Source of the DNA: Haloglomus halophilum
Lineage (GTDB): Archaea > Halobacteriota > Halobacteria > Halobacteriales > Haloarculaceae
Reading direction: 5' to 3'
NCBI RefSeq assembly: GCF_024298885.1
Contig: NZ_CP101166.1
Coordinates: 3,843,149-3,907,148 of the forward strand
Length of the DNA stretch: 64,000 nt
The first letter of the stretch is position 1, and every line of letters begins with the position of its first letter. The position numbers and the translations under genes are program-made. Under the pieces are notes generated by a model. The model searched no databases and had not been told where the DNA came from. It worked only from the letters and a program-made list of their open reading frames with translations. This document shows, in pieces, positions 1 through 64,000 of this stretch.

Positions 1-785
1 TCGTCGGGCAGCGTATCCGGGGTCCGGCCGTCGTGTTCCGCGTCCGGAGCCGCCTCCGCCGCGGCGCTTCCAGCCCCGTCAGTCACGGGCCGTTCCTCGG
101 CGGCACCCATCGAGCCGTCCGTCTCCCCGACGGCGTCGTCGCCAGTGTCGCTGCCGCCGGGCGATGGGGTGCCGTCCCCGTCGGCGGATGCCGCACCGTC
201 GTCCGCGGTGTCCAGTTCGTGGATGCCGAACTTCAGCATGTTCCGACGGACAGTCTGAGGCGTCACATCGGCGCCGAGTGCATCGGTCATCGTCGAGAAC
301 GAGTCGTAGGCGTCGTACGCGGCCCGGAGGGCGGGTTCGTGCTTGTGGATTGACTCGTCCGGTCGGTCGTGTGCCACGAACCGGTGGACCGTCAGCGCCG
401 CCGCCGAGTCGAATCCGGCCCCGCAGTCGGGCGCCTCGCAGGGATGGGCCGCCGCCTGCTCGTGCCCGGACGGCGACCCGGCATCAGGCGCAGCGTCGCT
501 CTCGGCATCGGCGTCCGGACCGTCGACATCGTCCGTCCTGTCGGCCGAGTCCGTGTCGCTGTCTCCCACCACCGCCGCATCCGCGGTGGCTCGGCCCCGC
601 TCGCTGGACACCCCGATAGTGGGTTCCGGGGCGTCGGCGGCCGTCGGAATCCCGACCTGGACATCGACGTGGAGCACGTCCCCCGAGTCGTCCTGAACCG
701 GCGTCACGTCCACCACCTCGATACCGTCGGCTTCCAGTCCCGAGAGAACCGTACCGAGACGGCGATAGGCGTCAGCTAGTGTCAT
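1..785 (-). CDS. C2H2 zinc-finger protein with HTH-like segment (3' part outside window)
   Basis: The reading frame is open from an ATG at 785 down to the window edge, so only the first 261 codons are visible and no stop is seen. Residues 1-47 form a compact alpha/beta segment (starts MTLADAYRRL) ending in a hydrophobic strand. An acidic D/A-rich linker follows, then a classical finger with C116, C121, H134 and H139 (C-x4-C-x12-H-x4-H, with F125 and L131 at core positions). Residues about 150-185 look helix-turn-helix-like, and a G/D/S-rich linker runs off the edge. A DNA-binding or regulatory role is inferred only from the finger and HTH-like part. The next gene upstream on the same strand is the Lhr helicase. 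Confidence 0.75.
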   Translation of the reverse strand, partial: MTLADAYRRLGTVLSGLEADGIEVVDVTPVQDDSGDVLHVDVQVGIPTAADAPEPTIGVSSERGRATADAAVVGDSDTDSADRTDDVDGPDADAESDAAPDAGSPSGHEQAAAHPCEAPDCGAGFDSAAALTVHRFVAHDRPDESIHKHEPALRAAYDAYDSFSTMTDALGADVTPQTVRRNMLKFGIHELDTADDGAASADGDGTPSPGGSDTGDDAVGETDGSMGAAEERPVTDGAGSAAAEAAPDAEHDGRTPDTLPD

Positions 786-921
786 GTGTCCCCCTGAATC
801 AAGTGGAGGAGCTTCCATTCATAAGGCTTCCGTAGAGTGCAAAATAATCGCCCGAGGGTACCCCATCGTGAGTGTAGCACTCCCACACAGGCGCGGCCAC
901 GACCGTCCGAACGGACCCGGA

Positions 922-3744
922 CTAGTCGTCGCTCTCGGCGACCGCTCCGTCACCCTCAGTCTCGGACTCATCGATGGCATCCAGCACCCGCCGATGGAAC
1001 TCCTGCAGGACGGCCGATTCATCCTCCGCCAGCACCACGTCGCTGGCCATCAGCGTGGCCAGCCCGAATGCCCGCGGTGTCGGCGTCTCGACCGTGTGGT
1101 GGACCACGTCGACCGCACCTCGCTGGATGTCCTGCAGTACGTCCTCGATACCCGCGAGGTTGAGCTTGTCCTCGAGGATCTCGCGGTAGGTCTCCTCGAT
1201 GACCGCGAACTCCTCGAGGTCCTGGGCGAACGAGAGCAGCATCTCGCTGGAGACCTGCTGCTGGGCGGCCGACTTCTCGTACCCCTTGTACCGCTTGAGG
1301 ATCATCAGCGACCGGGTGGCGTTGATGCGGAAGTAGCGCTTGAGCAGGTCCGTCCCGTCGAGCGCGGCACGGAGGTCGGCGCGGGCCTCGTCCGGCGCGA
1401 TGGACTCGAGGACACCTGTCACGTCGACCTTCCGGTTGAGCGGCATCGAGAGCGTGAACCCGTGGTCGGCGACGGCGACCTGCACGTTGGCGTCGGCCGC
1501 CTGCGCGCAACGGTAGGCGAGCAGCCGCGAGAAGCCGTCGTTGAACCGGCGGCCGTAGTTGGAGTGGACGTAGTAGTGGCGCTCGTACTCGTCGTGGTCG
1601 AGCTCCTCCTCGACGACGAGGCGGCCGTCGGTCGCGACGCTCTCGGTACCCGCGTACCGCACCTGCTCGTCGAACATCCGCGTCACCGCGCGTACGGAGT
1701 GTTCGTCCAGTGGGAACGCGCGGAGCCAGTTCCGGACCGCGGGCGGGCCGCCGTCGGCCAGCCGCTCCAGCAGGTCGCGCTGGAACGCCAGGATCTCCCG
1801 GCCGAGGTCGTACGAGAGCGGCAACCGCTCGGAGAACCACGACGGCACCGTCGGCCGGGCACTGGTGGGGTCGACGTACACCTTCGAGCCGCGCCGGTAG
1901 CGGTACTCGTAGTTCGACCCGCCGAGGACGAACACGTCGCCGGGTTCGAGGGTGTCGAGGTACGACTCGTCCAGCTGCCCGACCCACTCGTCGCCACCGC
2001 GGACGAACACGTCGCAGGTGAACGAATCCGGGATGGTCCCGATGTTGGTCATGTAGATGACCCGCGCCATGCGGCCGCGCTTGCCGACCAGCGGCGTCCC
2101 CGGCGCGTACGCCTCGTAGTGGTGCTCGCCGCCGGGCGCGTCGTTGGTGTCGCGCCACACCTTCGCGTAGACGTTCTTCGCCTCCAGCCCCTCGTAGTCC
2201 GCCGTGAGATAGCGGAACAGCTGCTCGAACTCCGCGTCCGAGAAGCTCCGGTACGGGTGCGCACTCGTGAGTATCTCGCGCACCTCGGCCTCCGGGCGTG
2301 GCCCGTTGATGGCCATCCCGTACACCTGCTGGGCGGCCACGTCCTGGGCGTCCTCCGGGACGAACACCCTGTCGACGAACCCCTCCTCGGCCTTCTTCAG
2401 CATCACCGTGCACTCGACGAGTTCGTCGCGGTCCAGCGCCACGACGCGGCCGGTGACGGTCTCGCCGAGCTGGTGGCCCGCGCGGCCGACGCGCTGGAGC
2501 AGCGACGCGACCGATTTCGGCGACCCCACCTGCACGACGAGATCGATGTGGGGCATGTCGATGCCGAGTTCGAGCGACGTGCTCGTGGTGACAACCTCGA
2601 CATCGCCGGATTTCAGCATCCCCTCGACGCGCTCGCGCTCCTCCTTCGAGAGCGAGCCGTGGTGGCAGCCGGAGTTGGCCTCATCGTAGCCGTCGTAGTT
2701 CTCGCGCAGGTTGTGGAGAACCCGTTCGGCGCCCGAGCGGGTGTTCGTGAACACGAGCGTGTTGGTCGCGCCCTGGATCCACTCGTGCAACTGGTCGTAG
2801 AACCGGTCGTTGACGACCGACGGGTGCGTGTCGATGAGGTCGTCGGTGGGGCAGTGCAACTCGATGTCGAAGTCGCGGACGAACCGCGCGTCGACGAGTT
2901 CGTAGTCGCGGAACTGCGGAGCACCCGCAGTATCTCCATCCGCGTCCGGGTCGCCGGGCGTCTCGCACCCCACCAGGAACTCCGCCATCTTCGACAGCGG
3001 CTCGACAGTCGCTGAACAGCCGATGCGGGTCGGTGACTCCTCGGCCATCGCCTCCAGTCGCTCCAGCGAGACGGCCATGTGGGTCCCGCGCTTGTTGTCG
3101 GCCAGCGAGTGGATCTCGTCGACGATGACGTACTCGACGGTCTCCAGTTTCCGCTTGAACTTCGGCGAGTTCAGCAGGATGGCCAGCGTCTCCGGGGTGG
3201 TGTTGAGGATGTGCGGCGTCGTCTCCAGCATCGCCTGCCGGTCGCTGTCGCTCGTGTCGCCGTGCCGGATGGCGTGGCGGACTTCGACATCGTGCCCGTT
3301 CGCCGCGAGTTTCTCGGTGATGGCGTCGATGGGTTCGGCGAGGTTCCGGTGGATGTCGTTCGCGAGCGACTTCAGCGGCGAGAGGTAGAGGCAGTAGACG
3401 GAGTTGTCGAGGTCGTCGGTCTTCGCGCGGCCGAAGAGGTCGTTGTAGATGGCCGCGAAGCTGGCCATCGTCTTCCCGCTTCCCGTCGGCGCACAGACCA
3501 GCGTGTTCTCCCCGTCGTCGACCAGCGGGATGGCCCCCTTCTGCGGTGGCGTGAAGAACCCGCCGTTGCCCGGGACGTACTCGCCGAAGGTCTCGGCCCA
3601 CCACTCCCGGACCTCCGGCTCCAGCCGGGCCAGCACGTCGGCGTCGTCGATGTCGACGGTCGTCGGGTCGAACGGGAGGTCGTCGTGACACGCGCGCAGT
3701 AGCTCGCGACCCTCGCCCGACAGGTCGTCGCCGTGGCTCCCCAT
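922..3744 (-). CDS. lhr: Lhr-family superfamily 2 ATP-dependent helicase
   Basis: A 940-residue superfamily 2 helicase. Walker A APTGSGKT is at residues 85-92, SPLKSL at 122-127, IRHGDT at 159-164, the DEIH box at 209-212, and a conserved KRGTHMAVSLERL stretch follows. The second RecA domain carries STSLELGID and QRVGRAGHQ. This order and these exact motifs match the Lhr core (helicase domains, winged helix, Lhr-specific C-terminal domain). Lhr proteins unwind DNA or DNA-RNA hybrids with 3'-5' polarity and are linked to repair. A TATA-like GTTAAG about 30 nt upstream (near 3774) supports the ATG at 3744. The acidic tail is typical of haloarchaea. Confidence 0.88.
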   Translation of the reverse strand: MGSHGDDLSGEGRELLRACHDDLPFDPTTVDIDDADVLARLEPEVREWWAETFGEYVPGNGGFFTPPQKGAIPLVDDGENTLVCAPTGSGKTMASFAAIYNDLFGRAKTDDLDNSVYCLYLSPLKSLANDIHRNLAEPIDAITEKLAANGHDVEVRHAIRHGDTSDSDRQAMLETTPHILNTTPETLAILLNSPKFKRKLETVEYVIVDEIHSLADNKRGTHMAVSLERLEAMAEESPTRIGCSATVEPLSKMAEFLVGCETPGDPDADGDTAGAPQFRDYELVDARFVRDFDIELHCPTDDLIDTHPSVVNDRFYDQLHEWIQGATNTLVFTNTRSGAERVLHNLRENYDGYDEANSGCHHGSLSKEERERVEGMLKSGDVEVVTTSTSLELGIDMPHIDLVVQVGSPKSVASLLQRVGRAGHQLGETVTGRVVALDRDELVECTVMLKKAEEGFVDRVFVPEDAQDVAAQQVYGMAINGPRPEAEVREILTSAHPYRSFSDAEFEQLFRYLTADYEGLEAKNVYAKVWRDTNDAPGGEHHYEAYAPGTPLVGKRGRMARVIYMTNIGTIPDSFTCDVFVRGGDEWVGQLDESYLDTLEPGDVFVLGGSNYEYRYRRGSKVYVDPTSARPTVPSWFSERLPLSYDLGREILAFQRDLLERLADGGPPAVRNWLRAFPLDEHSVRAVTRMFDEQVRYAGTESVATDGRLVVEEELDHDEYERHYYVHSNYGRRFNDGFSRLLAYRCAQAADANVQVAVADHGFTLSMPLNRKVDVTGVLESIAPDEARADLRAALDGTDLLKRYFRINATRSLMILKRYKGYEKSAAQQQVSSEMLLSFAQDLEEFAVIEETYREILEDKLNLAGIEDVLQDIQRGAVDVVHHTVETPTPRAFGLATLMASDVVLAEDESAVLQEFHRRVLDAIDESETEGDGAVAESDD

Positions 3745-3880
3745 CCGTGCCTCGACGGAGGGCCGGCAGGATGTTAAGGGGTCGCCTCCCGCGGTGGAAC
3801 TGGTCCCGTCGAGGTGATGCGCTGCCGATGACGCGGGCGTTCGGGGCCGGATTCAAGGCCCTCCGCCGTGGCTACCCGCC

Positions 3881-5092
3881 ATGACCCACGCCGAACGTGC
3901 CTCGCGGTGGGCACGCCGGTTCGTCCTGGCGGGTGCCGCGTGGCTCGCCGTCTGGCAGGTCGCCGAGCTGGCCGGTACCCCCCGGCGAGCGGCCGTCACG
4001 CTCGGACTGCTGGGGTTCGTCCTGCATACCGTCTTCGGGAAGGCGTACGCGCTGGTGCCACCCTACTTCGACCGCGACCTCGCGACGACGCGACTCATGC
4101 CGGTCCACCTCGCCTGCTCGGTGACGGGGACACTCCTGCTCGCGGGGGCGGCGTCCGGAGTGGGCCAGGCGGTCCTCCCGACACCCTCCGTCGAGCTGTT
4201 GTCCCTGGCGGGCGCCGCCCTCTGGACGGTCGGCGTCGCCGTCTTCCTCGGGACGCTCGGCTGGACCGTCCGCGACAACCTCCTCGGCGGGGCGACGGGC
4301 ACCGGCGAGGCGAACGCCGAGCGCCGACCCGTCGACCGGGCCGCGAACCTCGCGATGCCGGTCGCGCTGGCCTATCTCGCTCTGGGGTCGTACGCGCTGC
4401 TGGCGGCGCACGCGCCGCTCCCGACACTCCTCGACGGCTACGCCCCCCGTGCGTCGCACCTGCTCGGGGCCGGGTTCGCCACGCTTACGCTGTTCGCTGT
4501 GGGCTTCCGGCTCCTGCCCCGCTTCCTCGTCGCCCACCCGCCCAGGGCGCTCGTCGCGGTCGTCCTCCCGGCCGGGGCCGTCGGCCCGGCACTGCTCGCC
4601 GTCGGGCTCCCCGCCGGGCCGATGTTCCGCCTCGGCGCGACGGTCGAGGCGACCGCCGTCATCGGGTTCGCGACCGCGTTCGGCGTGACCTTCGTGCGCT
4701 CGGACCGGGGCCGCATCGGCCTCGATGCCGTCCTCGTGGCGGTGGCGCTGGGGTCGCTCGCCGCGTTCCTCGGGCTCACGTTCGCGGTCGACCCCCCGAC
4801 AGCCGAACTCGTGACGGCTCACCGCCGCCTGAACGTGCTGGGCTTCCTCGGGCTCGCCATCATCGGCGCGAGCTACCAGTTCTACCCGCCGACCGCGGGA
4901 AGCTTCCGGGGCGCCAGTGACCGGACGGCGCTGGCCGTCATCGGCCTCGTCGCGGGCGGGCTGCTGGTCGAGGTCGCTGGCCTGCTCGGCGGGGGGACGT
5001 ACCTCGTCACGGGTGGCCGTCTCGCCGCCACGCTCGGGGCCACTGTCCACCTCGGGTTGCTGGTCGCCCTGTTCCGCGAACGGTTCGGCTGA
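3881..5092 (+). CDS. multi-pass membrane protein, possibly related to heme-copper oxidase subunit I/NnrS
   Basis: A 403-residue, very hydrophobic protein with about ten to twelve predicted membrane segments. Histidines sit within or beside helices: HTVFGKAYALVPPYFDR, HLACSVTG, HLLGAGFATL, HPPRALV and AHRRLNVLGFLG followed by SYQFYPPT. The pattern recalls the heme-copper oxidase subunit I/NnrS fold, in which helix histidines bind heme, but I cannot align the full ligand set, so enzymatic function is not claimed. A TATA-like ATTCAAG lies 27 nt before the ATG, which suggests a leaderless transcript diverging from lhr. It could equally be a structural membrane protein of unknown role. Confidence 0.7.
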   Translation: MTHAERASRWARRFVLAGAAWLAVWQVAELAGTPRRAAVTLGLLGFVLHTVFGKAYALVPPYFDRDLATTRLMPVHLACSVTGTLLLAGAASGVGQAVLPTPSVELLSLAGAALWTVGVAVFLGTLGWTVRDNLLGGATGTGEANAERRPVDRAANLAMPVALAYLALGSYALLAAHAPLPTLLDGYAPRASHLLGAGFATLTLFAVGFRLLPRFLVAHPPRALVAVVLPAGAVGPALLAVGLPAGPMFRLGATVEATAVIGFATAFGVTFVRSDRGRIGLDAVLVAVALGSLAAFLGLTFAVDPPTAELVTAHRRLNVLGFLGLAIIGASYQFYPPTAGSFRGASDRTALAVIGLVAGGLLVEVAGLLGGGTYLVTGGRLAATLGATVHLGLLVALFRERFG

Positions 5093-5150
5093 GGACCGTG
5101 TCGCCGCCCGCTCCGAAACCCACTAACCCCGCCCCCACCCAGCGATGCCA

Positions 5151-6095
5151 ATGACCGACGGTATCGACGACCCCGGGGATGTCCTCGGCCGTTACGAGCC
5201 CCTCGTGGACGATGTCGAGTCGTTCCGCGAGGCGTGCGCCCGGCCGCTCCCGGCAGTCGTCCGCGTGAACGAGATCAAGGCCACGCCCGACGAGGTCCGG
5301 GCCGGCTTCGAGGAGGAGGGTATCGACTTCGAGCCCGTCGACTGGCACGACGGGCTGCTCCGACTCCCGGACGGCGACCCCGGCCACTCGTGGGCGTACG
5401 TCCACGGCTGGGTGTACGGCCAAGAGGAGGTCTCGGCCGTGCCGGCCCTCGTGCTCGACCCCCAGCCCGGCGAGCGGGTGTTCGACCCCTGCGCGGCGCC
5501 CGGGAGCAAGACGACGCAGCTGGCGGCACTGATGGAGGATACGGGGCTTCTGGTCGCCAACGACTCGAACCTCGGGCGGCTCTCGGCGCTGCGCTCGAAC
5601 GCCGAGCGCTGTGGCGTCTCGAACGTCGCCGTGACGAAGTCCGACGCCCGGAACTTCTCGCTGAAGCCGTTCTCGGAGGGCGACGAGGACGAACCGTTCG
5701 ACCGCGTCCTCGTCGACGTGCCCTGCTCCTGCGAGGGGACCATCCGGAAGAACCCGGACGCGCTGGCCGACTGGACGCTCGACCACGTGCAGGGTGTCGC
5801 GGGCGTCCAGAAGGGCATCCTGGAGCGGGCCATCGAGATGACCAAGCCCGGTGGCACGGTCGTCTACTCCACCTGTACGTTCGCGCCCGAGGAGAACGAG
5901 GCCGTCCTCGACCACGCGCTCGCCAACAGCGCGTGCGACCTCGTGGAGTTCGACCTGCCGCTCGAGTCGCGTCCCGGCGTCACCGAGTGGGACGGCGAGA
6001 CGTACGACCCCGCCGTCGAACGGGCCCGGCGCATCTACCCGCATCACAACGACACGGGCGGGTTCTTCTGCGCGAAACTGGAGGTGGCGGCATGA
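5151..6095 (+). CDS. RsmB/NOP (NSUN)-family RNA cytosine-5 methyltransferase
   Basis: SAM-dependent methyltransferase that methylates C5 of cytosine in tRNA or rRNA. Seen (numbering from the alternative ATG at 5145): SAM motif DPCAAPGSKT at 114-123, the motif IV cysteine in DVPCSCEGT (C194) and the motif VI cysteine in STCTF (C244). These two cysteines form and release the covalent RNA intermediate in this family. A tyrosine/asparagine-rich RNA-binding N-terminus precedes the Rossmann core. Two in-frame ATGs exist (5145, 5151). I chose 5151 because a CTAAC box sits about 26 nt upstream. The stop overlaps the next start as ATGA, so the two genes are probably translated together. Substrate (tRNA or rRNA) cannot be read from sequence. 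Confidence 0.88.
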   Translation: MTDGIDDPGDVLGRYEPLVDDVESFREACARPLPAVVRVNEIKATPDEVRAGFEEEGIDFEPVDWHDGLLRLPDGDPGHSWAYVHGWVYGQEEVSAVPALVLDPQPGERVFDPCAAPGSKTTQLAALMEDTGLLVANDSNLGRLSALRSNAERCGVSNVAVTKSDARNFSLKPFSEGDEDEPFDRVLVDVPCSCEGTIRKNPDALADWTLDHVQGVAGVQKGILERAIEMTKPGGTVVYSTCTFAPEENEAVLDHALANSACDLVEFDLPLESRPGVTEWDGETYDPAVERARRIYPHHNDTGGFFCAKLEVAA

Positions 6096-6688
6096 GCGAC
6101 GACACGACCGGCGACGACACGACCGGCACCGGCGCGCCGGCAGAGAACAAGCCCCACCAGTTCGAGCGCCTCCCCGCGACCGCCGACGACCGCGACGTGC
6201 CCGAGCGCGCCACGCGCGAGGGCGTCGTCGAGTTCTGGCAGGACCGCTACGGCGTCGACCCGTCGGTCTGGGAGGGCTACACCTTCTGGGAGAAGGGTGC
6301 GGGCAAGGTCTGGGCGTTCGCGGACGACCTCCCCTCGCCCGTCGAGGTGGAGGCGCTCGGGATGACCTTCCTCCGAACCGGCGGCGAGCACTGGAAGCCG
6401 ACGACGGACGCCGTCCAGCGCTTCGGCCGCTACGCGACGGCCGACGATACGGTCATCGACCTCTCACGGGAGCAGGCGACCCGCTTTCTCGCCGGAGAGG
6501 ACCAGGAACTCGACTGGGATGGGGACTGGGGGTATCTCATCGTCCGGCACGAGTACGGTGGCGAGTCCGTGACCGGAGCCGCGCCGGACCGGGCCGACAG
6601 CGGCCGCCCGGAACCCATCGGCGTGGGGCTGTTCCTGCACGGCGAGTTGCGCTCGCAGGTGCCGAAGGGACGACGGCGGGACCTGTAG
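6092..6688 (+). CDS. haloarchaeal partner protein of the m5C methyltransferase (PUA/RsmF-C-like)
   Basis: 198 residues, starting at the ATG that overlaps the methyltransferase stop (ATGA, 6092-6095). After an acidic, Thr/Asp-rich N-terminus come aromatic-rich motifs (FWQDRYGVDPSVWEGYTFWE, GAGKVWAF) and a C-terminal part ending in GVGLFLHGELRSQVPKGRR. The end resembles the PUA-like or RsmF-C domain that in other lineages is fused to this methyltransferase. I tentatively equate it with the haloarchaeal DUF7122 family. The strict coupling suggests it supplies RNA binding for the enzyme upstream; that is inference. The track frame begins earlier (5234), but that part overlaps the methyltransferase in another frame. 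Confidence 0.75.
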   Translation: MSDDTTGDDTTGTGAPAENKPHQFERLPATADDRDVPERATREGVVEFWQDRYGVDPSVWEGYTFWEKGAGKVWAFADDLPSPVEVEALGMTFLRTGGEHWKPTTDAVQRFGRYATADDTVIDLSREQATRFLAGEDQELDWDGDWGYLIVRHEYGGESVTGAAPDRADSGRPEPIGVGLFLHGELRSQVPKGRRRDL

Positions 6689-6874
6689 AGTGGTCCGCAC
6701 CCCCGCCCATGTCCTCTCGGCGCGGTCAGCGATGTACCCGCCGTCGGCGGTTCCAGCGCGGTGACCGACAGCGAGATACCGAGGGAATCACTCGCAACCC
6801 CCGAATCAATAATACTCCATAGTTCTAAACAGACACGGAGGTTAATCAATCCGCCTAGAACATACGTCGAACAA

Positions 6875-6880
6875 TTTTAC
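6875..6880 (+). promoter_or_regulatory. TATA-like box for the 6906/7001 gene pair
   Basis: TTTTAC lies in a locally A/T-rich stretch (about 6785-6885), unlike the surrounding GC-rich DNA, and is centred about 28 nt before the ATG at 6906. The rest of 6689-6905 shows no coding pattern I can support. Confidence 0.5.
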
Positions 6881-6905
6881 TGTCTCCGAGAAGTACGCGT
6901 ATTCG

Positions 6906-7004
6906 ATGTCGAAGCCCTCTCCACTCGCTACCGCCGTCCGGAAGGCCGAACGCGGGAGGTACCCACCATCCGGGGCGGACAGAGAGCGGGGTCGGTCGAT
7001 ATGA
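6906..7004 (+). CDS. possible 32-residue leader peptide overlapping the zinc-ribbon gene
   Basis: A short ORF whose ATG lies about 28 nt after a TATA-like TTTTAC, the normal leaderless distance. Its TGA overlaps the ATG of the next gene (ATGA at 7001-7004). The peptide is basic and starts MSKPSPLATAVRKAERG. No family is recognised. It may be a real microprotein, a leader that sets translation of the downstream gene, or chance; only the promoter spacing and the overlap support it. Confidence 0.35.
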   Translation: MSKPSPLATAVRKAERGRYPPSGADRERGRSI

Positions 7005-7312
7005 CCCGCCACGAGGCGCCGGATCCCAGTGCATCCACCCGCGGTGGCAGTTCCCCGCCCCTCGATGTCTGCTGGCGCTGTCGCGACACGGCGGACCGAC
7101 TCCGCGAGATCGACCACCCCGACCCCGCCATCGACCGCCGGGTTCGGGTCTGTGAGACGGGGTGCTGGCTCCCCGAGTCGACCAGTTACCGCTGTCACGA
7201 GTGCGGTGAGAACCACTCCCGCGAGCAGGTCAGACTCGTCCGGTCCCCCACCCGAGCCGACCTCGTACCGGAGTGTCTGTCCTGCAACCGGGCGGTCGTC
7301 GCGGGCGACTGA
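7001..7312 (+). CDS. small zinc-ribbon protein with four cysteine pairs
   Basis: 103 residues when started at the ATG at 7001. A longer in-frame ORF begins at 6761, but that extension crosses A/T-rich, non-coding-looking DNA. Cysteines come in four pairs: C24/C27, C51/C55, C65/C68 and C92/C95, enough for two zinc sites. The rest is charged and has no membrane segment. Haloarchaea carry many uncharacterised small zinc proteins of this kind, often thought to bind nucleic acid or protein; no specific role can be given. It converges with the DUF5995 gene, 18 nt away. Confidence 0.65.
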   Translation: MTRHEAPDPSASTRGGSSPPLDVCWRCRDTADRLREIDHPDPAIDRRVRVCETGCWLPESTSYRCHECGENHSREQVRLVRSPTRADLVPECLSCNRAVVAGD

Positions 7313-7330
7313 ACCCTCGACCGGGCCGAG

Positions 7331-8272
7331 TCACATCTCATGGACCGGATCGTCCCCTGCTGAGTCGCCCTGCGATTCCGCCCCACCGTGCTGTGCCTCC
7401 GCTTGCCCGTCGGTCTCCACTCCGGACTCGAACTCCCCCAGTGCTTCCTGAACGGTGTCGCTCGCACGGGTGCCCAGAAGGAGGTAGGCCGCACCCGTGG
7501 CGGTGGCGTGGGTGATGCGGCGAGAGAACCAGCGGCGGACCCGGAACCGCGAGGTGAGGCCGACGGCGTTGCGCCAGGCGCTGGACCGGCACTCGTCGAT
7601 GGTGAAGATGGCGAGCCGTTCGTCGGCCCGGCCCATCGATTCGTCCACCCGTTCGAGGCCCGGGGCGTACGTCTCGGCGAGCAGGTCCTGGATGTCGTCG
7701 ACGATGGTCCGGAGGACCTCGGTCACGGCGCGATGGTCGGCGAGCTTTGCGGAGCGCTCCGAGTCGATACCCACGTCGGCGAGCGCGAACGCGAGGTCGT
7801 AGTTGATGTGGGCGTTCACGCCCAGCAGCGCGTCCTGGATGACGAGCGAATCCGGCGCCGCGGCGGAGTCGAACGCGAGTTGCCACGGGTCGGCCACGGC
7901 CGACAGGTCCCCGCGCTCGTAGTCGTGGACCGCCTCGCGGTAGCGGTTCGCGAACGCGACGAGGTAGTCCGCCACCCAGTCCGGGTCCTCGAACTCGTCG
8001 CGCTCGATCCGGGCCGCGACGGCCTCCGTCGTCCGGGCGTACACGGCGAGGAAGACCGCGCGGTCGTCCTCACGGGTCGCGAAGGCGCGCTGTAACTCGG
8101 CGAGCCGGCGCTCCGACTCCGCGACGGAGTCGTACGGCTCCGCCACCAGGTCCAGAACCTCCCGGTCCCCCGCCGACCCGCCGCTCGTCCCCGGCCGCCC
8201 CTCACGGACGCGCTTGCCCACGGCCGTGGCCTGCTTGCGCCACGCCCGACGCGGGCGAGTGTCCGGCTGCAT
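7331..8272 (-). CDS. DUF5995 family protein
   Basis: 313 residues, soluble and largely helical. The signature is LGVNAHINYDLAFAL in the middle, which is how I recognise the DUF5995 family; its biochemical function is not established. The N-terminal 50 residues are basic (RPRRAWRKQ). The C-terminal part has an R-rich segment with VRRWFSRRITHATATG, a short hydrophobic stretch, and an acidic Gln/Gly tail. The ORF could begin 12 codons earlier at 8308, but CATAACTC (TATA-like on the minus strand) is centred 28 nt from 8272, so I place the start there. Confidence 0.72.
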   Translation of the reverse strand: MQPDTRPRRAWRKQATAVGKRVREGRPGTSGGSAGDREVLDLVAEPYDSVAESERRLAELQRAFATREDDRAVFLAVYARTTEAVAARIERDEFEDPDWVADYLVAFANRYREAVHDYERGDLSAVADPWQLAFDSAAAPDSLVIQDALLGVNAHINYDLAFALADVGIDSERSAKLADHRAVTEVLRTIVDDIQDLLAETYAPGLERVDESMGRADERLAIFTIDECRSSAWRNAVGLTSRFRVRRWFSRRITHATATGAAYLLLGTRASDTVQEALGEFESGVETDGQAEAQHGGAESQGDSAGDDPVHEM

Positions 8273-8329
8273 GGCGGTGGGTACCACACCGGTGGGCATA
8301 ACTCTCACCCGACATCCGTCACCGCCGGC

Positions 8330-9859
8330 TCACTTCTCCCGGACGGTGCCGCCGGAGAGGCCCTCCCACTCGACGCGGTAGCCCAGTCGCGAGAGCACCG
8401 CGCTCGCGTCGTCCAGGCTGTACTCGTCGAGGACGTGCTCCGCGTCGGCGAGGTCCATCCCCGCTTCGACGCGGTCGCCCACCGCCTCCAGCACTGCGGG
8501 ACGAACGAGCGTCCGCCCGACGCGCTCGTGCTCGGGGAACGCCTTGTCCTCGACCGCCTCCTCACCGACGCCGTGGCGTCCGGCGAGCGTCTCCAGCGTG
8601 ATGACGTCGTCGTCCGGTGCCAGCTCGTCCGGCAGGTCCGCGGCCGCGTCCGCCACGAGGTCGTCCTCGTACCGTCGGAGGGCGTCGACCACGTCCTTCA
8701 CCCGGACGCTCCCCTGGTAGGGGATGGCGCCGTCGGTCAGCTCCGCGACCGCCTCGCCGACGCCGAGCGACTCGTCGACCGCGACCAGCATCGTCACGTC
8801 CTCCAGCGTCTCCAGCCGCGAGAGCTTCTTCTCGACGTACTCCGGGGTCCAGAACCCCATGATCTCGAAGAAGACGCGGAAATCCCCGTGTCGGTAGTCG
8901 AACGCGAAGTCCGGGATGACGACGTGTGCGCCGCTGGCGAGCGGTTCGGGCTCGCGCACCAGATCCCAGTCGAGGTCCAGCGACGCGAACCGGGTGGCGA
9001 AGTCGCGCTCGACGCCCGAATCGTAGGTGGGCTCGACGACGGGCTCTGTCCCCGGCACCGAGACGTCCGCGTCGGTCAGTACCAGTTGCCGCTCGGTGCC
9101 GCGGTCGTCGACGGTGGCTTCGAGGCGCCACTCGGGCGCCGCCGCGACCGTCCGCAGGAGACGGGCGAACCGGGTGCCGTAGCGGCGCGAGCGCGAGAAG
9201 GGAGCACTCGGACCAGTGACGACCACCTCGCGGTCGCCCGGCCCGGCGTCGCGCTCGCCGTCCTCGACGCGGCGCACCTCGTACATCAGCCGGAGGCGCT
9301 TGACCACGGAGACGAGTTCCTTCGGCTCGGCCGAGCGCACCCGCACCTCGACGGCGTCGAACAGCGCGGTCTGTGCCAGCGAGAGGTCGTACTGTGTGAC
9401 GAGGGATTCGGGGTCGTAGCGCGAGTCGAACGTCGTGAGGACCTGCCGGGATTCGAGGTCGGCGTACAGCGAGTCGGCCACGTCGCCGGGTGCAGCGTCG
9501 AGCCCCTCGGCCGCCCGCTCGAGTGCGGTCCCGCGCTCGCCCTCGGTGACGACACCCACAGCCTCTGCGGCCTCGAAGGCGGCCGCCCGGGCGCGCCGTG
9601 GCTCGACGGCCGCTCGCGTCTCGAAGGTCGCCTCCCGTTCCAGAAGCTTCGCGAACCCACGCACGAGTTTGAAGTCGCTCGCCGACCGCTCCAGGTCAGT
9701 CAGCACCGTGTCCAGCGTCGCTCGCTCCTCGCCGACGTGCCCCTGGTAGACCCCGATGGCACGAGCCGCCAGCGCCCGGGCGTCGGCGTCGTCGCCGACG
9801 AACCGGGGATGATAGCCGCCACCGGCCCGCGAGACACGGAGCAGGTCCTTCGTCAGCAT
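8330..9859 (-). CDS. bax1: Bax1 (DUF790) nuclease, XPB partner
   Basis: A 509-residue DUF790 protein. In characterised archaea Bax1 binds the XPB helicase and is a structure-specific nuclease, together forming an unwinding and incision machine. Seen here: the N-terminal MLTKDLLRVSRAGG, a long helical middle, and a PD-(D/E)xK-like nuclease core with D317 (VIPDFAFD), E332 (FFEIMGFW) and K344/K345 (YVEKKLSRL). XPB lies on the same strand at 13190-14548, but three other genes sit between them. A minus-strand CTTAAC box about 30 nt upstream supports the start. Confidence 0.85.
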   Translation of the reverse strand: MLTKDLLRVSRAGGGYHPRFVGDDADARALAARAIGVYQGHVGEERATLDTVLTDLERSASDFKLVRGFAKLLEREATFETRAAVEPRRARAAAFEAAEAVGVVTEGERGTALERAAEGLDAAPGDVADSLYADLESRQVLTTFDSRYDPESLVTQYDLSLAQTALFDAVEVRVRSAEPKELVSVVKRLRLMYEVRRVEDGERDAGPGDREVVVTGPSAPFSRSRRYGTRFARLLRTVAAAPEWRLEATVDDRGTERQLVLTDADVSVPGTEPVVEPTYDSGVERDFATRFASLDLDWDLVREPEPLASGAHVVIPDFAFDYRHGDFRVFFEIMGFWTPEYVEKKLSRLETLEDVTMLVAVDESLGVGEAVAELTDGAIPYQGSVRVKDVVDALRRYEDDLVADAAADLPDELAPDDDVITLETLAGRHGVGEEAVEDKAFPEHERVGRTLVRPAVLEAVGDRVEAGMDLADAEHVLDEYSLDDASAVLSRLGYRVEWEGLSGGTVREK

Positions 9860-9972
9860 CCGGCCGGGTGGTCGGAGAGCGGGCGGTTAAGGGCTCCGTC
9901 GCTCGACCGAACCATCGGAATCGGCACCAGCCATGCTAGAGATTTACAGTCTCCCGGGGGGAGTGGCCGGAC

Positions 9973-10173
9973 ATGAGCCCACACACGGTCTCGGTCGGCA
10001 TCCCGATCGCCGGCACCGTCGTCGGGATGGTCATCATGATTCTCGGTGTCCTCCAGGGGGGTATCAACCCGACCCTTCTCGCGGGGACGCTGGTGATGAT
10101 GGGCGGTATCGGATACCTGGCCCGCGACCTCATCATCCTCGAGGCGGAGACCGAGCCCGAGAGCCACCATTGA
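9973..10173 (+). CDS. small two-helix membrane protein
   Basis: 66 residues with two clear hydrophobic segments (about 8-27 and 34-54, the second containing LAGTLVMMGGIGYLARDLI) and a short acidic tail ending in HH. A Gly-rich GAGTGG-type Shine-Dalgarno-like stretch and an ATTTAC box 33 nt upstream fit a short-leader transcript. No family is recognised. The opposite-strand frame is longer, but it reverses the hydrophobic pattern and looks like a shadow. Confidence 0.6.
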   Translation: MSPHTVSVGIPIAGTVVGMVIMILGVLQGGINPTLLAGTLVMMGGIGYLARDLIILEAETEPESHH

Positions 10174-10210
10174 GCCATCACCACCGGAGCCGTCACCTCC
10201 TGTCGCGCGT

Positions 10211-10282
10211 CCCGTCGTGAGTCCTGCTACGAGCCCCGTCGTGAGTCCTGCTACGAGCCCCGTCGTGAGTCCTGCCGCGTGC
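10211..10282. repeat. 24-bp tandem repeat, three copies
   Basis: Unit CCCGTCGTGAGTCCTGCTAC plus GAGC (24 bp) occurs at 10211-10234 and 10235-10258 with no difference. A third copy at 10259-10282 is diverged in its last third. It lies between the small membrane protein and the PPOX-fold gene. Twenty-four bases preserve frame, but no supported gene covers it. Confidence 0.85.
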
Positions 10283-10368
10283 CCTGCCGTGTCCGGATGG
10301 CGCGCCGCCGGGAACCAGTTAAGTACCTGCGTGACACCGTGCCACGATATGCACAGCGGAGGGCGGCC

Positions 10369-11247
10369 ATGAGTCTCGACGGCGCAGGTCTCGATGTCGA
10401 CCGCCTCCAGCGGGCCGTCCACGACTCCCCGGCGGTCGAGGTGGCGACGGCCGCCGGGGACCGGCCACGGACCTACCCGCTGACGCCGTTCTACGACGAG
10501 GCCCGCGAGGCCGTGGTCGTCACCTCCCCGCCGGCCTACGCGGGCAAGGTCGACACCGTCCGCGAGAATCCGAAGCTCTCCCTGCTGTTCTACGACGCCG
10601 GCGAGCCGTTCGTGCTGTACGGCCGCGGCACCGTCCGCGACGACGACCTGGAGGCGAACGCGGAGTACGTCCAGAACCTCATCCGGGCCGAGCCCCCGTC
10701 GGAGAAGCGCGAGGGGTTCACGAAGACCTCGTCGCTGCTCGACTCACGTCTCGGCCGGTTCCTCTTCGGCTGGTACGCGCTGCGGCTGGTCGTCGAGGTG
10801 GAGCCGGTACGCGTCGAACCGCTCGAGGACGCGACGCCCGGCCGGTTGCCACCGTGGCCCGAGCAGGGTGTCGACGCCGCGGAGGCCGACTCGTACGACC
10901 GGCTCGCGCTCACCGTCGTCGGCGAGGACGGCTGGCCGACGACACGGACGGTCCGCGATGTCGAGCACCGTGGCGCGGACGCCGTGGTGCTGGACACACC
11001 CCTCGCCGTCGAGGACGGTCAGCCCGCGTCCCTCCTCTGCCACTGGCACACGCCGGACCTGTCGAAACTCGGGCAGCGGCTCTTCCGGGGGCGCGTCGCG
11101 GACGCTGGGGCGGACAGCGTGCGGTTCGAGCCCGGCAGCTCGACATCGATGCGGAACGCGACACGGCTGGACCGACTGAGGTTCATCTGGAACGGGAAAC
11201 GCCGGACGCGGGCGTACTTCCGGCAGCGGGATGGCCCCGAGGGGTGA
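10369..11247 (+). CDS. pyridoxamine-phosphate-oxidase-like (FMN split-barrel) protein
   Basis: 292 residues from the ATG at 10369. The longer frame from 10279 runs through the tandem repeat region and is not needed. The N-terminal half shows the split-barrel pattern of the PPOX/flavin-reductase superfamily: YPLTPFYDEAREAVVVTSPP, then AGKVDTVRENPKLSLLFYD and a YGRGTV strand. The C-terminal half appears to repeat the fold (ALTVVGEDGWPTTRTVRD, then LLCHWHTPDLSKLGQRLFRG). Members bind FMN, F420 or heme; the cofactor cannot be decided here. GTTAAG and GATATG boxes precede it. Confidence 0.72.
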   Translation: MSLDGAGLDVDRLQRAVHDSPAVEVATAAGDRPRTYPLTPFYDEAREAVVVTSPPAYAGKVDTVRENPKLSLLFYDAGEPFVLYGRGTVRDDDLEANAEYVQNLIRAEPPSEKREGFTKTSSLLDSRLGRFLFGWYALRLVVEVEPVRVEPLEDATPGRLPPWPEQGVDAAEADSYDRLALTVVGEDGWPTTRTVRDVEHRGADAVVLDTPLAVEDGQPASLLCHWHTPDLSKLGQRLFRGRVADAGADSVRFEPGSSTSMRNATRLDRLRFIWNGKRRTRAYFRQRDGPEG

Positions 11248-11265
11248 GTGCGCTCTCGACGGCGT

Positions 11266-13110
11266 TCAGACGCCGTAGATGACCGCGATGCCGAGCGTCA
11301 CGACGACCGCGAGGAGCAACTGCAGCGGGAGTCCGACCCGGGTGAAGTCCGTGAACCGGTAGCCGCCCGGCCCGTACACCATCAGGTTGGTCTGGTAGCC
11401 GATGGGGGTCGCGAAGGCGGCCCCGCCGGCGAACAGGACCGCCAGCAGGAACGCGAACCCGTCCGAGCCGACCTGCGAGGCGGTGTCGACGGCGACCGGG
11501 ACCATCAGGACCGTCATCGCGACGGGGGTGATGAGGGCCGCGACCAGGCCGGAGACGAGGAAGACCACCCCCAGCAGCGCGAGGGTCGGGACGTAGATGC
11601 TGACCTCCGCGAAGAGCGAGGCCACCAGTGCCGCGCCGCCGGTGCGCTGGAGCGCCACCCCGAGCGGGAGGATGCCGGCCAGCAGGAAGATGACGTTCCA
11701 GGAGACGGCGTCGTAGGCCTGGCGGGTGGAGAGGCAGTCGGTGGCGAGCATCACGAAGACGCCGCCCAGCGCCGCGATTACGATGGGGAGCAGGTCGAGC
11801 GCGGCCAGCAGGATGACGCCCACGAGCGTCCCGAGCGCGACGGGCGTCCGCGGCGAGAGCGGTTCGGGCTCCAGTTCGTCGAAATCGACGGGACGCTTCG
11901 GCTCGCGCAACAGCGCCAGGTCGTCGGTGTCGGTGAGGTATCGCGCCGCGGCGGGCGTCGTCTGGAGCAACAGCGTGTCGCCGGCCCGGAGCCGACGCTC
12001 GCGCAGGTCCTCGCGGAGCAGCCCCCCCTCGCGCTTGACCGCCAGGACGGTCGTATCCAGGCGGCGGGTGAGGATGCTCTCGCCGATGCTCGTGCCCACG
12101 AGGTCCGAGTCCGGGAGGACGACAGCCTCGACAAGTTGCCCGCGCTCGCCCAGCAGGTCCTCCTCGGTGACGACCTCGCGGGGGAACTGCCGGAGCGTGT
12201 AGCGCTCGACGAGGCGGTTCAGGTCGCGCAGCGTCGACCGGATGACCAGCGCGTCACCCGCCTCGACGATGCGGTCGGTGGTGGCGGCGATGACCCCTTC
12301 GCCCTCGCGCTCGATGCGCAGCAGGTCCGCCCGGATGTCCTCCTCGCCGTCGATGGTCTCCTGGACCTCGTGGACCGACTGCCCGACGAACGGCGAGTCC
12401 TCCCGGACCGTCACCAGCGAGAGATGGTCCTCCAGTTCGTACGCCTCCGTCAGGTCGGTGTCGGCCGCCACGCGCTCCGGGACGAGGTACCGCCCGACCG
12501 TCAGGAGGTAGGCGATGCCGACGACGAGGACGACGACACCGAGCGGTGTGAACTCGAACATCCCGATGGGGCCGCGGTCGAGGAGTTCGACGGCGAGGTC
12601 GCTGGCGATGAGGTTGCTCGCGGTCCCGATCAGCGTGAGTTTCCCGCCCAGCATCGCCGCGAACGACAGGGGCATGAGCAGCCGCGACCGCGAGATGCCG
12701 GCCTGCTCCGCGAGGCCGGTCACCATCGGGATGAACACGGCGACGACGGGGGTGTTGTTGACGAATCCGGCCGAGAGCCCGGTCGTGGACACCGTCGCCG
12801 CCAGCAAGCGTCGCTCCTCGCCGCCCGTGATGCGGCCCAGGAACAGGCCCAGCCGCTCGACGATGCCCGTCCGCTGGACCCCCTCGCTGAGGATGTACAT
12901 CGCGAGGACGGTGAGCGTCGCCGCACTCCCGAAGCCCGAGAGAGCCTCGACGGGGGAGACCTGCGTGAGCGGTTCGAGGACGGCCAGTGCCACCAGGACG
13001 CCGATAGCGGTCACGTCGGGCGGGAGCTTCTCCGAGACGAACAGCGCCAGTGCGGCGAACACGAGGCCGAACGTCACGGCCATCCCCGTCGTCACTGGCG
13101 GCAATGCCAT
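11266..13110 (-). CDS. SLC13/DASS-type permease with two RCK_C domains
   Basis: 614 residues. About 11 membrane segments are split by a soluble insert. The first half carries the DASS/SLC13 signature VNNTPVVAVFIP (117-128) and LIGTASNLIAS (160-170). The insert holds two RCK_C (TrkA-C-like) domains at about 228-300 and 323-395, each ending in a GD-x-L/V strand (AGDALVI, AGDTLLLQ). The second half ends with AFATPIGYQTNLMVYGPGGY. Such proteins move divalent anions (dicarboxylate, sulfate or phosphate) with sodium; the substrate is not readable. The start was moved from 13323 to 13110: membrane homology begins there, and a minus-strand TTTTG box is 26 nt upstream. Confidence 0.85.
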   Translation of the reverse strand: MALPPVTTGMAVTFGLVFAALALFVSEKLPPDVTAIGVLVALAVLEPLTQVSPVEALSGFGSAATLTVLAMYILSEGVQRTGIVERLGLFLGRITGGEERRLLAATVSTTGLSAGFVNNTPVVAVFIPMVTGLAEQAGISRSRLLMPLSFAAMLGGKLTLIGTASNLIASDLAVELLDRGPIGMFEFTPLGVVVLVVGIAYLLTVGRYLVPERVAADTDLTEAYELEDHLSLVTVREDSPFVGQSVHEVQETIDGEEDIRADLLRIEREGEGVIAATTDRIVEAGDALVIRSTLRDLNRLVERYTLRQFPREVVTEEDLLGERGQLVEAVVLPDSDLVGTSIGESILTRRLDTTVLAVKREGGLLREDLRERRLRAGDTLLLQTTPAAARYLTDTDDLALLREPKRPVDFDELEPEPLSPRTPVALGTLVGVILLAALDLLPIVIAALGGVFVMLATDCLSTRQAYDAVSWNVIFLLAGILPLGVALQRTGGAALVASLFAEVSIYVPTLALLGVVFLVSGLVAALITPVAMTVLMVPVAVDTASQVGSDGFAFLLAVLFAGGAAFATPIGYQTNLMVYGPGGYRFTDFTRVGLPLQLLLAVVVTLGIAVIYGV

Positions 13111-13189
13111 ACGGGGTGCGCGATGCCACCCGACAAAACGGTTCGCCTCGCCCCGTCGGCCAGGTGCCGGCGGGGACGTACACTCGCGT

Positions 13190-14548
13190 TCACCGCCGCC
13201 GCCGCGCCACCCGCTCCTCGGCGGTCTCCTCCGTGACGAGTTCGTACAGCGTCGCCCGCCCGCCGTCCGCCTTCGGCCGCAGCACCCGCCCGAGACGTTG
13301 CGTGAACTCGCGCTCGCTCCCACTCCCCGAGAGCACCACCGCGACGTTCGCGTCCGGCACGTCCACGCCCTCGTCGAGCACGTTCGCGGTCACGACGCGC
13401 GAGTAATCGCCCTCGCGGAACCGCTCGAGGATCTCGCGCCGCTCGGCCGCGGCTGTCTCGTGGGTGATGGCCGGTATCAGGAACCGCTCGGAGAGCCGGT
13501 AGACGAGGTCGGTGTACGCGGTGAACACGATGACGCGGTCCTCGCGATGGTGATCCAGCACCCGCTCGAGTTCGCGCACCTTGTTCTCGGCGTTCATCAT
13601 CACCTCGCGGGCACGCTGTTTGGCCAGGAGCGCCTCCCGTGCCCGCGGGTCGTTGCCCGACCGCTTGACGAGTTCCTGGTAGTCGCTACCCGAGCGCAGT
13701 TGGATGCCCGACTGCGCGAGGTAGTCCGTGAACGTGCCCTGGTACTCCTCGTAGCGCTCGCGTTCCTCCTCGGTGAGTTCGACGGCGACGCGCTTGATGT
13801 CGAAGTCGGCGAGGTGGTCCCCCGCGAGGTCCTCGGCCGAGAGCCGGTGGACCACGGGCCCGACCAGCTCCTCGATGACCTCGTGGGCGCCGTCCGGGCG
13901 CTCGAAGGTCGCCGTGAGCCCCATCCGGGCGGGCGCGGCGAGGAGGCGCGCGATGTCGCGGTACCCCTCGCCCCCGAGGTGGTGGACCTCATCGAAGACG
14001 ACCAGTTCGAAGTCCCCGCCGAGTTCGTCCGCCCGGAGGTACGCCGAGTCGTAGGTGGAGACGGTGATGTCCTCGACGCGCTGCTCACCCCCTCCGAGGC
14101 GGCCGATGGGCACGTCGAACTCCGCCGCGAGTTCGCGCTCCCACTGGTCCAGCAGGTCGATGGTCGGGACGACCACGAGCGTGGGGGCCGAGCGCGCGGC
14201 GATGGCCGCGATAGCGACCACCGTCTTCCCGCTCCCGGTCGGGAGTTCGAGAACGCCGCGGCAGTCGGCCCCGCGCCACGCGTCGAACGCGTCGCGCTGG
14301 TAGTCTCGGAGTTCGTACGCCGTCGCGAGGTCGGGGAGGTCGCCGGCGTCGAGGACGGCGTCGTCGACGGCCACGTCCCGCTCGGCGAGCGCGTCACGGA
14401 GGTCGGCGTAGCGGTGGGCGGGGGCACGCCAGGATTCCGAGCGGTCGTCGTACTCGGCACCGGGGAGGTCCGCGACGACGGACTCGGGACCGGTGATGCG
14501 GACGGTCCCCTCGTCGAAGCGCAGGCGGACGGGCGCGGCGTCGGTCAC
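13190..14548 (-). CDS. xpb: XPB/Rad25 DNA repair helicase
   Basis: 452 residues, GTG start. An N-terminal damage-recognition-like domain (1-75) precedes RecA1 with Walker A LPTGSGKT (102-109), DEVHH (186-190) and LTATF (211-215). A ThM-like helical insert is followed by RecA2 with ITHETAAAERREILERF, NVLDEGVDVPDA and QRLGRVLRPK. XPB is a 3'-5' helicase acting with the nuclease Bax1. The RED motif usual after LTAT is here F-E-R-P-D-G, so it is altered. A minus-strand TTCAAA box is 27 nt before the GTG, fitting a leaderless start. Confidence 0.9.
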   Translation of the reverse strand: MTDAAPVRLRFDEGTVRITGPESVVADLPGAEYDDRSESWRAPAHRYADLRDALAERDVAVDDAVLDAGDLPDLATAYELRDYQRDAFDAWRGADCRGVLELPTGSGKTVVAIAAIAARSAPTLVVVPTIDLLDQWERELAAEFDVPIGRLGGGEQRVEDITVSTYDSAYLRADELGGDFELVVFDEVHHLGGEGYRDIARLLAAPARMGLTATFERPDGAHEVIEELVGPVVHRLSAEDLAGDHLADFDIKRVAVELTEEERERYEEYQGTFTDYLAQSGIQLRSGSDYQELVKRSGNDPRAREALLAKQRAREVMMNAENKVRELERVLDHHREDRVIVFTAYTDLVYRLSERFLIPAITHETAAAERREILERFREGDYSRVVTANVLDEGVDVPDANVAVVLSGSGSEREFTQRLGRVLRPKADGGRATLYELVTEETAEERVARRRR

Positions 14549-14694
14549 GGTCGGGGGTCCGGCCCCGTCCGGTTTGAATCGTGTGGGTGCTCTCCCACCG
14601 GGACCGCCGAGCGCCCCCGGTCGCGGAACCGGTGGCGCCGGGCGTGTTGCCCCTGGCCCCTACAATGATGTGTCGGTGTTGCTACTCGATATCT

Positions 14695-16296
14695 GTGCTC
14701 GACGACGAGATTTCCCGCCGTCGAATGCTCGCCGCCGTGGGAATCGCTGGCGCTCTCGCCGGTTGTGGGTCCCCGTCCGAGGAGGAGACCACGCCGACAT
14801 CATCGCCAGCGACGACCACGACAGCCTCACCGACCGAGACTGGAGTGCCGACGGCGACATCGACACCGGAACCCGAGGCCGAATTGGAGATCACATCGAT
14901 CACACTGCAGCCGGATACCGTTACGGTCGGCGAGCCCATCGAGGTCGAGGTCGTCGCCCGCAACTCCGGTGACGCCGATGGGACGACCGATCTCTCGCTC
15001 GGTGTCGACGGCGAGGCGGTCAGCGAAGAGCGGGTCGAGGTACCAGCCGGGGAGGACATCCGGGTCGTGCTGACCAGCCCTGAAACATCCCGAGCCGGCA
15101 TCGTGAGCGTGTCGGTCGACGGTCAGCCCGCCGGTGACGTTACCGTCGAGCCGCCGGAGGTCCTCCACGTCGCCCCGGACGGCGATGATTCCGCTCCTGG
15201 CATCGAAGATGCACCGCTTGCATCGATTCAGGAGGGGCTCCGACGGGCGATTCCCGGAGATACGGTCCGTCTCCACCCGGGCGAGTACCGTGAGGTCGTG
15301 CGGACAACACGGGATGGGACATCCGACCGACCGATAACGCTGACCGGCCCCGCTGAGGCGGTCGTTCGACCGCCGGCCCGGTCGGACGACTGTCTCATCG
15401 TCCACCACAGTCACTTCCACGTCACCGGGATAACGATAGACGGCCTGCTGGAACCGGAGCGGAGGTTCGCGGATTACAGCGCGTGGGCCGACCGGTGCGT
15501 GCTCGTCACTCCGACACCGCGATACGAGGCGGGAGTCGAGTATCTCCGCGATATCGTCATCGAACCGTCTCGCATCGGGAACTCCGGTCGGGCCCTGATC
15601 CAGACGATGCGGCTTCGCGACGCGTCGATCGGCGACTTCGAGCTCATCGGACCCGTGGGGATGCACTACGATCAACGTGTAGAGAACCACAAGGAGGGGC
15701 ACATCCGCGAGATTGTCTACATCGGCAACTCGGAAACCGCACGCGGGACCTCGTATCACCCGTGGGAGACACTCGACCGCAGTCGGAACATCCGTATCCA
15801 TCACATCGACAACAGCGAGGGGTACCGGAACGCCGAGTTCGTCGATATCAAACTCGGCAGTACGGATGTCACGGTCGAGTACTGTACCAACCGCAACTCG
15901 GGGCACTCGACCGAGCCCGCGTCGTGGTCGGCTGTCAATCTCGGCGGCAACGGCTGTACGATACGGTGGAACGATTTCGCGGACGGGCCTGTCGGCGTGA
16001 ACCTCGCGGCCTGGGTACCGACGGGTGATATCGACGGGAGCGAGTGGGCACGAGACCACGAAATCTACGGTAATCGGTTCGCCGACTTCTCCGAGAAGGT
16101 ATTCAACTTCGAATCGTCGGGGGATGTCGTCGGGTCCAGCCCGGAAGCACAGGCGGTCCTGTGCGGGAACGAGATCGAGGGGGCGAACGCCGATGAATAC
16201 GCCTACGCGAGCGAGCGCTGCGAGGCGGCCGTCCCGGAAGGAGACGGAATCGGCCATTCCGGGGGAGAGCGCGCCGAGCCGGAGGACCGAGGATAA
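14695..16296 (+). CDS. Tat lipoprotein with CARDB-like and right-handed beta-helix domains
   Basis: 533 residues from a GTG start. The N-terminus has SRRRMLAAVG and lipobox LAGC (C24), a Tat-type lipoprotein signal. A Thr/Ser/Pro-rich linker, probably O-glycosylated, leads to a CARDB-like beta-sandwich (about 65-150: VTVGEPIEVEVVARNSG). The rest starts with HVAPDGDDSAPG and looks like a DUF1565/pectate-lyase-type parallel beta helix. It may bind or cleave a polysaccharide at the cell surface. I prefer GTG 14695 because TACAAT, a TATA-like box that includes the alternative ATGs at 14665/14668, lies about 30 nt upstream. Codon use is less GC3-biased than neighbours, a weak hint of transfer. Confidence 0.72.
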   Translation: MLDDEISRRRMLAAVGIAGALAGCGSPSEEETTPTSSPATTTTASPTETGVPTATSTPEPEAELEITSITLQPDTVTVGEPIEVEVVARNSGDADGTTDLSLGVDGEAVSEERVEVPAGEDIRVVLTSPETSRAGIVSVSVDGQPAGDVTVEPPEVLHVAPDGDDSAPGIEDAPLASIQEGLRRAIPGDTVRLHPGEYREVVRTTRDGTSDRPITLTGPAEAVVRPPARSDDCLIVHHSHFHVTGITIDGLLEPERRFADYSAWADRCVLVTPTPRYEAGVEYLRDIVIEPSRIGNSGRALIQTMRLRDASIGDFELIGPVGMHYDQRVENHKEGHIREIVYIGNSETARGTSYHPWETLDRSRNIRIHHIDNSEGYRNAEFVDIKLGSTDVTVEYCTNRNSGHSTEPASWSAVNLGGNGCTIRWNDFADGPVGVNLAAWVPTGDIDGSEWARDHEIYGNRFADFSEKVFNFESSGDVVGSSPEAQAVLCGNEIEGANADEYAYASERCEAAVPEGDGIGHSGGERAEPEDRG

Positions 16297-16388
16297 GGGC
16301 CCCGGATTCCGTCACCACCCGACCGAGCCAGTCCGGACGCGGAGTCGCATCTACAACCCTTATCCGCTACCGTCGCCAATCCGGACGT

Positions 16389-17018
16389 ATGAGCGAGAAG
16401 GACGCCGCGCCCGATGCCGAGGACGCGGCGGACACCGACGGAGCCGCCGAGGACGACGCCGCCACGGACGTCGAAGCCGACGAGGAGCTCGTGGCCCGGG
16501 TCGAGGAGTCGGACCCGGAGACCATCGCCCGCGAGATCGCCTCGCTCCGGTCGGCCCGCCACGACGCCGAGGACGCTGCCGCGGAGTACGAGGAACGGGT
16601 GGAGGACCTCGAAGAGAAGCTCAAGCGCAAGCAGGCCGAGTTCCAGAACTTCAAGAAGCGGATGGAGCGCAAGCAAGAGGAGCAGAAGCAGCGCGCCACC
16701 GAGGAACTCGTCGAGCGGCTGCTCGACGTCCGGAACAACCTCGTCCGGGCGCTGGAGCAGGACGAGGACGCCGACATCCGTGGCGGCGTGCGGACGACGC
16801 TGGACCAGTTCGACCGCGTGCTCGACGCCGAGAACGTGGTCGCCATCGAGCCCGAACCGGGTGAGGAGGTCGACCCCCAGCGCCACGAGGTGCTGATGCG
16901 GGTCGGGAGCAACCAGCCCGAGGGGACCGTCGACGAGCTCCACCGCCCGGGCTACGAGATGGCCGAGAAGGTGTTGCAGGCCGCCCAGGTCACCGTCTCC
17001 GACGGCTCCGGCGAGTAA
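16389..17018 (+). CDS. grpE: nucleotide exchange factor GrpE
   Basis: 209 residues. It catalyses ADP release from DnaK. An acidic N-terminal arm (1-45) precedes a long coiled coil (about 50-115) containing KRKQAEFQNFKKRMERKQEE. The compact C-terminal beta domain has PQRHEVLMRVGSNQPEG and HRPGYEMAEKVLQAAQV. A TATA-like CTTATC is 28 nt upstream. dnaK lies 1.1 kb downstream on the same strand, separated by one unrelated hydrolase-fold gene; dnaJ is not visible in this window. Confidence 0.95.
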   Translation: MSEKDAAPDAEDAADTDGAAEDDAATDVEADEELVARVEESDPETIAREIASLRSARHDAEDAAAEYEERVEDLEEKLKRKQAEFQNFKKRMERKQEEQKQRATEELVERLLDVRNNLVRALEQDEDADIRGGVRTTLDQFDRVLDAENVVAIEPEPGEEVDPQRHEVLMRVGSNQPEGTVDELHRPGYEMAEKVLQAAQVTVSDGSGE

Positions 17019-17157
17019 CCAGCACGACCCGACACCCCACATTCTGGTCCGGTGCCGACCCACCGGGACCACCCTTTTGCGCTCGGCCCGCGCACGCTCG
17101 GGTGATGACGAAGCGCGGCCATGGACGGCCCCGGAGGGCGACGGAGGACGACCGACC

Positions 17158-17964
17158 GTGAGCGGCGTCGCACCGCTGCGGGTGATGACGTACAACGTCC
17201 GCTACGCGACGCTGGACGACGGCCCCCGGGCCTGGGCGAACCGCCGGGACGCCGTGGCGGCCACGGTCCGTGTCCACCGGCCCGACGTACTCTGCCTGCA
17301 GGAGGTCTGGCAGGACCAGCTCCCGGACCTCCGCGAGCGGCTCCCTGGCTACGAGTGGGCCACGGAGCGTCAGCAGACGGGAGAGCACACGCCCGTCGGC
17401 TACCGGCCCGAGCGACTGACTGCCGAGACGGTGGAACCGTTCGCGCTGGCGCCCGACCCCGCCGATATCGGCGCGACGGGGTGGGATGCCTCGGTCCCGC
17501 GGGTGGCGACGGAGGTTCGGTTCCGGGACCAGGAGACGGATGACACGTTCGACCTCGTCAACGTCCACTTCGACCACGCGGGCGCGCTGGCACGGCGCGA
17601 GAGCGCGCGCCTCGTCCGTGAACGGTTCGACGCCGCCCCGGCACTCCTCGTGGGAGACCTGAATGCCCGGCCCGCCTCCGGCCCGTACCGCTCGCTCGTC
17701 GAGACGCCGGGGCCGTTCACCGACGCCCGGCAGGCCGCGGACACGCGGTTCGGCCCCGGCGAGACGTACGTCGGCTTCGACGGCGAGGGGGTCGAGGAGG
17801 GCACCGACCGCGACCCGACCCGGGACAAGCGCATCGACTACGTTCTCGTCCGCAGCTTCGACGTGGCCCTCTACGCGACGGCCGCCGACGTGGACGCGAC
17901 GTGGCGCCACCCCTCGGACCACCTGCCCGTCGTGGTCGACCTGCGTGCTGCGGGCCCGGACTGA
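17158..17964 (+). CDS. endonuclease/exonuclease/phosphatase (EEP) family hydrolase
   Basis: 268 residues from a GTG. The EEP fold metal/catalytic motifs are visible: MTYNVRYAT near the start, RPDVLCLQEVW (catalytic Glu), LVNVHFDHAG, LLVGDLNARPAS (Asp/Asn) and the C-terminal WRHPSDHLPVVV (Asp-His). The family includes nucleases, sphingomyelinase-like and inositol-phosphate phosphatases; the substrate is unknown. A frame upstream from TTG 17077 exists, but the motif pattern begins after the GTG. It sits between grpE and dnaK with no obvious functional link to the chaperones. Confidence 0.8.
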   Translation: MSGVAPLRVMTYNVRYATLDDGPRAWANRRDAVAATVRVHRPDVLCLQEVWQDQLPDLRERLPGYEWATERQQTGEHTPVGYRPERLTAETVEPFALAPDPADIGATGWDASVPRVATEVRFRDQETDDTFDLVNVHFDHAGALARRESARLVRERFDAAPALLVGDLNARPASGPYRSLVETPGPFTDARQAADTRFGPGETYVGFDGEGVEEGTDRDPTRDKRIDYVLVRSFDVALYATAADVDATWRHPSDHLPVVVDLRAAGPD

Positions 17965-18097
17965 CCCGCGGCCAGTCCGGGACGGCGCACTGGTGATGCA
18001 CTTCTGTTTGTACGTGTCGGTCCCGGAGAATCGTCGAACGGAAAACCGCACGAGGGCGACGGGGCCGCTACGAGGTGAATCGACCCGATTCAGCAAG

Positions 18098-18104
18098 GCT
18101 TAAC
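18098..18104 (+). promoter_or_regulatory. TATA-like box of dnaK
   Basis: GGCTTAAC is centred about 32 nt before the dnaK ATG, predicting a transcript with only about 5 nt of leader. Position and composition are seen; use as a heat-inducible promoter is inference. Confidence 0.5.
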
Positions 18105-18132
18105 GGCGCAAGACTGCTACTCCCGTCCAACA

Positions 18133-20088
18133 ATGGCGAGCAACAAGATCCTCGGCATCGACCTGGGGACCACCAACTCCGCGTTCGCAGTGATGGAGGG
18201 TGGCGACCCCGAGATCATCGCGAACGCCGAGGGCGACCGCACCACGCCCTCCGTGGTCGCGTTCACGGACGACGGCGAGCGCCTCGTCGGGAAGCCCGCG
18301 AAGAACCAGGCCGTCCAGAACCCCGAGCACACCATCCAGTCCATCAAGCGGCACATGGGCGAGGACGGCTACACGGTCGACATCGAGGGCGAGGAGTACA
18401 CGCCCGAGCAGATCTCGGCGATGATCCTCCAGAAGATCAAGCGCGACGCCGAGGACTACCTCGGCGACGAGGTCGAGAAGGCCGTCATCACGGTCCCCGC
18501 CTACTTCAGCGACCGCCAGCGTCAGGCCACGAAGGACGCCGGCGAGATCGCCGGCTTCGAGGTCGAGCGCATCATCAACGAGCCGACCGCGGCGTCGATG
18601 GCGTACGGCCTCGACGACGAGTCCGACCAGACCGTCCTCGTCTACGACCTCGGGGGCGGCACCTTCGACGTCTCCATCCTCGACCTCGGTGGTGGGGTGT
18701 ACGAGGTCGTCGCCACGAACGGTGACAACGACCTCGGCGGCGACGACTGGGACCAGGCGCTCATCGACCACCTCGCCGACGAGTTCCAGGCCGAGCACGG
18801 CATCGACCTCCGCGAGGACCGGCAGGCGCTCCAGCGACTGAAGGACGCCGCCGAGGAGGCGAAGATCGAACTCTCCAACCGGAAGGAGGCGACCGTCACG
18901 CTGCCGTTCATCGCGGCCGACGACGACGGCCCGAAGGACTTAGAGGAGACCATCACCCGCGCGAAGTTCGAGTCGCTCACGTCGGACCTCATCAAGCGGA
19001 CGGTCGGCCCGACGGAGCAGGCGCTCTCGGACGCCGGCTACGACAAGTCCGACATCGACGAGGTGCTGCTCGTCGGCGGCTCCACCCGGATGCCGCAGGT
19101 CCGCGAGAAGGTCGAGGAGATGGCCGGCCAGGACCCGCGCAAGTCCGTCAACCCGGACGAGGCCGTCGCGCTGGGCGCGGCCATCCAGGGTGGCGTCCTC
19201 TCCGGTGACGTGGACGACATCGTCCTGCTGGACGTGACGCCGCTCTCGCTCGGTATCGAGGTGAAGGGCGGCCTGTTCGAGCGCCTCATCGAGAAGAACA
19301 CCACCATCCCGACCGAGGAGTCGAAGATCTTCACGACGGCCGCGGACAACCAGACGATGGTCAACGTCCGCGTGTTCCAGGGTGAGCGGGAGATGGCCGA
19401 GGGCAACGAGCTGCTCGGCGAGTTCCAGCTCACCGGCATCCCGCCGGCCCCCGCCGGCACGCCGCAGATCGAGGTGACGTTCAACATCGACGAGAACGGC
19501 ATCGTCAACGTCGAGGCCGAGGACAAGGGCTCGGGCAACGCCGAGTCCATCACCATCGAGGGCGGCGCCGGCCTCTCCGACGAGCAGATCGAGGAGATGC
19601 AGGAGGAAGCTGAGGAGCACGCCGAGGAGGACCAGAAGCGCCGCGAGTTCGTCGAGACGCGCAACGAGGCCGAGTCGGCCGTCCAGCGCGCCGAGACGCT
19701 CCTCGACGAGAACGAGGAGGAGATCGACGACGACCTCCGGAGCGACATCGAGGCCGAGGTCGAGCGCGTCGAGGACGCCCTCGACGAGTACGAGGACGTC
19801 GAGTTCGAGGAGATCGACGAGGCCACGGAGGCGCTGGAATCGGCGACCGAGAGCCTGAGCCAGGAGCTTCAGGAGATCGGCAAGCAGATGTACCAGCAGC
19901 AGGCCCAGGCCGGCGCCGGCGGTGCCGGCGCGGGTGCCGGTCCCGGTGGCGCCGGTCCGGGCGGCATGGGTGGCGGCCCTGGCGGCATGGGCGGCGGCCC
20001 CGGCGGTGCCGGCCCGGGCGCCGAGGCCGACGACGAGGAGTACGTCGACGCCGACTTCGAGGACGTGGACGAGGACGACGAAGAGTAG
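18133..20088 (+). CDS. dnaK: molecular chaperone DnaK (Hsp70)
   Basis: 651 residues, full length. The ATPase domain starts with [19 protein letters not shown] and has [19 protein letters not shown] and [17 protein letters not shown]. The substrate domain includes [16 protein letters not shown] and [19 protein letters not shown]. The helical lid is strongly acidic, and the tail is a Gly-Met-Pro-rich repeat (GGMGGGPGG units) ending in acidic [14 protein letters not shown]. It folds and protects proteins in an ATP cycle driven by DnaJ and GrpE; grpE is just upstream. A T-rich stretch (CGTTTTCG near 20120) follows the stop and could serve termination. Confidence 0.98.
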
Positions 20089-20170
20089 AACTACTCGCCG
20101 AGTACCCGGATAGGCTCCTCGTTTTCGGACCTATTCGGCAGATGAGGAGTCGGCTCGAATCGTTCCAGAG

Positions 20171-21844
20171 CTACTGCTCCGGCAGGGGTGCGTCAGCAGC
20201 GTCCGAGAACTCGAAGCCGTCGTAGTCGTCGCGGGCGACGCGGTCGCAGATGTCGCGGTACATGTCGAGGCCGCCCGGGAACGGCGTGAACACCGCCGTC
20301 TTGCCGGGAACGTTGTCACCACGGTACCAGGAGTCGGCCTCCGAGAACAGCATGTTGTCCGCGAGCATGTTGGTGTTCGTGACCCACTGGGTCTCGGACG
20401 CCTCCGTCGGTTCGATGGTGTCGTGGCCGTGCTCGTCCATGTAGCCGATGCAGTCCTCGATCCACTCGACGTGCTGCTCGATGGAGAGCGGCATGTTCGT
20501 CAGGACCGACGGGGACTGCGGCCCGGTGATGGTGAACAGGTTGGGGAACCCACGGGTCATCAGGCCGAGGTAGGTCCGCGGGCCGTCGGCCCACTTCTCC
20601 TGCATCGTGAGGCCGTCGCGGCCCTCGATGTCCATCGCCAGGATGGCGCCCGTCATCGCGTCGAACCCCGTCGCGAACACGATGACGTCGAGGTCGTACT
20701 CGTCGGCGGTCGTCTGGATGCCACGGGCGGTGACGCGCTCGATGGGTTCGCCGTCGTCGCTGACGTCGACCAGCGAGACGTCGTCCCGGTTGTAGGTGCG
20801 GTAGTAGTCGTTGTAGTCCATCGGCGGCCGCTTCGCGCCGTACGGGTGGTCGCTCGGGACGAGTTTCTCGGCGGTTTCGGGGTCGTCGACCTTCGCGCGG
20901 ATCTTCTCGCGGATGAACTCGGAGACGACGGCGTTGACCTCCATGTTCGTGAGGACGTGGCCCGGCTCGAAGGCGTGGAGGAAGCGGAAGCCGCCCTGCT
21001 GCCACCGGTCCTCCAGCGTCTCGCGGATCTCCTCCTCCGAGAGGCTGGCGGCGGAGTAGTGCTCGTGGTCGAACGGCATCCCCAGCCGTGAATCGCGCGC
21101 TTTCTCCCAGATCTCGTCGTAATTGGCGCGGATCTCCTCGTACTCGTCGTCCTCCAGCGGTCGGTTGCGCGCGGGGACGGCGTAGTTCGGCGTCCGCTGG
21201 AACACCGTCAGGTGCTCGGCTTTCCCGCCCGTCTCGGAGATGAACTGGATGCCCGTCGACCCGGTGCCGATGACGCCGACGTGCTTGTCGGAGAAGTCGA
21301 CGCCCTCGTCGGGCCAGCGGGAGGTGTGGTGCCACTCGCCCTCGAACTCGTCGAGGCCGTCGAAGTCGGGTTTGAACGGCTCGGAGAGGCAGCCGACGCC
21401 GGTGATGAAGAAGCGCGTCTCGACCACCTCGCCGTCGGCCAGTGCGACCGTCCAGGTGCCCGCGTCCTCGTCGTACGTGGCCGATTCCACCTCGCGCTCG
21501 AACGCGATGTCGCGTCGCAGGTCGAGTTCGTCGGCGACGTAGTTCAGGTACTCCAGGATCTCGGGCTGTTCGGGGTAGCGCTCGGTCCACTCCCACGTCT
21601 CGCGGATCTCGTCGGAGAACGAGTAGCAGTAGATGTGGCTCTCGCTGTCGCAGCGCGCGCCCGGGTACGTGTTCCAGTACCAGGTCCCGCCGACGCCGTC
21701 GCCCTTCTCGTACACCTGCACGTCGTACCCCCGCTCGCGCAGGCGATGGAGCATGTACAGCCCGGAGAACCCCGCCCCGACGACGACGGCGTCTACGTCC
21801 GTGTTGCTCCCGGCCCGGCCCGTGCGTGCGTCCGCGTCAGACAC
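20171..21844 (-). CDS. type I Baeyer-Villiger-like flavin monooxygenase
   Basis: 557 residues, GTG start. An FAD Rossmann motif (GAGFSG, 23-28) and an NADPH Rossmann motif (GTGSTG, 193-198) flank a perfect type I BVMO fingerprint, FEGEWHHTSRWP (167-178). GGTWYWNTYPGARCDSES, typical of cyclohexanone/phenylacetone monooxygenases, is also present. These enzymes insert oxygen into ketones to give esters or lactones. It heads a minus-strand block with an acyl-CoA synthetase and two kinase-fold genes, suggesting ketone or terpenoid/alkanoid breakdown; the substrate is unknown. A TTAAAA box lies about 37 nt upstream. Confidence 0.88.
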   Translation of the reverse strand: MSDADARTGRAGSNTDVDAVVVGAGFSGLYMLHRLRERGYDVQVYEKGDGVGGTWYWNTYPGARCDSESHIYCYSFSDEIRETWEWTERYPEQPEILEYLNYVADELDLRRDIAFEREVESATYDEDAGTWTVALADGEVVETRFFITGVGCLSEPFKPDFDGLDEFEGEWHHTSRWPDEGVDFSDKHVGVIGTGSTGIQFISETGGKAEHLTVFQRTPNYAVPARNRPLEDDEYEEIRANYDEIWEKARDSRLGMPFDHEHYSAASLSEEEIRETLEDRWQQGGFRFLHAFEPGHVLTNMEVNAVVSEFIREKIRAKVDDPETAEKLVPSDHPYGAKRPPMDYNDYYRTYNRDDVSLVDVSDDGEPIERVTARGIQTTADEYDLDVIVFATGFDAMTGAILAMDIEGRDGLTMQEKWADGPRTYLGLMTRGFPNLFTITGPQSPSVLTNMPLSIEQHVEWIEDCIGYMDEHGHDTIEPTEASETQWVTNTNMLADNMLFSEADSWYRGDNVPGKTAVFTPFPGGLDMYRDICDRVARDDYDGFEFSDAADAPLPEQ

Positions 21845-21938
21845 TCTCAGTCACCGCACGGATGACAGTGTCAGTTCGCGTTAAAACTACTGCCTGTCTA
21901 GCGAGTGTCGACCATACCGACCCGATGCGGTCGCCGGG

Positions 21939-23006
21939 TCACAGCGTCCACTCCCCCTCGATGATGGCGAGCGCCCGCTCGGCCTGTGCGGGGACGCCCT
22001 CGCCCATCCGCTCGTACATCGGGTCGTCGACGCCGCCACGCAGGAACCGGGCGTAGAACATCTCGCCCAGCGCGGCCATCTTGAACGCCGCGAGTGCGAG
22101 GTAGAAGCGCGGGGTCGTGAACTCGCGGCCGGAGCGCGTCTCGTACCGCTCGATGAACTCCGTGCGGGTCGGGTAGTCCTCGCCGGCGAGGAAGGCGGGT
22201 GCGAACCGTTCGGAGACGACTCGCCGCCGGTCGTCCGGGTCGGGCCAGAAGTGGAGCGCGTACCCCAGGTCCGCGAGCGGGTCGCCCAGCGTGGACATCT
22301 CCCAGTCGAAGACGCCGGCGATGCGCGGGTCGTCGTCGGGCGCGAACATCACGTTGTCCAGTTTGTAGTCGCCGTGGACGAGCGCGTGGTCGGACTCGGC
22401 GGGCGCGTGCTCGGCGAGCCAGGAGCCGACCTCGTACAGTTCGGGGACCTCCCGCTCCTCGCTCGTCGTGTCGAGCGCCCAGATGCAGGCCTCCTGGAAC
22501 CGCTCGACCTGCCGGTCCAGATAGCCCTCGGGATAGCCGAACTCGCCCGCCTCCAGGCCGACCGCATCGTAGTCGACCTCGTGGACGGCGACCAGCGCGT
22601 CGATGAACGCGTCCGCGAGGGCGCCGCGACGCTCGGGCGTGCCGAACCGGTCGGGCTCGTCGGTCCGGATCACGTCGCCCGCGACGCGGTCCATCACGTA
22701 GAACGGCACACCGAGCACGGACTCGTCGCTGCAGGAGACGACCGTCGGTGCCACCGGCACGTCGGTCCCCTGGAGCGCGTCGAGGATGCGGTACTCCCGG
22801 AGCACGTCGTGGGCGGTGTCGGCCGTTTCGTCCGGCGGCGGTCGCCGGACGACGAGGTCGCGGTCGCCCCAGGCCACGAACAGCGTCTCGTTGGAGTAGC
22901 CGCCCCCCTCGCCGGTCACGTCGAGCGTGTCGGCGGGACCCACCTCGCGCTCGAGGAACGACTGGAGCGCCGCGGTGTCGAGGGTCGAATCGGCCGGTTC
23001 GGACAT
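21939..23006 (-). CDS. aminoglycoside phosphotransferase-fold kinase, ACAD10/11-like (copy 1)
   Basis: 355 residues with the APH/choline-kinase fold: a Gly-rich loop GEGGGYSNETLF (33-44), catalytic loop HGDYKLDN (211-218) and metal-binding DWE (234-236), then TLGDPLADLGYAL. The family relates to the N-terminal kinase domain of animal ACAD10/11, which phosphorylates 4-hydroxyacyl-CoA during hydroxy-acid oxidation. That role is attractive beside the acyl-CoA synthetase but is inferred. The TATA-like AAATAG box is 26 nt before the ATG. A close paralogue lies on the other side of the synthetase at 24843-25910. Confidence 0.83.
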   Translation of the reverse strand: MSEPADSTLDTAALQSFLEREVGPADTLDVTGEGGGYSNETLFVAWGDRDLVVRRPPPDETADTAHDVLREYRILDALQGTDVPVAPTVVSCSDESVLGVPFYVMDRVAGDVIRTDEPDRFGTPERRGALADAFIDALVAVHEVDYDAVGLEAGEFGYPEGYLDRQVERFQEACIWALDTTSEEREVPELYEVGSWLAEHAPAESDHALVHGDYKLDNVMFAPDDDPRIAGVFDWEMSTLGDPLADLGYALHFWPDPDDRRRVVSERFAPAFLAGEDYPTRTEFIERYETRSGREFTTPRFYLALAAFKMAALGEMFYARFLRGGVDDPMYERMGEGVPAQAERALAIIEGEWTL

Positions 23007-23069
23007 GGCACGGTGGCGGAGTGGCGTGGGGAAATAGCTTCCCCCGGCGGTCGGGTTGTGGGCTCCGGG

Positions 23070-24779
23070 TCAGTCCGCCAGCCCCTCGCGCTCCCGGAGA
23101 CTCTGCCGGCGGACCTTGCCGGTCGATGTCCGGGGCAGCTCGTCGACGAACTCGATCTCGCGGGGGTACTCGTACTTCGCAAGCCGGTCCTTCACGTGGG
23201 CCCTCAGCGCCTCCCGGAGGTCGTCGCTCGCCTCGTGGCCCTCGGCGAGCATGACGAACGCCTTCGGAACCTCGCCACGCTCCTCGTGCGGGACGCCGAT
23301 GACGGCGGCGTCGGCGACGGCCTCGTGGCTGGCGAGCGAGTCCTCGACCTCCTCGGGGCCGATGCGGTAGCCCGAGGAGATGATGACATCGTCCTTCCGG
23401 GCCTCGAAGTAGCAGTAGCCGTCCTCGTCCATCCGCCCGAGATCTTCGGTCAGCAGCCAGCCGTCCTGCACCTTCGCGGCGGTCTTCTCGGGCTCGTTCC
23501 AGTACTCCTTGAAGCAGATGGGGTTCCCCTCGTACCGGACGGCGATCTCGCCGACCTCGCCGGGCTCGACTGGCTCCTCGCCCGTCTCCGGGTCGAGGAT
23601 GGCGACCTCGTACCCGGGCGTCGCGAGGCCCATGCTCCCGGCACGTTGCTCGGCGAGCGCGGCGTTCTCGACGACGGAGACGTTCGCCTCGGTCTGCCCG
23701 TACCCCTCGTGGACGAGCGCGCCGTCGAAGGTGTCCTCGGCCCACTCGGCGACGGACTCGCCCAGCGACTCGCCGCCGCTCCCGATGACGCGGAGCGAGT
23801 CGACGTCGTGCCCCTCGCTCGGCACCTGCATCATGAACCGGAGCGCGGTCGGCGGGATGAACGCCATCGTGATGTCGTAGCGGTCGAGCAGGTCGAACGC
23901 CGTCGCCGGGTCGAACTCGCCCCCGTGATGAGCCAGAACCGGGCGCCCGTAGAACAGCGCCGAGAAGACGATGTTGAACAGCGAGGCGATCCACGCCCAC
24001 TCGGCGGGGGTCCAGAAGCGCGTCCTCTCGCCGAACTCGAAGTTACCGACTGTCTGGATGCCCGGCAGGTGGCCCAGCAGCACCCGATGCGCGTGCCGGA
24101 CGCCCTTCGGGTCGCCCGTCGTCCCGGAGGTGTAGATGAGCAGCGCGTCGTCCTCGGCGTCGGTCTCGACGGCCTCGTGGTCGGGTGACTGGTCGGGAAC
24201 GGCCTCGTTGTACGCCCGCTCGTCACCCTCCGGGGACCCGTCGACGACGAGGACCGCATCGAGGCCGATGTCGTACTCGTCGCGGGCCCGCCGGAGCGCG
24301 TCGACGTTGCTCCCGTCGACGACGCAGGCGCTGGCATCCGCGTCGGCCAGCCGGTAGCCGACCCCGTCAGGCCCGAACAGGGTCGAGAGCGGCACGGAGA
24401 CGGCCCCGAGCTTCCACGCGGCGACGTGGGCGATAGCCGCCTCGGGTTTCTGTGGGAGGTTCACGCCGACACGATCGCCCCGCTCGACGCCGTTCGCGGC
24501 GAGGTGGTTCGCGAGTCGGCTCGCCTCCGCCTCGAACTCGGCGAAGGTGTACGTGCCCTGCTCGCCGGACCCGTCCTCGCGGGCTTCGCCCGCTGCGGTG
24601 TGGTCCTCGACGAACAGCGCCGTCTCGTCGGGTGTCTCCTCGGCCCAGCGGTCGCAGACGTACGCCGCCATGTTGAACCGGTCCGGGATTTCCCACTCGA
24701 ACCAGTCGCGCAACTCGTCGAAGCTCTCCCAGTCGTGCTCGTGGAACTGGTACCTGTCCAGCCGTTCAGTGGTTGCCAT
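23070..24779 (-). CDS. AMP-forming acyl-CoA synthetase
   Basis: 569 residues. It activates a carboxylic acid to acyl-CoA through acyl-AMP. Motifs: P-loop [25 protein letters not shown], the hinge region [19 protein letters not shown] and the C-terminal lysine in [29 protein letters not shown] matches medium-chain or aromatic acid synthetases. The start was moved from 24818 to the ATG at 24779, where homology begins ([17 protein letters not shown]). Residues about 60-75 are longer than usual and coincide with a 6-bp palindrome (24579-24593). Confidence 0.88.
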
Positions 24780-24842
24780 GACACTCGGCAGCAGTGGACA
24801 GGGCAAAGGCGTTTGCACCGGGACGATTCGAGCAGGCGTCCG

Positions 24843-25910
24843 CTACAGTGGTTCCTCGCCCTCGATGATGCGCTTCGCCCGGGTAGCCAGTTTCGGGACG
24901 CCCGCCTCCAGCGCGGGGTAGAGCGGGTCGTCGGCGTCGCCGGCCCGGTAGCGGAAGTACATCGCCTCCGTCGTGGTGACGATCTTGTACGCCGCGAGGC
25001 CGCGGTAGAACCGCTCGTTCGTGAACTCCCGACCCGTGCGCTCCTCGTAGCGGGCGACGAGCTCCCGCCGGGTCGGGTAGTCCTCCTGCTCCATGAACGT
25101 CGGGACCAGCCCCTCCGGCAGGGCGGGCTCGGCGTCGCCCGCATCCCGCCAGAAGACGAGCATCCACCCCAGGTCCGCGAGTGGGTCACCGAGCGTCGCC
25201 AGCTCCCAGTCCAGCACGCCCGTGATCTCGGGCGGTGTTCCGGGCGCGAACATGACGTTGTCGAGCTTGTAGTCCCCGTGGACGAGTGTGTGGTCGGCCT
25301 CGTCGGGGACGTTGTCGGCGAGCCACTCGCCCACCTCGCGGATGTGGGGGACCTCGCGGTCCTGCTCGGTCGTCGGGAGGAACCACTCCAGTTGCTCGGT
25401 GAAGGTCTCGACCTGGCGCTCGAGGTAGCCCTCGGGATAGCCGAACTCGCCCTCTGCAAGGCCGACAGCCTCGTGGTCGACAGCGTGGACCTCGGCCAGC
25501 GTGTCGACCAGTTCCTCGCCGACGGTTCGACGGTGGTCGGCCGTGGCGAACCGCTCGGGCTCGCTCGTCCGCAGTACGTCCCCGTCGAGCCGTTCCAGCA
25601 GCACGAAGTCACAGCCCAGGACGGACTCGTCGTCGCAGGTGGCCACGACCTCGGGCACGGGCACCTCGCCCCCGACGGCATCCATCACACGAGCCTCCCG
25701 GAGGACGTCGTGGGCGCCCTCGGCGTGGGCGCCGGCGGGCGGCCGTCGGAGGACCAGGTCGCGGTCGCCCCACTCGAGGAACAGCGTCTCGTTCGAGAGC
25801 CCGTCGCCATGGTGTTCGACGGTGAGGTCGGTGTCGGCCCCACCACCCAGTTGCTCGCGGCAGAACGCGGCGAGCGCGGCTTCATCGACGAGGGCGGAGG
25901 AGTCCGTCAC
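24843..25910 (-). CDS. aminoglycoside phosphotransferase-fold kinase, ACAD10/11-like (copy 2)
   Basis: 355 residues, GTG start, exactly the length of the copy at 21939-23006. The catalytic loop VHGDYKLDNVMFAPG, LDWELATLGDPLADLGW and GEFGYPEGYLERQVE match that copy closely, so the two arose by duplication. The Gly-rich loop is HHGDGLSNETLFLEWGDRDL. It is probably an acyl-CoA- or small-molecule-directed kinase in the same pathway as the adjacent synthetase. No TATA-like box stands out upstream, although the upstream gene (26005-26163) is weakly supported. Confidence 0.82.
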   Translation of the reverse strand: MTDSSALVDEAALAAFCREQLGGGADTDLTVEHHGDGLSNETLFLEWGDRDLVLRRPPAGAHAEGAHDVLREARVMDAVGGEVPVPEVVATCDDESVLGCDFVLLERLDGDVLRTSEPERFATADHRRTVGEELVDTLAEVHAVDHEAVGLAEGEFGYPEGYLERQVETFTEQLEWFLPTTEQDREVPHIREVGEWLADNVPDEADHTLVHGDYKLDNVMFAPGTPPEITGVLDWELATLGDPLADLGWMLVFWRDAGDAEPALPEGLVPTFMEQEDYPTRRELVARYEERTGREFTNERFYRGLAAYKIVTTTEAMYFRYRAGDADDPLYPALEAGVPKLATRAKRIIEGEEPL

Positions 25911-26004
25911 CGCCGAGTCACCCGTTCACGCCCCTGCCCGCCACGGTGTTCCGTTCGATGCATGCCCCGCCCATCGCCGTCCGCCGGCAATAGCGTTCGG
26001 GGCG

Positions 26005-26163
26005 TCACAGCGCGCGACCGGCACGGACGAGTCGCACGGTTCCGAGTCCCGTCGCGAGGAAGCCGGCCAGCGACACGGTCCAGTGACTCCCGGTGAGCAC
26101 GGCATCGTAGCCGAGCGTGACGGGGATACTGGCGAGGACCGCATCGACCCCGGTGACATGCAC
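26005..26163 (-). CDS. possible 52-residue membrane protein
   Basis: From a GTG at 26163 the frame encodes a short protein with two hydrophobic stretches (VDAVLASIPVTLGYDAV, then TVSLAGFLATGLGTVRLV) and a basic end. Codons are rich in G/C at third positions, as in real genes here. It overlaps by 6 nt, head to head, with the plus-strand ORF at 26158, so both cannot easily have normal promoters. The longer frame from 26331 is antisense to that ORF. Confidence 0.35.
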   Translation of the reverse strand: MHVTGVDAVLASIPVTLGYDAVLTGSHWTVSLAGFLATGLGTVRLVRAGRAL

Positions 26164-26400
26164 GTCCCGGCGTGGCGGTGGTTCAACGAGGGCGACGATG
26201 GCGGCCTCGCCTTCTGGGCCGAACTGTACGTCATCGAACCCGAGAACTACGAGACGTTCTTCCGGAACGTCGAGGGCGTCGGCCTCTCGCGGTTCGGCCG
26301 GATGGTGCCGATGGCAGAGCACGAGCGGCAACTGGGGCTAGCCGGGAGCGTGGTGGCGTCCGAGGAGCCGGTTGCCGCTGATGACGGAGAGAGTGAGTGA
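26158..26400 (+). CDS. 80-residue uncharacterised acidic protein
   Basis: Starts MHVPAWRWFNEGDDGG and continues with LYVIEPENYETFFRNVEGVG and FGRMVPMAEHERQLGL; it ends in an acidic tail. Third codon positions are strongly G/C, supporting coding. Four tryptophans or aromatic clusters suggest a small folded domain. No family is recognised and no clear TATA box is visible. It diverges from the weaker minus-strand ORF. Confidence 0.5.
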   Translation: MHVPAWRWFNEGDDGGLAFWAELYVIEPENYETFFRNVEGVGLSRFGRMVPMAEHERQLGLAGSVVASEEPVAADDGESE

Positions 26401-26476
26401 GGGCAGGGTCTTCTCCGGCGCTGAACGGCGATATCGAATCGCCCGTGGGTGTCAGTTCCAAAGTTCCGTGCTGACG

Positions 26477-27178
26477 TCAGGGTGGGTCGTCCCATCGCTG
26501 TTCGAGGTGCGCCTCGACGGTCGTCTCCTCGTTGACACGGAGGCTCTTGCCGACACGGTGGGCGACTTCCATGACCGACGCCCGGCAGTCCTCGGGAATC
26601 GACTCGTCGGCCCCGGCCCTGGCGTTGCTGGAGATGTTGACCGGGAAGTACAGCTTCGTGTCACCGACGGTGTAGGGCAGGTGTCCGTTGAGCTTGTATA
26701 TCTCGTCCGTCTCGCTGGAGATATTGGCTCTCTCGAACGAATAGAGCGTGACCGTCTCGCTGCCGAACTCGACGTCGGCCACCGCTGGCTCCCCCCTGGG
26801 CTCACCCGGCTCGTCCGTCACGGCATCCTCATTGAGGTTGATGCCGACGGCGACTCCGATTCTGCTGCCGTTGGCCCCATCCGACCCGATGCCCCACCCA
26901 TTGTCGCCCGGGAGGTCGCCGGATGAGGAGTTCCCCTCCAGCACCGCAGGGATGTCGAAGTCACAGATCGTGGGCACCGCGCCGACGTCGTAGGCGACGA
27001 ACCCCCCCGGGAAGCGGCTACACAGGTCCTGGACGGTTGTTCCAGAGTTGCCCTCGCCGCTCCCGTCCCCGCCATTTCCGCTCTCCCCGTCACCGGAACA
27101 GCCAGCGAGGCCTGTCGCCGCGGCCAGTGCGGCGCTCGTCTGGAGTAGTCGCCGGCGTGAAAATCCTTGACCCGGCAT
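26477..27178 (-). CDS. Tat-exported lipoprotein of unknown function
   Basis: 233 residues. The signal contains SRRRLLQTSAALAAATG and lipobox LAGC (C27), followed by a Gly/Asp/Ser linker. The mature part has two or three cysteines (LCSRFPGG, ICDFDIP, PEDCRAS) and mostly beta-rich sequence with ANISSETDEIYKL. It is therefore expected to be anchored on the outer face of the membrane. No known domain is recognised. A/T-rich DNA upstream includes a TTTTAA box about 40 nt from the ATG. Confidence 0.7.
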   Translation of the reverse strand: MPGQGFSRRRLLQTSAALAAATGLAGCSGDGESGNGGDGSGEGNSGTTVQDLCSRFPGGFVAYDVGAVPTICDFDIPAVLEGNSSSGDLPGDNGWGIGSDGANGSRIGVAVGINLNEDAVTDEPGEPRGEPAVADVEFGSETVTLYSFERANISSETDEIYKLNGHLPYTVGDTKLYFPVNISSNARAGADESIPEDCRASVMEVAHRVGKSLRVNEETTVEAHLEQRWDDPP

Positions 27179-27429
27179 GTTATGCCGCCCTTTTACTCAT
27201 CGAAGTCATGTCAATCTTAAAACTCATGTGTGAATTGGGGAAGTCGTGGAAAATAAAGTTACTGGCCGGATTCAGTCGCAGTCAGTCGTCCGTACGCGGT
27301 CGATGAACTCACCCTCTGTATCGGTCCCGGTATTCGTGTCACTTACCTAGAATCCCCACCAATATCGTCGCTGCATACGCGCGAGCGGAGCGAGGAGCGG
27401 CCTTCTTCTGAACGTTTTTTGCGCAAGAG

Positions 27430-27525
27430 GTTCGCGGGCTCCGCCCGCGAACGAATAGCTGGTCGGCGTGGCCGACCAGCCGGTTCCGCAGGCGGACGCC
27501 GTCAGGCGCCCGCCGAGGAAACCCG
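27430..27525. repeat. tandem perfect hairpins in the 3' flank of fttA
   Basis: Two perfect 10-bp stems with 3-nt loops: 27430-27452 (GTTCGCGGGC-TCC-) and 27458-27480 (GCTGGTCGGC-GTG-), 5 nt apart. A third, imperfect stem spans about 27482-27525. They lie 16-111 bases past the fttA stop on the minus strand; CTTTTC follows the stop immediately. The remainder of the 27179-27540 gap is A/T-rich upstream sequence of the lipoprotein gene plus a GCGAGCGGAGCGAGG-type stretch (27380-27397), and I see no gene in it. Confidence 0.8.
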
Positions 27526-27540
27526 CCGCGCAGAAAAGCT

Positions 27541-29469
27541 CTATTTGAACCGGAACGTCTCCAGGTTCTTCGGCGCGAACGTCCGCATGTTGAACTCGTG
27601 GTAGAGTGCGCTGGAGAGGTCCTGCGTGGAGGACTCGTCGCCGTGGACACAGAGCACCTTCTCCGGGCGTGGGTTCATCGTGCGGACGAAGTTCTCCAGT
27701 CCCTGGCGGTCGGCGTGGCCGGAGAAGCCGTCGACGGTCTCGACATCGAGATCCAGCGAGAGGGTGTTCCCGCGGCCGCCGCCGTTGCCGCGGTCGTTCA
27801 TCGGGATCTCGTCCCAGCCGTTCTGGATGCGACGGCCGAGTGTCCCCTGGGCCTGGTAGCCGACGAACACCATCCGGTTCTGCTCGTCGCCCCCGAGGTG
27901 GCGGAGCCAGGACATGATGGGGCCGCCGGTGACCATCCCCGACGTGGAGAGGACGATACAGGGGCCACCGTCGGCGACCTCCTCCCGTTCCTCCTCGCCG
28001 CCGTCGATGTGGTTGAACTCGTCGGCGAGGAACGGGTTCTCGTCCTCGTGGAAGATGCGGTCGCGGAGGTCGTCGCGGAGGTACTCGGGATAGGTGGTGT
28101 GGATGGCCGTCGCCTCCCAGATCATCCCGTCGAGGTGGACCGGCATCTTCGGGATGTCGCCGGAGCGCATCGCCTCCTCCAGGACGAGCATGATCTCCTG
28201 CGAGCGGCCGACCGCGAACGCCGGAATCAGGACCTTCCCGTCGCGCTCGTAGGTCTCGTTGATGACGCGCTTGAGGTTCCGCTCTGAGTCCTCCTGGTCT
28301 GTCTGGTAGTCGTTGCGGCCGCCGTACGTCGACTCCAGGACGAGCGTCTCGACGCGGGGGAACTCGTTGACGGCTCCGTTGAACAGTCGGGTATCCTCGT
28401 AGTGGATGTCACCGGAGAACGCGACGTTGTAGAGGCCGTCGCCGATGTGGAAGTGCGCGATGGAGGAGCCGAGGATGTGCCCGGCGTTGTGCAGCGTGAG
28501 CTTGATGTCCGGCGCGATATCGGTCACGTCGCCGTACTCGATGTCGATGCAGTGCTTGATGGCCTCCCGGACCATCTCGGACTCGTAGGGCGGCGTCCGG
28601 CCCTCCTTCGCGGCCACGTCGAGGTAGTCGAGCGTCAGGAGGCCCATCAGGTCGCGTGTCGGTTCGGTGCAGTAGATGGGGCCGTCGTAGCCGTACTTGA
28701 ACAGCAGCGGGATGAGCGCGGAGTGGTCGAGGTGGGCGTGGGTCAGGACGACCGCGTCGAGGTTCTGCGCACCAGCGCCGAGGGCCTCGGGCACCTGCAG
28801 GTAGGGCACCTCGTCCTCGGCCCCGGGCTTGTCGCCGCAGTCGATGAGGATGCGCGTCTCGGCCGTCGAGAGGATGAACGCGGCGCGGCCGACCTCGCGG
28901 CAGCAGCCGAGCGTGGTGATGCGGACCCACTGCTCGTTGGCCATCTCCTCGCGGTGGATCTGCCGACCGACGCGTTCGAGGATGTCGCGTCGCTCCTCGC
29001 GCTCCTGCTTGAGGAAGTTCCGGACGTTCGAGACCGTCGAGGACTCGATCGGCGGTGTGCGGACGACCTCGGGGGTCCAGCCGACCTCCTTCGTGATCTC
29101 GCGGAGCGTGGAGCCGTGGCGCCCGATGACCATCCCGGGCTTCTCGGCCTCGATGACGACCTCGCCGGTGTCGGCGTGGAAGTCGAGGTCTGTGACACCT
29201 GCCTCCTCGGGGATGATACCCGTGATGCGCTCGCGGGCGTCGTCCGGGCGCGAGAGGCTGTCCGGGTCCGGTCGGACGGTGATACGCTTGCGGAGCTTCG
29301 AGGCGAGGCTCCGAACGAGGTCACCGTTCTCCGCGAACTTCTTCGGGTCCCTCGTGTAGATGACCAGTTCCGGACCCTCGTACTTCACGTCGGAGATCGA
29401 GATATCGCTGGGGACCTCGTCCGTGATCGTTTCCTTCAGTTCGTCGAGTTGCCGCTCTACTGCGCTCAT
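27541..29469 (-). CDS. fttA: transcription termination factor FttA (aCPSF1), KH-beta-CASP nuclease
   Basis: 642 residues. Two KH-like domains (the second with GMVIGRHGS, 112-120) precede a metallo-beta-lactamase domain with HAHLDH (244-249), a beta-CASP domain, and SGMVTGGPIMSWL and FSGHADRQGLENFV near the end. FttA cleaves nascent RNA at U-rich sites and terminates archaeal transcription genome-wide. The frame reaches back to 29493, but homology starts at the ATG at 29469 (MSAVERQLDELKETI). Its 3' flank has a U-tract and tandem hairpins. Confidence 0.95.
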   Translation of the reverse strand: MSAVERQLDELKETITDEVPSDISISDVKYEGPELVIYTRDPKKFAENGDLVRSLASKLRKRITVRPDPDSLSRPDDARERITGIIPEEAGVTDLDFHADTGEVVIEAEKPGMVIGRHGSTLREITKEVGWTPEVVRTPPIESSTVSNVRNFLKQEREERRDILERVGRQIHREEMANEQWVRITTLGCCREVGRAAFILSTAETRILIDCGDKPGAEDEVPYLQVPEALGAGAQNLDAVVLTHAHLDHSALIPLLFKYGYDGPIYCTEPTRDLMGLLTLDYLDVAAKEGRTPPYESEMVREAIKHCIDIEYGDVTDIAPDIKLTLHNAGHILGSSIAHFHIGDGLYNVAFSGDIHYEDTRLFNGAVNEFPRVETLVLESTYGGRNDYQTDQEDSERNLKRVINETYERDGKVLIPAFAVGRSQEIMLVLEEAMRSGDIPKMPVHLDGMIWEATAIHTTYPEYLRDDLRDRIFHEDENPFLADEFNHIDGGEEEREEVADGGPCIVLSTSGMVTGGPIMSWLRHLGGDEQNRMVFVGYQAQGTLGRRIQNGWDEIPMNDRGNGGGRGNTLSLDLDVETVDGFSGHADRQGLENFVRTMNPRPEKVLCVHGDESSTQDLSSALYHEFNMRTFAPKNLETFRFK

Positions 29470-29652
29470 AGATACGAGAGCGGGCTCCGGCAACTGCCAC
29501 CCGAAGCTCGGGACCGACCGTGTCGGTCGTCTCCGTGCAACGACGTGTGCGACGGGATAACTATCATACCCTTGACCGGTCCGGAGCGTATCCGGACGTC
29601 TGCGGGACGTGGTGCCGGAAAACCCGCGTGTACCTGCTCCTATCGCCGACTG

Positions 29653-29661
29653 TTATTAAAA
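29653..29661 (+). promoter_or_regulatory. TATA-like box, leaderless promoter for 29684 gene
   Basis: TTATTAAAA is centred about 26 nt before the ATG at 29684, the exact distance expected if transcription begins at the start codon. It is among the most A/T-rich TATA-like boxes I noticed in the window. Confidence 0.65.
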
Positions 29662-29683
29662 GCCTTCGGGACGACCAGGGTGT

Positions 29684-30181
29684 ATGCGCGTCACACCTGC
29701 TGTCGTGGCCGACGAGCACGAGTGGGTCCGCGACCGTGACTCGGTGGTCGACCTCGTGAACCGGGTCCGTGCCGACCTCGGCACGGCGTTCGACACGAGT
29801 GTGGACTCCATCACCACCGACCAGTACCGCACGGAGGTGGACCGCGTCTTCGCCGACGGCGACGTGGCCGTCAACGTCGCGGCGCTCGTGGGGCTGCTGC
29901 GGGACCTCGACGTCGAGGGTGACTACCCGGGGTTCGTGGTCGACGAGTATCTCGGTCGCGAGCTGGCAGCGACCATCGCCAGCACGAAGGGCCGCCCGTT
30001 CTCGATGCTCGCGGAGGCCACCTTCCACGTCGCCGACGTGGGTACGCACGGGACTCCCGACGAGCCCGCGGGCACCGACGACCTCGACGCGGCGCTCGCA
30101 GCGGGATTCCAGACCCGCCTCCCGGGCTGGAACTGGACCGAGGGCGAGAGCCCGTTCGCGGTCGGGGGAGACGAGGAGTGA
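29684..30181 (+). CDS. conserved-looking acidic protein of unknown function beside fttA
   Basis: 165 residues, soluble and acidic, starting MRVTPAVVADEHEWVRDRDS. A helical first half (VVDLVNRVRADLGTAF, VAALVGLLRDLDVEGDYPGF) is followed by RELAATIASTKGRPFSMLAE and ends in GFQTRLPGWNWTEGESPF. No domain is recognised. It is transcribed divergently from fttA across about 215 bp and has a strong leaderless promoter of its own. Confidence 0.65.
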   Translation: MRVTPAVVADEHEWVRDRDSVVDLVNRVRADLGTAFDTSVDSITTDQYRTEVDRVFADGDVAVNVAALVGLLRDLDVEGDYPGFVVDEYLGRELAATIASTKGRPFSMLAEATFHVADVGTHGTPDEPAGTDDLDAALAAGFQTRLPGWNWTEGESPFAVGGDEE

Positions 30182-30235
30182 CCGCGGGGGCCGGACCCGG
30201 AAAGCCTATGCGCGCCGTCCCCGGACCGGCCGGGC

Positions 30236-31177
30236 GTGCAGGTCTCCGTCGTCCTCTGTACGCACACGCTGGAGCGCTACGAGTACCTGACCGACGCCGC
30301 CGAGAGCGTCCTCACCGGGACGTACGACGACCTCGAACTCGTCTGTGTCAGTGACGGGAACGAGGCGGTGTACGAGCGGATGCAGGAGGACTACGGCGAC
30401 CATCCGACGGTCGTGACGGACTGCCTCGATGAGAACAGCGGCCTCCTCACCGCACGGAACCACGGCGCCGAGCTGGCCTCCGGCGACGTGGTCGCCTTCC
30501 TCGATGACGACGCCATCGCCTGCGAGGCGTGGTTGGAACTGCTGGTCGACGCCTATCGGGAGCACGACGCCCTCGCCGTCGGCGGGCGGATGACGCCGCG
30601 CTGGGAGGCACCGGATGGCGAACCGGGCATCCTCCCCGAGGAGTTCTACTGGCTCGTCGGCGTCACCCACCGCGGCTTCGGCCCGGACGGCGACCCCGGC
30701 GAGCCGGGGTGGGTCCGGAACACGATGGGTTCGAACATCTCCTTCCGGGCCGAGGTGTTCGCCGAACTCGGCGGCTTCGACGTGGACATCGGCGGGCGGA
30801 AGGGCGACAACCACCTACAGGGCGGGGAGTCGGAACTCTGTGCCCGGCTGCGCGCCGAGTACGACCAGCGCGTCTGGTACGTCCCGGAGGCGACCGTCGA
30901 ACACCGCATCTTCGAGTATCGGACGGAACCCGACTGGCTCCTCGAGCGGGCGTTCTGGCAGGGCTACTCGAAGCGCGGGATGGAGCGGTTCGTCCCCGAG
31001 TCGACGGGCGCGGAGGGGGAGTTCCTCGGCGATCTGCTCGGTGAGTTCGTCCCCGACCGGCTACGTGGCCTCGTGCTGCGGCCATCCGCGGCCGCGGCGC
31101 TCCAGCTCCTGTTCCTGTTCGTGTTCACGGGAGCTGTCGGCACGGGCTACCTGTACGGCATCGTGAAGTGGGGCTGA
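30236..31177 (+). CDS. family 2 glycosyltransferase, AglG/AglE-like
   Basis: 313 residues, GTG start. A GT-A core with VSVVLCTHTLERYEYLTDA, AFLDDDAIAC (the DxD-type metal site) and RNTMGSNISFRAEVF, followed by one C-terminal membrane helix (LLFLFVFTGAVGTGYLYGIV). The beginning resembles the haloarchaeal dolichyl-phosphate-linked sugar transferases (AglG, glucosyl-dolichyl-phosphate glucuronosyltransferase). Its position at the edge of a surface-glycan cluster fits a role in N-glycan assembly. CCTATGCG about 28 nt upstream may be the TATA box. Confidence 0.82.
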   Translation: MQVSVVLCTHTLERYEYLTDAAESVLTGTYDDLELVCVSDGNEAVYERMQEDYGDHPTVVTDCLDENSGLLTARNHGAELASGDVVAFLDDDAIACEAWLELLVDAYREHDALAVGGRMTPRWEAPDGEPGILPEEFYWLVGVTHRGFGPDGDPGEPGWVRNTMGSNISFRAEVFAELGGFDVDIGGRKGDNHLQGGESELCARLRAEYDQRVWYVPEATVEHRIFEYRTEPDWLLERAFWQGYSKRGMERFVPESTGAEGEFLGDLLGEFVPDRLRGLVLRPSAAAALQLLFLFVFTGAVGTGYLYGIVKWG

Positions 31178-31245
31178 GCCGGCCGGCGAGAAGCCACCGC
31201 CACCCCAGCCGAACGCATAAGCGACATCCGACCCCAGCGTACGCC

Positions 31246-32430
31246 ATGTCGTTCGAACTCACGGCCGAGCAACGGGCGATCCGCGAGGCCGTCCGCGACT
31301 TCGGGGAGTCCGAGATACGGCCGGTCGCGAAGGAGTACAACGAGCAGGGGCGATACCCCGAGGAACTCCGGCAACAGGCCGCCGACCTCGACCTCGTGGC
31401 ACCGCACATCCCGGAGGCGTACGGCGGCGCGGGGATGGACGGCGTCTCGACGGTCATCGTCACCGAGGAACTGTGGCGCGCGGACCCCGGTGTCGGCGGC
31501 GCCATCGCCGCCGCCGACTTCGGGACCGGGATGATACTGGAGTACGGCGACGAGTGGATGAAGGAGGAGGTCCTGCCGCGGGTCACGGGTGGCGAGACGC
31601 CCATCGCGACCTGCATCTCGGAACCGGCCCATGGCTCGAACGTCGCCGGGATGGAGACGCGCGCCCGGAAGGACACCGCCGAGCAAAGCTCGGCGAGCCC
31701 TGCGACGGCGTCGCAGGAGGGAGACGAGTACGTCATCGACGGCGAGAAGATGTGGATAACGAACGGCACCGTCGCGGACGTCTACATCGTGATGGCCAAG
31801 ACCTCACCCGAGGACGGCCATGCCGGCATCACGGCCTTCCTCACCGAGTCCGACCGGGACGGCATCGAGGCCGCCCGCATCACCAACAAGCTCGGCATCC
31901 ACGCCCAGGACACCGCCGAGATCCGGTTCGACGGGCTCCGAATCCCGGCCGAGAACGTCGTCGGGGAGGTGGACCGGGGGTTCTACCAGCTGATGGAGTT
32001 CTTCGCGCCGGCCCGTGCGGACGTGGCCGGGCAAGCTACGGGCGTCGCGCAGGCCGCACTCGACGCGGCCGTCGCGTACGCGAGCGAGCGCGAGCAGTTC
32101 GACCAGCCCATCGCCGAGTTCCAGGCCATCCGGCACAAGCTCGCGGAGATGGCGACCGACATCGAGGCCGCCCGCTCGCTGGCCTACCGGGCGGGGTCGG
32201 CCATCGACAGCGGCGACACGGACGAGGCGACCCGGCTCGCCTCGATGGCGAAGCTGTTCGCCTCCGAGCACGCCGTCGACGTGACCGACGAGGCCATCCA
32301 GGTCCACGGGGGCGCCGGCTACGTCGACGACCACCCCGTCGAGCGCTACTACCGCGACGCCCGCGTCACGAAGATCTACGACGGCACCTCCGAGATACAG
32401 AAGAACATCATCTCGGAGCAATTGCTGTGA
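31246..32430 (+). CDS. acyl-CoA dehydrogenase with 15-residue palindrome-encoded insert
   Basis: 394 residues from the ATG at 31246 (MSFELTAEQRAIREAVRD); the longer frame from 31168 is not needed, and CATAAG is 28 nt upstream. It oxidises acyl-CoA to enoyl-CoA with FAD. Seen: ATCISEPAHGSNV, EKMWITNG, GIHAQDTAEIRFDGLRIP and VHGGAGYVDDHPVERYYRD. Two oddities: residues 144-158 are absent from the otherwise similar dehydrogenase at 48447-49601 and are encoded by two perfect hairpins. The residue aligned with the usual catalytic Glu is D379 (KIYDGTSEIQ). It may still be active. Confidence 0.9.
   Translation: MSFELTAEQRAIREAVRDFGESEIRPVAKEYNEQGRYPEELRQQAADLDLVAPHIPEAYGGAGMDGVSTVIVTEELWRADPGVGGAIAAADFGTGMILEYGDEWMKEEVLPRVTGGETPIATCISEPAHGSNVAGMETRARKDTAEQSSASPATASQEGDEYVIDGEKMWITNGTVADVYIVMAKTSPEDGHAGITAFLTESDRDGIEAARITNKLGIHAQDTAEIRFDGLRIPAENVVGEVDRGFYQLMEFFAPARADVAGQATGVAQAALDAAVAYASEREQFDQPIAEFQAIRHKLAEMATDIEAARSLAYRAGSAIDSGDTDEATRLASMAKLFASEHAVDVTDEAIQVHGGAGYVDDHPVERYYRDARVTKIYDGTSEIQKNIISEQLL
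31675..31719 (+). repeat. in-frame tandem palindrome insertion
   Basis: Two perfect hairpins lie inside the dehydrogenase CDS: GCCGAGC-AAA-GCTCGGC at 31678-31694 and CCTGCGAC-GGC-GTCGCAGG at 31699-31717, 4 bp apart. Together they make up the 45 bp that encode residues 144-158 (TAEQSSASPATASQE). The homologous enzyme at 48447-49601 runs straight from EKD to GDE without these residues. Confidence 0.8.
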
Positions 32431-32545
32431 CATACCACATATCCTCCATCTTAACCAGATAGCCGGGTTTCGGTGCCGAAGAAAGGTAAGTAAGCCAGTA
32501 ATATCGCCGCCACCCACGTACATACGAGTCGGAATCACCGATGCG

Positions 32546-32550
32546 TTTAG
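32546..32550 (+). promoter_or_regulatory. TATA-like box of the 32576 UspA gene
   Basis: GCGTTTAGG is centred 28 nt before the ATG. Upstream A/T-rich DNA at 32430-32520 contains no gene I can support. Confidence 0.5.
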
Positions 32551-32575
32551 GCGTGTCAACGAACAACATCCACGT

Positions 32576-33016
32576 ATGAGATTCGTCGTAGCCGTCGACG
32601 GAACGCCCGGGAGCGAGCGTGTACTGGAACACGCGGCGTCGCTGGCGGGGGCGGCGGACGCCGACCTGGTGCTGGTCCACGCGGTCAACCCCTCCGTGTA
32701 CGAGGTGATGGACGGTCCCGTTCGGGACGGGAGCAACGCCGAGGAGCGGCTCCTGCTGGAGAGTACCGAGGACGCCGAGGAACGCGGCGAGCAGCTCCTG
32801 GAGCGGGCCGCCGAGCGGGTCGAAGGGGTCAACGCGGAGACGGAGTTGCTCTACGGCTCCCCCGCGAGCGCCATCGCCGAGTACGCCGAGGAGATCGGCG
32901 CCGACGGGGTGTTCGTCGGCCATCGCGACCTCAGCGAGGAGCAAGAGCGGGTGCTCGGCAGCGTCGCGAAGCGGCTCGTCGACAACTCCCCCGCCCCCGT
33001 GACCGTCGTTCGCTGA
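32576..33016 (+). CDS. universal stress protein (UspA) family
   Basis: 146 residues with the UspA Rossmann-like start MRFVVAVDGTPGSERVLEHA and the TELLYGSPASAIAEYAEEIG half. The usual G-x2-G-x9-G-S nucleotide loop is replaced by GHRDLSEEQERVLGSVAKRL, so it is probably not a classical ATP binder, although the final G-S is kept. Such proteins are small stress-linked regulators; the exact role is unknown. It sits between the dehydrogenase and the glycosyltransferase 4 gene. Confidence 0.85.
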   Translation: MRFVVAVDGTPGSERVLEHAASLAGAADADLVLVHAVNPSVYEVMDGPVRDGSNAEERLLLESTEDAEERGEQLLERAAERVEGVNAETELLYGSPASAIAEYAEEIGADGVFVGHRDLSEEQERVLGSVAKRLVDNSPAPVTVVR

Positions 33017-33088
33017 CCACCGACAGTCCGTCGCCCCCGAACGGCCGCGACCGGTACCGCTTTGGTGCCGGCTCCGGGACGGTCCGGC

Positions 33089-34234
33089 GTGTCCGAGTCG
33101 GTCCCCGAGGTCTGCGTCGTCACCCATCCACTCTCCTCGGCCGGGGAGAACGCCACCCGGAGCCTCCTCGATATCCTCGGTGCTCTGACGACGGTGTCGC
33201 TCGTCACGGCCGACCTCCCGGCCGACTCCGAGATCCGGGACCGACACGAGGTGGTCGAGCTGACCGAGCGGGGCGCCGGCGACTCGCTCCCGGTCGCCGC
33301 CACCCGCTTCCTTCGCAACCAGCTCCGGATGTGCCGAGCGATAGCCCGGCGCGACGAGGAGGTGGTGCTGTTCTTCGGGGCGACAGCGTACCTCCTGCCG
33401 GTCCTGTTCGCCCGACTCCGCGGGAAGACCGTCCTGCTCCAGCCTCGCGGGGACGTGCCACTGACACTCCGGCTGAACTGGGAACAGCGGGTCCCCTCGC
33501 CGCTCGCGGGGCTGCTTGCCGGTTCGGTCCGTGCGCTGGAGCGCCTGGACTACGCCATCGCCGACGGCGCCATCACGTACACGCCGTCGATGGCCGAGGA
33601 GCTGGGGCTCGACCCCGACTCGCCGCGTGTCTACCCGAACGGAGCGCGCTACATCCGTGTCGACGAGTTCCGCCCCCGGACGCCGTTCACGGAGCGCGAG
33701 CGCCGCGTCGGCTTCCTCGGCCGGCTCGACGAGGAGAAGGGTGTCCGGGAGCTCGCACAGGTGGCGAAGCGACTGCCCGACGACGTGACGTTCTCGTTCA
33801 TCGGCGACGGCCGGCTCTCCGGGTGGCTGGAGACCGAACTCGCCGACGAGATCGCGGCCGGCCGCGTCGAACTCCGCGGCTGGGTGGACCACGACGAGGT
33901 GCCGGCGGAGCTGTCGCGGCTCCAGTTGCTCGTGATGCCCTCCCAGCCGACCGAGGGGCTCCCAACGACCATCCTGGAGGCGCTCGCCTGCGGGACGCCC
34001 GTCTACGCCACCCCCGTCTCCGGCGTGCCGGACGTGGTTCGGGCGAACGAGACGGGCTTCCTGATGGATTCGCGTGACCCGGACGACATCGCGGCCGGCA
34101 TCGAGAGCATCCTGGCGCGCGAGGACCTCGCCGACGTGTCGCTGCGGGGGCGACGGCTCATCGAGACGGAGTTCAGCCTCGACGCGGCAATCGAGCGCTA
34201 TCGGGCCATCCTGACGGCGGCCGTCGGCGACTGA
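33089..34234 (+). CDS. family 4 glycosyltransferase
   Basis: 381 residues from a GTG at 33089. The upstream TTTGG at 33061-33065 is about 26 nt before it, arguing against the earlier TTG at 33062. GT-B fold signs: VVTHPLSSAGENATRS, VLLQPRGDVPLTLR, GFLGRLDEEKGVRELA (start of the donor domain) and the E-x7-E region QPTEGLPTTILEALACGTPV. It should transfer an activated sugar onto a lipid-linked or protein-linked glycan. It belongs to the 30-41 kb glycan region. Confidence 0.85.
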   Translation: MSESVPEVCVVTHPLSSAGENATRSLLDILGALTTVSLVTADLPADSEIRDRHEVVELTERGAGDSLPVAATRFLRNQLRMCRAIARRDEEVVLFFGATAYLLPVLFARLRGKTVLLQPRGDVPLTLRLNWEQRVPSPLAGLLAGSVRALERLDYAIADGAITYTPSMAEELGLDPDSPRVYPNGARYIRVDEFRPRTPFTERERRVGFLGRLDEEKGVRELAQVAKRLPDDVTFSFIGDGRLSGWLETELADEIAAGRVELRGWVDHDEVPAELSRLQLLVMPSQPTEGLPTTILEALACGTPVYATPVSGVPDVVRANETGFLMDSRDPDDIAAGIESILAREDLADVSLRGRRLIETEFSLDAAIERYRAILTAAVGD

Positions 34235-34253
34235 GGGCCGCCCCCGGCGGGGC

Positions 34254-35669
34254 TCAGCCTGCGGCCGACCGGACCAGGTTGCCGAACTTCTCGCGAACGC
34301 GGGGCGAGACGCCCAGCAGACAGCCCACGTACACCAGAACACCGACGAACACCAGTCCGATAGTCGCGTACTGGGAGCCCGGAGCGACCCGACGAAGCAG
34401 GAGTACGGCCCCGGCCATCACGCCGCTCGCGACGACCTGTCGACTGAACTCCCGGAACGGCAGGTCTGGAACTCCCATGACCGCGACGAGCCCCCAGTAG
34501 GAGAGGACGGCGGTCACGCCCGCGGAGACGAGTGTGGCCACCGCAGCGCCGAGCCAGCCGTACGTCGCGACCAGAACCACGTTCAGAACGAGATTGAGCG
34601 CCACGAACGCGAGATTGATACGGAACGCGATGTCGGGGCGGTCGACCGCGTTCACCGCGTTGAGGAACTGCTCACCGTAGACCGCGAGGAGCCGTGCCAC
34701 CACCAGCAACACGAGGACCTCGACACCCTGCGTGAACTCCGAGCTGTAGATTCGGAGGACCCGCCGGCCCAGAACGGCCGCGCCGAACAGGCCCGGGATG
34801 ATGAACACGCCGGCGAACACCAGCCCCTCGTTGAGGTAGTGGTGGATGCGCTCCTCGCTGTCCTCGCGACCGCTGAGTTCGCTCATCTCCGGGAACAGCG
34901 TCGTCTGTACGGAGACGGCGACGAGGGCGAACAGCGACGCGAGGTTCCAGGACACCTCGTAGACACCGATGAGCGTCGGCGAGACGAACACCGCCAGCAC
35001 GATGGTGTCCATCCAGCCGAACGCCCGTGTCTTCAGCTTCCCCAGCCAGGCGTAGCGCGCGTAGGACAGCAAGCTCTGCCCCCGCTCACGGCTCGGCCGA
35101 CCGATGACGACCGTCGACAGCACGGTCCCGACGACGACCGCAAGCAGCGTCGCGACCACGTGCCCGGCGATGAGGGCGGCGACCCCGAACCCCGCGACGA
35201 CGGCTCCGATGTGGATGCCCGAACGGACCACCCGCTCCAGCGCCTTGATCCCGCCGGACCATCCAACCCGCTTCTCGCCGTTCAGTACCGCTACGACGGT
35301 CACGAGGCCGATATTGCTGACGACGAGGGCCGTGACCAGCCCACCGACGGGCGCACCGACGTACGACTCGACGAACGGCCGGGCGGCGAGGAGCACGACC
35401 GCGATGACGGCCGCCAACAGCCCGTTCACCAGGACGGCTGTGGCGACGATGCCCTGCGAGTCCGTCGCCTCGCTGAGCCGCTTGGTCAGCGCGTCACCGA
35501 TGGCGTTGGCGGGAACGTTCAACCAGAACGTCAGGGCGACGGCGACCGCGTACAGTCCGAGGACGTCCGCACCACCGAGTCGGGCGATGGCGAAGGTGGC
35601 GGCGAACCCGGAGACCGAGACGGCGACCTGCGAGAGGAAGTGGAGGAACGCGGTTCGACCCAGCCGCAT
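34254..35669 (-). CDS. polysaccharide/lipid-linked oligosaccharide flippase (Wzx/AglR-like)
   Basis: 471 residues, about 14 membrane helices, opening with RTAFLHFLSQVAVSVSGFAATFAIARLGG, the typical entry of polysaccharide biosynthesis exporters of the MVF/MATE-like superfamily. WLGKLKTRAFGWMDTIVLAVF and YEVSWNLASLFALVAVSVQTTLFPEMSEL are the characteristic middle segments. It would flip lipid-linked glycans across the membrane, as proposed for AglR. Its ATG follows the upstream sulfatase stop after one base, so the two form an operon. Confidence 0.87.
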   Translation of the reverse strand: MRLGRTAFLHFLSQVAVSVSGFAATFAIARLGGADVLGLYAVAVALTFWLNVPANAIGDALTKRLSEATDSQGIVATAVLVNGLLAAVIAVVLLAARPFVESYVGAPVGGLVTALVVSNIGLVTVVAVLNGEKRVGWSGGIKALERVVRSGIHIGAVVAGFGVAALIAGHVVATLLAVVVGTVLSTVVIGRPSRERGQSLLSYARYAWLGKLKTRAFGWMDTIVLAVFVSPTLIGVYEVSWNLASLFALVAVSVQTTLFPEMSELSGREDSEERIHHYLNEGLVFAGVFIIPGLFGAAVLGRRVLRIYSSEFTQGVEVLVLLVVARLLAVYGEQFLNAVNAVDRPDIAFRINLAFVALNLVLNVVLVATYGWLGAAVATLVSAGVTAVLSYWGLVAVMGVPDLPFREFSRQVVASGVMAGAVLLLRRVAPGSQYATIGLVFVGVLVYVGCLLGVSPRVREKFGNLVRSAAG

Positions 35670-35670
35670 C

Positions 35671-37059
35671 TCACTCCACGTACCCGAGGTCGGACAGTTG
35701 GCGGCGCATCGCGTCGTCGAACTCCGCGTCGCGGCCCTCGCCGACGGGTGCGCCCTCGGTGGCCAGCCACTCGTCGAGTCGCGCTGCGAGGTCGGCCGCG
35801 AGGTCCGGCTCCGAGTCGCTTACATCGGTCGTCTCGTCGGGGAGCGCCAGCAGCTCCGACCGGCCCTCGCTCCGCTGGTAGCGGTGGGTCTCCGTCCGGA
35901 GACCGGTCAGCAGCGACTCGTGGAACCGTGAGGTGTCGAAGGAGGCGTCGTGTTCGAGGTACAGGTCGAAGTTGGCCGGGCCGCGCTGGCTGATGGCGAA
36001 CTCACGAGCCTCCTCCCGGAGGTCGACCCCCTGGACGCCGTCGGTGTCGGCGCCAGCCGCTTCGAGGAGCGTCCGCATCAGGTCCGTGTGCTGGACGAGG
36101 TCGTCGTCCTCGACAGCGAGGTCGTCGAGGCCCGTGGCGACGAGCGGGACGTTCACGAGTGCGTCGTCGACGACGAGGTTGTGGGCCAGGAGGCCGCGGT
36201 CACCGAGCATCTCCCCGTGGTCGGCGGTGACGACGAAGACGGTCTCCCGGTCGGTGTCCAGCCCCCGCACCCTGTCGTGGAGGCGGCCGATGCACTCGTC
36301 GGTGTACGCCACCTCCGCGTCGTACATCGCGAGCAGTGCCTCCCGCTCGCGCTCGGTCAACGGGTCACCGCTCGCCACGCGAGCGTGCATGTTCCGGTGG
36401 GCGTCCATCGCGATGTCGATGGCCTCCTCGGCCGTCGCGTCGATGTCCGCCGTGTACCGGTCCTGCCACGGCAGGGGTGGGACGAACGGTCGGTGCGGCT
36501 CGTTGTAGTGGAGGTAGTAGAAGAACGGCTCCTCGCCGGCGAGGTCGTCGAGCCATCGCTTCGCGATGTCGTTCATCAGGAACGGGGTGGCGTGCTTCGC
36601 CGTGTCGGTGGTGAGCCCCGCGGAGTGTCGACGGATGTTGAGGAGGTACTTCGCGAGGGTCCGTGGGCCCGCCGCCGAGAGCAGCGTCGAGGCAGCGATC
36701 CACTCGAACCGGTCGAACCCGCGGTCCATCCCGGTCGCTTCGCTCAGGTGGCCGTTCCGGGACAGACAGGCGGTTCGATAGCCGGCGTCGTCGAACCGTT
36801 CGGCGACCGTCGGCAGCTCCGGCGGGATGGTCTCCCCGTCGACGCCGACCGTGTTGTGCGATGGGTACGTTCCCGTGAGGATACTCGCGCTGGAGGGCAA
36901 CGTCCAGATACCGGCGGCGATACAGGTCGAGAACGACCGGCCCGCCTCGGCCATGCGCTGGAGGCGCGGGGTCGTGTCCCGGTCGTGGCCACCCATCGTG
37001 GTCCGGTCCTGACGGACGCTGTCGAGGGTGACCCAGACGACGTTCGGCCGGCTGTCCAT
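35671..37059 (-). CDS. sulfatase-family enzyme (alkaline phosphatase superfamily)
   Basis: 462 residues, starting with the metal-binding NVVWVTLDSVRQDR (D13). The active-site loop is WTLPSSASILTG with T53 where true sulfatases have Cys/Ser before x-P-S-R, so formylglycine chemistry is unlikely; Thr can serve in related phosphate-group transferases. TADHGEMLGDRGLLAHN supplies the second metal site. The C-terminus ends in QLSDLGYVE. It is likely to modify a surface glycan with a phosphate- or sulfate-type group, or to remove one. It is co-transcribed with the flippase. TTGGTA is about 28 nt upstream. Confidence 0.82.
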   Translation of the reverse strand: MDSRPNVVWVTLDSVRQDRTTMGGHDRDTTPRLQRMAEAGRSFSTCIAAGIWTLPSSASILTGTYPSHNTVGVDGETIPPELPTVAERFDDAGYRTACLSRNGHLSEATGMDRGFDRFEWIAASTLLSAAGPRTLAKYLLNIRRHSAGLTTDTAKHATPFLMNDIAKRWLDDLAGEEPFFYYLHYNEPHRPFVPPLPWQDRYTADIDATAEEAIDIAMDAHRNMHARVASGDPLTEREREALLAMYDAEVAYTDECIGRLHDRVRGLDTDRETVFVVTADHGEMLGDRGLLAHNLVVDDALVNVPLVATGLDDLAVEDDDLVQHTDLMRTLLEAAGADTDGVQGVDLREEAREFAISQRGPANFDLYLEHDASFDTSRFHESLLTGLRTETHRYQRSEGRSELLALPDETTDVSDSEPDLAADLAARLDEWLATEGAPVGEGRDAEFDDAMRRQLSDLGYVE

Positions 37060-37149
37060 GGCCGGCGTTGACTGCCGGGATTACCAAACCTTTCCATCTC
37101 CGCGGCCGGTCCCGTCAGAGTCTTGCCCGCACGCGCCGGACGGCGAGCC

Positions 37150-38133
37150 ATGACGCTCGTCGTCCTCGGGCTGGACGCCCTCGACCCGGACCTCGTCGAC
37201 CCCGACGAGCACCCGAACCTCGCGCTCGATGCCCGCCGCACCATCGACACCATCGACAGCGTCGCGGGCGAGCCGAGCACCCACGAGCTCTGGCCGACCA
37301 TCATCACGGGGCTGCGCCCGCCCGAGCACGGCCTCGAACTCGAGGACGGCGTCGCCTGGGGGAACCCGCTGCTGGAGTTCGGGAGCGACGTGGCAGACCG
37401 CGTGCTCCCCGACGGGCTCCAGAGCCGCATCGGCGCCTGGCTGCTCACGAACACCGGGACCGACGCCTTCCGGACGCCGGCGACCTACTACGCCGAGCAC
37501 GGCCTCTCGACGGTGTTCGACGGGCGTGACGCGCTCGCCATCGGCGTGCCCAACTACGTGACCGACCCGGACGCCGAGGACCGCGAGCACCAGCTCCGGC
37601 GCAACCTCGGCGACCTGTTCGAGCGCGACCCCGATGCCGTCGGGGGACACGTCTCCTCGGCGCCCCGCGAGTTCTACGAGCAGTGCCTGGAGATGCTGAT
37701 GATCCGGCTGGCGCGCACGCGGCGGGGGCTCCGCAGCGGGACCCACGAACTCGTGTTCGGCTACACCAGCGGTCTGGACCTGGTCGGCCACATCGCCTAC
37801 GAGGAGCCGCGCCTGCAGGACCGCTCGTACGAGGAGGCCGACGCGTTCGTCGGCGAACTCCGTGCGGACCTCGGCGAGGACGACGAACTCCTGCTCGTCT
37901 CCGACCACGGCCTGCAGGACGGCGTCCACACCCACGAGGCGATGGTGGCCGGGACCAGCGAGCGACTGGTCGCCGACATCGACTCCGTGACGGACGTGCG
38001 GGCGGCTATCGACACCGAACTCGACGCCAACGACCACACGCCCGCGGACCCGTGGGCCGGGTCGGAGGCGAGCGGGCACAGCGAGCAGTCCGACGTCGTG
38101 AAAGAACAGCTGGAAGACCTCGGATACATGTGA
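37150..38133 (+). CDS. alkaline-phosphatase-superfamily phosphodiesterase/phosphatase
   Basis: 327 residues from the ATG at 37150. Motifs of the superfamily: LVVLGLDALDPDLV (metal Asp), THELWPTIITG (Thr nucleophile candidate), YTSGLDLVGHIAYEEP (Asp/His) and LLVSDHGLQDGVHTHEA (Asp-His and His). It ends in EQLEDLGYM, a tail shared with both neighbouring sulfatase-like enzymes. It diverges from the 35671 sulfatase. The substrate is probably a nucleotide- or lipid-linked sugar, but this is inferred from place alone. AGTCTTGC is about 27 nt upstream. Confidence 0.8.
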   Translation: MTLVVLGLDALDPDLVDPDEHPNLALDARRTIDTIDSVAGEPSTHELWPTIITGLRPPEHGLELEDGVAWGNPLLEFGSDVADRVLPDGLQSRIGAWLLTNTGTDAFRTPATYYAEHGLSTVFDGRDALAIGVPNYVTDPDAEDREHQLRRNLGDLFERDPDAVGGHVSSAPREFYEQCLEMLMIRLARTRRGLRSGTHELVFGYTSGLDLVGHIAYEEPRLQDRSYEEADAFVGELRADLGEDDELLLVSDHGLQDGVHTHEAMVAGTSERLVADIDSVTDVRAAIDTELDANDHTPADPWAGSEASGHSEQSDVVKEQLEDLGYM

Positions 38134-38194
38134 ATATCCAAAATTAGTGAATAACCCCCCAATATTGTCACAGAATCAAATTATTATCGACATA

Positions 38195-39652
38195 TTACGC
38201 GTAGCCCAGGTCCTCCAGCCGGTCGGCGACCGCGTCCGACACCTCGCCACCGGCCTCGCCGACGCCCGCGTCGGTCAGGGCGTCGACGATCTCGGCCGCC
38301 GTCGCGGTCTCGCCGTCCACGTCGTACGCGGTGAGTGCATCGCGGACGACCTGCGTGGACCACGTATCGCCGATACGGGTCGCCTTTCTGACGACGCCTG
38401 GCTCCTCGGTCGCCCGGTAGACGGCGTCGCCGCCGGCCTCGTGCGGGCCGATATCGTCGACGTATTCGGCGGCTGCGCTCCGCATCGGCCCGTCGAGTCC
38501 CGTCGTGGCGGCCAGCACGGGGCCCTCAGGAGCGAACGAGGTCGCCTCGCCCTCCCGCGTGCCGTTCACGACCTCCGGGAACCGTGTCAGGGTCGCCGGG
38601 GGCGTCTCTCGGACCGAGGGCGGTGTCACTCCGTCCGGATAGCGGACCACCAGCGGGACGTGGAGCAGTGGCTCGGCGAGGCCGCCGTTGCCGTGCCCGA
38701 CGGCTCGGTGTCCCGGCCGTGACGGGTCCGGTTCCCCGAACCCCTCCCCATGGTCGCTCGTGACGACGACGAGCGTCTCGTCGAGGACACCCCGGTCCGC
38801 GAGCGTCCCCAGGAGGTCCCCCATGGCGGCGTCAGCCTGTCGGATGGCCCCGTTGTACAGCGCCTCCAGCGCGCGGCGCTGCCACCAGGGACGCTGGCCA
38901 CCGACGAACTCCCAGGCGTGGCTGTCGATGTCGGATTGCAGGTCCCGGAGTCGCTCACCGCCCCACTGGTCGAACTCCGGCCGTGGCTCGTACGGATGAT
39001 GGGCGTCCATCAGGTTCACGCAGGCCGCCCAGGGGCCCGTCCGGTCCGCCGTCCATTCCAGCACGCGGTCGGCGTACACGTCACCCCCTGTTCCGGGGCG
39101 GAGGCCGGCCGGGAGGCGCTCGGCGACCGCCGGCAGGTCCCGCTCCAGTTTCTCGAAGGCCCCGTTGACGAGCCCCTGGGCGGGCCGGTCGCTCTCGAGA
39201 CAGTGCTGGACGTACGCGAGGAACGAGCCGGTCCCGTGCTGGCGGACGAACTCGCGCGGGTCACCCGCCGCCGGGTACGGGAGGTCGATACGGCCCGCTA
39301 CGGTCCCGAACGCGTCACGGAGCCCGACGTCGACCTCGGTCAGGTACGGGTTCGAGGAGAAGACGCCAGTCTCGTAGCCGGCGTCGGCCAGCGTCTCCCA
39401 TATCGTATGCCCCTGCTGGAGCCGCTGAGCCCGGTCCGTGATGCCGTGTTCCCGAACGTGGAGGCCCGTGAACATCGAGACGTGGCTCGGGAGGCTCCAC
39501 GTCCCCGGCGCCCGGGCGTTCGTATAGCAGACGGCGCGGTCGCGCTCCGCGAACGCGTCGAGATGCGGCGTCGTCGGCTCGGGATGTCCCAGGTGGCCGA
39601 CGTTCCGCGCCCGGACGCTGTCGAGCACCACCAGAAGGACGTTCGGCTGCAC
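38195..39652 (-). CDS. sulfatase-family enzyme (alkaline phosphatase superfamily)
   Basis: 485 residues from a GTG at 39652; AAATAT is 28 nt upstream, while the ORF could begin at another GTG (39676). PNVLLVVLDSVRARN carries the first metal Asp (D11), and TWSLPSHVSMFTG the active loop with S53 in the nucleophile position. TSDHGEGFGEPD and GHRAVGHG are the second metal region. It ends in ADRLEDLGYA. It is the third enzyme of this superfamily within 4 kb. The stop converges with the 37150 gene across about 60 A/T-rich bp. Confidence 0.82.
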   Translation of the reverse strand: MQPNVLLVVLDSVRARNVGHLGHPEPTTPHLDAFAERDRAVCYTNARAPGTWSLPSHVSMFTGLHVREHGITDRAQRLQQGHTIWETLADAGYETGVFSSNPYLTEVDVGLRDAFGTVAGRIDLPYPAAGDPREFVRQHGTGSFLAYVQHCLESDRPAQGLVNGAFEKLERDLPAVAERLPAGLRPGTGGDVYADRVLEWTADRTGPWAACVNLMDAHHPYEPRPEFDQWGGERLRDLQSDIDSHAWEFVGGQRPWWQRRALEALYNGAIRQADAAMGDLLGTLADRGVLDETLVVVTSDHGEGFGEPDPSRPGHRAVGHGNGGLAEPLLHVPLVVRYPDGVTPPSVRETPPATLTRFPEVVNGTREGEATSFAPEGPVLAATTGLDGPMRSAAAEYVDDIGPHEAGGDAVYRATEEPGVVRKATRIGDTWSTQVVRDALTAYDVDGETATAAEIVDALTDAGVGEAGGEVSDAVADRLEDLGYA

Positions 39653-39764
39653 AGCCGTACTCTGCCGACGCCGCACATATTTCCTGCCATCCCTCCCGAA
39701 CCGCCGGCAGCGTACCTACCGTCGTCCGGAACCGGCTTGTAGCCGGGGGCTGTCCGGTCACGCC

Positions 39765-40670
39765 ATGACGGACGTGGCGCTCGCGACGAAGGTGTTCTCG
39801 CGGGCGGACAAGCTCGGGGAGCTCCTGAACTCGGCCGGCGCCGCCGGACTGGACGCGGTGTACGTCGCCGACGACGGCGAGCCGAGCGACCGCAAGGACG
39901 AGCTGTACGCCGCGGAGTACCCGTTCGACCTGACCGTCCTCGACCTGCCGTACGACGCCGGGCTGGGACGGGGCCGGAACCGCATCGTCGAGGCGTCCGA
40001 CGCCGAGTACCTCCTCGTCGTCGACAGCGACCACCGCGTCCCGGGGAACGTGGACACGCTGGTCGCCCAGGCCGAGGCCCGGCCGGACCTGGGCGGCATC
40101 AGCGGCCTCCTCTACGAGGACGGCAAGATACGGGGCACCTGCCACGACCTCCACGAGCGCGGGGACCTGCTGGTCCGTGACGTTCGCGAGGACAAGAAGG
40201 TGGAACTGGTAGCGGGAGCGCCGCTCGTGGAGTTCGATTTTCTCCCGAACGTCGTGCTCCTCCGGCGCGAGTGCCTCGAGGAGCAGGCCTGGGACGACGA
40301 GTACGTCATCGGCAAGGAGCACCTGGACTTCTACGTCGCACACGCCGAGCGGACCGACTGGGAGTTCGCCGTCTCGCCGACCGTCCTGTTCGACCACCGG
40401 CCCGGCGGTGACGAGGGATACGTCTCGAACCGCGAGAGCGCGGCGAAACTCGAACACAGCAAGGAGTACTTCCTCGAGAAGTGGGACTACCGCCAGGTCC
40501 TGCTCGGGCAGACCGACTGGACGGATGCGACGCGCCGGCAGGGCACGACCGACCACCTCGTCGAGTGGGGCATCAAGCGCGCGTTCCTCTCGCTTCCGCC
40601 CGCGGTGCAGGCGCCGCTCATGGACGCTCGCGACGCCGTGCGACGACGACGGAACCGGCCGCCGCTCTGA
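39765..40670 (+). CDS. family 2 glycosyltransferase
   Basis: 301 residues. GT-A core: VALATKVFSRADKLGELLNS at the start, LLVVDSDHRVPGNV (DxD metal site), then ISGLLYEDGKIRGTCHDL and VLLRRECLEEQAWDDEYVIG, with YVIGKEHLDFYVAHAERTDW resembling the acceptor-side loop. There is no membrane segment, so it is probably cytoplasmic or peripheral. TTGTAG is about 26 nt upstream. It closes the 30-41 kb glycan region, transcribed divergently from the sulfatase. Confidence 0.8.
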   Translation: MTDVALATKVFSRADKLGELLNSAGAAGLDAVYVADDGEPSDRKDELYAAEYPFDLTVLDLPYDAGLGRGRNRIVEASDAEYLLVVDSDHRVPGNVDTLVAQAEARPDLGGISGLLYEDGKIRGTCHDLHERGDLLVRDVREDKKVELVAGAPLVEFDFLPNVVLLRRECLEEQAWDDEYVIGKEHLDFYVAHAERTDWEFAVSPTVLFDHRPGGDEGYVSNRESAAKLEHSKEYFLEKWDYRQVLLGQTDWTDATRRQGTTDHLVEWGIKRAFLSLPPAVQAPLMDARDAVRRRRNRPPL

Positions 40671-40826
40671 GCCGGCGCCACGCCGTCTTCCACGCGTGTA
40701 ACTCCATCCGATACATCACCGAGTGCCACGAAGGCCGTGTGTCCGCGGCGGGCGGTCGGCCCTCCGAGTGACCCGGGACCCCGTCGCGGACGAAGCTTCA
40801 AGTGACGGCTCCCCGACTCGGTGGGC

Positions 40827-41834
40827 ATGACCTTCGACGCGGCACTGGACGGCACGCTGATGCTGTCGGATCACTCCAGTATCGACGAGGCCGTCGCGCA
40901 GGCGCAGCGATACGAGGACCACGGGTTCAGGCGCGTCTCGATGGGCGAGGTGACCGGGTGGAACATCGTGCCGGTGCTGACGGCCATCGCCCGTGAGACC
41001 GGCATCGGCATCTCGAACGACGTGTTCTCGCCGCCCTCGCGCTCGCCGGCGATGCTGGCACAGACCGCACTCACCCTCCACGAGGCCAGCGACGGCGACT
41101 ACCGGATGGGGCTGGGGCCGTCCTCGCCCGCGCTGGTGGAGCGGTGGCACTCGGGCGAGTTCGAACCGGCGCTCCGCCGCACGCGCGAGACCATCGACAT
41201 CGTCCGCGCGGTGTACGAGGGCGGGAAGGTCGACTACGACGGCGAGGTGTACGAGCTGGGCGGAATGGGGTACGACCGGCAGGTCCCCGACGACCCGCCG
41301 GCCATCGACCTCGCGACGCTCGGGCCGAAGGCGGTCGAGATGACCGGGCGGTTCGCGGACGGCTGGGTCCCGCAGCTGTTCACCGCCGACGGGCTCCGCG
41401 ACCGGCTGGCGGACCTCGAACGCGGCGCCGACCTCGGTGACCGCTCCGTCGACGACGTACGCGTCGCGCCGCTGGTGCGGACGTTCGCCCACGAGAACGG
41501 CGACCACGCGCGGTCGATGGCCCGGCAGATGGTCGCGTTCCTCGTCGGCGCGTACGGCCCGTTCTACGGCAACTCCGTCGCCGAACAGGGGTACCCCGAC
41601 GCCGTCGAGGAGATCCGCGCGGCGTGGGAGGAGAAGGACACGGCCGCGATGGCCGCCGCGCTCCCGGACGAGGCGCTCGAGGAACTCGCCGCGGCGGGGA
41701 CGCCCGAGGAGGTCCGCGAGCACTACCGCGAACTGGCGAGCGTCGACGGCGTGGACGCCGTCCGGTGTGCGTTCGTCGCGGGGATGAGCCAGGAGGACAA
41801 GGAGCGGACGATGGCGGCGCTGGCCGAGCTGTAG
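40827..41834 (+). CDS. luciferase-like F420/FMN-dependent oxidoreductase (Mer-like)
   Basis: 335 residues from the ATG at 40827, chosen because CTTCAAG lies about 28 nt upstream; a GTG six bases earlier is possible. The TIM-barrel luciferase-like family is shown by MGEVTGWNIVPVLTAIA, GIGISNDVFSPPSRSP, MGLGPSSPALVERWH, the internal PAIDLATLGPKAVEMTG and FADGWVPQLFT. In archaea such proteins usually use coenzyme F420 (for example methylenetetrahydromethanopterin reductase), with a non-methanogenic role in haloarchaea. The substrate is not readable. Confidence 0.82.
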   Translation: MTFDAALDGTLMLSDHSSIDEAVAQAQRYEDHGFRRVSMGEVTGWNIVPVLTAIARETGIGISNDVFSPPSRSPAMLAQTALTLHEASDGDYRMGLGPSSPALVERWHSGEFEPALRRTRETIDIVRAVYEGGKVDYDGEVYELGGMGYDRQVPDDPPAIDLATLGPKAVEMTGRFADGWVPQLFTADGLRDRLADLERGADLGDRSVDDVRVAPLVRTFAHENGDHARSMARQMVAFLVGAYGPFYGNSVAEQGYPDAVEEIRAAWEEKDTAAMAAALPDEALEELAAAGTPEEVREHYRELASVDGVDAVRCAFVAGMSQEDKERTMAALAEL

Positions 41835-41917
41835 TCCGGCGGGAACCGCCATCCCGTCCCCGTCGCGGGGTCAGTGTGAATGAATAGCATTATGCGGAAC
41901 CCACCTGAACGCCGCCT

Positions 41918-42793
41918 ATGAGTCTCGAGAGGCCGGACCTCGAAGGCAGTACGGCGTTCATCACTGGAACTACGCGCGGCATCGGCAAGTCCATCGCGCT
42001 GGACCTGGCCGAGCGTGGCTGCAACATCGTCTCGACCGGCAAGACCAGCGAGAACAACGACTACGGCGAGGACAAGGGTCTCGAGGGAACCATCGAGCAG
42101 ACCGCCCGCGAGTGCGAGGAGAAGGGCGTCGAGGCCCACCCCATCGAACTCAACGTCCGCGACGAGGAGGTCGTCGAGGCTGCCGTCGAGGAGGCCGTCG
42201 ACCACTTCGGCGAGGTCAACATCCTCATCAACAACGCGTCGGCCATCCAGCCCGCCAACGTCGAGGACCTGCCCGCCAACCGCTTCGACCTGCTGACCGA
42301 CGTGAACGTCCGCGGCACGTACATCACCTCGCGGGCGTTCATCCCGCATCTCCGCGAGGCCGACGAGGACTCGTGGATCCTCACGAACGCGCCGCCCGTC
42401 CGCACCGACCGGAAGACCGGCGGCTCGGCCTACGCGTGGTCGAAGATGGGGATGAGCTTCATCACGCTCTCGCTGGCCGGCGAGCTGGCCGGCGACGACA
42501 TCGGCTGCAACTCCTTCTGGCCCGTCACCGCCATCGACACGCGCGCGACCCGGCACTTCGGCATGGGCACGGAGGACGACTGGCGGACCCCGCAGATCGT
42601 CTCCGACACCGTACTGGGCATCCTGAACGAGGACCCCGCCGAGTTCACCGGCAACGCGGTCTACGACGAGGACTTCCTCGTCGAGAAGGGCATCACGGAC
42701 TTCTCGGAGTACAACCTGACCGAGGGCGACCCGCACCCGATGTCGGCCCAGATGGTCGACTCCGAGTACGAGCGCCCGGCTGAACTGCAGTAA
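41918..42793 (+). CDS. SDR oxidoreductase, HSDL2-like
   Basis: 291 residues, Rossmann fold: TGTTRGIGK (16-24), NNAS at 105-108 and Y172-x3-K176 (YAWSK). The order and spacing match hydroxysteroid dehydrogenase-like 2, without its SCP2 domain. In that family the catalytic Ser is in an I-S-P-P stretch; here the region reads TNAPPV (A158), so the classical Ser-Tyr-Lys triad looks incomplete. It may still reduce or bind a fatty-acyl substrate. CATTAT is 27 nt upstream, a leaderless layout. Confidence 0.82.
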   Translation: MSLERPDLEGSTAFITGTTRGIGKSIALDLAERGCNIVSTGKTSENNDYGEDKGLEGTIEQTARECEEKGVEAHPIELNVRDEEVVEAAVEEAVDHFGEVNILINNASAIQPANVEDLPANRFDLLTDVNVRGTYITSRAFIPHLREADEDSWILTNAPPVRTDRKTGGSAYAWSKMGMSFITLSLAGELAGDDIGCNSFWPVTAIDTRATRHFGMGTEDDWRTPQIVSDTVLGILNEDPAEFTGNAVYDEDFLVEKGITDFSEYNLTEGDPHPMSAQMVDSEYERPAELQ

Positions 42794-42930
42794 CGGCACC
42801 GACACGCTGTCTCGCTGTTCTGGAGAACCCACCTCCCCGGTCGCGCACGGACACCGGTGCGTGGACCGGTACGTGATCGAAGGCGATTATCGGGTCGATA
42901 AGCAAGTGGTCGGGCGAAGCACGTCGAGCT

Positions 42931-43044
42931 ATGTCCAGCAGAACCGACGAAGCCCACTGCCCGCGCTGTGACCGCACGACGGCCGTCCACACCGACAAGC
43001 CGTGGCTCGGGTCCGTGTGTCTGGAGTGTGGCGCGACGGTCTGA
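42931..43044 (+). CDS. 37-residue zinc-ribbon microprotein
   Basis: A very short ORF with two zinc knuckles, C10-P-R-C13 and C30-L-E-C33, beginning MSSRTDEAHCPRC and ending LECGATV. GATAAG about 30 nt upstream and G/C-rich third positions support it. Haloarchaea have many such zinc-finger microproteins, mostly of unknown role. It converges with the PaaG-like gene 16 nt away and is easy to miss in automatic annotation because of its length. Confidence 0.6.
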   Translation: MSSRTDEAHCPRCDRTTAVHTDKPWLGSVCLECGATV

Positions 43045-43060
43045 CCGCTCTCGAACCGCG

Positions 43061-43855
43061 CTACTCCCCCTCGAACTCGGGGTCGCGCTTCTGTGCGAAC
43101 GCCGTGATGCCCTCGAGGTGGTCGTCCGTCTGCGCGCAGTCGGCCATCCCCTGTGTCTCGTGAGCCAGTTGCGTCGGCATGTCGTTGGCGTACGACTCGT
43201 CGAGCAGCCGCATCGTCCGGCCCAGCGCGACCGTCGGCCCCTCGGCGATTCGGCCGACGACCTCGTCGAGGCGGTCGTCGAACTCGTCCTCGGGGACGGC
43301 CTCCGTGGCGAGTCCACGCTCGGCGGCCTCGGCCGCACTCACCTGCTCGTTGAGGAGGACGAGCCGTTTCGCCTCGCGCCGGTTGACCGTGCGCGGGAGG
43401 TAGAAGGTGGAGCCACCGTCACCGGTCATCCCGATTCTGGGGTAGCCGTACTGGAAGTAGGCGTCCTCGGAGGCGATGGTGTAGTCGCCGGCGATGGCCA
43501 GCGAGAAGCCCGCGCCGACGGCGGGACCGTTGATACCCGTGACGACCGGCACCTCGGCCTGGTGGAGGTGGAGCATCGCGTCGTGGAGGACGGCCGCGCC
43601 CTTCCGGAAGCCGCGGGCGGGCGTCGCCGCATCGGCGCTCCCGAGGTCCAGCACGTCGCCGCCGGCGCAGAACACGCCGTCGGAGCCGGTCAGGACGAGA
43701 CATCGGGGCCGGTCGTCCTCGAGCTGGACGAAGATGTCGGTCAACTCGTCGATCATCGTCCGGTTCATCGCGTTCATCTTGCTCGTGCTGTCGATGACGA
43801 CGTGCCGGACGCCGTCCTCGTCGGACACGCGGAAGTTCTCGAATTCGTCGCTCAC
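43061..43855 (-). CDS. PaaG-like enoyl-CoA isomerase/hydratase
   Basis: 264 residues, GTG start. Crotonase fold: CLVLTGSDGVFCAGGDVLDL (oxyanion hole) and NGPAVGAGFSLAIAGDYTIAS. At the second catalytic region it has IGMTGDGGSTFYLPR with D146, the PaaG-type Asp, instead of the Glu of true hydratases. That suggests a double-bond isomerase, as in phenylacetate or unsaturated fatty-acid breakdown; hydratase activity is less likely. It ends in REPEFEGE-like acidic residues. GATACG is 26 nt upstream. Confidence 0.83.
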   Translation of the reverse strand: MSDEFENFRVSDEDGVRHVVIDSTSKMNAMNRTMIDELTDIFVQLEDDRPRCLVLTGSDGVFCAGGDVLDLGSADAATPARGFRKGAAVLHDAMLHLHQAEVPVVTGINGPAVGAGFSLAIAGDYTIASEDAYFQYGYPRIGMTGDGGSTFYLPRTVNRREAKRLVLLNEQVSAAEAAERGLATEAVPEDEFDDRLDEVVGRIAEGPTVALGRTMRLLDESYANDMPTQLAHETQGMADCAQTDDHLEGITAFAQKRDPEFEGE

Positions 43856-43905
43856 GACCCGCTGGTCATCCCGAGGATACGTAGCCTTTCGGGGGTCGCC
43901 GTGGC

Positions 43906-44106
43906 TTACTCGCGAAGCCGGAGCGTCCGACTCGCGACCGCGTTGCAGGACTGGCAGGTCCGCTGGTAGCGAACCCGGCCGCCATCGGTTTCACAGCGCC
44001 ACTCGGCCGCGTCGCTCCCGCACTCCGGACAGCGGGACTCGGTCTCGGTCAGTCTGTCTCGCAGCCGGTCGAGCGCCGTGATGCCGGTCGGGCCTTGCAC
44101 TGCCAT
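43906..44106 (-). CDS. zinc-finger microprotein (HVO_0649-like)
   Basis: 66 residues with cysteines C26/C29 (CPEC), C38 and C51/C54 (CQSC). The start MAVQGPTGITALDRLRDRL is a short amphipathic helix. The TTTATC box is 27 nt upstream on the minus strand. It resembles, from memory, the HVO_0649-type haloarchaeal zinc-finger family; the role of that family is not established as far as I know. Confidence 0.7.
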   Translation of the reverse strand: MAVQGPTGITALDRLRDRLTETESRCPECGSDAAEWRCETDGGRVRYQRTCQSCNAVASRTLRLRE

Positions 44107-44174
44107 GGGTTGTCATACACCATCGACCGTGATAAATCGAACGGGCGCCCGTATCCTCGGGCCGAACGGCCGTC

Positions 44175-44627
44175 TCACGGTCCGTATCGGACGAGGAAGC
44201 CAGCCAGCAGCACTCCGACGCCCCCTACCTCCGCGACGACGAGTGCGACCATCGCTCCGGTCACCAGGCGCGGGTCGAGTTCACGGTCGCCCAGCACGTG
44301 CGGCCGGGCGAACTGGTTGTTCGTGTCCTGCAACACGCCGTGGATAACGTACGAGGCGACCGCGCCGGCGAAGAACACCTGTGGGAGCACCACGGCCGCG
44401 ACGGTGACCGGTTCCGAGAACGGCGCGACGGCGGCGAGTTCGAACAGCACCAGCGCCGCGAACGAGTAGAGCAGCGACGCCCGGTGGGCGATATCGACGT
44501 ACGTGGGGGCACTGGCCGCCCCGTCGGCCGTCGCACGGATATGGGCGTACTTCCAGACCCCGGTCAGGAGCCCGACCAGCAGGAACGACCCGCTCCCGAA
44601 CAGGGCGAGTTGCGCGGCGGCACGCAT
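44175..44627 (-). CDS. four-helix membrane protein of unknown function
   Basis: 150 residues when started at the ATG at 44627; the longer frame (to 45029) is antisense to the uS10 gene. Four hydrophobic segments begin with LALFGSGSFLLVGLLTGVWKYAHI and end with VALVVAEVGGVGVLLAGFLV. HIRATADG and VIHGVLQDTNNQFARPHVLG are loops with possible ligand histidines. The pattern of paired helices resembles small quinone- or heme-binding membrane proteins, but nothing specific can be claimed. Confidence 0.65.
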   Translation of the reverse strand: MRAAAQLALFGSGSFLLVGLLTGVWKYAHIRATADGAASAPTYVDIAHRASLLYSFAALVLFELAAVAPFSEPVTVAAVVLPQVFFAGAVASYVIHGVLQDTNNQFARPHVLGDRELDPRLVTGAMVALVVAEVGGVGVLLAGFLVRYGP

Positions 44628-44744
44628 ACCCGACCCTGCGAGGGCCACCGCCTCAACCTGCCGGTTGCGGGCGAGGCCCGTCAACTGCTCGCGCACCGGC
44701 TGGCAACCGAACCCGTTTTGTCCGCGCCCGGACCACGGACGGGT

Positions 44745-45068
44745 ATGCCGTTCGTGACTCGGCTCACGCTCCAGTCCGGGGACCGCGAGACACTCGAGCG
44801 GGTCGTCACCGACATCAAGGAGCGGGCCGAGCGCAAGGGCGTCGAACTCCGGGGGCCGAACCCGGAACCGCAGCGTGACGTGACGGCGCCCCAGTACCGC
44901 CGGCTCGACCCCGACGGCGGCCGGTTCGAGGGCTGGACGTACCCGGTCTACGTCCGCTCCATCGTCATCGTCGGCTACGACGACTTCGCACGGAACGTGG
45001 CCGGCGCCGACTACCCGTCGAGTATCCACATCGAGGCGGACATCGAACAGGTCAGCAACCCCGGCTGA
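44745..45068 (+). CDS. uS10/mL48-family ribosomal-protein-like protein
   Basis: 107 residues with the S10 fold: MPFVTRLTLQSGDRETLERVV, GVELRGPNPEPQ, then YVRSIVIVGYDDFARN and IHIEADIEQV. True rpsJ lies in the ribosomal superoperon, and this copy stands alone, so I treat it as the separate haloarchaeal paralogue. TTTTG is 27 nt upstream of the ATG, a leaderless layout. It diverges from the four-helix membrane protein. Confidence 0.78.
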   Translation: MPFVTRLTLQSGDRETLERVVTDIKERAERKGVELRGPNPEPQRDVTAPQYRRLDPDGGRFEGWTYPVYVRSIVIVGYDDFARNVAGADYPSSIHIEADIEQVSNPG

Positions 45069-45211
45069 GCCACCGGGCAGAACCGGGCGACAGGTACGCG
45101 AGTTCGTGACACCGACAGCGCTCCCACAGCCCTGCGCTCGACGGTTCGTATCGGTATCGCCGCCGGCTACCGCTCCGAGCGTTTAACCACCCGGCCGACC
45201 AGCGGACGGGC

Positions 45212-46552
45212 ATGAGCGAGAGTCCCACAGGTCCGGACGGTGAGTCACCGGACTCCGGCCCCACGGCCCCCGACCACCTCGTCGCCCTCCGGCGTGACCT
45301 CCACCGGCACCCGGAGCCCGCATGGCGGGAGTTCTATACGACCGCGCGCATCGTCGAGGAGCTCGAACGTATCGGCGTCGACGACCTCTACCTCGGCCCG
45401 GACGCCATCGACCCCGAACATCGAGTCCAGGTCCCCGAGGCTGCCGAACTCGCAGAGTGGCGCGAGCGGGCCCTGGAGGCAGGTGCCGACCCGGACGTGG
45501 TCGAGCAGCTGGGAGCGGGCGTCACCGGCGCGGTCGCGGTCGTTCGGCAGGGCGACCACGAGAACGGACCCACCATCGCGCTCCGCGTCGATATCGACGC
45601 ACTCCCGCGGGCGGAATCGACCGACGACGACCACTACCCGGCCCGCGAGGGGTTCCGCTCGGAGACGGGCGCGATGCACGCCTGCGGCCACGACGCACAC
45701 GCCACGTTCGGCGTCGGCGTCCTCGAATGGGTCAGAGCGAGCGACTTCGAGGGGACGCTGAAGCTCCTGTTCCAGCCCGCAGAGGAGGTCATCGGCGGCG
45801 GGAAGCCGCTGGCGCACTCCGGGCATCTCGACGACGTGGACTACCTGCTCGCGGTCCACGTCGGACTCGACCACCCCACCGGTGAGGTCGTCGCGGGCAT
45901 CGATGGGTTCCTCGCGGTCACACAGCTCCGGGCCGAGTTCATGGGGGAACCCGGTCACGCCGGCGCGCATCCCGAGGAGGGCCGCAACGCCGTGCAGGCG
46001 ATGGCGACGGCGGTCCAGAACCTGTACGCCATCCCGCGACACAGCGACGGCGCGACCCGGGTCAACGCGGGGCAGGTGGGCGGCGGGTCCGCCTCGAACA
46101 TCATCCCCGAATCGGCGCACATCCAGGGCGAGGTTCGCGGTGAGACGACCGAGCTGCGGGACTACATGCTCGACCGAGCCGAGCGCGTCATCGAATCCGC
46201 GGCGACGATGCACGAATGCGAGGTGGCCATCGAGAACGAGGGCGCCGCGCCCTCGGCGACGAGCGACGAAGCGCTCGTCTCGCTGGTGCAGGACGTGGCG
46301 AGTGGCGTCGCCGGCGTCGACTCCGTCGTCTACCGTGACGACCTCGGCGGGAGCGAGGACGCGACCGAACTGATGCGCTACGTCCAGGAGCGTGGGGGGC
46401 AGGCCGCGTACGTCTGTGTCGGCACCGACCATCCCGGCGGACACCACACGTCGACGTTCGACGTGGACGAGCGCTCGCTCCCCATCGGTATCGACCTGCT
46501 GACCGATGCGGTACTGCGTATCGCCCGGGAGCGACCGACACGGGCCGAGTAA
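45212..46552 (+). CDS. M20-family amidohydrolase (AbgB/IAA-amino-acid-hydrolase-like)
   Basis: 446 residues. Zinc-site motifs: LRRDLHRHPEPAWREFYT, MHACGHDAHATFGVGVLEW, LLFQPAEEVIGGGKPL (catalytic Glu) and GTDHPGGHHTSTFDVDE. The dimerisation domain is between them, with GMASN-type NIIPESA. It removes an acyl or amino-acid group from an amide; the substrate could be a conjugated aromatic acid or p-aminobenzoyl-glutamate, not decidable. TTTAAC is 27 nt before the ATG. Confidence 0.85.
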   Translation: MSESPTGPDGESPDSGPTAPDHLVALRRDLHRHPEPAWREFYTTARIVEELERIGVDDLYLGPDAIDPEHRVQVPEAAELAEWRERALEAGADPDVVEQLGAGVTGAVAVVRQGDHENGPTIALRVDIDALPRAESTDDDHYPAREGFRSETGAMHACGHDAHATFGVGVLEWVRASDFEGTLKLLFQPAEEVIGGGKPLAHSGHLDDVDYLLAVHVGLDHPTGEVVAGIDGFLAVTQLRAEFMGEPGHAGAHPEEGRNAVQAMATAVQNLYAIPRHSDGATRVNAGQVGGGSASNIIPESAHIQGEVRGETTELRDYMLDRAERVIESAATMHECEVAIENEGAAPSATSDEALVSLVQDVASGVAGVDSVVYRDDLGGSEDATELMRYVQERGGQAAYVCVGTDHPGGHHTSTFDVDERSLPIGIDLLTDAVLRIARERPTRAE

Positions 46553-46628
46553 CGGCGGCTTCCCCGTCCTGCCAGGAACCGGCCGGGTGGCCCGTGGTGT
46601 TTTGTGTCGGGGAGGGATATCGCCCGCT

Positions 46629-47009
46629 ATGACGATGGCCGACGCCGAGCAGCTGGCCAGGTTCTGCCGGGAGCAGCTCGGCGACGAGGTGCGCGCGGTC
46701 GGCCTCGTCACCGACGGTACCGTCGAGCCCACCTACATGCGCGACGACCTGCAGCGCCGGTACACGAAGAGCGAGCTGGACGGGCTGGAGGACGCGGCCA
46801 CGGAGACCGCCGGGGCGCTCCACGGCCTCAACACCTACCACACCTCTCTGGGGCAGTCCCACGCCGGCCTGTTCGCCTTCGAGGATGCGTTCATGCTCCT
46901 GATTCCCTGTGGGGGCGGGGAGGAGGCCGCGTACGTCTCGCTGGAGCGCTCGGTGAGCGAAGACCTGTCGGCCTTCATCAAGCGCTGTAACGACCAGCTG
47001 TTCTCCTGA
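46629..47009 (+). CDS. haloarchaeal protein of unknown function
   Basis: 126 residues from the ATG at 46629 (the frame opens at 46506, before the TATA-like TTTTG centred at 46602). The protein is a small acidic alpha/beta domain beginning MTMADAEQLARFCREQLG with TYMRDDLQRRYTKSELDGL and FEDAFMLLIPCGGGEEAAYV. It resembles haloarchaeal proteins of the DUF7522 type, which is a tentative match. It converges with the R2lox-like gene across 14 nt. Confidence 0.68.
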   Translation: MTMADAEQLARFCREQLGDEVRAVGLVTDGTVEPTYMRDDLQRRYTKSELDGLEDAATETAGALHGLNTYHTSLGQSHAGLFAFEDAFMLLIPCGGGEEAAYVSLERSVSEDLSAFIKRCNDQLFS

Positions 47010-47023
47010 CGGGGGGCAGGGGG

Positions 47024-47965
47024 TCAGTCGGCCGCCGCGTCGGGTTCGTTCTCCAGTGCCACCAGCTCCTCCACGTCCGGGATTTCGGCGTCCCCCTGGG
47101 TGATGATCTCGATACGACGGGTGAGCTTGTCGCGGGAGTAGGAGATCATCGCGCCGGGGTCCGAGATGACGGAGTAGTCGTTGTTGTTCTTCGCGACGTG
47201 TACCATCAGGTCCTGCAGGGTGTCACGGACGACCTGCGGGGCGACGACATCGTTCTGGACGAACTCCCGGAGCTTGCGGACACCCCAGCCGACGTGGCGC
47301 CCCTCGTCGCTCCGGATGTAGCCGACGCCCTCCAGCACGCCGGGGAGGTGGGGCATCTCCCGGTCGGTGATGTCGCTGTCCTGCTCGCCGTAGATCTCCT
47401 GGAAGGAGTAGTAGCCCGTCTGGGCCATCACGCTCTCGACGACGATATGGTAGTGAGCGATTGCACGGGCCATCTGCTCGGGCGAGTCGTCCTCGAGCAG
47501 GTGCGCCATGTTGCGCTCGGTCGCGTCGAAGATGTGGGTGTAGGAGTCGTTAAAGTAGTCCCCGTGGGTCGGTGGCGTGACCTCGAAGCCGAGTTCCTCG
47601 GCCGCCGGGTTCACGACGTTCCGCCAGTAGCGGTCGAAGAAGGCCGTGTGCTTGGCCTCCTCGTAGATCTGACTGGAGAGGAACAGCTGGTCGTTGATGT
47701 CCTCGAGGACGATACTCATCGGCGCGAGGTCCTCGGTCACGGCCTCCTCGCCGGCGCCGAACTGCGCAAGCAGCTGCCGGAACTCGTCGAACTCGGCCTC
47801 GCTGGGTTCGTCGGCTACCAGCCGCTCGAGGTCCGTCTCCAGCTTCTCTTCGGGGATATCCTCGTACGGGTCCCAGTGGTTGTAGACGGCGTGCCGGAAG
47901 TAGCCCCCTGCGAACGAGTCCGGGTCGAGCCGCATCTCCCGCGAGTCGTCGGCGTACCGTGACAT
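47024..47965 (-). CDS. R2-like ligand-binding oxidase (R2lox-like, Mn/Fe carboxylate protein)
   Basis: 313 residues from the ATG at 47965 (the frame begins at 47995). It is a helical ferritin-like protein of the ribonucleotide reductase R2 superfamily. Candidate metal ligands: E74 (GEEAVT), E103 and H106 (YEEAKH), E177 (HIVVES), E221 and H224 (DEGRH). In R2lox an ether bond links a Val and a Tyr near the metals; here V76 follows E74 by two residues and Y172 precedes E177 by five, the same spacing. Loops differ in length, so this is a candidate. AATAAA lies about 65 nt upstream. Confidence 0.78.
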   Translation of the reverse strand: MSRYADDSREMRLDPDSFAGGYFRHAVYNHWDPYEDIPEEKLETDLERLVADEPSEAEFDEFRQLLAQFGAGEEAVTEDLAPMSIVLEDINDQLFLSSQIYEEAKHTAFFDRYWRNVVNPAAEELGFEVTPPTHGDYFNDSYTHIFDATERNMAHLLEDDSPEQMARAIAHYHIVVESVMAQTGYYSFQEIYGEQDSDITDREMPHLPGVLEGVGYIRSDEGRHVGWGVRKLREFVQNDVVAPQVVRDTLQDLMVHVAKNNNDYSVISDPGAMISYSRDKLTRRIEIITQGDAEIPDVEELVALENEPDAAAD

Positions 47966-48249
47966 GACACCACAGCACACGACCTGAAGAACCATGTAGG
48001 TACCCCGCCGCGAGCGAGGCCCGTTTATTACTGGCCCACTGAAGTGATATAGCGAACAGGCGGCACCGCTCCCCGCGCCGGACCGTGGTGCCGCACTGAC
48101 GGAACCGACCAGCCAGTGGCGTCCTGACTGTTCGGGTCGGCGGTCCGGCGATGGCTCGTCAGGTCACGCGGGGCGTTGGTCGCGGATTCGTACTTGAATC
48201 TATGCCTGGAGGACAAAGAGAAAATCCACAGAATATACTCAGTATTTCG

Positions 48250-48256
48250 TATATAT
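48250..48256 (+). promoter_or_regulatory. TATATAT box for candidate RNA
   Basis: TATATAT sits in an A/T-rich stretch (48235-48260) inside the 47966-48446 gap, with an expected start near 48280 on the plus strand. No plus-strand protein gene follows. Confidence 0.4.
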
Positions 48257-48279
48257 CTCGATAATGTCCGGAAATGCTG

Positions 48280-48381
48280 GAAGCTGCTCGGTGTATCGTA
48301 GTCTGTGCTCTGCATCCGCGAGCGCGCCTCCGGCGCGCGAGCGGATCACCGGGCCGAGCGAAGCGAGGCCCGGCTTTTTTG
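48280..48381 (+). ncRNA. candidate small RNA ending in hairpin plus T6
   Basis: From the TATATAT box a transcript would run about 100 nt. It includes a nested hairpin at 48314-48346 (ATCCGC outside, GCGCGCC-TCC-GGCGCGC inside) and then CCGGGCC/GGCCCGG at 48349-48373 (11-nt loop), followed at once by CTTTTTTGG. The order stem then T-tract is terminator-like for the plus strand. The same sequences could instead be the 3' untranslated region of the minus-strand dehydrogenase. The 47966-48446 gap has no other supported gene. Confidence 0.3.
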
Positions 48382-48402
48382 GTGCAGATTTTTTGGCCGA
48401 GT

Positions 48403-48427
48403 GGTTCCGCGCCTCCGGCGCGGAACC
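48403..48427. repeat. perfect 11-bp palindrome with TCC loop
   Basis: GGTTCCGCGCC-TCC-GGCGCGGAACC, directly before a G/A-rich stretch and the end of the 48447 dehydrogenase. On the minus strand the stop codon is followed by TTTTTT and then this hairpin, resembling the fttA 3' flank. Confidence 0.8.
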
Positions 48428-48446
48428 CGAGGCGAAAAAAGGTGCG

Positions 48447-49601
48447 TTAGAAGCCCTTGCCCTGCAGCTCCCGAGCGATGATGTTCTTCTGGATTTCGGT
48501 GGTGCCCTCGTAGATCTGGGTGATCTTGGCGTCGCGGTAGAACCGCTCGACGTCGAAGTCGTTGACGTAGCCGGCGCCACCGTGAATCTGGACGGCCTCG
48601 TTCGCGACGTCGACGGCCACGCGGGAGGCGTACTCCTTGGCCATCGACGCGAGCTTCGTGACGGGCTCGTCGGAGTTCTCCACGGACCAGGCGGACTTGT
48701 AGGTCAGCTGGCGGGCCGCCTCGAGTTTCGTGTGCATGTCGGCGAGTTTGTGCTGGATGGCCTGGAACTCGCCGATGGGCTGGCCGAACTGCTCGCGCTG
48801 CTGGCTGTACTCCAGCGCGCGCTCGCAGGCACCCTTCGCGATACCGACACCCTGCGCGGCGACGCCGGTTCGGGTGGCGTCGAAGAACTGCATCTGCTGC
48901 AGGAAGCCCATGCCCTCCGTCCCGATGAGGTTCTCCTCGGGGACGCGGACGTCGTCGAAGATGAGCTCCGCCGTGTCCGAGGCGCGGATGCCCATCTTCC
49001 CGGTGATCTTGTCGGCCTCGAAGCCGTCGCGGTCGGCCTCGATGACAATCTGGCTGAAGCCGTTGTAGCGGCCCTCAGCGTCCGGGTCCGTCTTGCACAG
49101 CGTCGTGAAGTAGTCACCGACGGTCCCGTTGGTAATCCACATCTTGTTGCCGTTGATGACCCACTCGTCGCCATCCTTCTCCGCGCGCGTGGAGATGGAG
49201 GAGACGTCGGAGCCGGTGTCGGGCTCGGAGATGGCCGCGCCGGAGATGGCGTCGCCGGCGGCCACGTCGGGGAGGAACCGCTCCTTCTGGTCCTCGGTCC
49301 CGAACTCGATGATGTTCTCGGTCCCGAACGAGCAGGCCATGATGGAGAGGCCGATGCCCGGGTCCGCCGCGAACAGTTCCTCGCCGACGAGGATGTTGTC
49401 GATGGGGTCGTAGCCCGCGCCGCCGTAGTCCATCGGGATGGACATCCCGATGAGGCCCATCTCGGCGGCTTCGTCCACGATATCGTGGGGGAACTTCTCT
49501 TCGACGTCGTACTCGACGGCGTTGGGTCGAATCTCGTTGTCGGCGAACCGCTTGACCTCCTTCTGGAGTTGCTCCTGCTCGTCTGTCAGACCGAAGTCCA
49601 T
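48447..49601 (-). CDS. acyl-CoA dehydrogenase
   Basis: 384 residues from the ATG at 49601 ([19 protein letters not shown]); the frame reaches 49652, but TTTACAA is 28 nt before 49601. FAD/substrate motifs: [44 protein letters not shown] and [20 protein letters not shown]. The catalytic Glu is in [10 protein letters not shown] (E365). It lacks the 15-residue insert of the dehydrogenase at 31246-32430. It catalyses the first oxidation of fatty acyl-CoA beta-oxidation and lies next to the bifunctional second- and third-step enzyme, on the opposite strand. Confidence 0.93.
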
Positions 49602-49703
49602 AGACACGCTGCAGAGGTACATGGTTGTAAACCCTTCGAGTGCCGTTGACACGCAACCCGTCTCACGGCCTGCAGCGGCGGTCAGCAGGCGCGATAGGGG
49701 ACT

Positions 49704-49731
49704 ACCCCACCCTCACACTGACGGGTGGGGT
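49704..49731. repeat. 9-bp inverted repeat upstream of the fused beta-oxidation gene
   Basis: ACCCCACCC and GGGTGGGGT flank a 10-nt loop. It lies between the divergent dehydrogenase and the fused enzyme, before an in-frame ATG at 49733. It could be an operator, an attenuator-like stem, or a remnant of a small palindrome-bearing element. Confidence 0.55.
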
Positions 49732-49786
49732 TATGGCCTATCGAAAAGGAACGTTGAAACCCGACCCGTGGGACCACACACCTGTT

Positions 49787-51754
49787 ATGGAGTTCGACGA
49801 AATCGAGACGATTGCCGTGCTCGGCGCGGGGAGCATGGGTCACGGTATCGCGGAGGTCGCTGCGCTCGCGGGGTTCGACGTGAACCTGCGGGACATCAAG
49901 GAGGAGTTCGTCCAGAACGGCTACGAGCAGATCGAGTGGTCGCTCGAGAAGCTCGCCGAGAAGGACCAGATCTCCGAGGACGAGGCCAACAGTGCCATGG
50001 ACCGCGTCGAGCCGTACGTCGACGTGGAGGCGGCCGTCGGCGAGGCCGACTTCGTCATCGAGGCGGTCCCGGAGAAGATGGAGATCAAGAAGGACGTCTA
50101 CAGCGACGTCGAGGAGCACCTCCCCGAGGAGGCCATCATCGCGACCAACACCTCCTCGCTCTCCATCACGAACCTGGCCGAGGAGACCGAGCGTCCCGAG
50201 CAGTTCTGCGGGATGCACTTCTTCAACCCGCCGGTGCGGATGCAGCTGGTCGAGGTCATCTCCGGCGCGGAGACGGCCGACGAGACCCTCGACGTGACCG
50301 AGGAGCTCGCCGAGGCGTTCGGCAAGACCCCCGTTCGCGTCCGCAAGGACTCGCCCGGCTTCATCGTGAACCGCATCCTCGTCCCGCTGATGAACGAGGC
50401 CTGCTGGATGGTCTCCGAGGACGAGGCGACCATCGAGGAGATCGACTCCACCACGAAGTTCGACGTCGGCCTCCCGATGGGCGCGTTCGAGCTGGGCGAC
50501 CAGGTCGGTAACGACGTCACCTACCACGTCCTCGAGTACATGCACGACGTGCTCGGTGACGCCTACGAGCCCGCGCCGTTCCTCGAGGAGACCGTCGAGG
50601 CCGAGAAGTTCGGCAAGAAGACCGGCGAGGGCTTCTACGACTACGAGGACGGCGAAGGCGTCGACGTCCCCGTCGACGCGGGTAACGAGGAGATCGAGAA
50701 CCGCCTGCTCGCTGTGATGGCCAACGAGGTCGGCAACCTCGTCGGGCAGGACGTCTCGAACCCGCGCGACATCGACCAGGCCGTCATGCTGGGCGCCGGC
50801 TACCCCGAGGGCCCCGCGAAGATGGCCGACGAGGCCGGGCTGGAGACGCTCGTCGAGCACCTCGACGAGAAGTACGAGGAGTCCGAGCACCCCCGCTACG
50901 AGGTCAGCGACGGCCTCCGCGAGGCCGCCAAGGCCGGCGGCTTCCACGACGCCGACGACGAGGAGGACCTCGAGGAGTTCGAGACCATCGAGCTGGAGTA
51001 CCCCGGCGACATGGTCGGCCACATCAAGCTGTCCCGTGAGGCCCGCATGAACACGGTGAACCCGCAGATGCTGGAGGACCTCTCCGACGCCGTCGACCTC
51101 TTCGAGGAGGACGACGACGTGCGCGCCATCCTCATCACGGGCAAGGGCCGCGCCTTCTCCGCTGGTGCCGACGTCACGGGCATGGCCTCCAACGCCGACC
51201 CCATCTCCGCCATCGGGCTCTCGCAGAAGGGCCAGTCCACGTTCGGCAAGCTGGAGGGGTGCTCGATGCCGGTCGTCGCCGGCATCGACGGCTTCGCCCT
51301 CGGCGGCGGCTTCGAGATGGCGATGTGCGCCGACATCCGCGTCGCCTCCGAGCGGTCCGAGCTGGGCACGCCCGAGCACAACCTCGGTCTGCTGCCGGGC
51401 TGGGGCGGCACCCAGCGCCTGGTCGACATCGTCGGCCTCGGCCGCGCGAAGGAGATCGTCTTCACGGCCGAGCGGTTCGACGCCGAGACGATGTACGACT
51501 ACGGCTACGTCAACGAGGTCGTCGACAACGAGGAGTTCGAACAGAAGGCCCACGAGTGGGCCGCGGACCTCGCCGGCGGGCCGCCGATCGCCCAGCAGCT
51601 CACGAAGCGTGCGATGCTGAAGGGTCTCCACGACCGCGAGGCCGGACTGGAGCTGGAGAGCCAGGCGTTCGGCCACCTCATCAACACGGACGACCTCATG
51701 ACGGGCATCACCGCCTTCATGGGTGACGAGGAGCCCGAGTTCGAGGGCAAGTAG
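49787..51754 (+). CDS. bifunctional 3-hydroxyacyl-CoA dehydrogenase/enoyl-CoA hydratase
   Basis: 655 residues. The dehydrogenase part has NAD motif VLGAGSMGHGIAE (11-23) and catalytic H144 in GMHFFNPPV, with SPGFIVNRILVPLMNEA beginning the C-terminal helical domain. The C-terminal crotonase domain (from about residue 400) has GRAFSAGADV, GFALGGGFEMAMCADIR and ELGTPEHNLGLLPGWGGTQ with both hydratase Glu residues present. The domain order (dehydrogenase first) is the archaeal arrangement. It hydrates enoyl-CoA and oxidises the hydroxyacyl product. The start was placed at 49787 on homology; in-frame ATGs exist at 49733 and upstream. Confidence 0.93.
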   Translation: MEFDEIETIAVLGAGSMGHGIAEVAALAGFDVNLRDIKEEFVQNGYEQIEWSLEKLAEKDQISEDEANSAMDRVEPYVDVEAAVGEADFVIEAVPEKMEIKKDVYSDVEEHLPEEAIIATNTSSLSITNLAEETERPEQFCGMHFFNPPVRMQLVEVISGAETADETLDVTEELAEAFGKTPVRVRKDSPGFIVNRILVPLMNEACWMVSEDEATIEEIDSTTKFDVGLPMGAFELGDQVGNDVTYHVLEYMHDVLGDAYEPAPFLEETVEAEKFGKKTGEGFYDYEDGEGVDVPVDAGNEEIENRLLAVMANEVGNLVGQDVSNPRDIDQAVMLGAGYPEGPAKMADEAGLETLVEHLDEKYEESEHPRYEVSDGLREAAKAGGFHDADDEEDLEEFETIELEYPGDMVGHIKLSREARMNTVNPQMLEDLSDAVDLFEEDDDVRAILITGKGRAFSAGADVTGMASNADPISAIGLSQKGQSTFGKLEGCSMPVVAGIDGFALGGGFEMAMCADIRVASERSELGTPEHNLGLLPGWGGTQRLVDIVGLGRAKEIVFTAERFDAETMYDYGYVNEVVDNEEFEQKAHEWAADLAGGPPIAQQLTKRAMLKGLHDREAGLELESQAFGHLINTDDLMTGITAFMGDEEPEFEGK

Positions 51755-51836
51755 AGCGCCGACGGGGCGTCTCGACCCGACGGCAGCGTTCCCGAACCGA
51801 ACCCGTTTTATCCCCGCAACCGGAACCTGCGACTGC

Positions 51837-51946
51837 GCTCCGGTGGTGTAGTCCGGCCAATCATGTTGGCCTTTCGTATCGGCTCGCTGACATATCGGCG
51901 CCGGTGAAGAAAGCCGACGACCAGGGTTCAAATCCCTGCCGGAGCA
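51837..51946 (+). tRNA. tRNA-Glu (UUC) with intron
   Basis: The acceptor strands GCTCCGG (51837-51843) and CCGGAGC (51939-51945) pair fully, with discriminator A. The T arm is CAGGG-TTCAAAT-CCCTG, and GTGTAGTCCGGCCAATCAT is the D-arm typical of archaeal tRNA-Glu. The anticodon stem is TTGGC (51866-51870) with GCCGA (51913-51917); after removing the intron the loop reads CTTTCGA, giving anticodon TTC. Without the intron the gene is 75 nt with no encoded CCA. Confidence 0.92.
51877..51911 (+). other. 35-nt tRNA-Glu intron with perfect BHB motif
   Basis: The precursor folds as bulge-helix-bulge: 3-nt bulge CGT, 4-bp helix CTTT/GAAG, 3-nt bulge AAA, with an inner 6-bp helix ATCGGC/GCCGGT and the anticodon stem outside. 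Cleavage in the bulges is between 51876/51877 and 51911/51912, the canonical 37/38 position. Confidence 0.88.
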
Positions 51947-51948
51947 TT
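51926..51948. repeat. tRNA 3' end, first copy of a 23-bp direct repeat
   Basis: The sequence from the T arm through the tRNA-Glu end and two flanking bases recurs at 52049-52071 without a mismatch. Separation of the starts is 123 bp. Confidence 0.9.
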
Positions 51949-51953
51949 GCAGT

Positions 51954-51976
51954 CTCGCACCGCGGAGCGGTGCGAG
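51954..51976. repeat. perfect 10-bp palindrome with GGA loop
   Basis: CTCGCACCGC-GGA-GCGGTGCGAG directly downstream of the tRNA-Glu, with the same stem length and loop length as the pair at 27430-27480. It lies between the two copies of the tRNA 3' end. Confidence 0.8.
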
Positions 51977-52048
51977 CGAAACGCGCACGGCGGATCTGAG
52001 CAAGCGAGTCGCAGCGCGCGAACGAAGTGAGGGCGACCGTCTCGCCGT

Positions 52049-52071
52049 GTTCAAATCCCTGCCGGAGCATT
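52049..52071. repeat. partial tRNA-Glu 3' end, second copy (att-like scar)
   Basis: An exact 23-bp copy of 51926-51948. It lacks the rest of a tRNA, so it is not a second gene. Layouts with a tRNA gene and a copy of its 3' end mark the ends of elements integrated into tRNA genes; here only about 100 bp lie between. Confidence 0.75.
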
Positions 52072-52125
52072 TCTCCGCGGACGCTGTTCCAAGAGCGGTA
52101 GGGCCGTCCAGGGCCCCAGGCGGCG

Positions 52126-54543
52126 TCAGTTACCGTCCTCGTCCTCGAGGACGACCGTGATGGTCTCGTCCTGAGCGACGCTGTACGGGATACCCTCGGC
52201 GTCCACGGCGTACGTCAGCCCGACGGTGACCGTCTGCTGGTCGGGCGTCTCGCCGTCGGACCGGTCCCGGCCGAACTGGGATTGGGAGACAGCCAGGCTT
52301 GCGACGGCGAAGCTACCGTTGGGTGCCTCGCGGACATCGAGGGTCTGGATGTCCGCCGTCGAGCGACCGGCACCGATGCCCGCACCGGACCGCAGCGAGC
52401 CGGTATCGAGCGCATCGGTCAGTTCGAGATCCAGCCTGAGCGCTGGCTGTCCTCGTCGTTCCGCATCGATTCGGATGGCGCGCAGGCCGGCGTCCGTGCC
52501 GGCGAGCGTCAGGTCCGTCGTGGCCGTGCCGTTCTGCGGGACGCTCAGCGTCCGGTTCACGGGTGTCAGCGTGACGTTTCGCTCTTCCGTCACGACGACG
52601 AGCGTGGCCGTCGCCGGTTCGGTGGCGTCGGCGGTCCGGTTACCGGTGAGCGTCACCTCGTAGAGTCCGGCCGGGAGCGCACCGGCATCGAGCGTGAGGT
52701 TCCGGTCATCACGGAGTTCGACCGTGCCGTACGCACGGTCGCCGACGGTGAAGACGCGGTCATCGTCGACCCGCTCGTCGGCGCCGGGGGCGAGCGCGTC
52801 CGCAAGGGTCGCCTGCCCGACGCTGGAGCCGTTCATCCGGGCGAGTCCGACGCGGGCGGTCATGCTGGCCGGGTCCGACTCCACGCGAGCGTGCAGGAGC
52901 CGGTCGCCGGCGAACGTCTCGAGAACCGACCGCCGGGGCTGGATACGCCAGATGTCCTGCTCCGCGAGCGTGAACGCAGCCGCCCCGGGGTCCTCGACGA
53001 GTTCGTAGCGCCCGTCGTCGATACGGTACCAGAAGCTGCCGGGCGCCCGGAACGCGTACTTACCGCTGCGGAGCGTTGCGGTCTCGAACGCCGGGACGCC
53101 CTCGGTCGTGGGGCCGACCCGGCGGACGAGACGGGGCTGGTCGAACTCCGTGTACTCGCCCGGGAGCTGATACAGCCCGTACGTGCGGTTCGCGTCTCCG
53201 GGGAGCCGGAGGTTCTCGCCCCGGTAGAACGTCCGGTTCGACGTGACCGTGTCGTGAACCGGCCAGTCGGGGGCGGCCGGGCGCGGTAGGTCGACGGTCC
53301 GCGCGATACCGGTTGCGGTTCGGTTCTCGCGGTCCAGCGCGAAGCCGTAGAGGTCGACGCTCCTGTCGCCGGTCGGAACCGGACTCGTGAGTCCGCGCTC
53401 CGCGGCGACGGCGCCGGTGGCCACCTCACCCTCCGCGGTGACGTGTGTCAGGACCGTCGAGCGCGCGCCGGTTCCGGTGTCGCGCGTCGAGAGCAGCAGG
53501 ATGCCACGGTCCGTCGCGACCGCGGTTCTGGGGTACTCCCGGTCGGTCGTCCCGTAGGTGCGGCTCCAGCGGACCGTTCCGTCGGCGTCCAGCCGCGCCA
53601 CCCACGGGTCACTCCCGCTGAATCCACGGACCTCCGCGCTTCCGGCGACGAGCAGGTCACCGTCATCAGCCGGCGTGGCACCAACGATTCGCCGGTCGCC
53701 GGTCGCGAAGGTCTCGTTGCGGACGATATCGCCGTCACCGTCGAGCCGGAGGTACCAGCCACGTCGGAACTCCCGCTGCCCGACAACGACCAGTCCGCCG
53801 TCGTCCGTCTCGGCCAGCGCACGCGGGACGCCGCCACGATACGTCCGGTCGCCGAGGAGTGTACCGTCATGCGCGAACCGTGTCAGACGGGCTGCGGGCG
53901 GCTCCGAGTCGACGGTTCGGGCGAGCGCCACGCCGTCGTCGGTCGCCACCAGCACCGGGCCTCGGACGACGCTCGTGGCGTTGCCGAGCGAGCGCTGCCA
54001 GGCCAGGTCTCCATCCGCGGTGATGCGGCGCAGGCGGAGCGTCGGTGGTGTCTCGTCCGAGGCCGGACCGGGGCGGCCGCTCACTTCGAGCAGGAAGGCG
54101 CCGGGCGAGTCACCGCTGACGACGGCTGTCACACGGCGGGATTCGTTGGGGCTTCCGAACGAACGGGTCCACCGGACCGTCCCGTTCGGGGCGACCCGGG
54201 TGACCGTCGAGTTCGTCTCGCGGAGACCGATGGCTCCGACCAGATACCGGCCGCCATCGGTCGCCGGAGCAGCATCGATGATACCGCCGACGCCAGGGAC
54301 CGTACGGGTGTCGTTCGCTGCGCCCCCGGCATCCCCAGCGGCACCGCTCCCGCCGGCGCCACTCTCGACGCCACCGGAGGCACTGCCACTGGCACTACCA
54401 GCGGCACTACCGTTCCCAGCGCCGTCCGACCGGGTGCCACCCGCGCCATCACCGCTATCCGGAGGGACCGCCGCCACCGCGGCGACGGGACTCGTGACGA
54501 GCAGTACAGCCACGACTACTGCGGGGACCAACCGCCTGAGCAT
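52126..54543 (-). CDS. large secreted/membrane-exposed beta-propeller-like protein
   Basis: 805 residues from the ATG at 54543 with a Sec-type signal peptide (MLRRLVPAVVVAVLLVTSPVAAV); the frame opens at 54636. A Gly/Ser/Ala-rich, low-complexity segment (about 30-70) leads to seven or more propeller-type repeats (for example GTVRWTRSFGSPNESR, GDLAWQRSLG, GTVRWSRTYGTTD) and a C-terminal beta region with PAGLYEVTLTGNRTA, ending in an acidic tail. The WxRxxG repeats resemble PQQ/pyrrolo-type outer repeats without recognisable catalytic residues. It is probably a surface protein. Confidence 0.75.
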   Translation of the reverse strand: MLRRLVPAVVVAVLLVTSPVAAVAAVPPDSGDGAGGTRSDGAGNGSAAGSASGSASGGVESGAGGSGAAGDAGGAANDTRTVPGVGGIIDAAPATDGGRYLVGAIGLRETNSTVTRVAPNGTVRWTRSFGSPNESRRVTAVVSGDSPGAFLLEVSGRPGPASDETPPTLRLRRITADGDLAWQRSLGNATSVVRGPVLVATDDGVALARTVDSEPPAARLTRFAHDGTLLGDRTYRGGVPRALAETDDGGLVVVGQREFRRGWYLRLDGDGDIVRNETFATGDRRIVGATPADDGDLLVAGSAEVRGFSGSDPWVARLDADGTVRWSRTYGTTDREYPRTAVATDRGILLLSTRDTGTGARSTVLTHVTAEGEVATGAVAAERGLTSPVPTGDRSVDLYGFALDRENRTATGIARTVDLPRPAAPDWPVHDTVTSNRTFYRGENLRLPGDANRTYGLYQLPGEYTEFDQPRLVRRVGPTTEGVPAFETATLRSGKYAFRAPGSFWYRIDDGRYELVEDPGAAAFTLAEQDIWRIQPRRSVLETFAGDRLLHARVESDPASMTARVGLARMNGSSVGQATLADALAPGADERVDDDRVFTVGDRAYGTVELRDDRNLTLDAGALPAGLYEVTLTGNRTADATEPATATLVVVTEERNVTLTPVNRTLSVPQNGTATTDLTLAGTDAGLRAIRIDAERRGQPALRLDLELTDALDTGSLRSGAGIGAGRSTADIQTLDVREAPNGSFAVASLAVSQSQFGRDRSDGETPDQQTVTVGLTYAVDAEGIPYSVAQDETITVVLEDEDGN

Positions 54544-54625
54544 ACAGGGAGATTCTGCCGGGCCGTCTGCTATCAGCCTTCCGGTCTCGCGAAACGGAGT
54601 CCGTACGAGCGAGGCTCCGACGGGA

Positions 54626-54633
54626 AAGTTTGA
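54626..54633 (+). promoter_or_regulatory. AAGTTTGA promoter box, first small paralogue
   Basis: AAGTTTGA begins exactly 34 nt before the ATG at 54660. The identical octamer recurs at the same distance before the second paralogue. Confidence 0.6.
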
Positions 54634-54659
54634 CATACGTTGCCAACATACATACCGAC

Positions 54660-54863
54660 ATGTCGAAATCCGACCCCGTGACGCCCATCGAGCACCGAGC
54701 GGCCGTCTTCATCGAACAGACGGGGGGATACGTGGATATCGAGCAGGAGTTCGGCGACCACACGAAGTACACGCCCGAGGAGGCACGAGAGATCGCCGAG
54801 GAGATCCTCACGGCGGCCGAGGCGGCCGAGGCGGACGGCAGCGTGCGCGTCGACGACCCCTGA
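54660..54863 (+). CDS. 67-residue small acidic protein, tandem paralogue 1
   Basis: Starts MSKSDPVTPIEHRAAVFIEQ and ends in an acidic tail. A short N-terminal beta-like stretch (YVDIEQEF) is followed by KYTPEEAREIAEEILTAAEAAE, one amphipathic helix. The KYTP-EAR-A-E-L-AAE core is shared with the gene at 54999-55193. Short proteins with TPEEAR-type helices occur widely, but I know of no established function. The longer ORF beginning at 54630 includes the promoter. Confidence 0.65.
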   Translation: MSKSDPVTPIEHRAAVFIEQTGGYVDIEQEFGDHTKYTPEEAREIAEEILTAAEAAEADGSVRVDDP

Positions 54864-54964
54864 TACCGACCACCTGTACGACTACTACCGAGGATTCGAA
54901 ATGTACGACGGTCGTATCGGCTCAGAAATTATTGTACGTCTGTTCTCTTCCGACTACTCTGGAT

Positions 54965-54972
54965 AAGTTTGA
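54965..54972 (+). promoter_or_regulatory. AAGTTTGA promoter box, second small paralogue
   Basis: Same octamer and same 34-nt distance to the ATG (54999) as at 54626. Confidence 0.6.
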
Positions 54973-54998
54973 AGAGATATCGGGTCGAGGGAAGATGT

Positions 54999-55193
54999 AT
55001 GTCGAAGTCCCGGTCCGTGACCTCGCTCGAACAGCGTGCCCCGATATACATCGACCCACGAGAGCGGTACGTGGACATCACCCAGCCCCGAGGGGACCGG
55101 ACGAAGTACACGCCGGCGGAGGCACGGCGGCTCGCAGCCGAGCTCCTGGCGGCAGCTGAGGAGGTGGAGGGAGGCGGGACGGTCGAGCAGTAG
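54999..55193 (+). CDS. 64-residue small protein, tandem paralogue 2
   Basis: Starts MSKSRSVTSLEQRAPIYIDP and shares SKS, E-x-RA, YVDI, D-x-TKYTP-EAR and the helix ALLAAAEEVE-like end with the 54660 protein. The first two thirds are less acidic. The two genes are separated by about 135 bp of A/T-richer DNA, and both lie between the large surface protein and the zinc-ribbon gene. Role unknown. Confidence 0.65.
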   Translation: MSKSRSVTSLEQRAPIYIDPRERYVDITQPRGDRTKYTPAEARRLAAELLAAAEEVEGGGTVEQ

Positions 55194-55256
55194 CGACACG
55201 CTCGGGAGCCAGGTCCGAACTGAGAGTTTTTCCGCTCGTGCCGCGTACGCCGCCAC

Positions 55257-55973
55257 ATGAAGATCCGCGGGCAGCGCGAGTGCAAGGACTGTGGCACGCG
55301 GTGGGCCTACTACGAGACCGGGAGCGTCGACTGTCCGTCCTGTGGGAGCCTGCGGTCGGTCGGTGTCGAGGACGACCGGACCCTCCACACGGCGACCCCG
55401 CGGTCGTTGAACCTCACGCCGGCCCGTGACGAACTGGAGGCGGGGAAACCTCCCCGGCAGGTCGCCGAGACCGCCGCGGGGATCGCCCGCGAGTTCACCC
55501 GGGGGTACGGCTTCATCGACGCGGGGGCGTTGCAACCACTGTCGGACCGCTATCTCGCGGCGATGGAGCTTCGCCACGTCGGAAGCGAACTCTCGCGCCA
55601 TCGCGCCGTCGACGAACCCGAGGAGTACTACCTCCTCTCGCTATTGCAGGGCGACGTGTCCGAACGACCTGGGCCTGAGGCGGTACCCGACTCGTTGCGG
55701 GCGGCTCGCGGTCTCGCGTACGCCACCGCTATCGAGGCCTATCGTGGGGACCTCAGAGAGTACCTCGAGGAGCATCCCGACCCGGACGTGGCCGACGTAC
55801 TCGGGCCGCTGGACAACCATACCAAGCGGATGCAGGCGCTCGACGGCGACGTTCCGCCGGAGGACGCCGAGGTACTCGTGGTGGCGACACGGGAGCTGTG
55901 GCGGTATCTCACGGAGGACGACGAGACCGCCCTCGTGAACGCCCAGGACCGGCTCCGCCGACTGTCCGGGTGA
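55257..55973 (+). CDS. zinc-ribbon protein with helical C-terminal region
   Basis: 238 residues. A rubredoxin-like ribbon with C9/C12 and C26/C29 (KDCGTRW, CPSCGS) starts the protein; a long helical part with EYYLLSLLQGD and RGLAYATAIEAYRGDLREYLE follows. The ribbon resembles TFIIB-type or haloarchaeal DUF7117 ribbons (tentative). It may be a transcription- or RNA-related adaptor; this is not shown. TTTTTC is about 28 nt upstream, a leaderless layout. Confidence 0.75.
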   Translation: MKIRGQRECKDCGTRWAYYETGSVDCPSCGSLRSVGVEDDRTLHTATPRSLNLTPARDELEAGKPPRQVAETAAGIAREFTRGYGFIDAGALQPLSDRYLAAMELRHVGSELSRHRAVDEPEEYYLLSLLQGDVSERPGPEAVPDSLRAARGLAYATAIEAYRGDLREYLEEHPDPDVADVLGPLDNHTKRMQALDGDVPPEDAEVLVVATRELWRYLTEDDETALVNAQDRLRRLSG

Positions 55974-56155
55974 GCGCCCAACGGGCAGGTTACAGTTCAC
56001 TCTCTTCGATTCCAGGCCGGGAGGAATCCAGCTTCTGCTGGCGGTCGCCAGCGATGGCCCGATACCACAGAATGTACGTTCAGCGACTGTAACGTTGGTT
56101 TGGACGGGTCTGTCAGAACCCCTTTTGAGGTACGTTCGGGAGTTGCGGACACGCT

Positions 56156-58393
56156 ATGTCAGGGAAGGACGATCCGAAGCTGTCGGACGCGACGCGGCGG
56201 GCCGTGCTGAAGGGCACCGCCGGCGCACTCGGTGTCGGCGCGATGGGCACCGCGAGTGCTCACGAGTGGGGCGACGAGAGCGGCCCGGCCGGTGAGAACA
56301 CCTGGACCAGCCAGCGGGAGAACTCCCGCGGGGAGACCGAGGGCGCGAAGGTCGTCGGCTACCACGCGCTGGGCGACGCCGACACCGCGAACCCGGACCC
56401 CGAGGCCGAGGCACAGAACCCACACTACGGGGGCATCACCGAGATCCGCACCCACGGAGACTACGCCTACGTCGGGTTCTTCTCCTCGGGGTCGGAGACG
56501 CCCGGCCGCGGGATGGCCATCCTCGATATCTCGGACTACAACCGCATCCCGGCCGATGCCCCGAAGCCCGAGCAGGAGGCGATGCTGGAGAACGCCCAGA
56601 TCTCCGTCGTCTCCTTCCTCCGGAACAACACCGCCTCGGCGTCCGTGATGGACGTGAAGGTGAGCGACGACGGGAACTACGTGTTCCTCTCCACGCAGCC
56701 GTATCAGCAGCTGTTCGGCTCCGCGAGCGGGAACACACAGGACCCGACGGTCATCGAGGGCTTCGACCCCACGCCGAACCTGGAGGACGAGGGGGCCACG
56801 ACGCAGGTCGCGGGCATCGTCGCCGTCGACGTGACCGACAAGTCCAACCCCGAGGTGCTGAGCAACTTCTCGCTGGAGGGGTCGGGTTCGCACAACGCCT
56901 ACCATCACCGCATCGGCGGCGACGACTACATCTTCGCCATCAACGACTCGGGCAACCTCGCCGGCGCCGGCGAGGGGATGTTCGTGCTCCGGTTCGACCG
57001 CACGACGGGGACGCTGGAGCTGGTCAACCAGTGGGAGTACGAGCGCAACTTCGCCCAGGGCGAGGCCGGGGCGCAGAACGTTCAGGGCGGCGCGTACATC
57101 CACGACATGGAGGTACAGGACGACCCGCGGACCGGCACGCCCGTCGTCTATCTCGCCTACTGGGGCCGCGGGATGTGGGCACTCGACGCCTCCGACCCGT
57201 CGAACCTGGAGGCGCTCGGGCAGTTCGAGATGGGCTCGGCACACTTCGCCGCCCCGGCCCCGACGCTCGTCGACGGCAAGCGCGTCGCCGTCGCCAGTCA
57301 GGAGGTGCCCGCGAACAGCAACCACACCGGCCGCGTCTACCTGGTCGACTGTGACGGGCTGTTCGAGAGCGACCCGAACTTCGACTCGGTACCCCGCGAG
57401 AACGGCGTCGTCCAGATGGGCGAACTCGACATGTGGGAGTGGCAGAACGAGTACGAGAACCCGATGAAGGCCAACACGGGCACCGACACGACGAACGATG
57501 ACAGCGACATCGACTTCGGCCCGTACGACTTCTCGCTGTCACCGCACAACTCCGACTTCGCTCGCCACATGGACCGGAGCGGGAAGGAGTCGTTCTGGAT
57601 CCACCAGGCCCACTACGGCGGCGGCATCCAGTTCCTCGAGGTCGTGCCCGGCGATGACGACGGGCTCGTGGGCGAGGACGCCCGCTTCCAGGAACCTGTC
57701 AAGGACGCCGACGGGAACGAACTCTCCGGGGCCGCCGCACCGCACAACACGACCGACTGGCGCATCGTGAAGCGGGGCTACTCCCGGCCCACCTACGACA
57801 CGCCGAAGGACTCCCGGCTGGAGGGGCTCAACTACATCACCCCGTTCGTCTGGGGGGCGTCCGAGTCCAACGGCATCACCTTCGCCTCCGACATCAACCA
57901 GGGCGTCCACGCGGTGAAGGCCGACGGCATCCCCGTCGGTGGCGCCGACCCGGTCGCGAACGTCTCGCGGGAGATGGACGGGCAGGTCTTCCGCAGCGGC
58001 GACACGAACCAGGTCGACCTCACGCTCGAGTTCGCGGACCGGGACCTGCTGGTCCGCGACCGCCTCCCCGAGGGCTGGTCGTACGCGGGCGGCGACGGGA
58101 CGGACGTCGAGGTCGGCGAGGACACCTTCGTCCAGTTCTCCGGGACGCAGTCCGGTGACGATGCCATGCGGTACTTCGCCGACGCGGGCGGCAGCGGCGG
58201 CGGCAGCTTCGGCCCGATGCAGGTGAGCGACGACGGCGGGGAGACGTGGCACACCCTCGCCGGGAGTTCCCAGAGCGTCTATACCCTCGGCGGCGGCCTG
58301 ACGCTCGGCGCCGCGGGCGGGGCCGCTGGCGCCCTCGCCCACCAGCGTGACCGACTCGGCGACCGCGTTCGGGATCTACTCGGTGACGACTGA
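56156..58393 (+). CDS. Tat-exported LVIVD-repeat protein
   Basis: 745 residues. The signal has ATRRAVLKGTAGALGVG (R14-R15) and a cleavage site near ASA-H36. Many LVIVD-type beta-propeller repeats follow: AILDISDYNRI, IVAVDVTDKSNPEVL, MWALDASDPSNLEALG. A His-rich region HDMEV and a CEG-type loop are possible ligand sites. A C-terminal Gly-rich hydrophobic segment (GGGLTLGAAGGAAGALA) and a basic tail would anchor it in the membrane. The adjacent halocyanin gene, 70 nt downstream, hints at a shared redox or copper role, an inference from distance only. Confidence 0.82.
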   Translation: MSGKDDPKLSDATRRAVLKGTAGALGVGAMGTASAHEWGDESGPAGENTWTSQRENSRGETEGAKVVGYHALGDADTANPDPEAEAQNPHYGGITEIRTHGDYAYVGFFSSGSETPGRGMAILDISDYNRIPADAPKPEQEAMLENAQISVVSFLRNNTASASVMDVKVSDDGNYVFLSTQPYQQLFGSASGNTQDPTVIEGFDPTPNLEDEGATTQVAGIVAVDVTDKSNPEVLSNFSLEGSGSHNAYHHRIGGDDYIFAINDSGNLAGAGEGMFVLRFDRTTGTLELVNQWEYERNFAQGEAGAQNVQGGAYIHDMEVQDDPRTGTPVVYLAYWGRGMWALDASDPSNLEALGQFEMGSAHFAAPAPTLVDGKRVAVASQEVPANSNHTGRVYLVDCDGLFESDPNFDSVPRENGVVQMGELDMWEWQNEYENPMKANTGTDTTNDDSDIDFGPYDFSLSPHNSDFARHMDRSGKESFWIHQAHYGGGIQFLEVVPGDDDGLVGEDARFQEPVKDADGNELSGAAAPHNTTDWRIVKRGYSRPTYDTPKDSRLEGLNYITPFVWGASESNGITFASDINQGVHAVKADGIPVGGADPVANVSREMDGQVFRSGDTNQVDLTLEFADRDLLVRDRLPEGWSYAGGDGTDVEVGEDTFVQFSGTQSGDDAMRYFADAGGSGGGSFGPMQVSDDGGETWHTLAGSSQSVYTLGGGLTLGAAGGAAGALAHQRDRLGDRVRDLLGDD

Positions 58394-58463
58394 GACAGTC
58401 GCCGAAGCGGCAAACCCCACCCCCTGACGCCCCCTTTTCAGGGCTCGTCTCCTACAGGTACTC

Positions 58464-59030
58464 ATGGAACGTACCACCAGACGGCGTGTACTCGCGACCA
58501 CAGGCTCGGCGCTCGCGGTCGGGCTCGCCGGCTGTACCGGCGACGGCGGAGATGGCGGTGACGGCGGTGGTAGCGACGGCGGAGATGGTGGCAGCGATGG
58601 CGGTGACGGCGATGGCGGGGATGGCGGCGGTGGTACCTCGCTCGATGTCTCCAGCGAGGCGCAGACCCGCGTCGAGAACTTCCTCACCGCCGAGCCGTCG
58701 GCCAGCAACTACGACGGCACCATCGCGGCGGCCGGCGACGGGACCGTGATGGTCGGCGCGGAGGGGAACCAGGGCAACTACGCGTTCGCCCCCGCCGCCA
58801 TCGCCGTGGAGACGGGAACGACCGTGAACTGGGAGTGGACCGGGAAGGGGAACCAGCACAACGTCGTAGCAACCGGTGATTCGGACTTCGCGCTCGACAG
58901 TGGCAGCGCGAAAGCGGACGACAGCTACGAGTTCACCTTCGAGGAGGCCGGAGTCGCGCTCTACGAGTGCGTCCCGCACAAGTCGCTCGGCATGAAGGGC
59001 GCCGTCGTCGTGGTCGCCTCCGGCGGCTGA
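58464..59030 (+). CDS. halocyanin (blue copper lipoprotein)
   Basis: 188 residues. Tat-type signal TRRRVLATTGSALAVG and lipobox LAGC (C24), then a GD/GS-rich linker of about 35 residues. The plastocyanin domain holds all four copper ligands: H132 (KGNQHNV), C169, H172 (YECVPHKS) and M177 (LGMKGA). It should carry one electron at the outer membrane surface. TTTTC is 28 nt upstream. It follows the LVIVD protein. Confidence 0.92.
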   Translation: MERTTRRRVLATTGSALAVGLAGCTGDGGDGGDGGGSDGGDGGSDGGDGDGGDGGGGTSLDVSSEAQTRVENFLTAEPSASNYDGTIAAAGDGTVMVGAEGNQGNYAFAPAAIAVETGTTVNWEWTGKGNQHNVVATGDSDFALDSGSAKADDSYEFTFEEAGVALYECVPHKSLGMKGAVVVVASGG

Positions 59031-59205
59031 CTGGAGCGTATCCATCTGGCCGAAGTGATTTTCTACAAACATATCCATTTCGCCCCCAATGTGAATTTCT
59101 TCTGGACAGTGGCTTCTATTACCGCACAACCAGGTCAATCGCGCCGCTCGAGAAGAGGCAATCCACGGCCCTCGGCTGTGGTTTTATCCCCGGAGGCCGA
59201 GTCGT

Positions 59206-59212
59206 GGGAGGT
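59206..59212 (+). promoter_or_regulatory. Shine-Dalgarno-like GGGAGGT before the ADP-forming synthetase
   Basis: GGGAGGT ends 5 nt before the ATG at 59218, and the TATA-like TTTTAT is about 34 nt before it. This predicts a short leader with ribosome binding, unlike most genes here, whose TATA box is about 27 nt before the start. Confidence 0.55.
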
Positions 59213-59217
59213 ACACG

Positions 59218-61524
59218 ATGGACGGCAGCGACGGCGCGAGTGTCGACGGGGAGGACGAGGGCAGCGGGCAGGCGAGCCCTGACGCCGGAGCGGCCGACAC
59301 GGTGGCGGATGCCAGTCCGCTCGCCGGCCTGTTCGCCCCGGAGCGCGTGGCCGTCGTCGGCGCCACCGAGCGCGAGGGGAGCGTCGGCCGCGCCGTGACG
59401 GCGAACCTGCAACGGTCGTTCGACGGCGACGTGGTCCCGGTGAACCCCTCCGCCGAGGCTGTCCTGGGGCTGTCGGCCGTCGACAGCGTCGCCGAGGCGG
59501 ACGCCGACCTCGCGGTGGTCATCGTCCCGCCAGCGGCGGCGGTCGAGGTCGTCGAACAGGCCGGCGAGGCCGGCACCGACGACGTGGTCGTCATCACCGC
59601 CGGGTTCGGCGAGGGTGGACCGGAGGGCGTCGCTCGCGAGCGCGAACTCGTGGCCGTCGCCGACGAGTACGACCTCAACCTCGTCGGGCCGAACTGCCTG
59701 GGCATCATCTCGACGCCCGTGGGGCTGAATGCGACGTTCGCCCCCCGGAACGCGCTGCCGGGCGATATCTCGTTCATGAGCCAGTCCGGCGCGTTCGTGA
59801 CGGCCGTGCTGGACTGGGCGGCCGAGCGCGACCTCGGCTTCCGCGAGGTGGTCTCGCTGGGGAACAAGGCCGTCCTCGACGAATCGGACTTCGTCGCACA
59901 CTGGGGCGCCGACGAGGGGACCGACGTGGTGCTGGGCTACCTCGAGGGCATCGACGACGGCGCGGGCTTCATCGAGACGGCCCGCGAGGTGACCGCGGAG
60001 ACGCCCGTCGTCCTCGTCAAGTCGGGCCGAACCGAGGCCGGCGCCCACGCCGCGGCCTCGCACACGGGCGCCATCGCCGGGAGCGAGGCGGCCTACGAGG
60101 CCGGCCTCGACCAGGCGGGCGTCCTGCGCGCCGAGAGCGTCCAGGAGCTGTTCGACTCCGCGGCCGCCCTCGCCGGCCAGCCGGTGCCCGAGAGCGACGG
60201 CGTCGCCGTGGTCACCAACGCCGGCGGCCCGGGCGTGATGGCGACCGACGCCGTCGGTGACAGCGGGCTCGAGCTCGCCTCGTTCACCGACGCGACCCAC
60301 GAGGCACTCTCCGAGCGGCTCCCGGACAACGCGAACGTCTACAACCCGGTCGACGTCATCGGCGACGCGCCGGTCGAGCGCATCGCCGACACGATGGACA
60401 TCGTCCTCGACGACCCGAACGTGGGTGCCTGCGTCGTCATCACCTGTCCGACGGCGACGCTCTCGTTCGACGACTTCGGGGACGCCGTCGTGGCGGCCAA
60501 CGAGTCGGGCGTGCCGCTCGCGGCCTGTCTCATGGGCGGCGCCGACGCGGCGAACGCCAACCGACGACTCGCGAAGGCCGGTGTCCCGACGTACTTCGAC
60601 CCCGCGCGGGCGGTCCGGTCGCTGGACGCGCTCCGGCGCTACCGCGAGGTGCGTGAACGCGAGTACGCCGCCCCGACCGAGTTCGATGTCGACCGCGGGC
60701 ACGTCCGCGAGCGCCTCGCCGAGGCCGCACGGAACGACGAGACCCGCCTCGGCGTCGAGGCGATGGACCTGCTCGATGCGTACGGCATCCCGACCCCCGC
60801 CGGCGAGGTGGTCGACTCCCCGAGCGAGGCCGAGCGCGTTGCGCGCGACATCGTGGGCGACACGGCCGACGGCACGGACGACGAGGCGGGCGTCGTGATG
60901 AAGCTCGTCAGCCCCGACATCCTCCACAAGAGCGACATCGGTGGCGTCAAGGTGGGCGTCCCGCCCGACGACGTGGCCGACGCGTTCGAGGACCTCGTCT
61001 CGCGGGCCCGGCGCTACCAGCCCGACGCGACGGTCCTCGGCGTCCAGGTGCAGGAGTTGCTCGACACCGAGGACGGCGTCGAGACCATCGTCGGGACGAA
61101 CCGCGACCCGCAGTTCGGGCCGCTCGTCCTGTTCGGTCTCGGCGGCGTCTTCGTCGAGGTGCTGGAGGACACCACCGTCCGGGTGGCACCGGTGGCCGAA
61201 CCGGAGGCCCGGCGGATGCTCGACGACATCGACTCGGCGCCGCTCCTCCGCGGTGCCCGGGGCCGTGAGCCGGTCGACGAGGACGCCATCGTCGAGACCA
61301 TCGGGCGGCTCTCCCAGCTCGTGACCGACTTCCCCGCGATCCTCGAACTGGACGTGAACCCACTCGTAGTGACACCCGAGGGCGCGACGGCCGTCGACAT
61401 CCGGCTCACCATCGATCCGGATGAGGTCGCGGGCATCGACCCCGAGGCCGCGGGGGAAGCGGCCGACGGCGACCAGCACCGGACGACGACCGACACCGCG
61501 GACACCACGGAGACGGACCGATGA
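59218..61524 (+). CDS. ADP-forming acyl-CoA synthetase (fused alpha-beta chain)
   Basis: 768 residues. It makes acyl-CoA from acid, ATP and CoA, or runs in reverse to gain ATP from acyl-CoA. The N-terminal CoA-binding domain has AVVGATEREGSVGRAV, and SHTGAIAGSEAAYEAG includes the phosphohistidine H282. The C-terminal ATP-grasp has VVMKLVSPDILHKSDIGGVK and QVQELLDTEDGVETI. The fused alpha-beta chain and order match haloarchaeal acetate/isobutyrate synthetases. Its ATGA overlap with the next gene shows tight coupling. The N-terminal 30 residues are low complexity. Confidence 0.92.
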   Translation: MDGSDGASVDGEDEGSGQASPDAGAADTVADASPLAGLFAPERVAVVGATEREGSVGRAVTANLQRSFDGDVVPVNPSAEAVLGLSAVDSVAEADADLAVVIVPPAAAVEVVEQAGEAGTDDVVVITAGFGEGGPEGVARERELVAVADEYDLNLVGPNCLGIISTPVGLNATFAPRNALPGDISFMSQSGAFVTAVLDWAAERDLGFREVVSLGNKAVLDESDFVAHWGADEGTDVVLGYLEGIDDGAGFIETAREVTAETPVVLVKSGRTEAGAHAAASHTGAIAGSEAAYEAGLDQAGVLRAESVQELFDSAAALAGQPVPESDGVAVVTNAGGPGVMATDAVGDSGLELASFTDATHEALSERLPDNANVYNPVDVIGDAPVERIADTMDIVLDDPNVGACVVITCPTATLSFDDFGDAVVAANESGVPLAACLMGGADAANANRRLAKAGVPTYFDPARAVRSLDALRRYREVREREYAAPTEFDVDRGHVRERLAEAARNDETRLGVEAMDLLDAYGIPTPAGEVVDSPSEAERVARDIVGDTADGTDDEAGVVMKLVSPDILHKSDIGGVKVGVPPDDVADAFEDLVSRARRYQPDATVLGVQVQELLDTEDGVETIVGTNRDPQFGPLVLFGLGGVFVEVLEDTTVRVAPVAEPEARRMLDDIDSAPLLRGARGREPVDEDAIVETIGRLSQLVTDFPAILELDVNPLVVTPEGATAVDIRLTIDPDEVAGIDPEAAGEAADGDQHRTTTDTADTTETDR

Positions 61525-62681
61525 GCGAACACGACGACACATCCGACGAGCGAACCGAGACGGAGCCGAGTGCGGCGACCGACCCCGACGAACACGGCGG
61601 TGGGGACCGGGCAGCCGAGACGCTGCTGGTCACGTCGACCGCGGACTCGACCGGGAAGACGGCGGTCGCGCTCGCCCTCGCGCTGGCCGCGCGTGACGAG
61701 GGGCAGTCGGTCGGCTACATGAAACCGAAGGGGACCCGCCTCGAGAGCAACGTCGGCAAGACGCTCGACGCCGACCCGATGCTGGCGCGTGAACTCCTCG
61801 ACCTCGACGACCCGATGCACGAGCTGGAGCCGGTCGTCTACTCGCCGACCTTCATCCGCGAGGCGGTCCGGGGCCGCGAGGACCCGGCGGCGCTCCGGGA
61901 GACCGTGCGGGAGGCTTTCGACGGCCTCGCGGCCGGGCGCGACCTGCTGGTGGTCGAGGGGGGTGGGCTGAACGCCGGCGCGACCGTCGGCCTGACGGAC
62001 CCAGAGGTCGCGGACCTGCTCGACGCGCGGGTGCTGCTGGTGGCCCCGTACGGCGGCCCCGAGGATGTCGACGATGTCCTCGTGGCGAGCGAGCGGTTCG
62101 GCGACCGCCTCTCGGGGATCCTGTTCAACGCGGTCGGCGACGCCGCGTTCGACGACCTCGCCAGCGACGTGGTCCCGTTCCTCTCCGGGCGTGGTGTCCG
62201 GACCTTCGGGACGCTCCCGCGGGTCAAGGAACTCGCTGGCGTCGCCGTGGCCGACCTCGGGCAGGAGCTGGGGGCCCGGACGCTGACGGACGAGGCACCG
62301 ACCGACGCCATCGTCGAGCGGTTCGTCGTCGGGGCGATGAGCGCGGGCGAGGCGCTGCCGGCCCTCCGGCGGACTCGCTCGGCGGTCCTCGTCAGCGGCG
62401 GGGACCGCCCCGAGATCGTCACCGCGGCGCTCGACGCGTCCGGCATCGAGGCCATCCTCCTGACCGGCGGGTTCCAGCCGCCGGCGGCGGTCCTCGGCCG
62501 TGCGGAGGAGGCCGGCGTCCCGGTCCTGCTGGTCCAGGCCGACACCACGACCGCCATCGAGCGGCTGGAGGGAGTCATCCGCTCGGGGCGGGCCCGCGAC
62601 GCCCGGACGGTCGAACGGATGGGTGACCTGCTGGGGGAGTACGCCGACGTGGACGCGATGCTGCTGGGAACGGGCGACTGA
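61521..62681 (+). CDS. phosphotransacetylase-like AAA_26/DRTGG protein
   Basis: 386 residues. The P-loop TADSTGKTAVALALALAA (40-57), with GYMKPKGT, resembles dethiobiotin-synthetase-like/cobyrinic ATPases; the middle is the DRTGG-type domain (FGTLPRVKELAGVAVADL through LLTGGFQPP). Proteins of this order are called phosphotransacetylase family, but the catalytic PTA domain is absent, so the role is regulatory or unknown. ATGA overlaps the ADP-forming synthetase stop (61521-61524), so it probably assists that enzyme. Confidence 0.8.
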   Translation: MSEHDDTSDERTETEPSAATDPDEHGGGDRAAETLLVTSTADSTGKTAVALALALAARDEGQSVGYMKPKGTRLESNVGKTLDADPMLARELLDLDDPMHELEPVVYSPTFIREAVRGREDPAALRETVREAFDGLAAGRDLLVVEGGGLNAGATVGLTDPEVADLLDARVLLVAPYGGPEDVDDVLVASERFGDRLSGILFNAVGDAAFDDLASDVVPFLSGRGVRTFGTLPRVKELAGVAVADLGQELGARTLTDEAPTDAIVERFVVGAMSAGEALPALRRTRSAVLVSGGDRPEIVTAALDASGIEAILLTGGFQPPAAVLGRAEEAGVPVLLVQADTTTAIERLEGVIRSGRARDARTVERMGDLLGEYADVDAMLLGTGD

Positions 62682-62770
62682 GGATATCCGACGCCCACGG
62701 TCGGGAGATGCAGAGCGGCGGTCCCCACGACCGGGGCCGTGGGCATCCGCCATGTCGTTCGGTAGTCGGC

Positions 62771-63232
62771 TCAGGCGGAATCGTCGCTCGCGTCCGTTCC
62801 GGACTTCCGGGGCTCCGAGAGGAGGAGCACCGGGAGCGAGGTGTTGGCGGCGACGCGCTCGCTGGTGCTCCCCAGGACCCCACCCGGGCCGTGTCGGCCC
62901 GTCGATCCCATCACGATGAGGTCCATCCCCTGATTCTCGGCGTAGTCGATGATGCCCCGATAGACGCCCATCCCCCGGACGACGGCGGTCTCGACGGGCA
63001 CGCCGTCGGCACGAGCGGCCAGTTCGGAGAGGAACTCCTCGGCCTCCCCCCGGAGCCGGTCGAACCGGTGGCCCATCGACTCCGAGGAGAGGAGCAGCGC
63101 CGTCGCCGACTCGTCGAGCACGAAGAGGAGATGGACCGTGCCGCCGTGCTCGCGGGCGACATCGAACGCCTCCGTGGCCGCGCGTTCGGCGGCCTCGCTC
63201 CCGTCGACGGGGACGAGGATGGATTCGTACAT
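62771..63232 (-). CDS. universal stress protein (UspA) family, ATP-binding type
   Basis: 153 residues. MYESILVPVDGSEAAERAAT is the usual beginning, and GSTGRHGPGGVLGSTSERV gives the full G-x2-G-x9-G-S nucleotide loop lacking in the UspA gene at 32576. It therefore probably binds ATP. The acidic Ser/Asp tail is typical. It is the next gene after bioD on the minus strand, about 200 bp downstream. Confidence 0.92.
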   Translation of the reverse strand: MYESILVPVDGSEAAERAATEAFDVAREHGGTVHLLFVLDESATALLLSSESMGHRFDRLRGEAEEFLSELAARADGVPVETAVVRGMGVYRGIIDYAENQGMDLIVMGSTGRHGPGGVLGSTSERVAANTSLPVLLLSEPRKSGTDASDDSA

Positions 63233-63332
63233 ACCCGCGGACAGAACGGCAGGCAGTATGAGCCTTCGGCCCAGTGTGCGCCGGGCCGGCCGTGTCCCCG
63301 GGAATTTATGACCGAATCCGCACTACGAGTCC

Positions 63333-63384
63333 ACGGAGCCAAGTCGGCTCCGTAGTGTCACACGCGGGGCACACACCCCCGCGT
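63333..63384. repeat. tandem hairpins in the 3' flank of bioD
   Basis: ACGGAGCC/GGCTCCGT at 63333-63353 (5-nt loop, flanked by CACT/AGTG that also pair) and ACGCGGGG/CCCCGCGT at 63362-63384 (7-nt loop), 8 nt apart. Both stems are perfect 8-bp. They lie between the bioD stop and the UspA start on the minus strand and may act in 3'-end formation or as a spacer; I found no gene there. Confidence 0.65.
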
Positions 63385-63434
63385 CTCGACCACGCTCGAC
63401 CTCTCGCCCGTTCTCATCGCTCGCCAGCGCCGGG

Positions 63435-64000
63435 TCACGCGATGTCGACGTATCGGGGCAGGTCCGCGGCCAGGTCGACGGCCGCTGCCGGGTCCGAGAG
63501 GTCGCTCGGCGGGAGCGTCGCCACCTCGTGGCCCGTCATCTCCTCGAGGACGGCGGGGTTCGTCCGTTCGGCGACCGACGCGCCCTCGTACTCGTTGAGG
63601 ACGATACCCCGGACCGGCACGTCGCGGCGCTCCAGGGCCTCGACGGTCAGTGCGGTGTGGTTGAGCGTGCCCAGTCCGGAGCGCGAGACGACGACCGCCG
63701 GGACGCCAAGGTCGGCGACGAGGTCCACCACCTCGCGGCCCTCTGCGAGCGGCACCCGGAGCCCGCCGATTCCCTCCAGCACGCCGACCTCGGCGGCGTC
63801 GAGTTCGGTCGCACAGAAGTCACGGACCTCGTCGTAGGAGAGTTCCTCGTCGGCCTCGTCTGCGGCGACCTCGGGTGCGAGTGCAGGGCCGAGGTAGCGG
63901 CCACAGACCCCCGCCGCCTCGTCGTCGCAGGCCTCGCGGACGAACCCGGCGTCGTCGTCCGGCGGGTGGCCCGTCTGACAGGGTTTCACCCCGACCGCGT
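63435..64000 (-). CDS. bioD: dethiobiotin synthetase, 3' part (5' end outside window)
   Basis: The frame remains open to the window edge. The visible part starts AVGVKPCQTGHP, the region after the P-loop in BioD, and includes EGIGGLRVPLAEGREVV, VVVSRSGLGTLNHTALTVEAL, RGIVLNEYEG and the C-terminal acidic helix. The enzyme closes the ureido ring of biotin from diaminopelargonate, CO2 and ATP. The GTG seen near the edge is internal. Other biotin genes are likely upstream, outside the window. Confidence 0.85.
   Translation of the reverse strand, partial: AVGVKPCQTGHPPDDDAGFVREACDDEAAGVCGRYLGPALAPEVAADEADEELSYDEVRDFCATELDAAEVGVLEGIGGLRVPLAEGREVVDLVADLGVPAVVVSRSGLGTLNHTALTVEALERRDVPVRGIVLNEYEGASVAERTNPAVLEEMTGHEVATLPPSDLSDPAAAVDLAADLPRYVDIA

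Follow-up and report, generated by a model that had tools for sequence, protein, structure and literature searches.

The Rickettsia palindromic elements (RPEs) are short palindromic sequences that lie between genes and also in frame within unrelated conserved proteins, and coding palindromes of Wolbachia and Methanocaldococcus jannaschii do likewise (PMC2229807, PMC10969869, PMC2996958). RPEs are about 105-150 bp long and carry terminal inverted repeats. The PARCELs are palindromic coding repeats that form tandem arrays and move between proteins; the repeats they encode are amphipathic and tied to membrane proteins, and the authors who described them found no archaeal genome with any (PMC2996958). 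Among the haloarchaea, the PATEs of Haloquadratum are transposase-free, with hairpins near their ends and terminal-only forms of 52 bp (PMC3119063). The mitochondrial double-hairpin elements of Allomyces and others are mobile and consist of two adjacent hairpins; they are mostly intergenic, but they occasionally occur in genes, where they are retained in transcripts (PMC2800124).

The element described here is a short insert in an acyl-CoA dehydrogenase (ACAD) gene of Haloglomus halophilum (Table 1). The gene lies in a window of 64,000 nucleotides, the whole stretch of DNA that was analyzed (contig NZ_CP101166.1, positions 3,843,149 to 3,907,148). With a probability of roughly 0.8, the insert is a member of a dispersed, non-autonomous double-hairpin DNA element, seen in this study only in haloarchaea. 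Its anatomy is hairpin A (an 8-bp stem with a 3-nt loop), the trinucleotide AGC, hairpin B (6-11 bp), and a terminal GAC, and genic copies are 45, 48, or 51 nt long. Like RPEs, the element lies in frame in unrelated conserved genes and is missing from their orthologues (six genes), occurs outside genes too (an intergenic 50-nt subfamily in Haloglomus), and looks selfish, with its in-frame palindromes apparently tolerated in surface turns (PMC2229807, PMC10969869). Unlike RPEs, it spans only 45-51 nt in those genes, its ends are not mutual inverted repeats, it consists of two side-by-side hairpins, often in tandem arrays, and its targets resemble its own junction. It is RPE-like in its working but a separate, shorter family, different in length, end structure, and host.

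The nearest haloarchaeal neighbors, compared by description, are the PATE and SMR elements of Haloquadratum (PMC3119063). The new element shares with PATEs its haloarchaeal hosts, the lack of a transposase, and hairpins near the ends, with the terminal-only 52-bp forms as a further likeness, but it differs in having no link to the presence of a Y1 transposase and in lying mostly in frame in genes. PARCELs are similar in being palindromic, tandemly arrayed, and mobile between proteins, whereas the haloarchaeal unit is hydrophilic, acidic, and 15-17 aa long, with cytosolic enzymes among its hosts. With the mitochondrial elements it shares the double-hairpin architecture. No Rfam match above the gathering score was found on the element in nine loci, and no earlier description of the hairpin family was found in the open literature, subscription journals being outside the scope of that search.

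Table 1. The ACAD locus in window coordinates, followed by the five other genes with empty sites, shown by sequence context.
Feature	Position or context	Strand or frame	Basis or remarks
Host gene, ACAD, 394 aa	31246..32430	+	ORF; Pfam Acyl-CoA_dh_N/M/1; ATG at 31246 by orthologue alignment
Inserted double-hairpin element, 45 nt, codons 144-158 (TAEQSSASPATASQE)	31675..31719	+	absent from G001/G002 orthologues; cmsearch R1 39.9 bits, E 7.7e-7
Hairpin A, 8-bp stem CGCCGAGC/GCTCGGCG, loop AAA	31677..31695	+	same stem positions covary across copies; ssDNA fold
Spacer AGC between hairpins A and B	31696..31698	+	invariant in alignment A2
Hairpin B, 8-bp stem CCTGCGAC/GTCGCAGG, loop GGC	31699..31717	+	sequence; ssDNA fold
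Left flank AAGGAC, like element's own 3' end (GAGGAC/CAGGAC)	31669..31674	+	flank statistics
Right flank GGAGACGAG, like element's own 5' end (GCCGACGAG)	31720..31728	+	flank statistics
ValRS	NDD[TDEQSSSSNRTSSDD]IEIATTRPE	in frame	empty site: 1 filled/9 empty
GpmI	ALSD[TVERSSTSNRGKLDD]GDA	in frame	empty site: 1 filled/9 empty
RsmB-type methylase	KPFN[TDERSSSSPATQSQN]FDAFD	in frame	1 filled + 1 degenerate copy/8 empty
EtfB	IEKIG[AADEQGSSSPAEESE]EPDL	in frame	insert of about 15 codons, 1 filled/8 empty
Photolyase	LMD[TAEQRSASPATGSQD]GDEP	in frame	filled in G003; empty in G002 and G004

A preliminary description had recognized the ACAD insert as two adjacent perfect hairpins with 3-nt loops, placed in frame. 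This stands, except that one stem, given as 7 bp, was put slightly low, since both are 8 bp; hairpin B reaches 9 bp when its loop is counted as 1 nt, and it is 6 nt shorter than its counterpart in a 51-nt copy of Halorarius (L090). Folded as single-stranded DNA, the insert reaches -19.5 kcal/mol, compared to -9.7 for dinucleotide shuffles (z -4.95; none of 200 as low). In the protein, the insert falls in a disordered turn. The AlphaFold model has a mean pLDDT of 90.2, and residues 146-157, the sole stretch below 50, form the turn between strands 139-144 and 158-172. Relatives in the PDB have a plain gap at this point.

The comparison with relatives shows an insertion rather than an ordinary loop. 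The 384-aa paralogue at 48447-49601 runs uninterrupted across the insert point, as had been reported. Within the genus, the orthologue has 394 aa and an insert identical over all 45 nt in G003, although the surrounding 4.2 kb are only 92% identical. The insert is not common to all close relatives, as the orthologues of the sister species G001 and G002 have 379 aa, exactly 15 codons fewer, and their empty sites read RAERD|GDEY and RARRD|GDEY, respectively, with nothing between. Nor is it a normal loop of the subfamily, being present in 3 of 27 aligned relatives: G003 and, at the same codon as related 51-nt inserts, Halorarius litoreus (L090) and the metagenome-assembled genome QS_4_70_19 (L097). 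A very divergent ACAD (L338, from G315) has two tandem units at the site. When L338 is added to the ACAD tree, from which thinly filled alignment columns, the insert included, were removed beforehand, the strongly supported branches require at least four changes at the insert site; L338 is a long branch, and without it three separate carrier lineages remain. The site has therefore been hit repeatedly, ACADs having gained the element on four or more occasions, always at this codon. As part of the best explanation, the insertion seen in the window would have occurred in the ancestor of G000 (the window's own genome) and G003.

A separate observation concerns Halorientalis marina (L037, NZ_CP095487.1, 1909-1989), where the turn of the orthologous ACAD is occupied by another insert, 16 codons long (AEKSEAGSASDRSSAA), that forms a 7-bp hairpin of its own (CGAGGCG/CGCCTCG). 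Being a different palindromic sequence, it was left out of the count of family members; it is possibly a second family of in-frame palindromes.

Near-exact searches of the own genome recovered only the ACAD copy of the whole insert, and the exact 41-nt sequence is single-copy there, which first suggested a singleton. A covariance model, however, finds diverged relatives in the same genome. This model, R1, was built from fifteen ungapped 48-nt copies, in which 93% of cells are paired and the covariation score is 0.284, compared to 0.101 in shuffles. Trained on these other copies, it returns exactly the boundaries of the ACAD insert. With E up to 0.05, it gives 7-12 matches in each Haloglomus genome, the weakest of which may be chance, and it finds 6-47 copies in sixteen selected copy-rich Halobacteria genomes; copy counts overstate independent events because many copies share descent. 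The hairpin-A pattern matches 120 of 394 Halobacteria genomes, far more than its reversed-pattern control, and among the matches, changes in the stems are compensatory and some copies follow one another in tandem at a spacing of 45 or 48 nt. One pattern match, in a dihydroorotase (L116), was set aside as probably due to chance. In a phylum-wide sample of 295 genomes, the covariance model found 21 positive, all in the order of Haloglomus, and no copies outside it.

These relatives also decide against a local birth of the insert, in which template switching or slippage would have made the palindromes at the ACAD site with no dispersed element. Polymerase template switching is known to yield perfect hairpins side by side, which counts for such an origin, as does the single-copy state of the exact sequence. 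However, homologous inserts occur in unrelated genes and genera, and one covariance model finds them. For example, the ACAD insert of G000 and the photolyase insert of G003 are identical at 40 of 45 positions despite the unrelated genes, and L090 and L097 add copies in other genera. As a full account, local birth is refuted and retains hardly any probability, and with it goes the suggestion of a sequence recombination-born at the ACAD site alone, which the homology of inserts in different genes excludes. Template switching or slippage may still explain the persistence of perfect stems. The other interpretation first offered, a haloarchaeal counterpart of RPEs that is mobile-element-like and tolerated in an enzyme, is supported by the related in-frame inserts and empty orthologues in unrelated genes. 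The first interpretation was thus largely right, and, beyond what could be seen from the window, the ACAD insert belongs to a family that extends across the class.

Empty sites are known for six genes, ACAD and the five others in Table 1 (gene names follow Pfam where scanned and otherwise a reading of the sequences). In ACAD, ValRS, GpmI, the RsmB-type methylase, and photolyase, the empty sites lack exactly 15 codons; the empty photolyase site in G002 reads CTGATGGACGGCGAGGAACCG. Further in-frame hosts are a metallo-beta-lactamase/rhodanese protein and a YbhB-type protein. In a TrmB-like regulator (L121, from G181), a large part of an N-terminal extension consists of three 45-nt units in tandem, apparently a protein end built from the element. 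The degenerate methylase copy is a decayed 15-codon insert (ADERNASGSEARSQN) in L189 (from G028), at the same site as the intact copy of G177; the two may well go back to a single old insertion and have since been diverging.

Histidine kinases account for about half of the coding arrays, with the units directly after the N-box motif NAVEHG. One orthologous kinase (orthology judged by flanking sequence) has three units in G000, a single one in both G003 and G001, and about zero in G002. As unit number differs within a genus, arrays turn over fast. The three units of G000 lie at L146:1501-1641 and the one of G003 at L181:1496-1540, apparently in the same kinase and beside its ATP-binding N-box, and the G002 counterpart is L185. 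Outside genes, a near-identical 50-nt subfamily (GCCGTCAGAGCAAGCTCTGACGAGCCCTCGTTCGCTTCGCTCACGAGGAC) occurs around position 1500 of L161, L166, and L177 (G000) and of L153 and L157 (G003); this length is not divisible by 3, and the conserved sequence continues at least 20 nt rightward.

Could the protein, rather than the DNA, be what spreads? A useful Ser/Asp/Glu-rich linker module might have been passed on by gene conversion, with the hairpins a result of codon choice, and the conserved peptide and frame, as well as the kinase arrays just after the N-box, would fit. However, synonymous resampling of 111 open triplet-length units fails to yield the stems. Perfect 8-bp A stems are found in 68 of the 111 units, compared to 3.9 expected (maximum 10), and B stems of at least 6 pairs number 73, compared to 0.6, under a null that ignores shared descent (there are 83 different A hairpins). 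As the real stems far exceed resampling, the peptide does not explain the hairpins, and pairing is kept at the nucleic-acid level. In addition, intergenic copies with the same architecture have non-triplet lengths, and the hosts have no common function. A protein-level linker is strongly disfavored and very unlikely.

The reading frame is biased. By flank codon-usage scoring, based on a codon table from six genes, 66 of 124 arrays are coding, and 65 of these lie on the sense strand, all 65 in one frame (two arrays called 'phase 2' are in the same frame, their match beginning one base later). Unit length is a multiple of 3 in 94 of 98 coding units, compared to 19 of 35 that are clearly non-coding (Fisher 5.6e-8). 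The native frame is alone among the six in combining zero stops in 107 units with net negative charge. It has almost no Cys, and its peptide is acidic, Ser-rich, and hydrophilic (GRAVY -1.39); the other five frames are Arg-rich, hydrophobic, Cys-rich, or interrupted. The frame bias probably reflects a selection filter in an acidic proteome, with the insert translated. Insertions would enter genes in several frames and orientations, and selection would remove all but those in the one stop-free, acidic, Ser-rich, disordered-linker frame; with such a linker in a surface turn, the host protein would keep working.

Alternatively, the insert could be kept out of the protein at the mRNA level, either by excision as an archaeal BHB intron or by bypassing. 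Ribosome-bypassed hairpin inserts are known from yeast mitochondria, which counts for this possibility, and the predicted fold has strong RNA hairpins. However, that fold pairs the insert internally, not across its edges, and removal would need no triplet length, open frame, or acidic peptide, yet coding copies have all three. Removal from the mRNA is therefore highly improbable.

When the flanks of 42 non-kinase copies are joined, they look like the junction between two head-to-tail units of the element, GAGGAC^GCCGTCGAG: 67% of these sites score above the 95th percentile, and 50% above the 99th, of in-frame sites in such genes. The left flanking codon is GAC in 26 of the 42, and the right codons are GCC (20) and GAC (20); GAC on both sides fits target duplication, target preference, or decayed neighboring units alike. 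True empty ACAD sites are also junction-like, with AAGGAC^GGCGACGAG in L034 ranking 3 of 384 and the L004 site 8 of 384, and three of the four GpmI orthologues have empty sites that rank 24-32 of 511-549. The empty sites of ValRS and RsmB bear little resemblance to the junction consensus, and EtfB lacks the likeness as well, so homology is not always needed. This likeness of target to junction suggests homology-guided insertion.

In a REP- or IS200/IS605-like route, comparable to that of REPs or the PATEs of Haloquadratum, a Y1 (HUH) transposase would recognize the single-stranded hairpins and paste them on the 3' side of GAC, a short target. The hairpin architecture, the directionality, and the left GAC in 26 of 42 non-kinase sites are in keeping with it, and the 52-bp terminal-only PATEs, which are similar in size, derive from IS605 (PMC3119063). 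However, Y1_Tnp (PF01797) is present in 8 of 17 copy-rich and 9 of 17 copy-poor genomes, and the nine copy-rich genomes without it, a difference from REP/RAYT systems as well, include the single-contig G141, G037, and G032. Also, the target likeness extends over about 13 nt, beyond a tetranucleotide. Of course, past mobilization is compatible with the absence of the gene today, but on the whole this route is unlikely. No viral carrier was found when viral contigs were scanned with a 21-base pattern, at that strictness, and no mobilizing enzyme, circle, or live transposition was seen.

The best guess for the mover is host recombination acting on junction-like targets. In a tentative model, one head-to-tail unit, freed from an array as a single-stranded hairpin or circle, would insert by short homology at a target resembling its own junction, GAGGAC^GCCGACGAG. 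Histidine kinase genes would be the largest reservoir of arrays, and their N-box, AAC^GCCGTCGAGCACGG, a natural target of the junction-like kind; haloarchaeal genes, being rich in Asp and Glu codons, would be expected to contain many such sequences. The whole would then be a class-wide haloarchaeal selfish element, needing no transposase to spread, as its head-to-tail junction would be homologous to coding targets rich in Asp and Glu, and able to live in essential genes because one of its frames encodes a harmless halophilic linker, a picture that, taken entire, is open to considerable doubt.

In-frame palindromes in conserved genes had previously been described chiefly for Rickettsia and Wolbachia, and once for M. 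jannaschii. The haloarchaeal family has sister species with exact empty sites, and genetically tractable haloarchaea are available, so it offers a system in which insertion, the filtering of frames, and the consequences for enzymes can be tested directly. It bears on how proteins gain disordered linkers of short length, and valS is an example showing that even essential genes can harbor small hairpin DNA.
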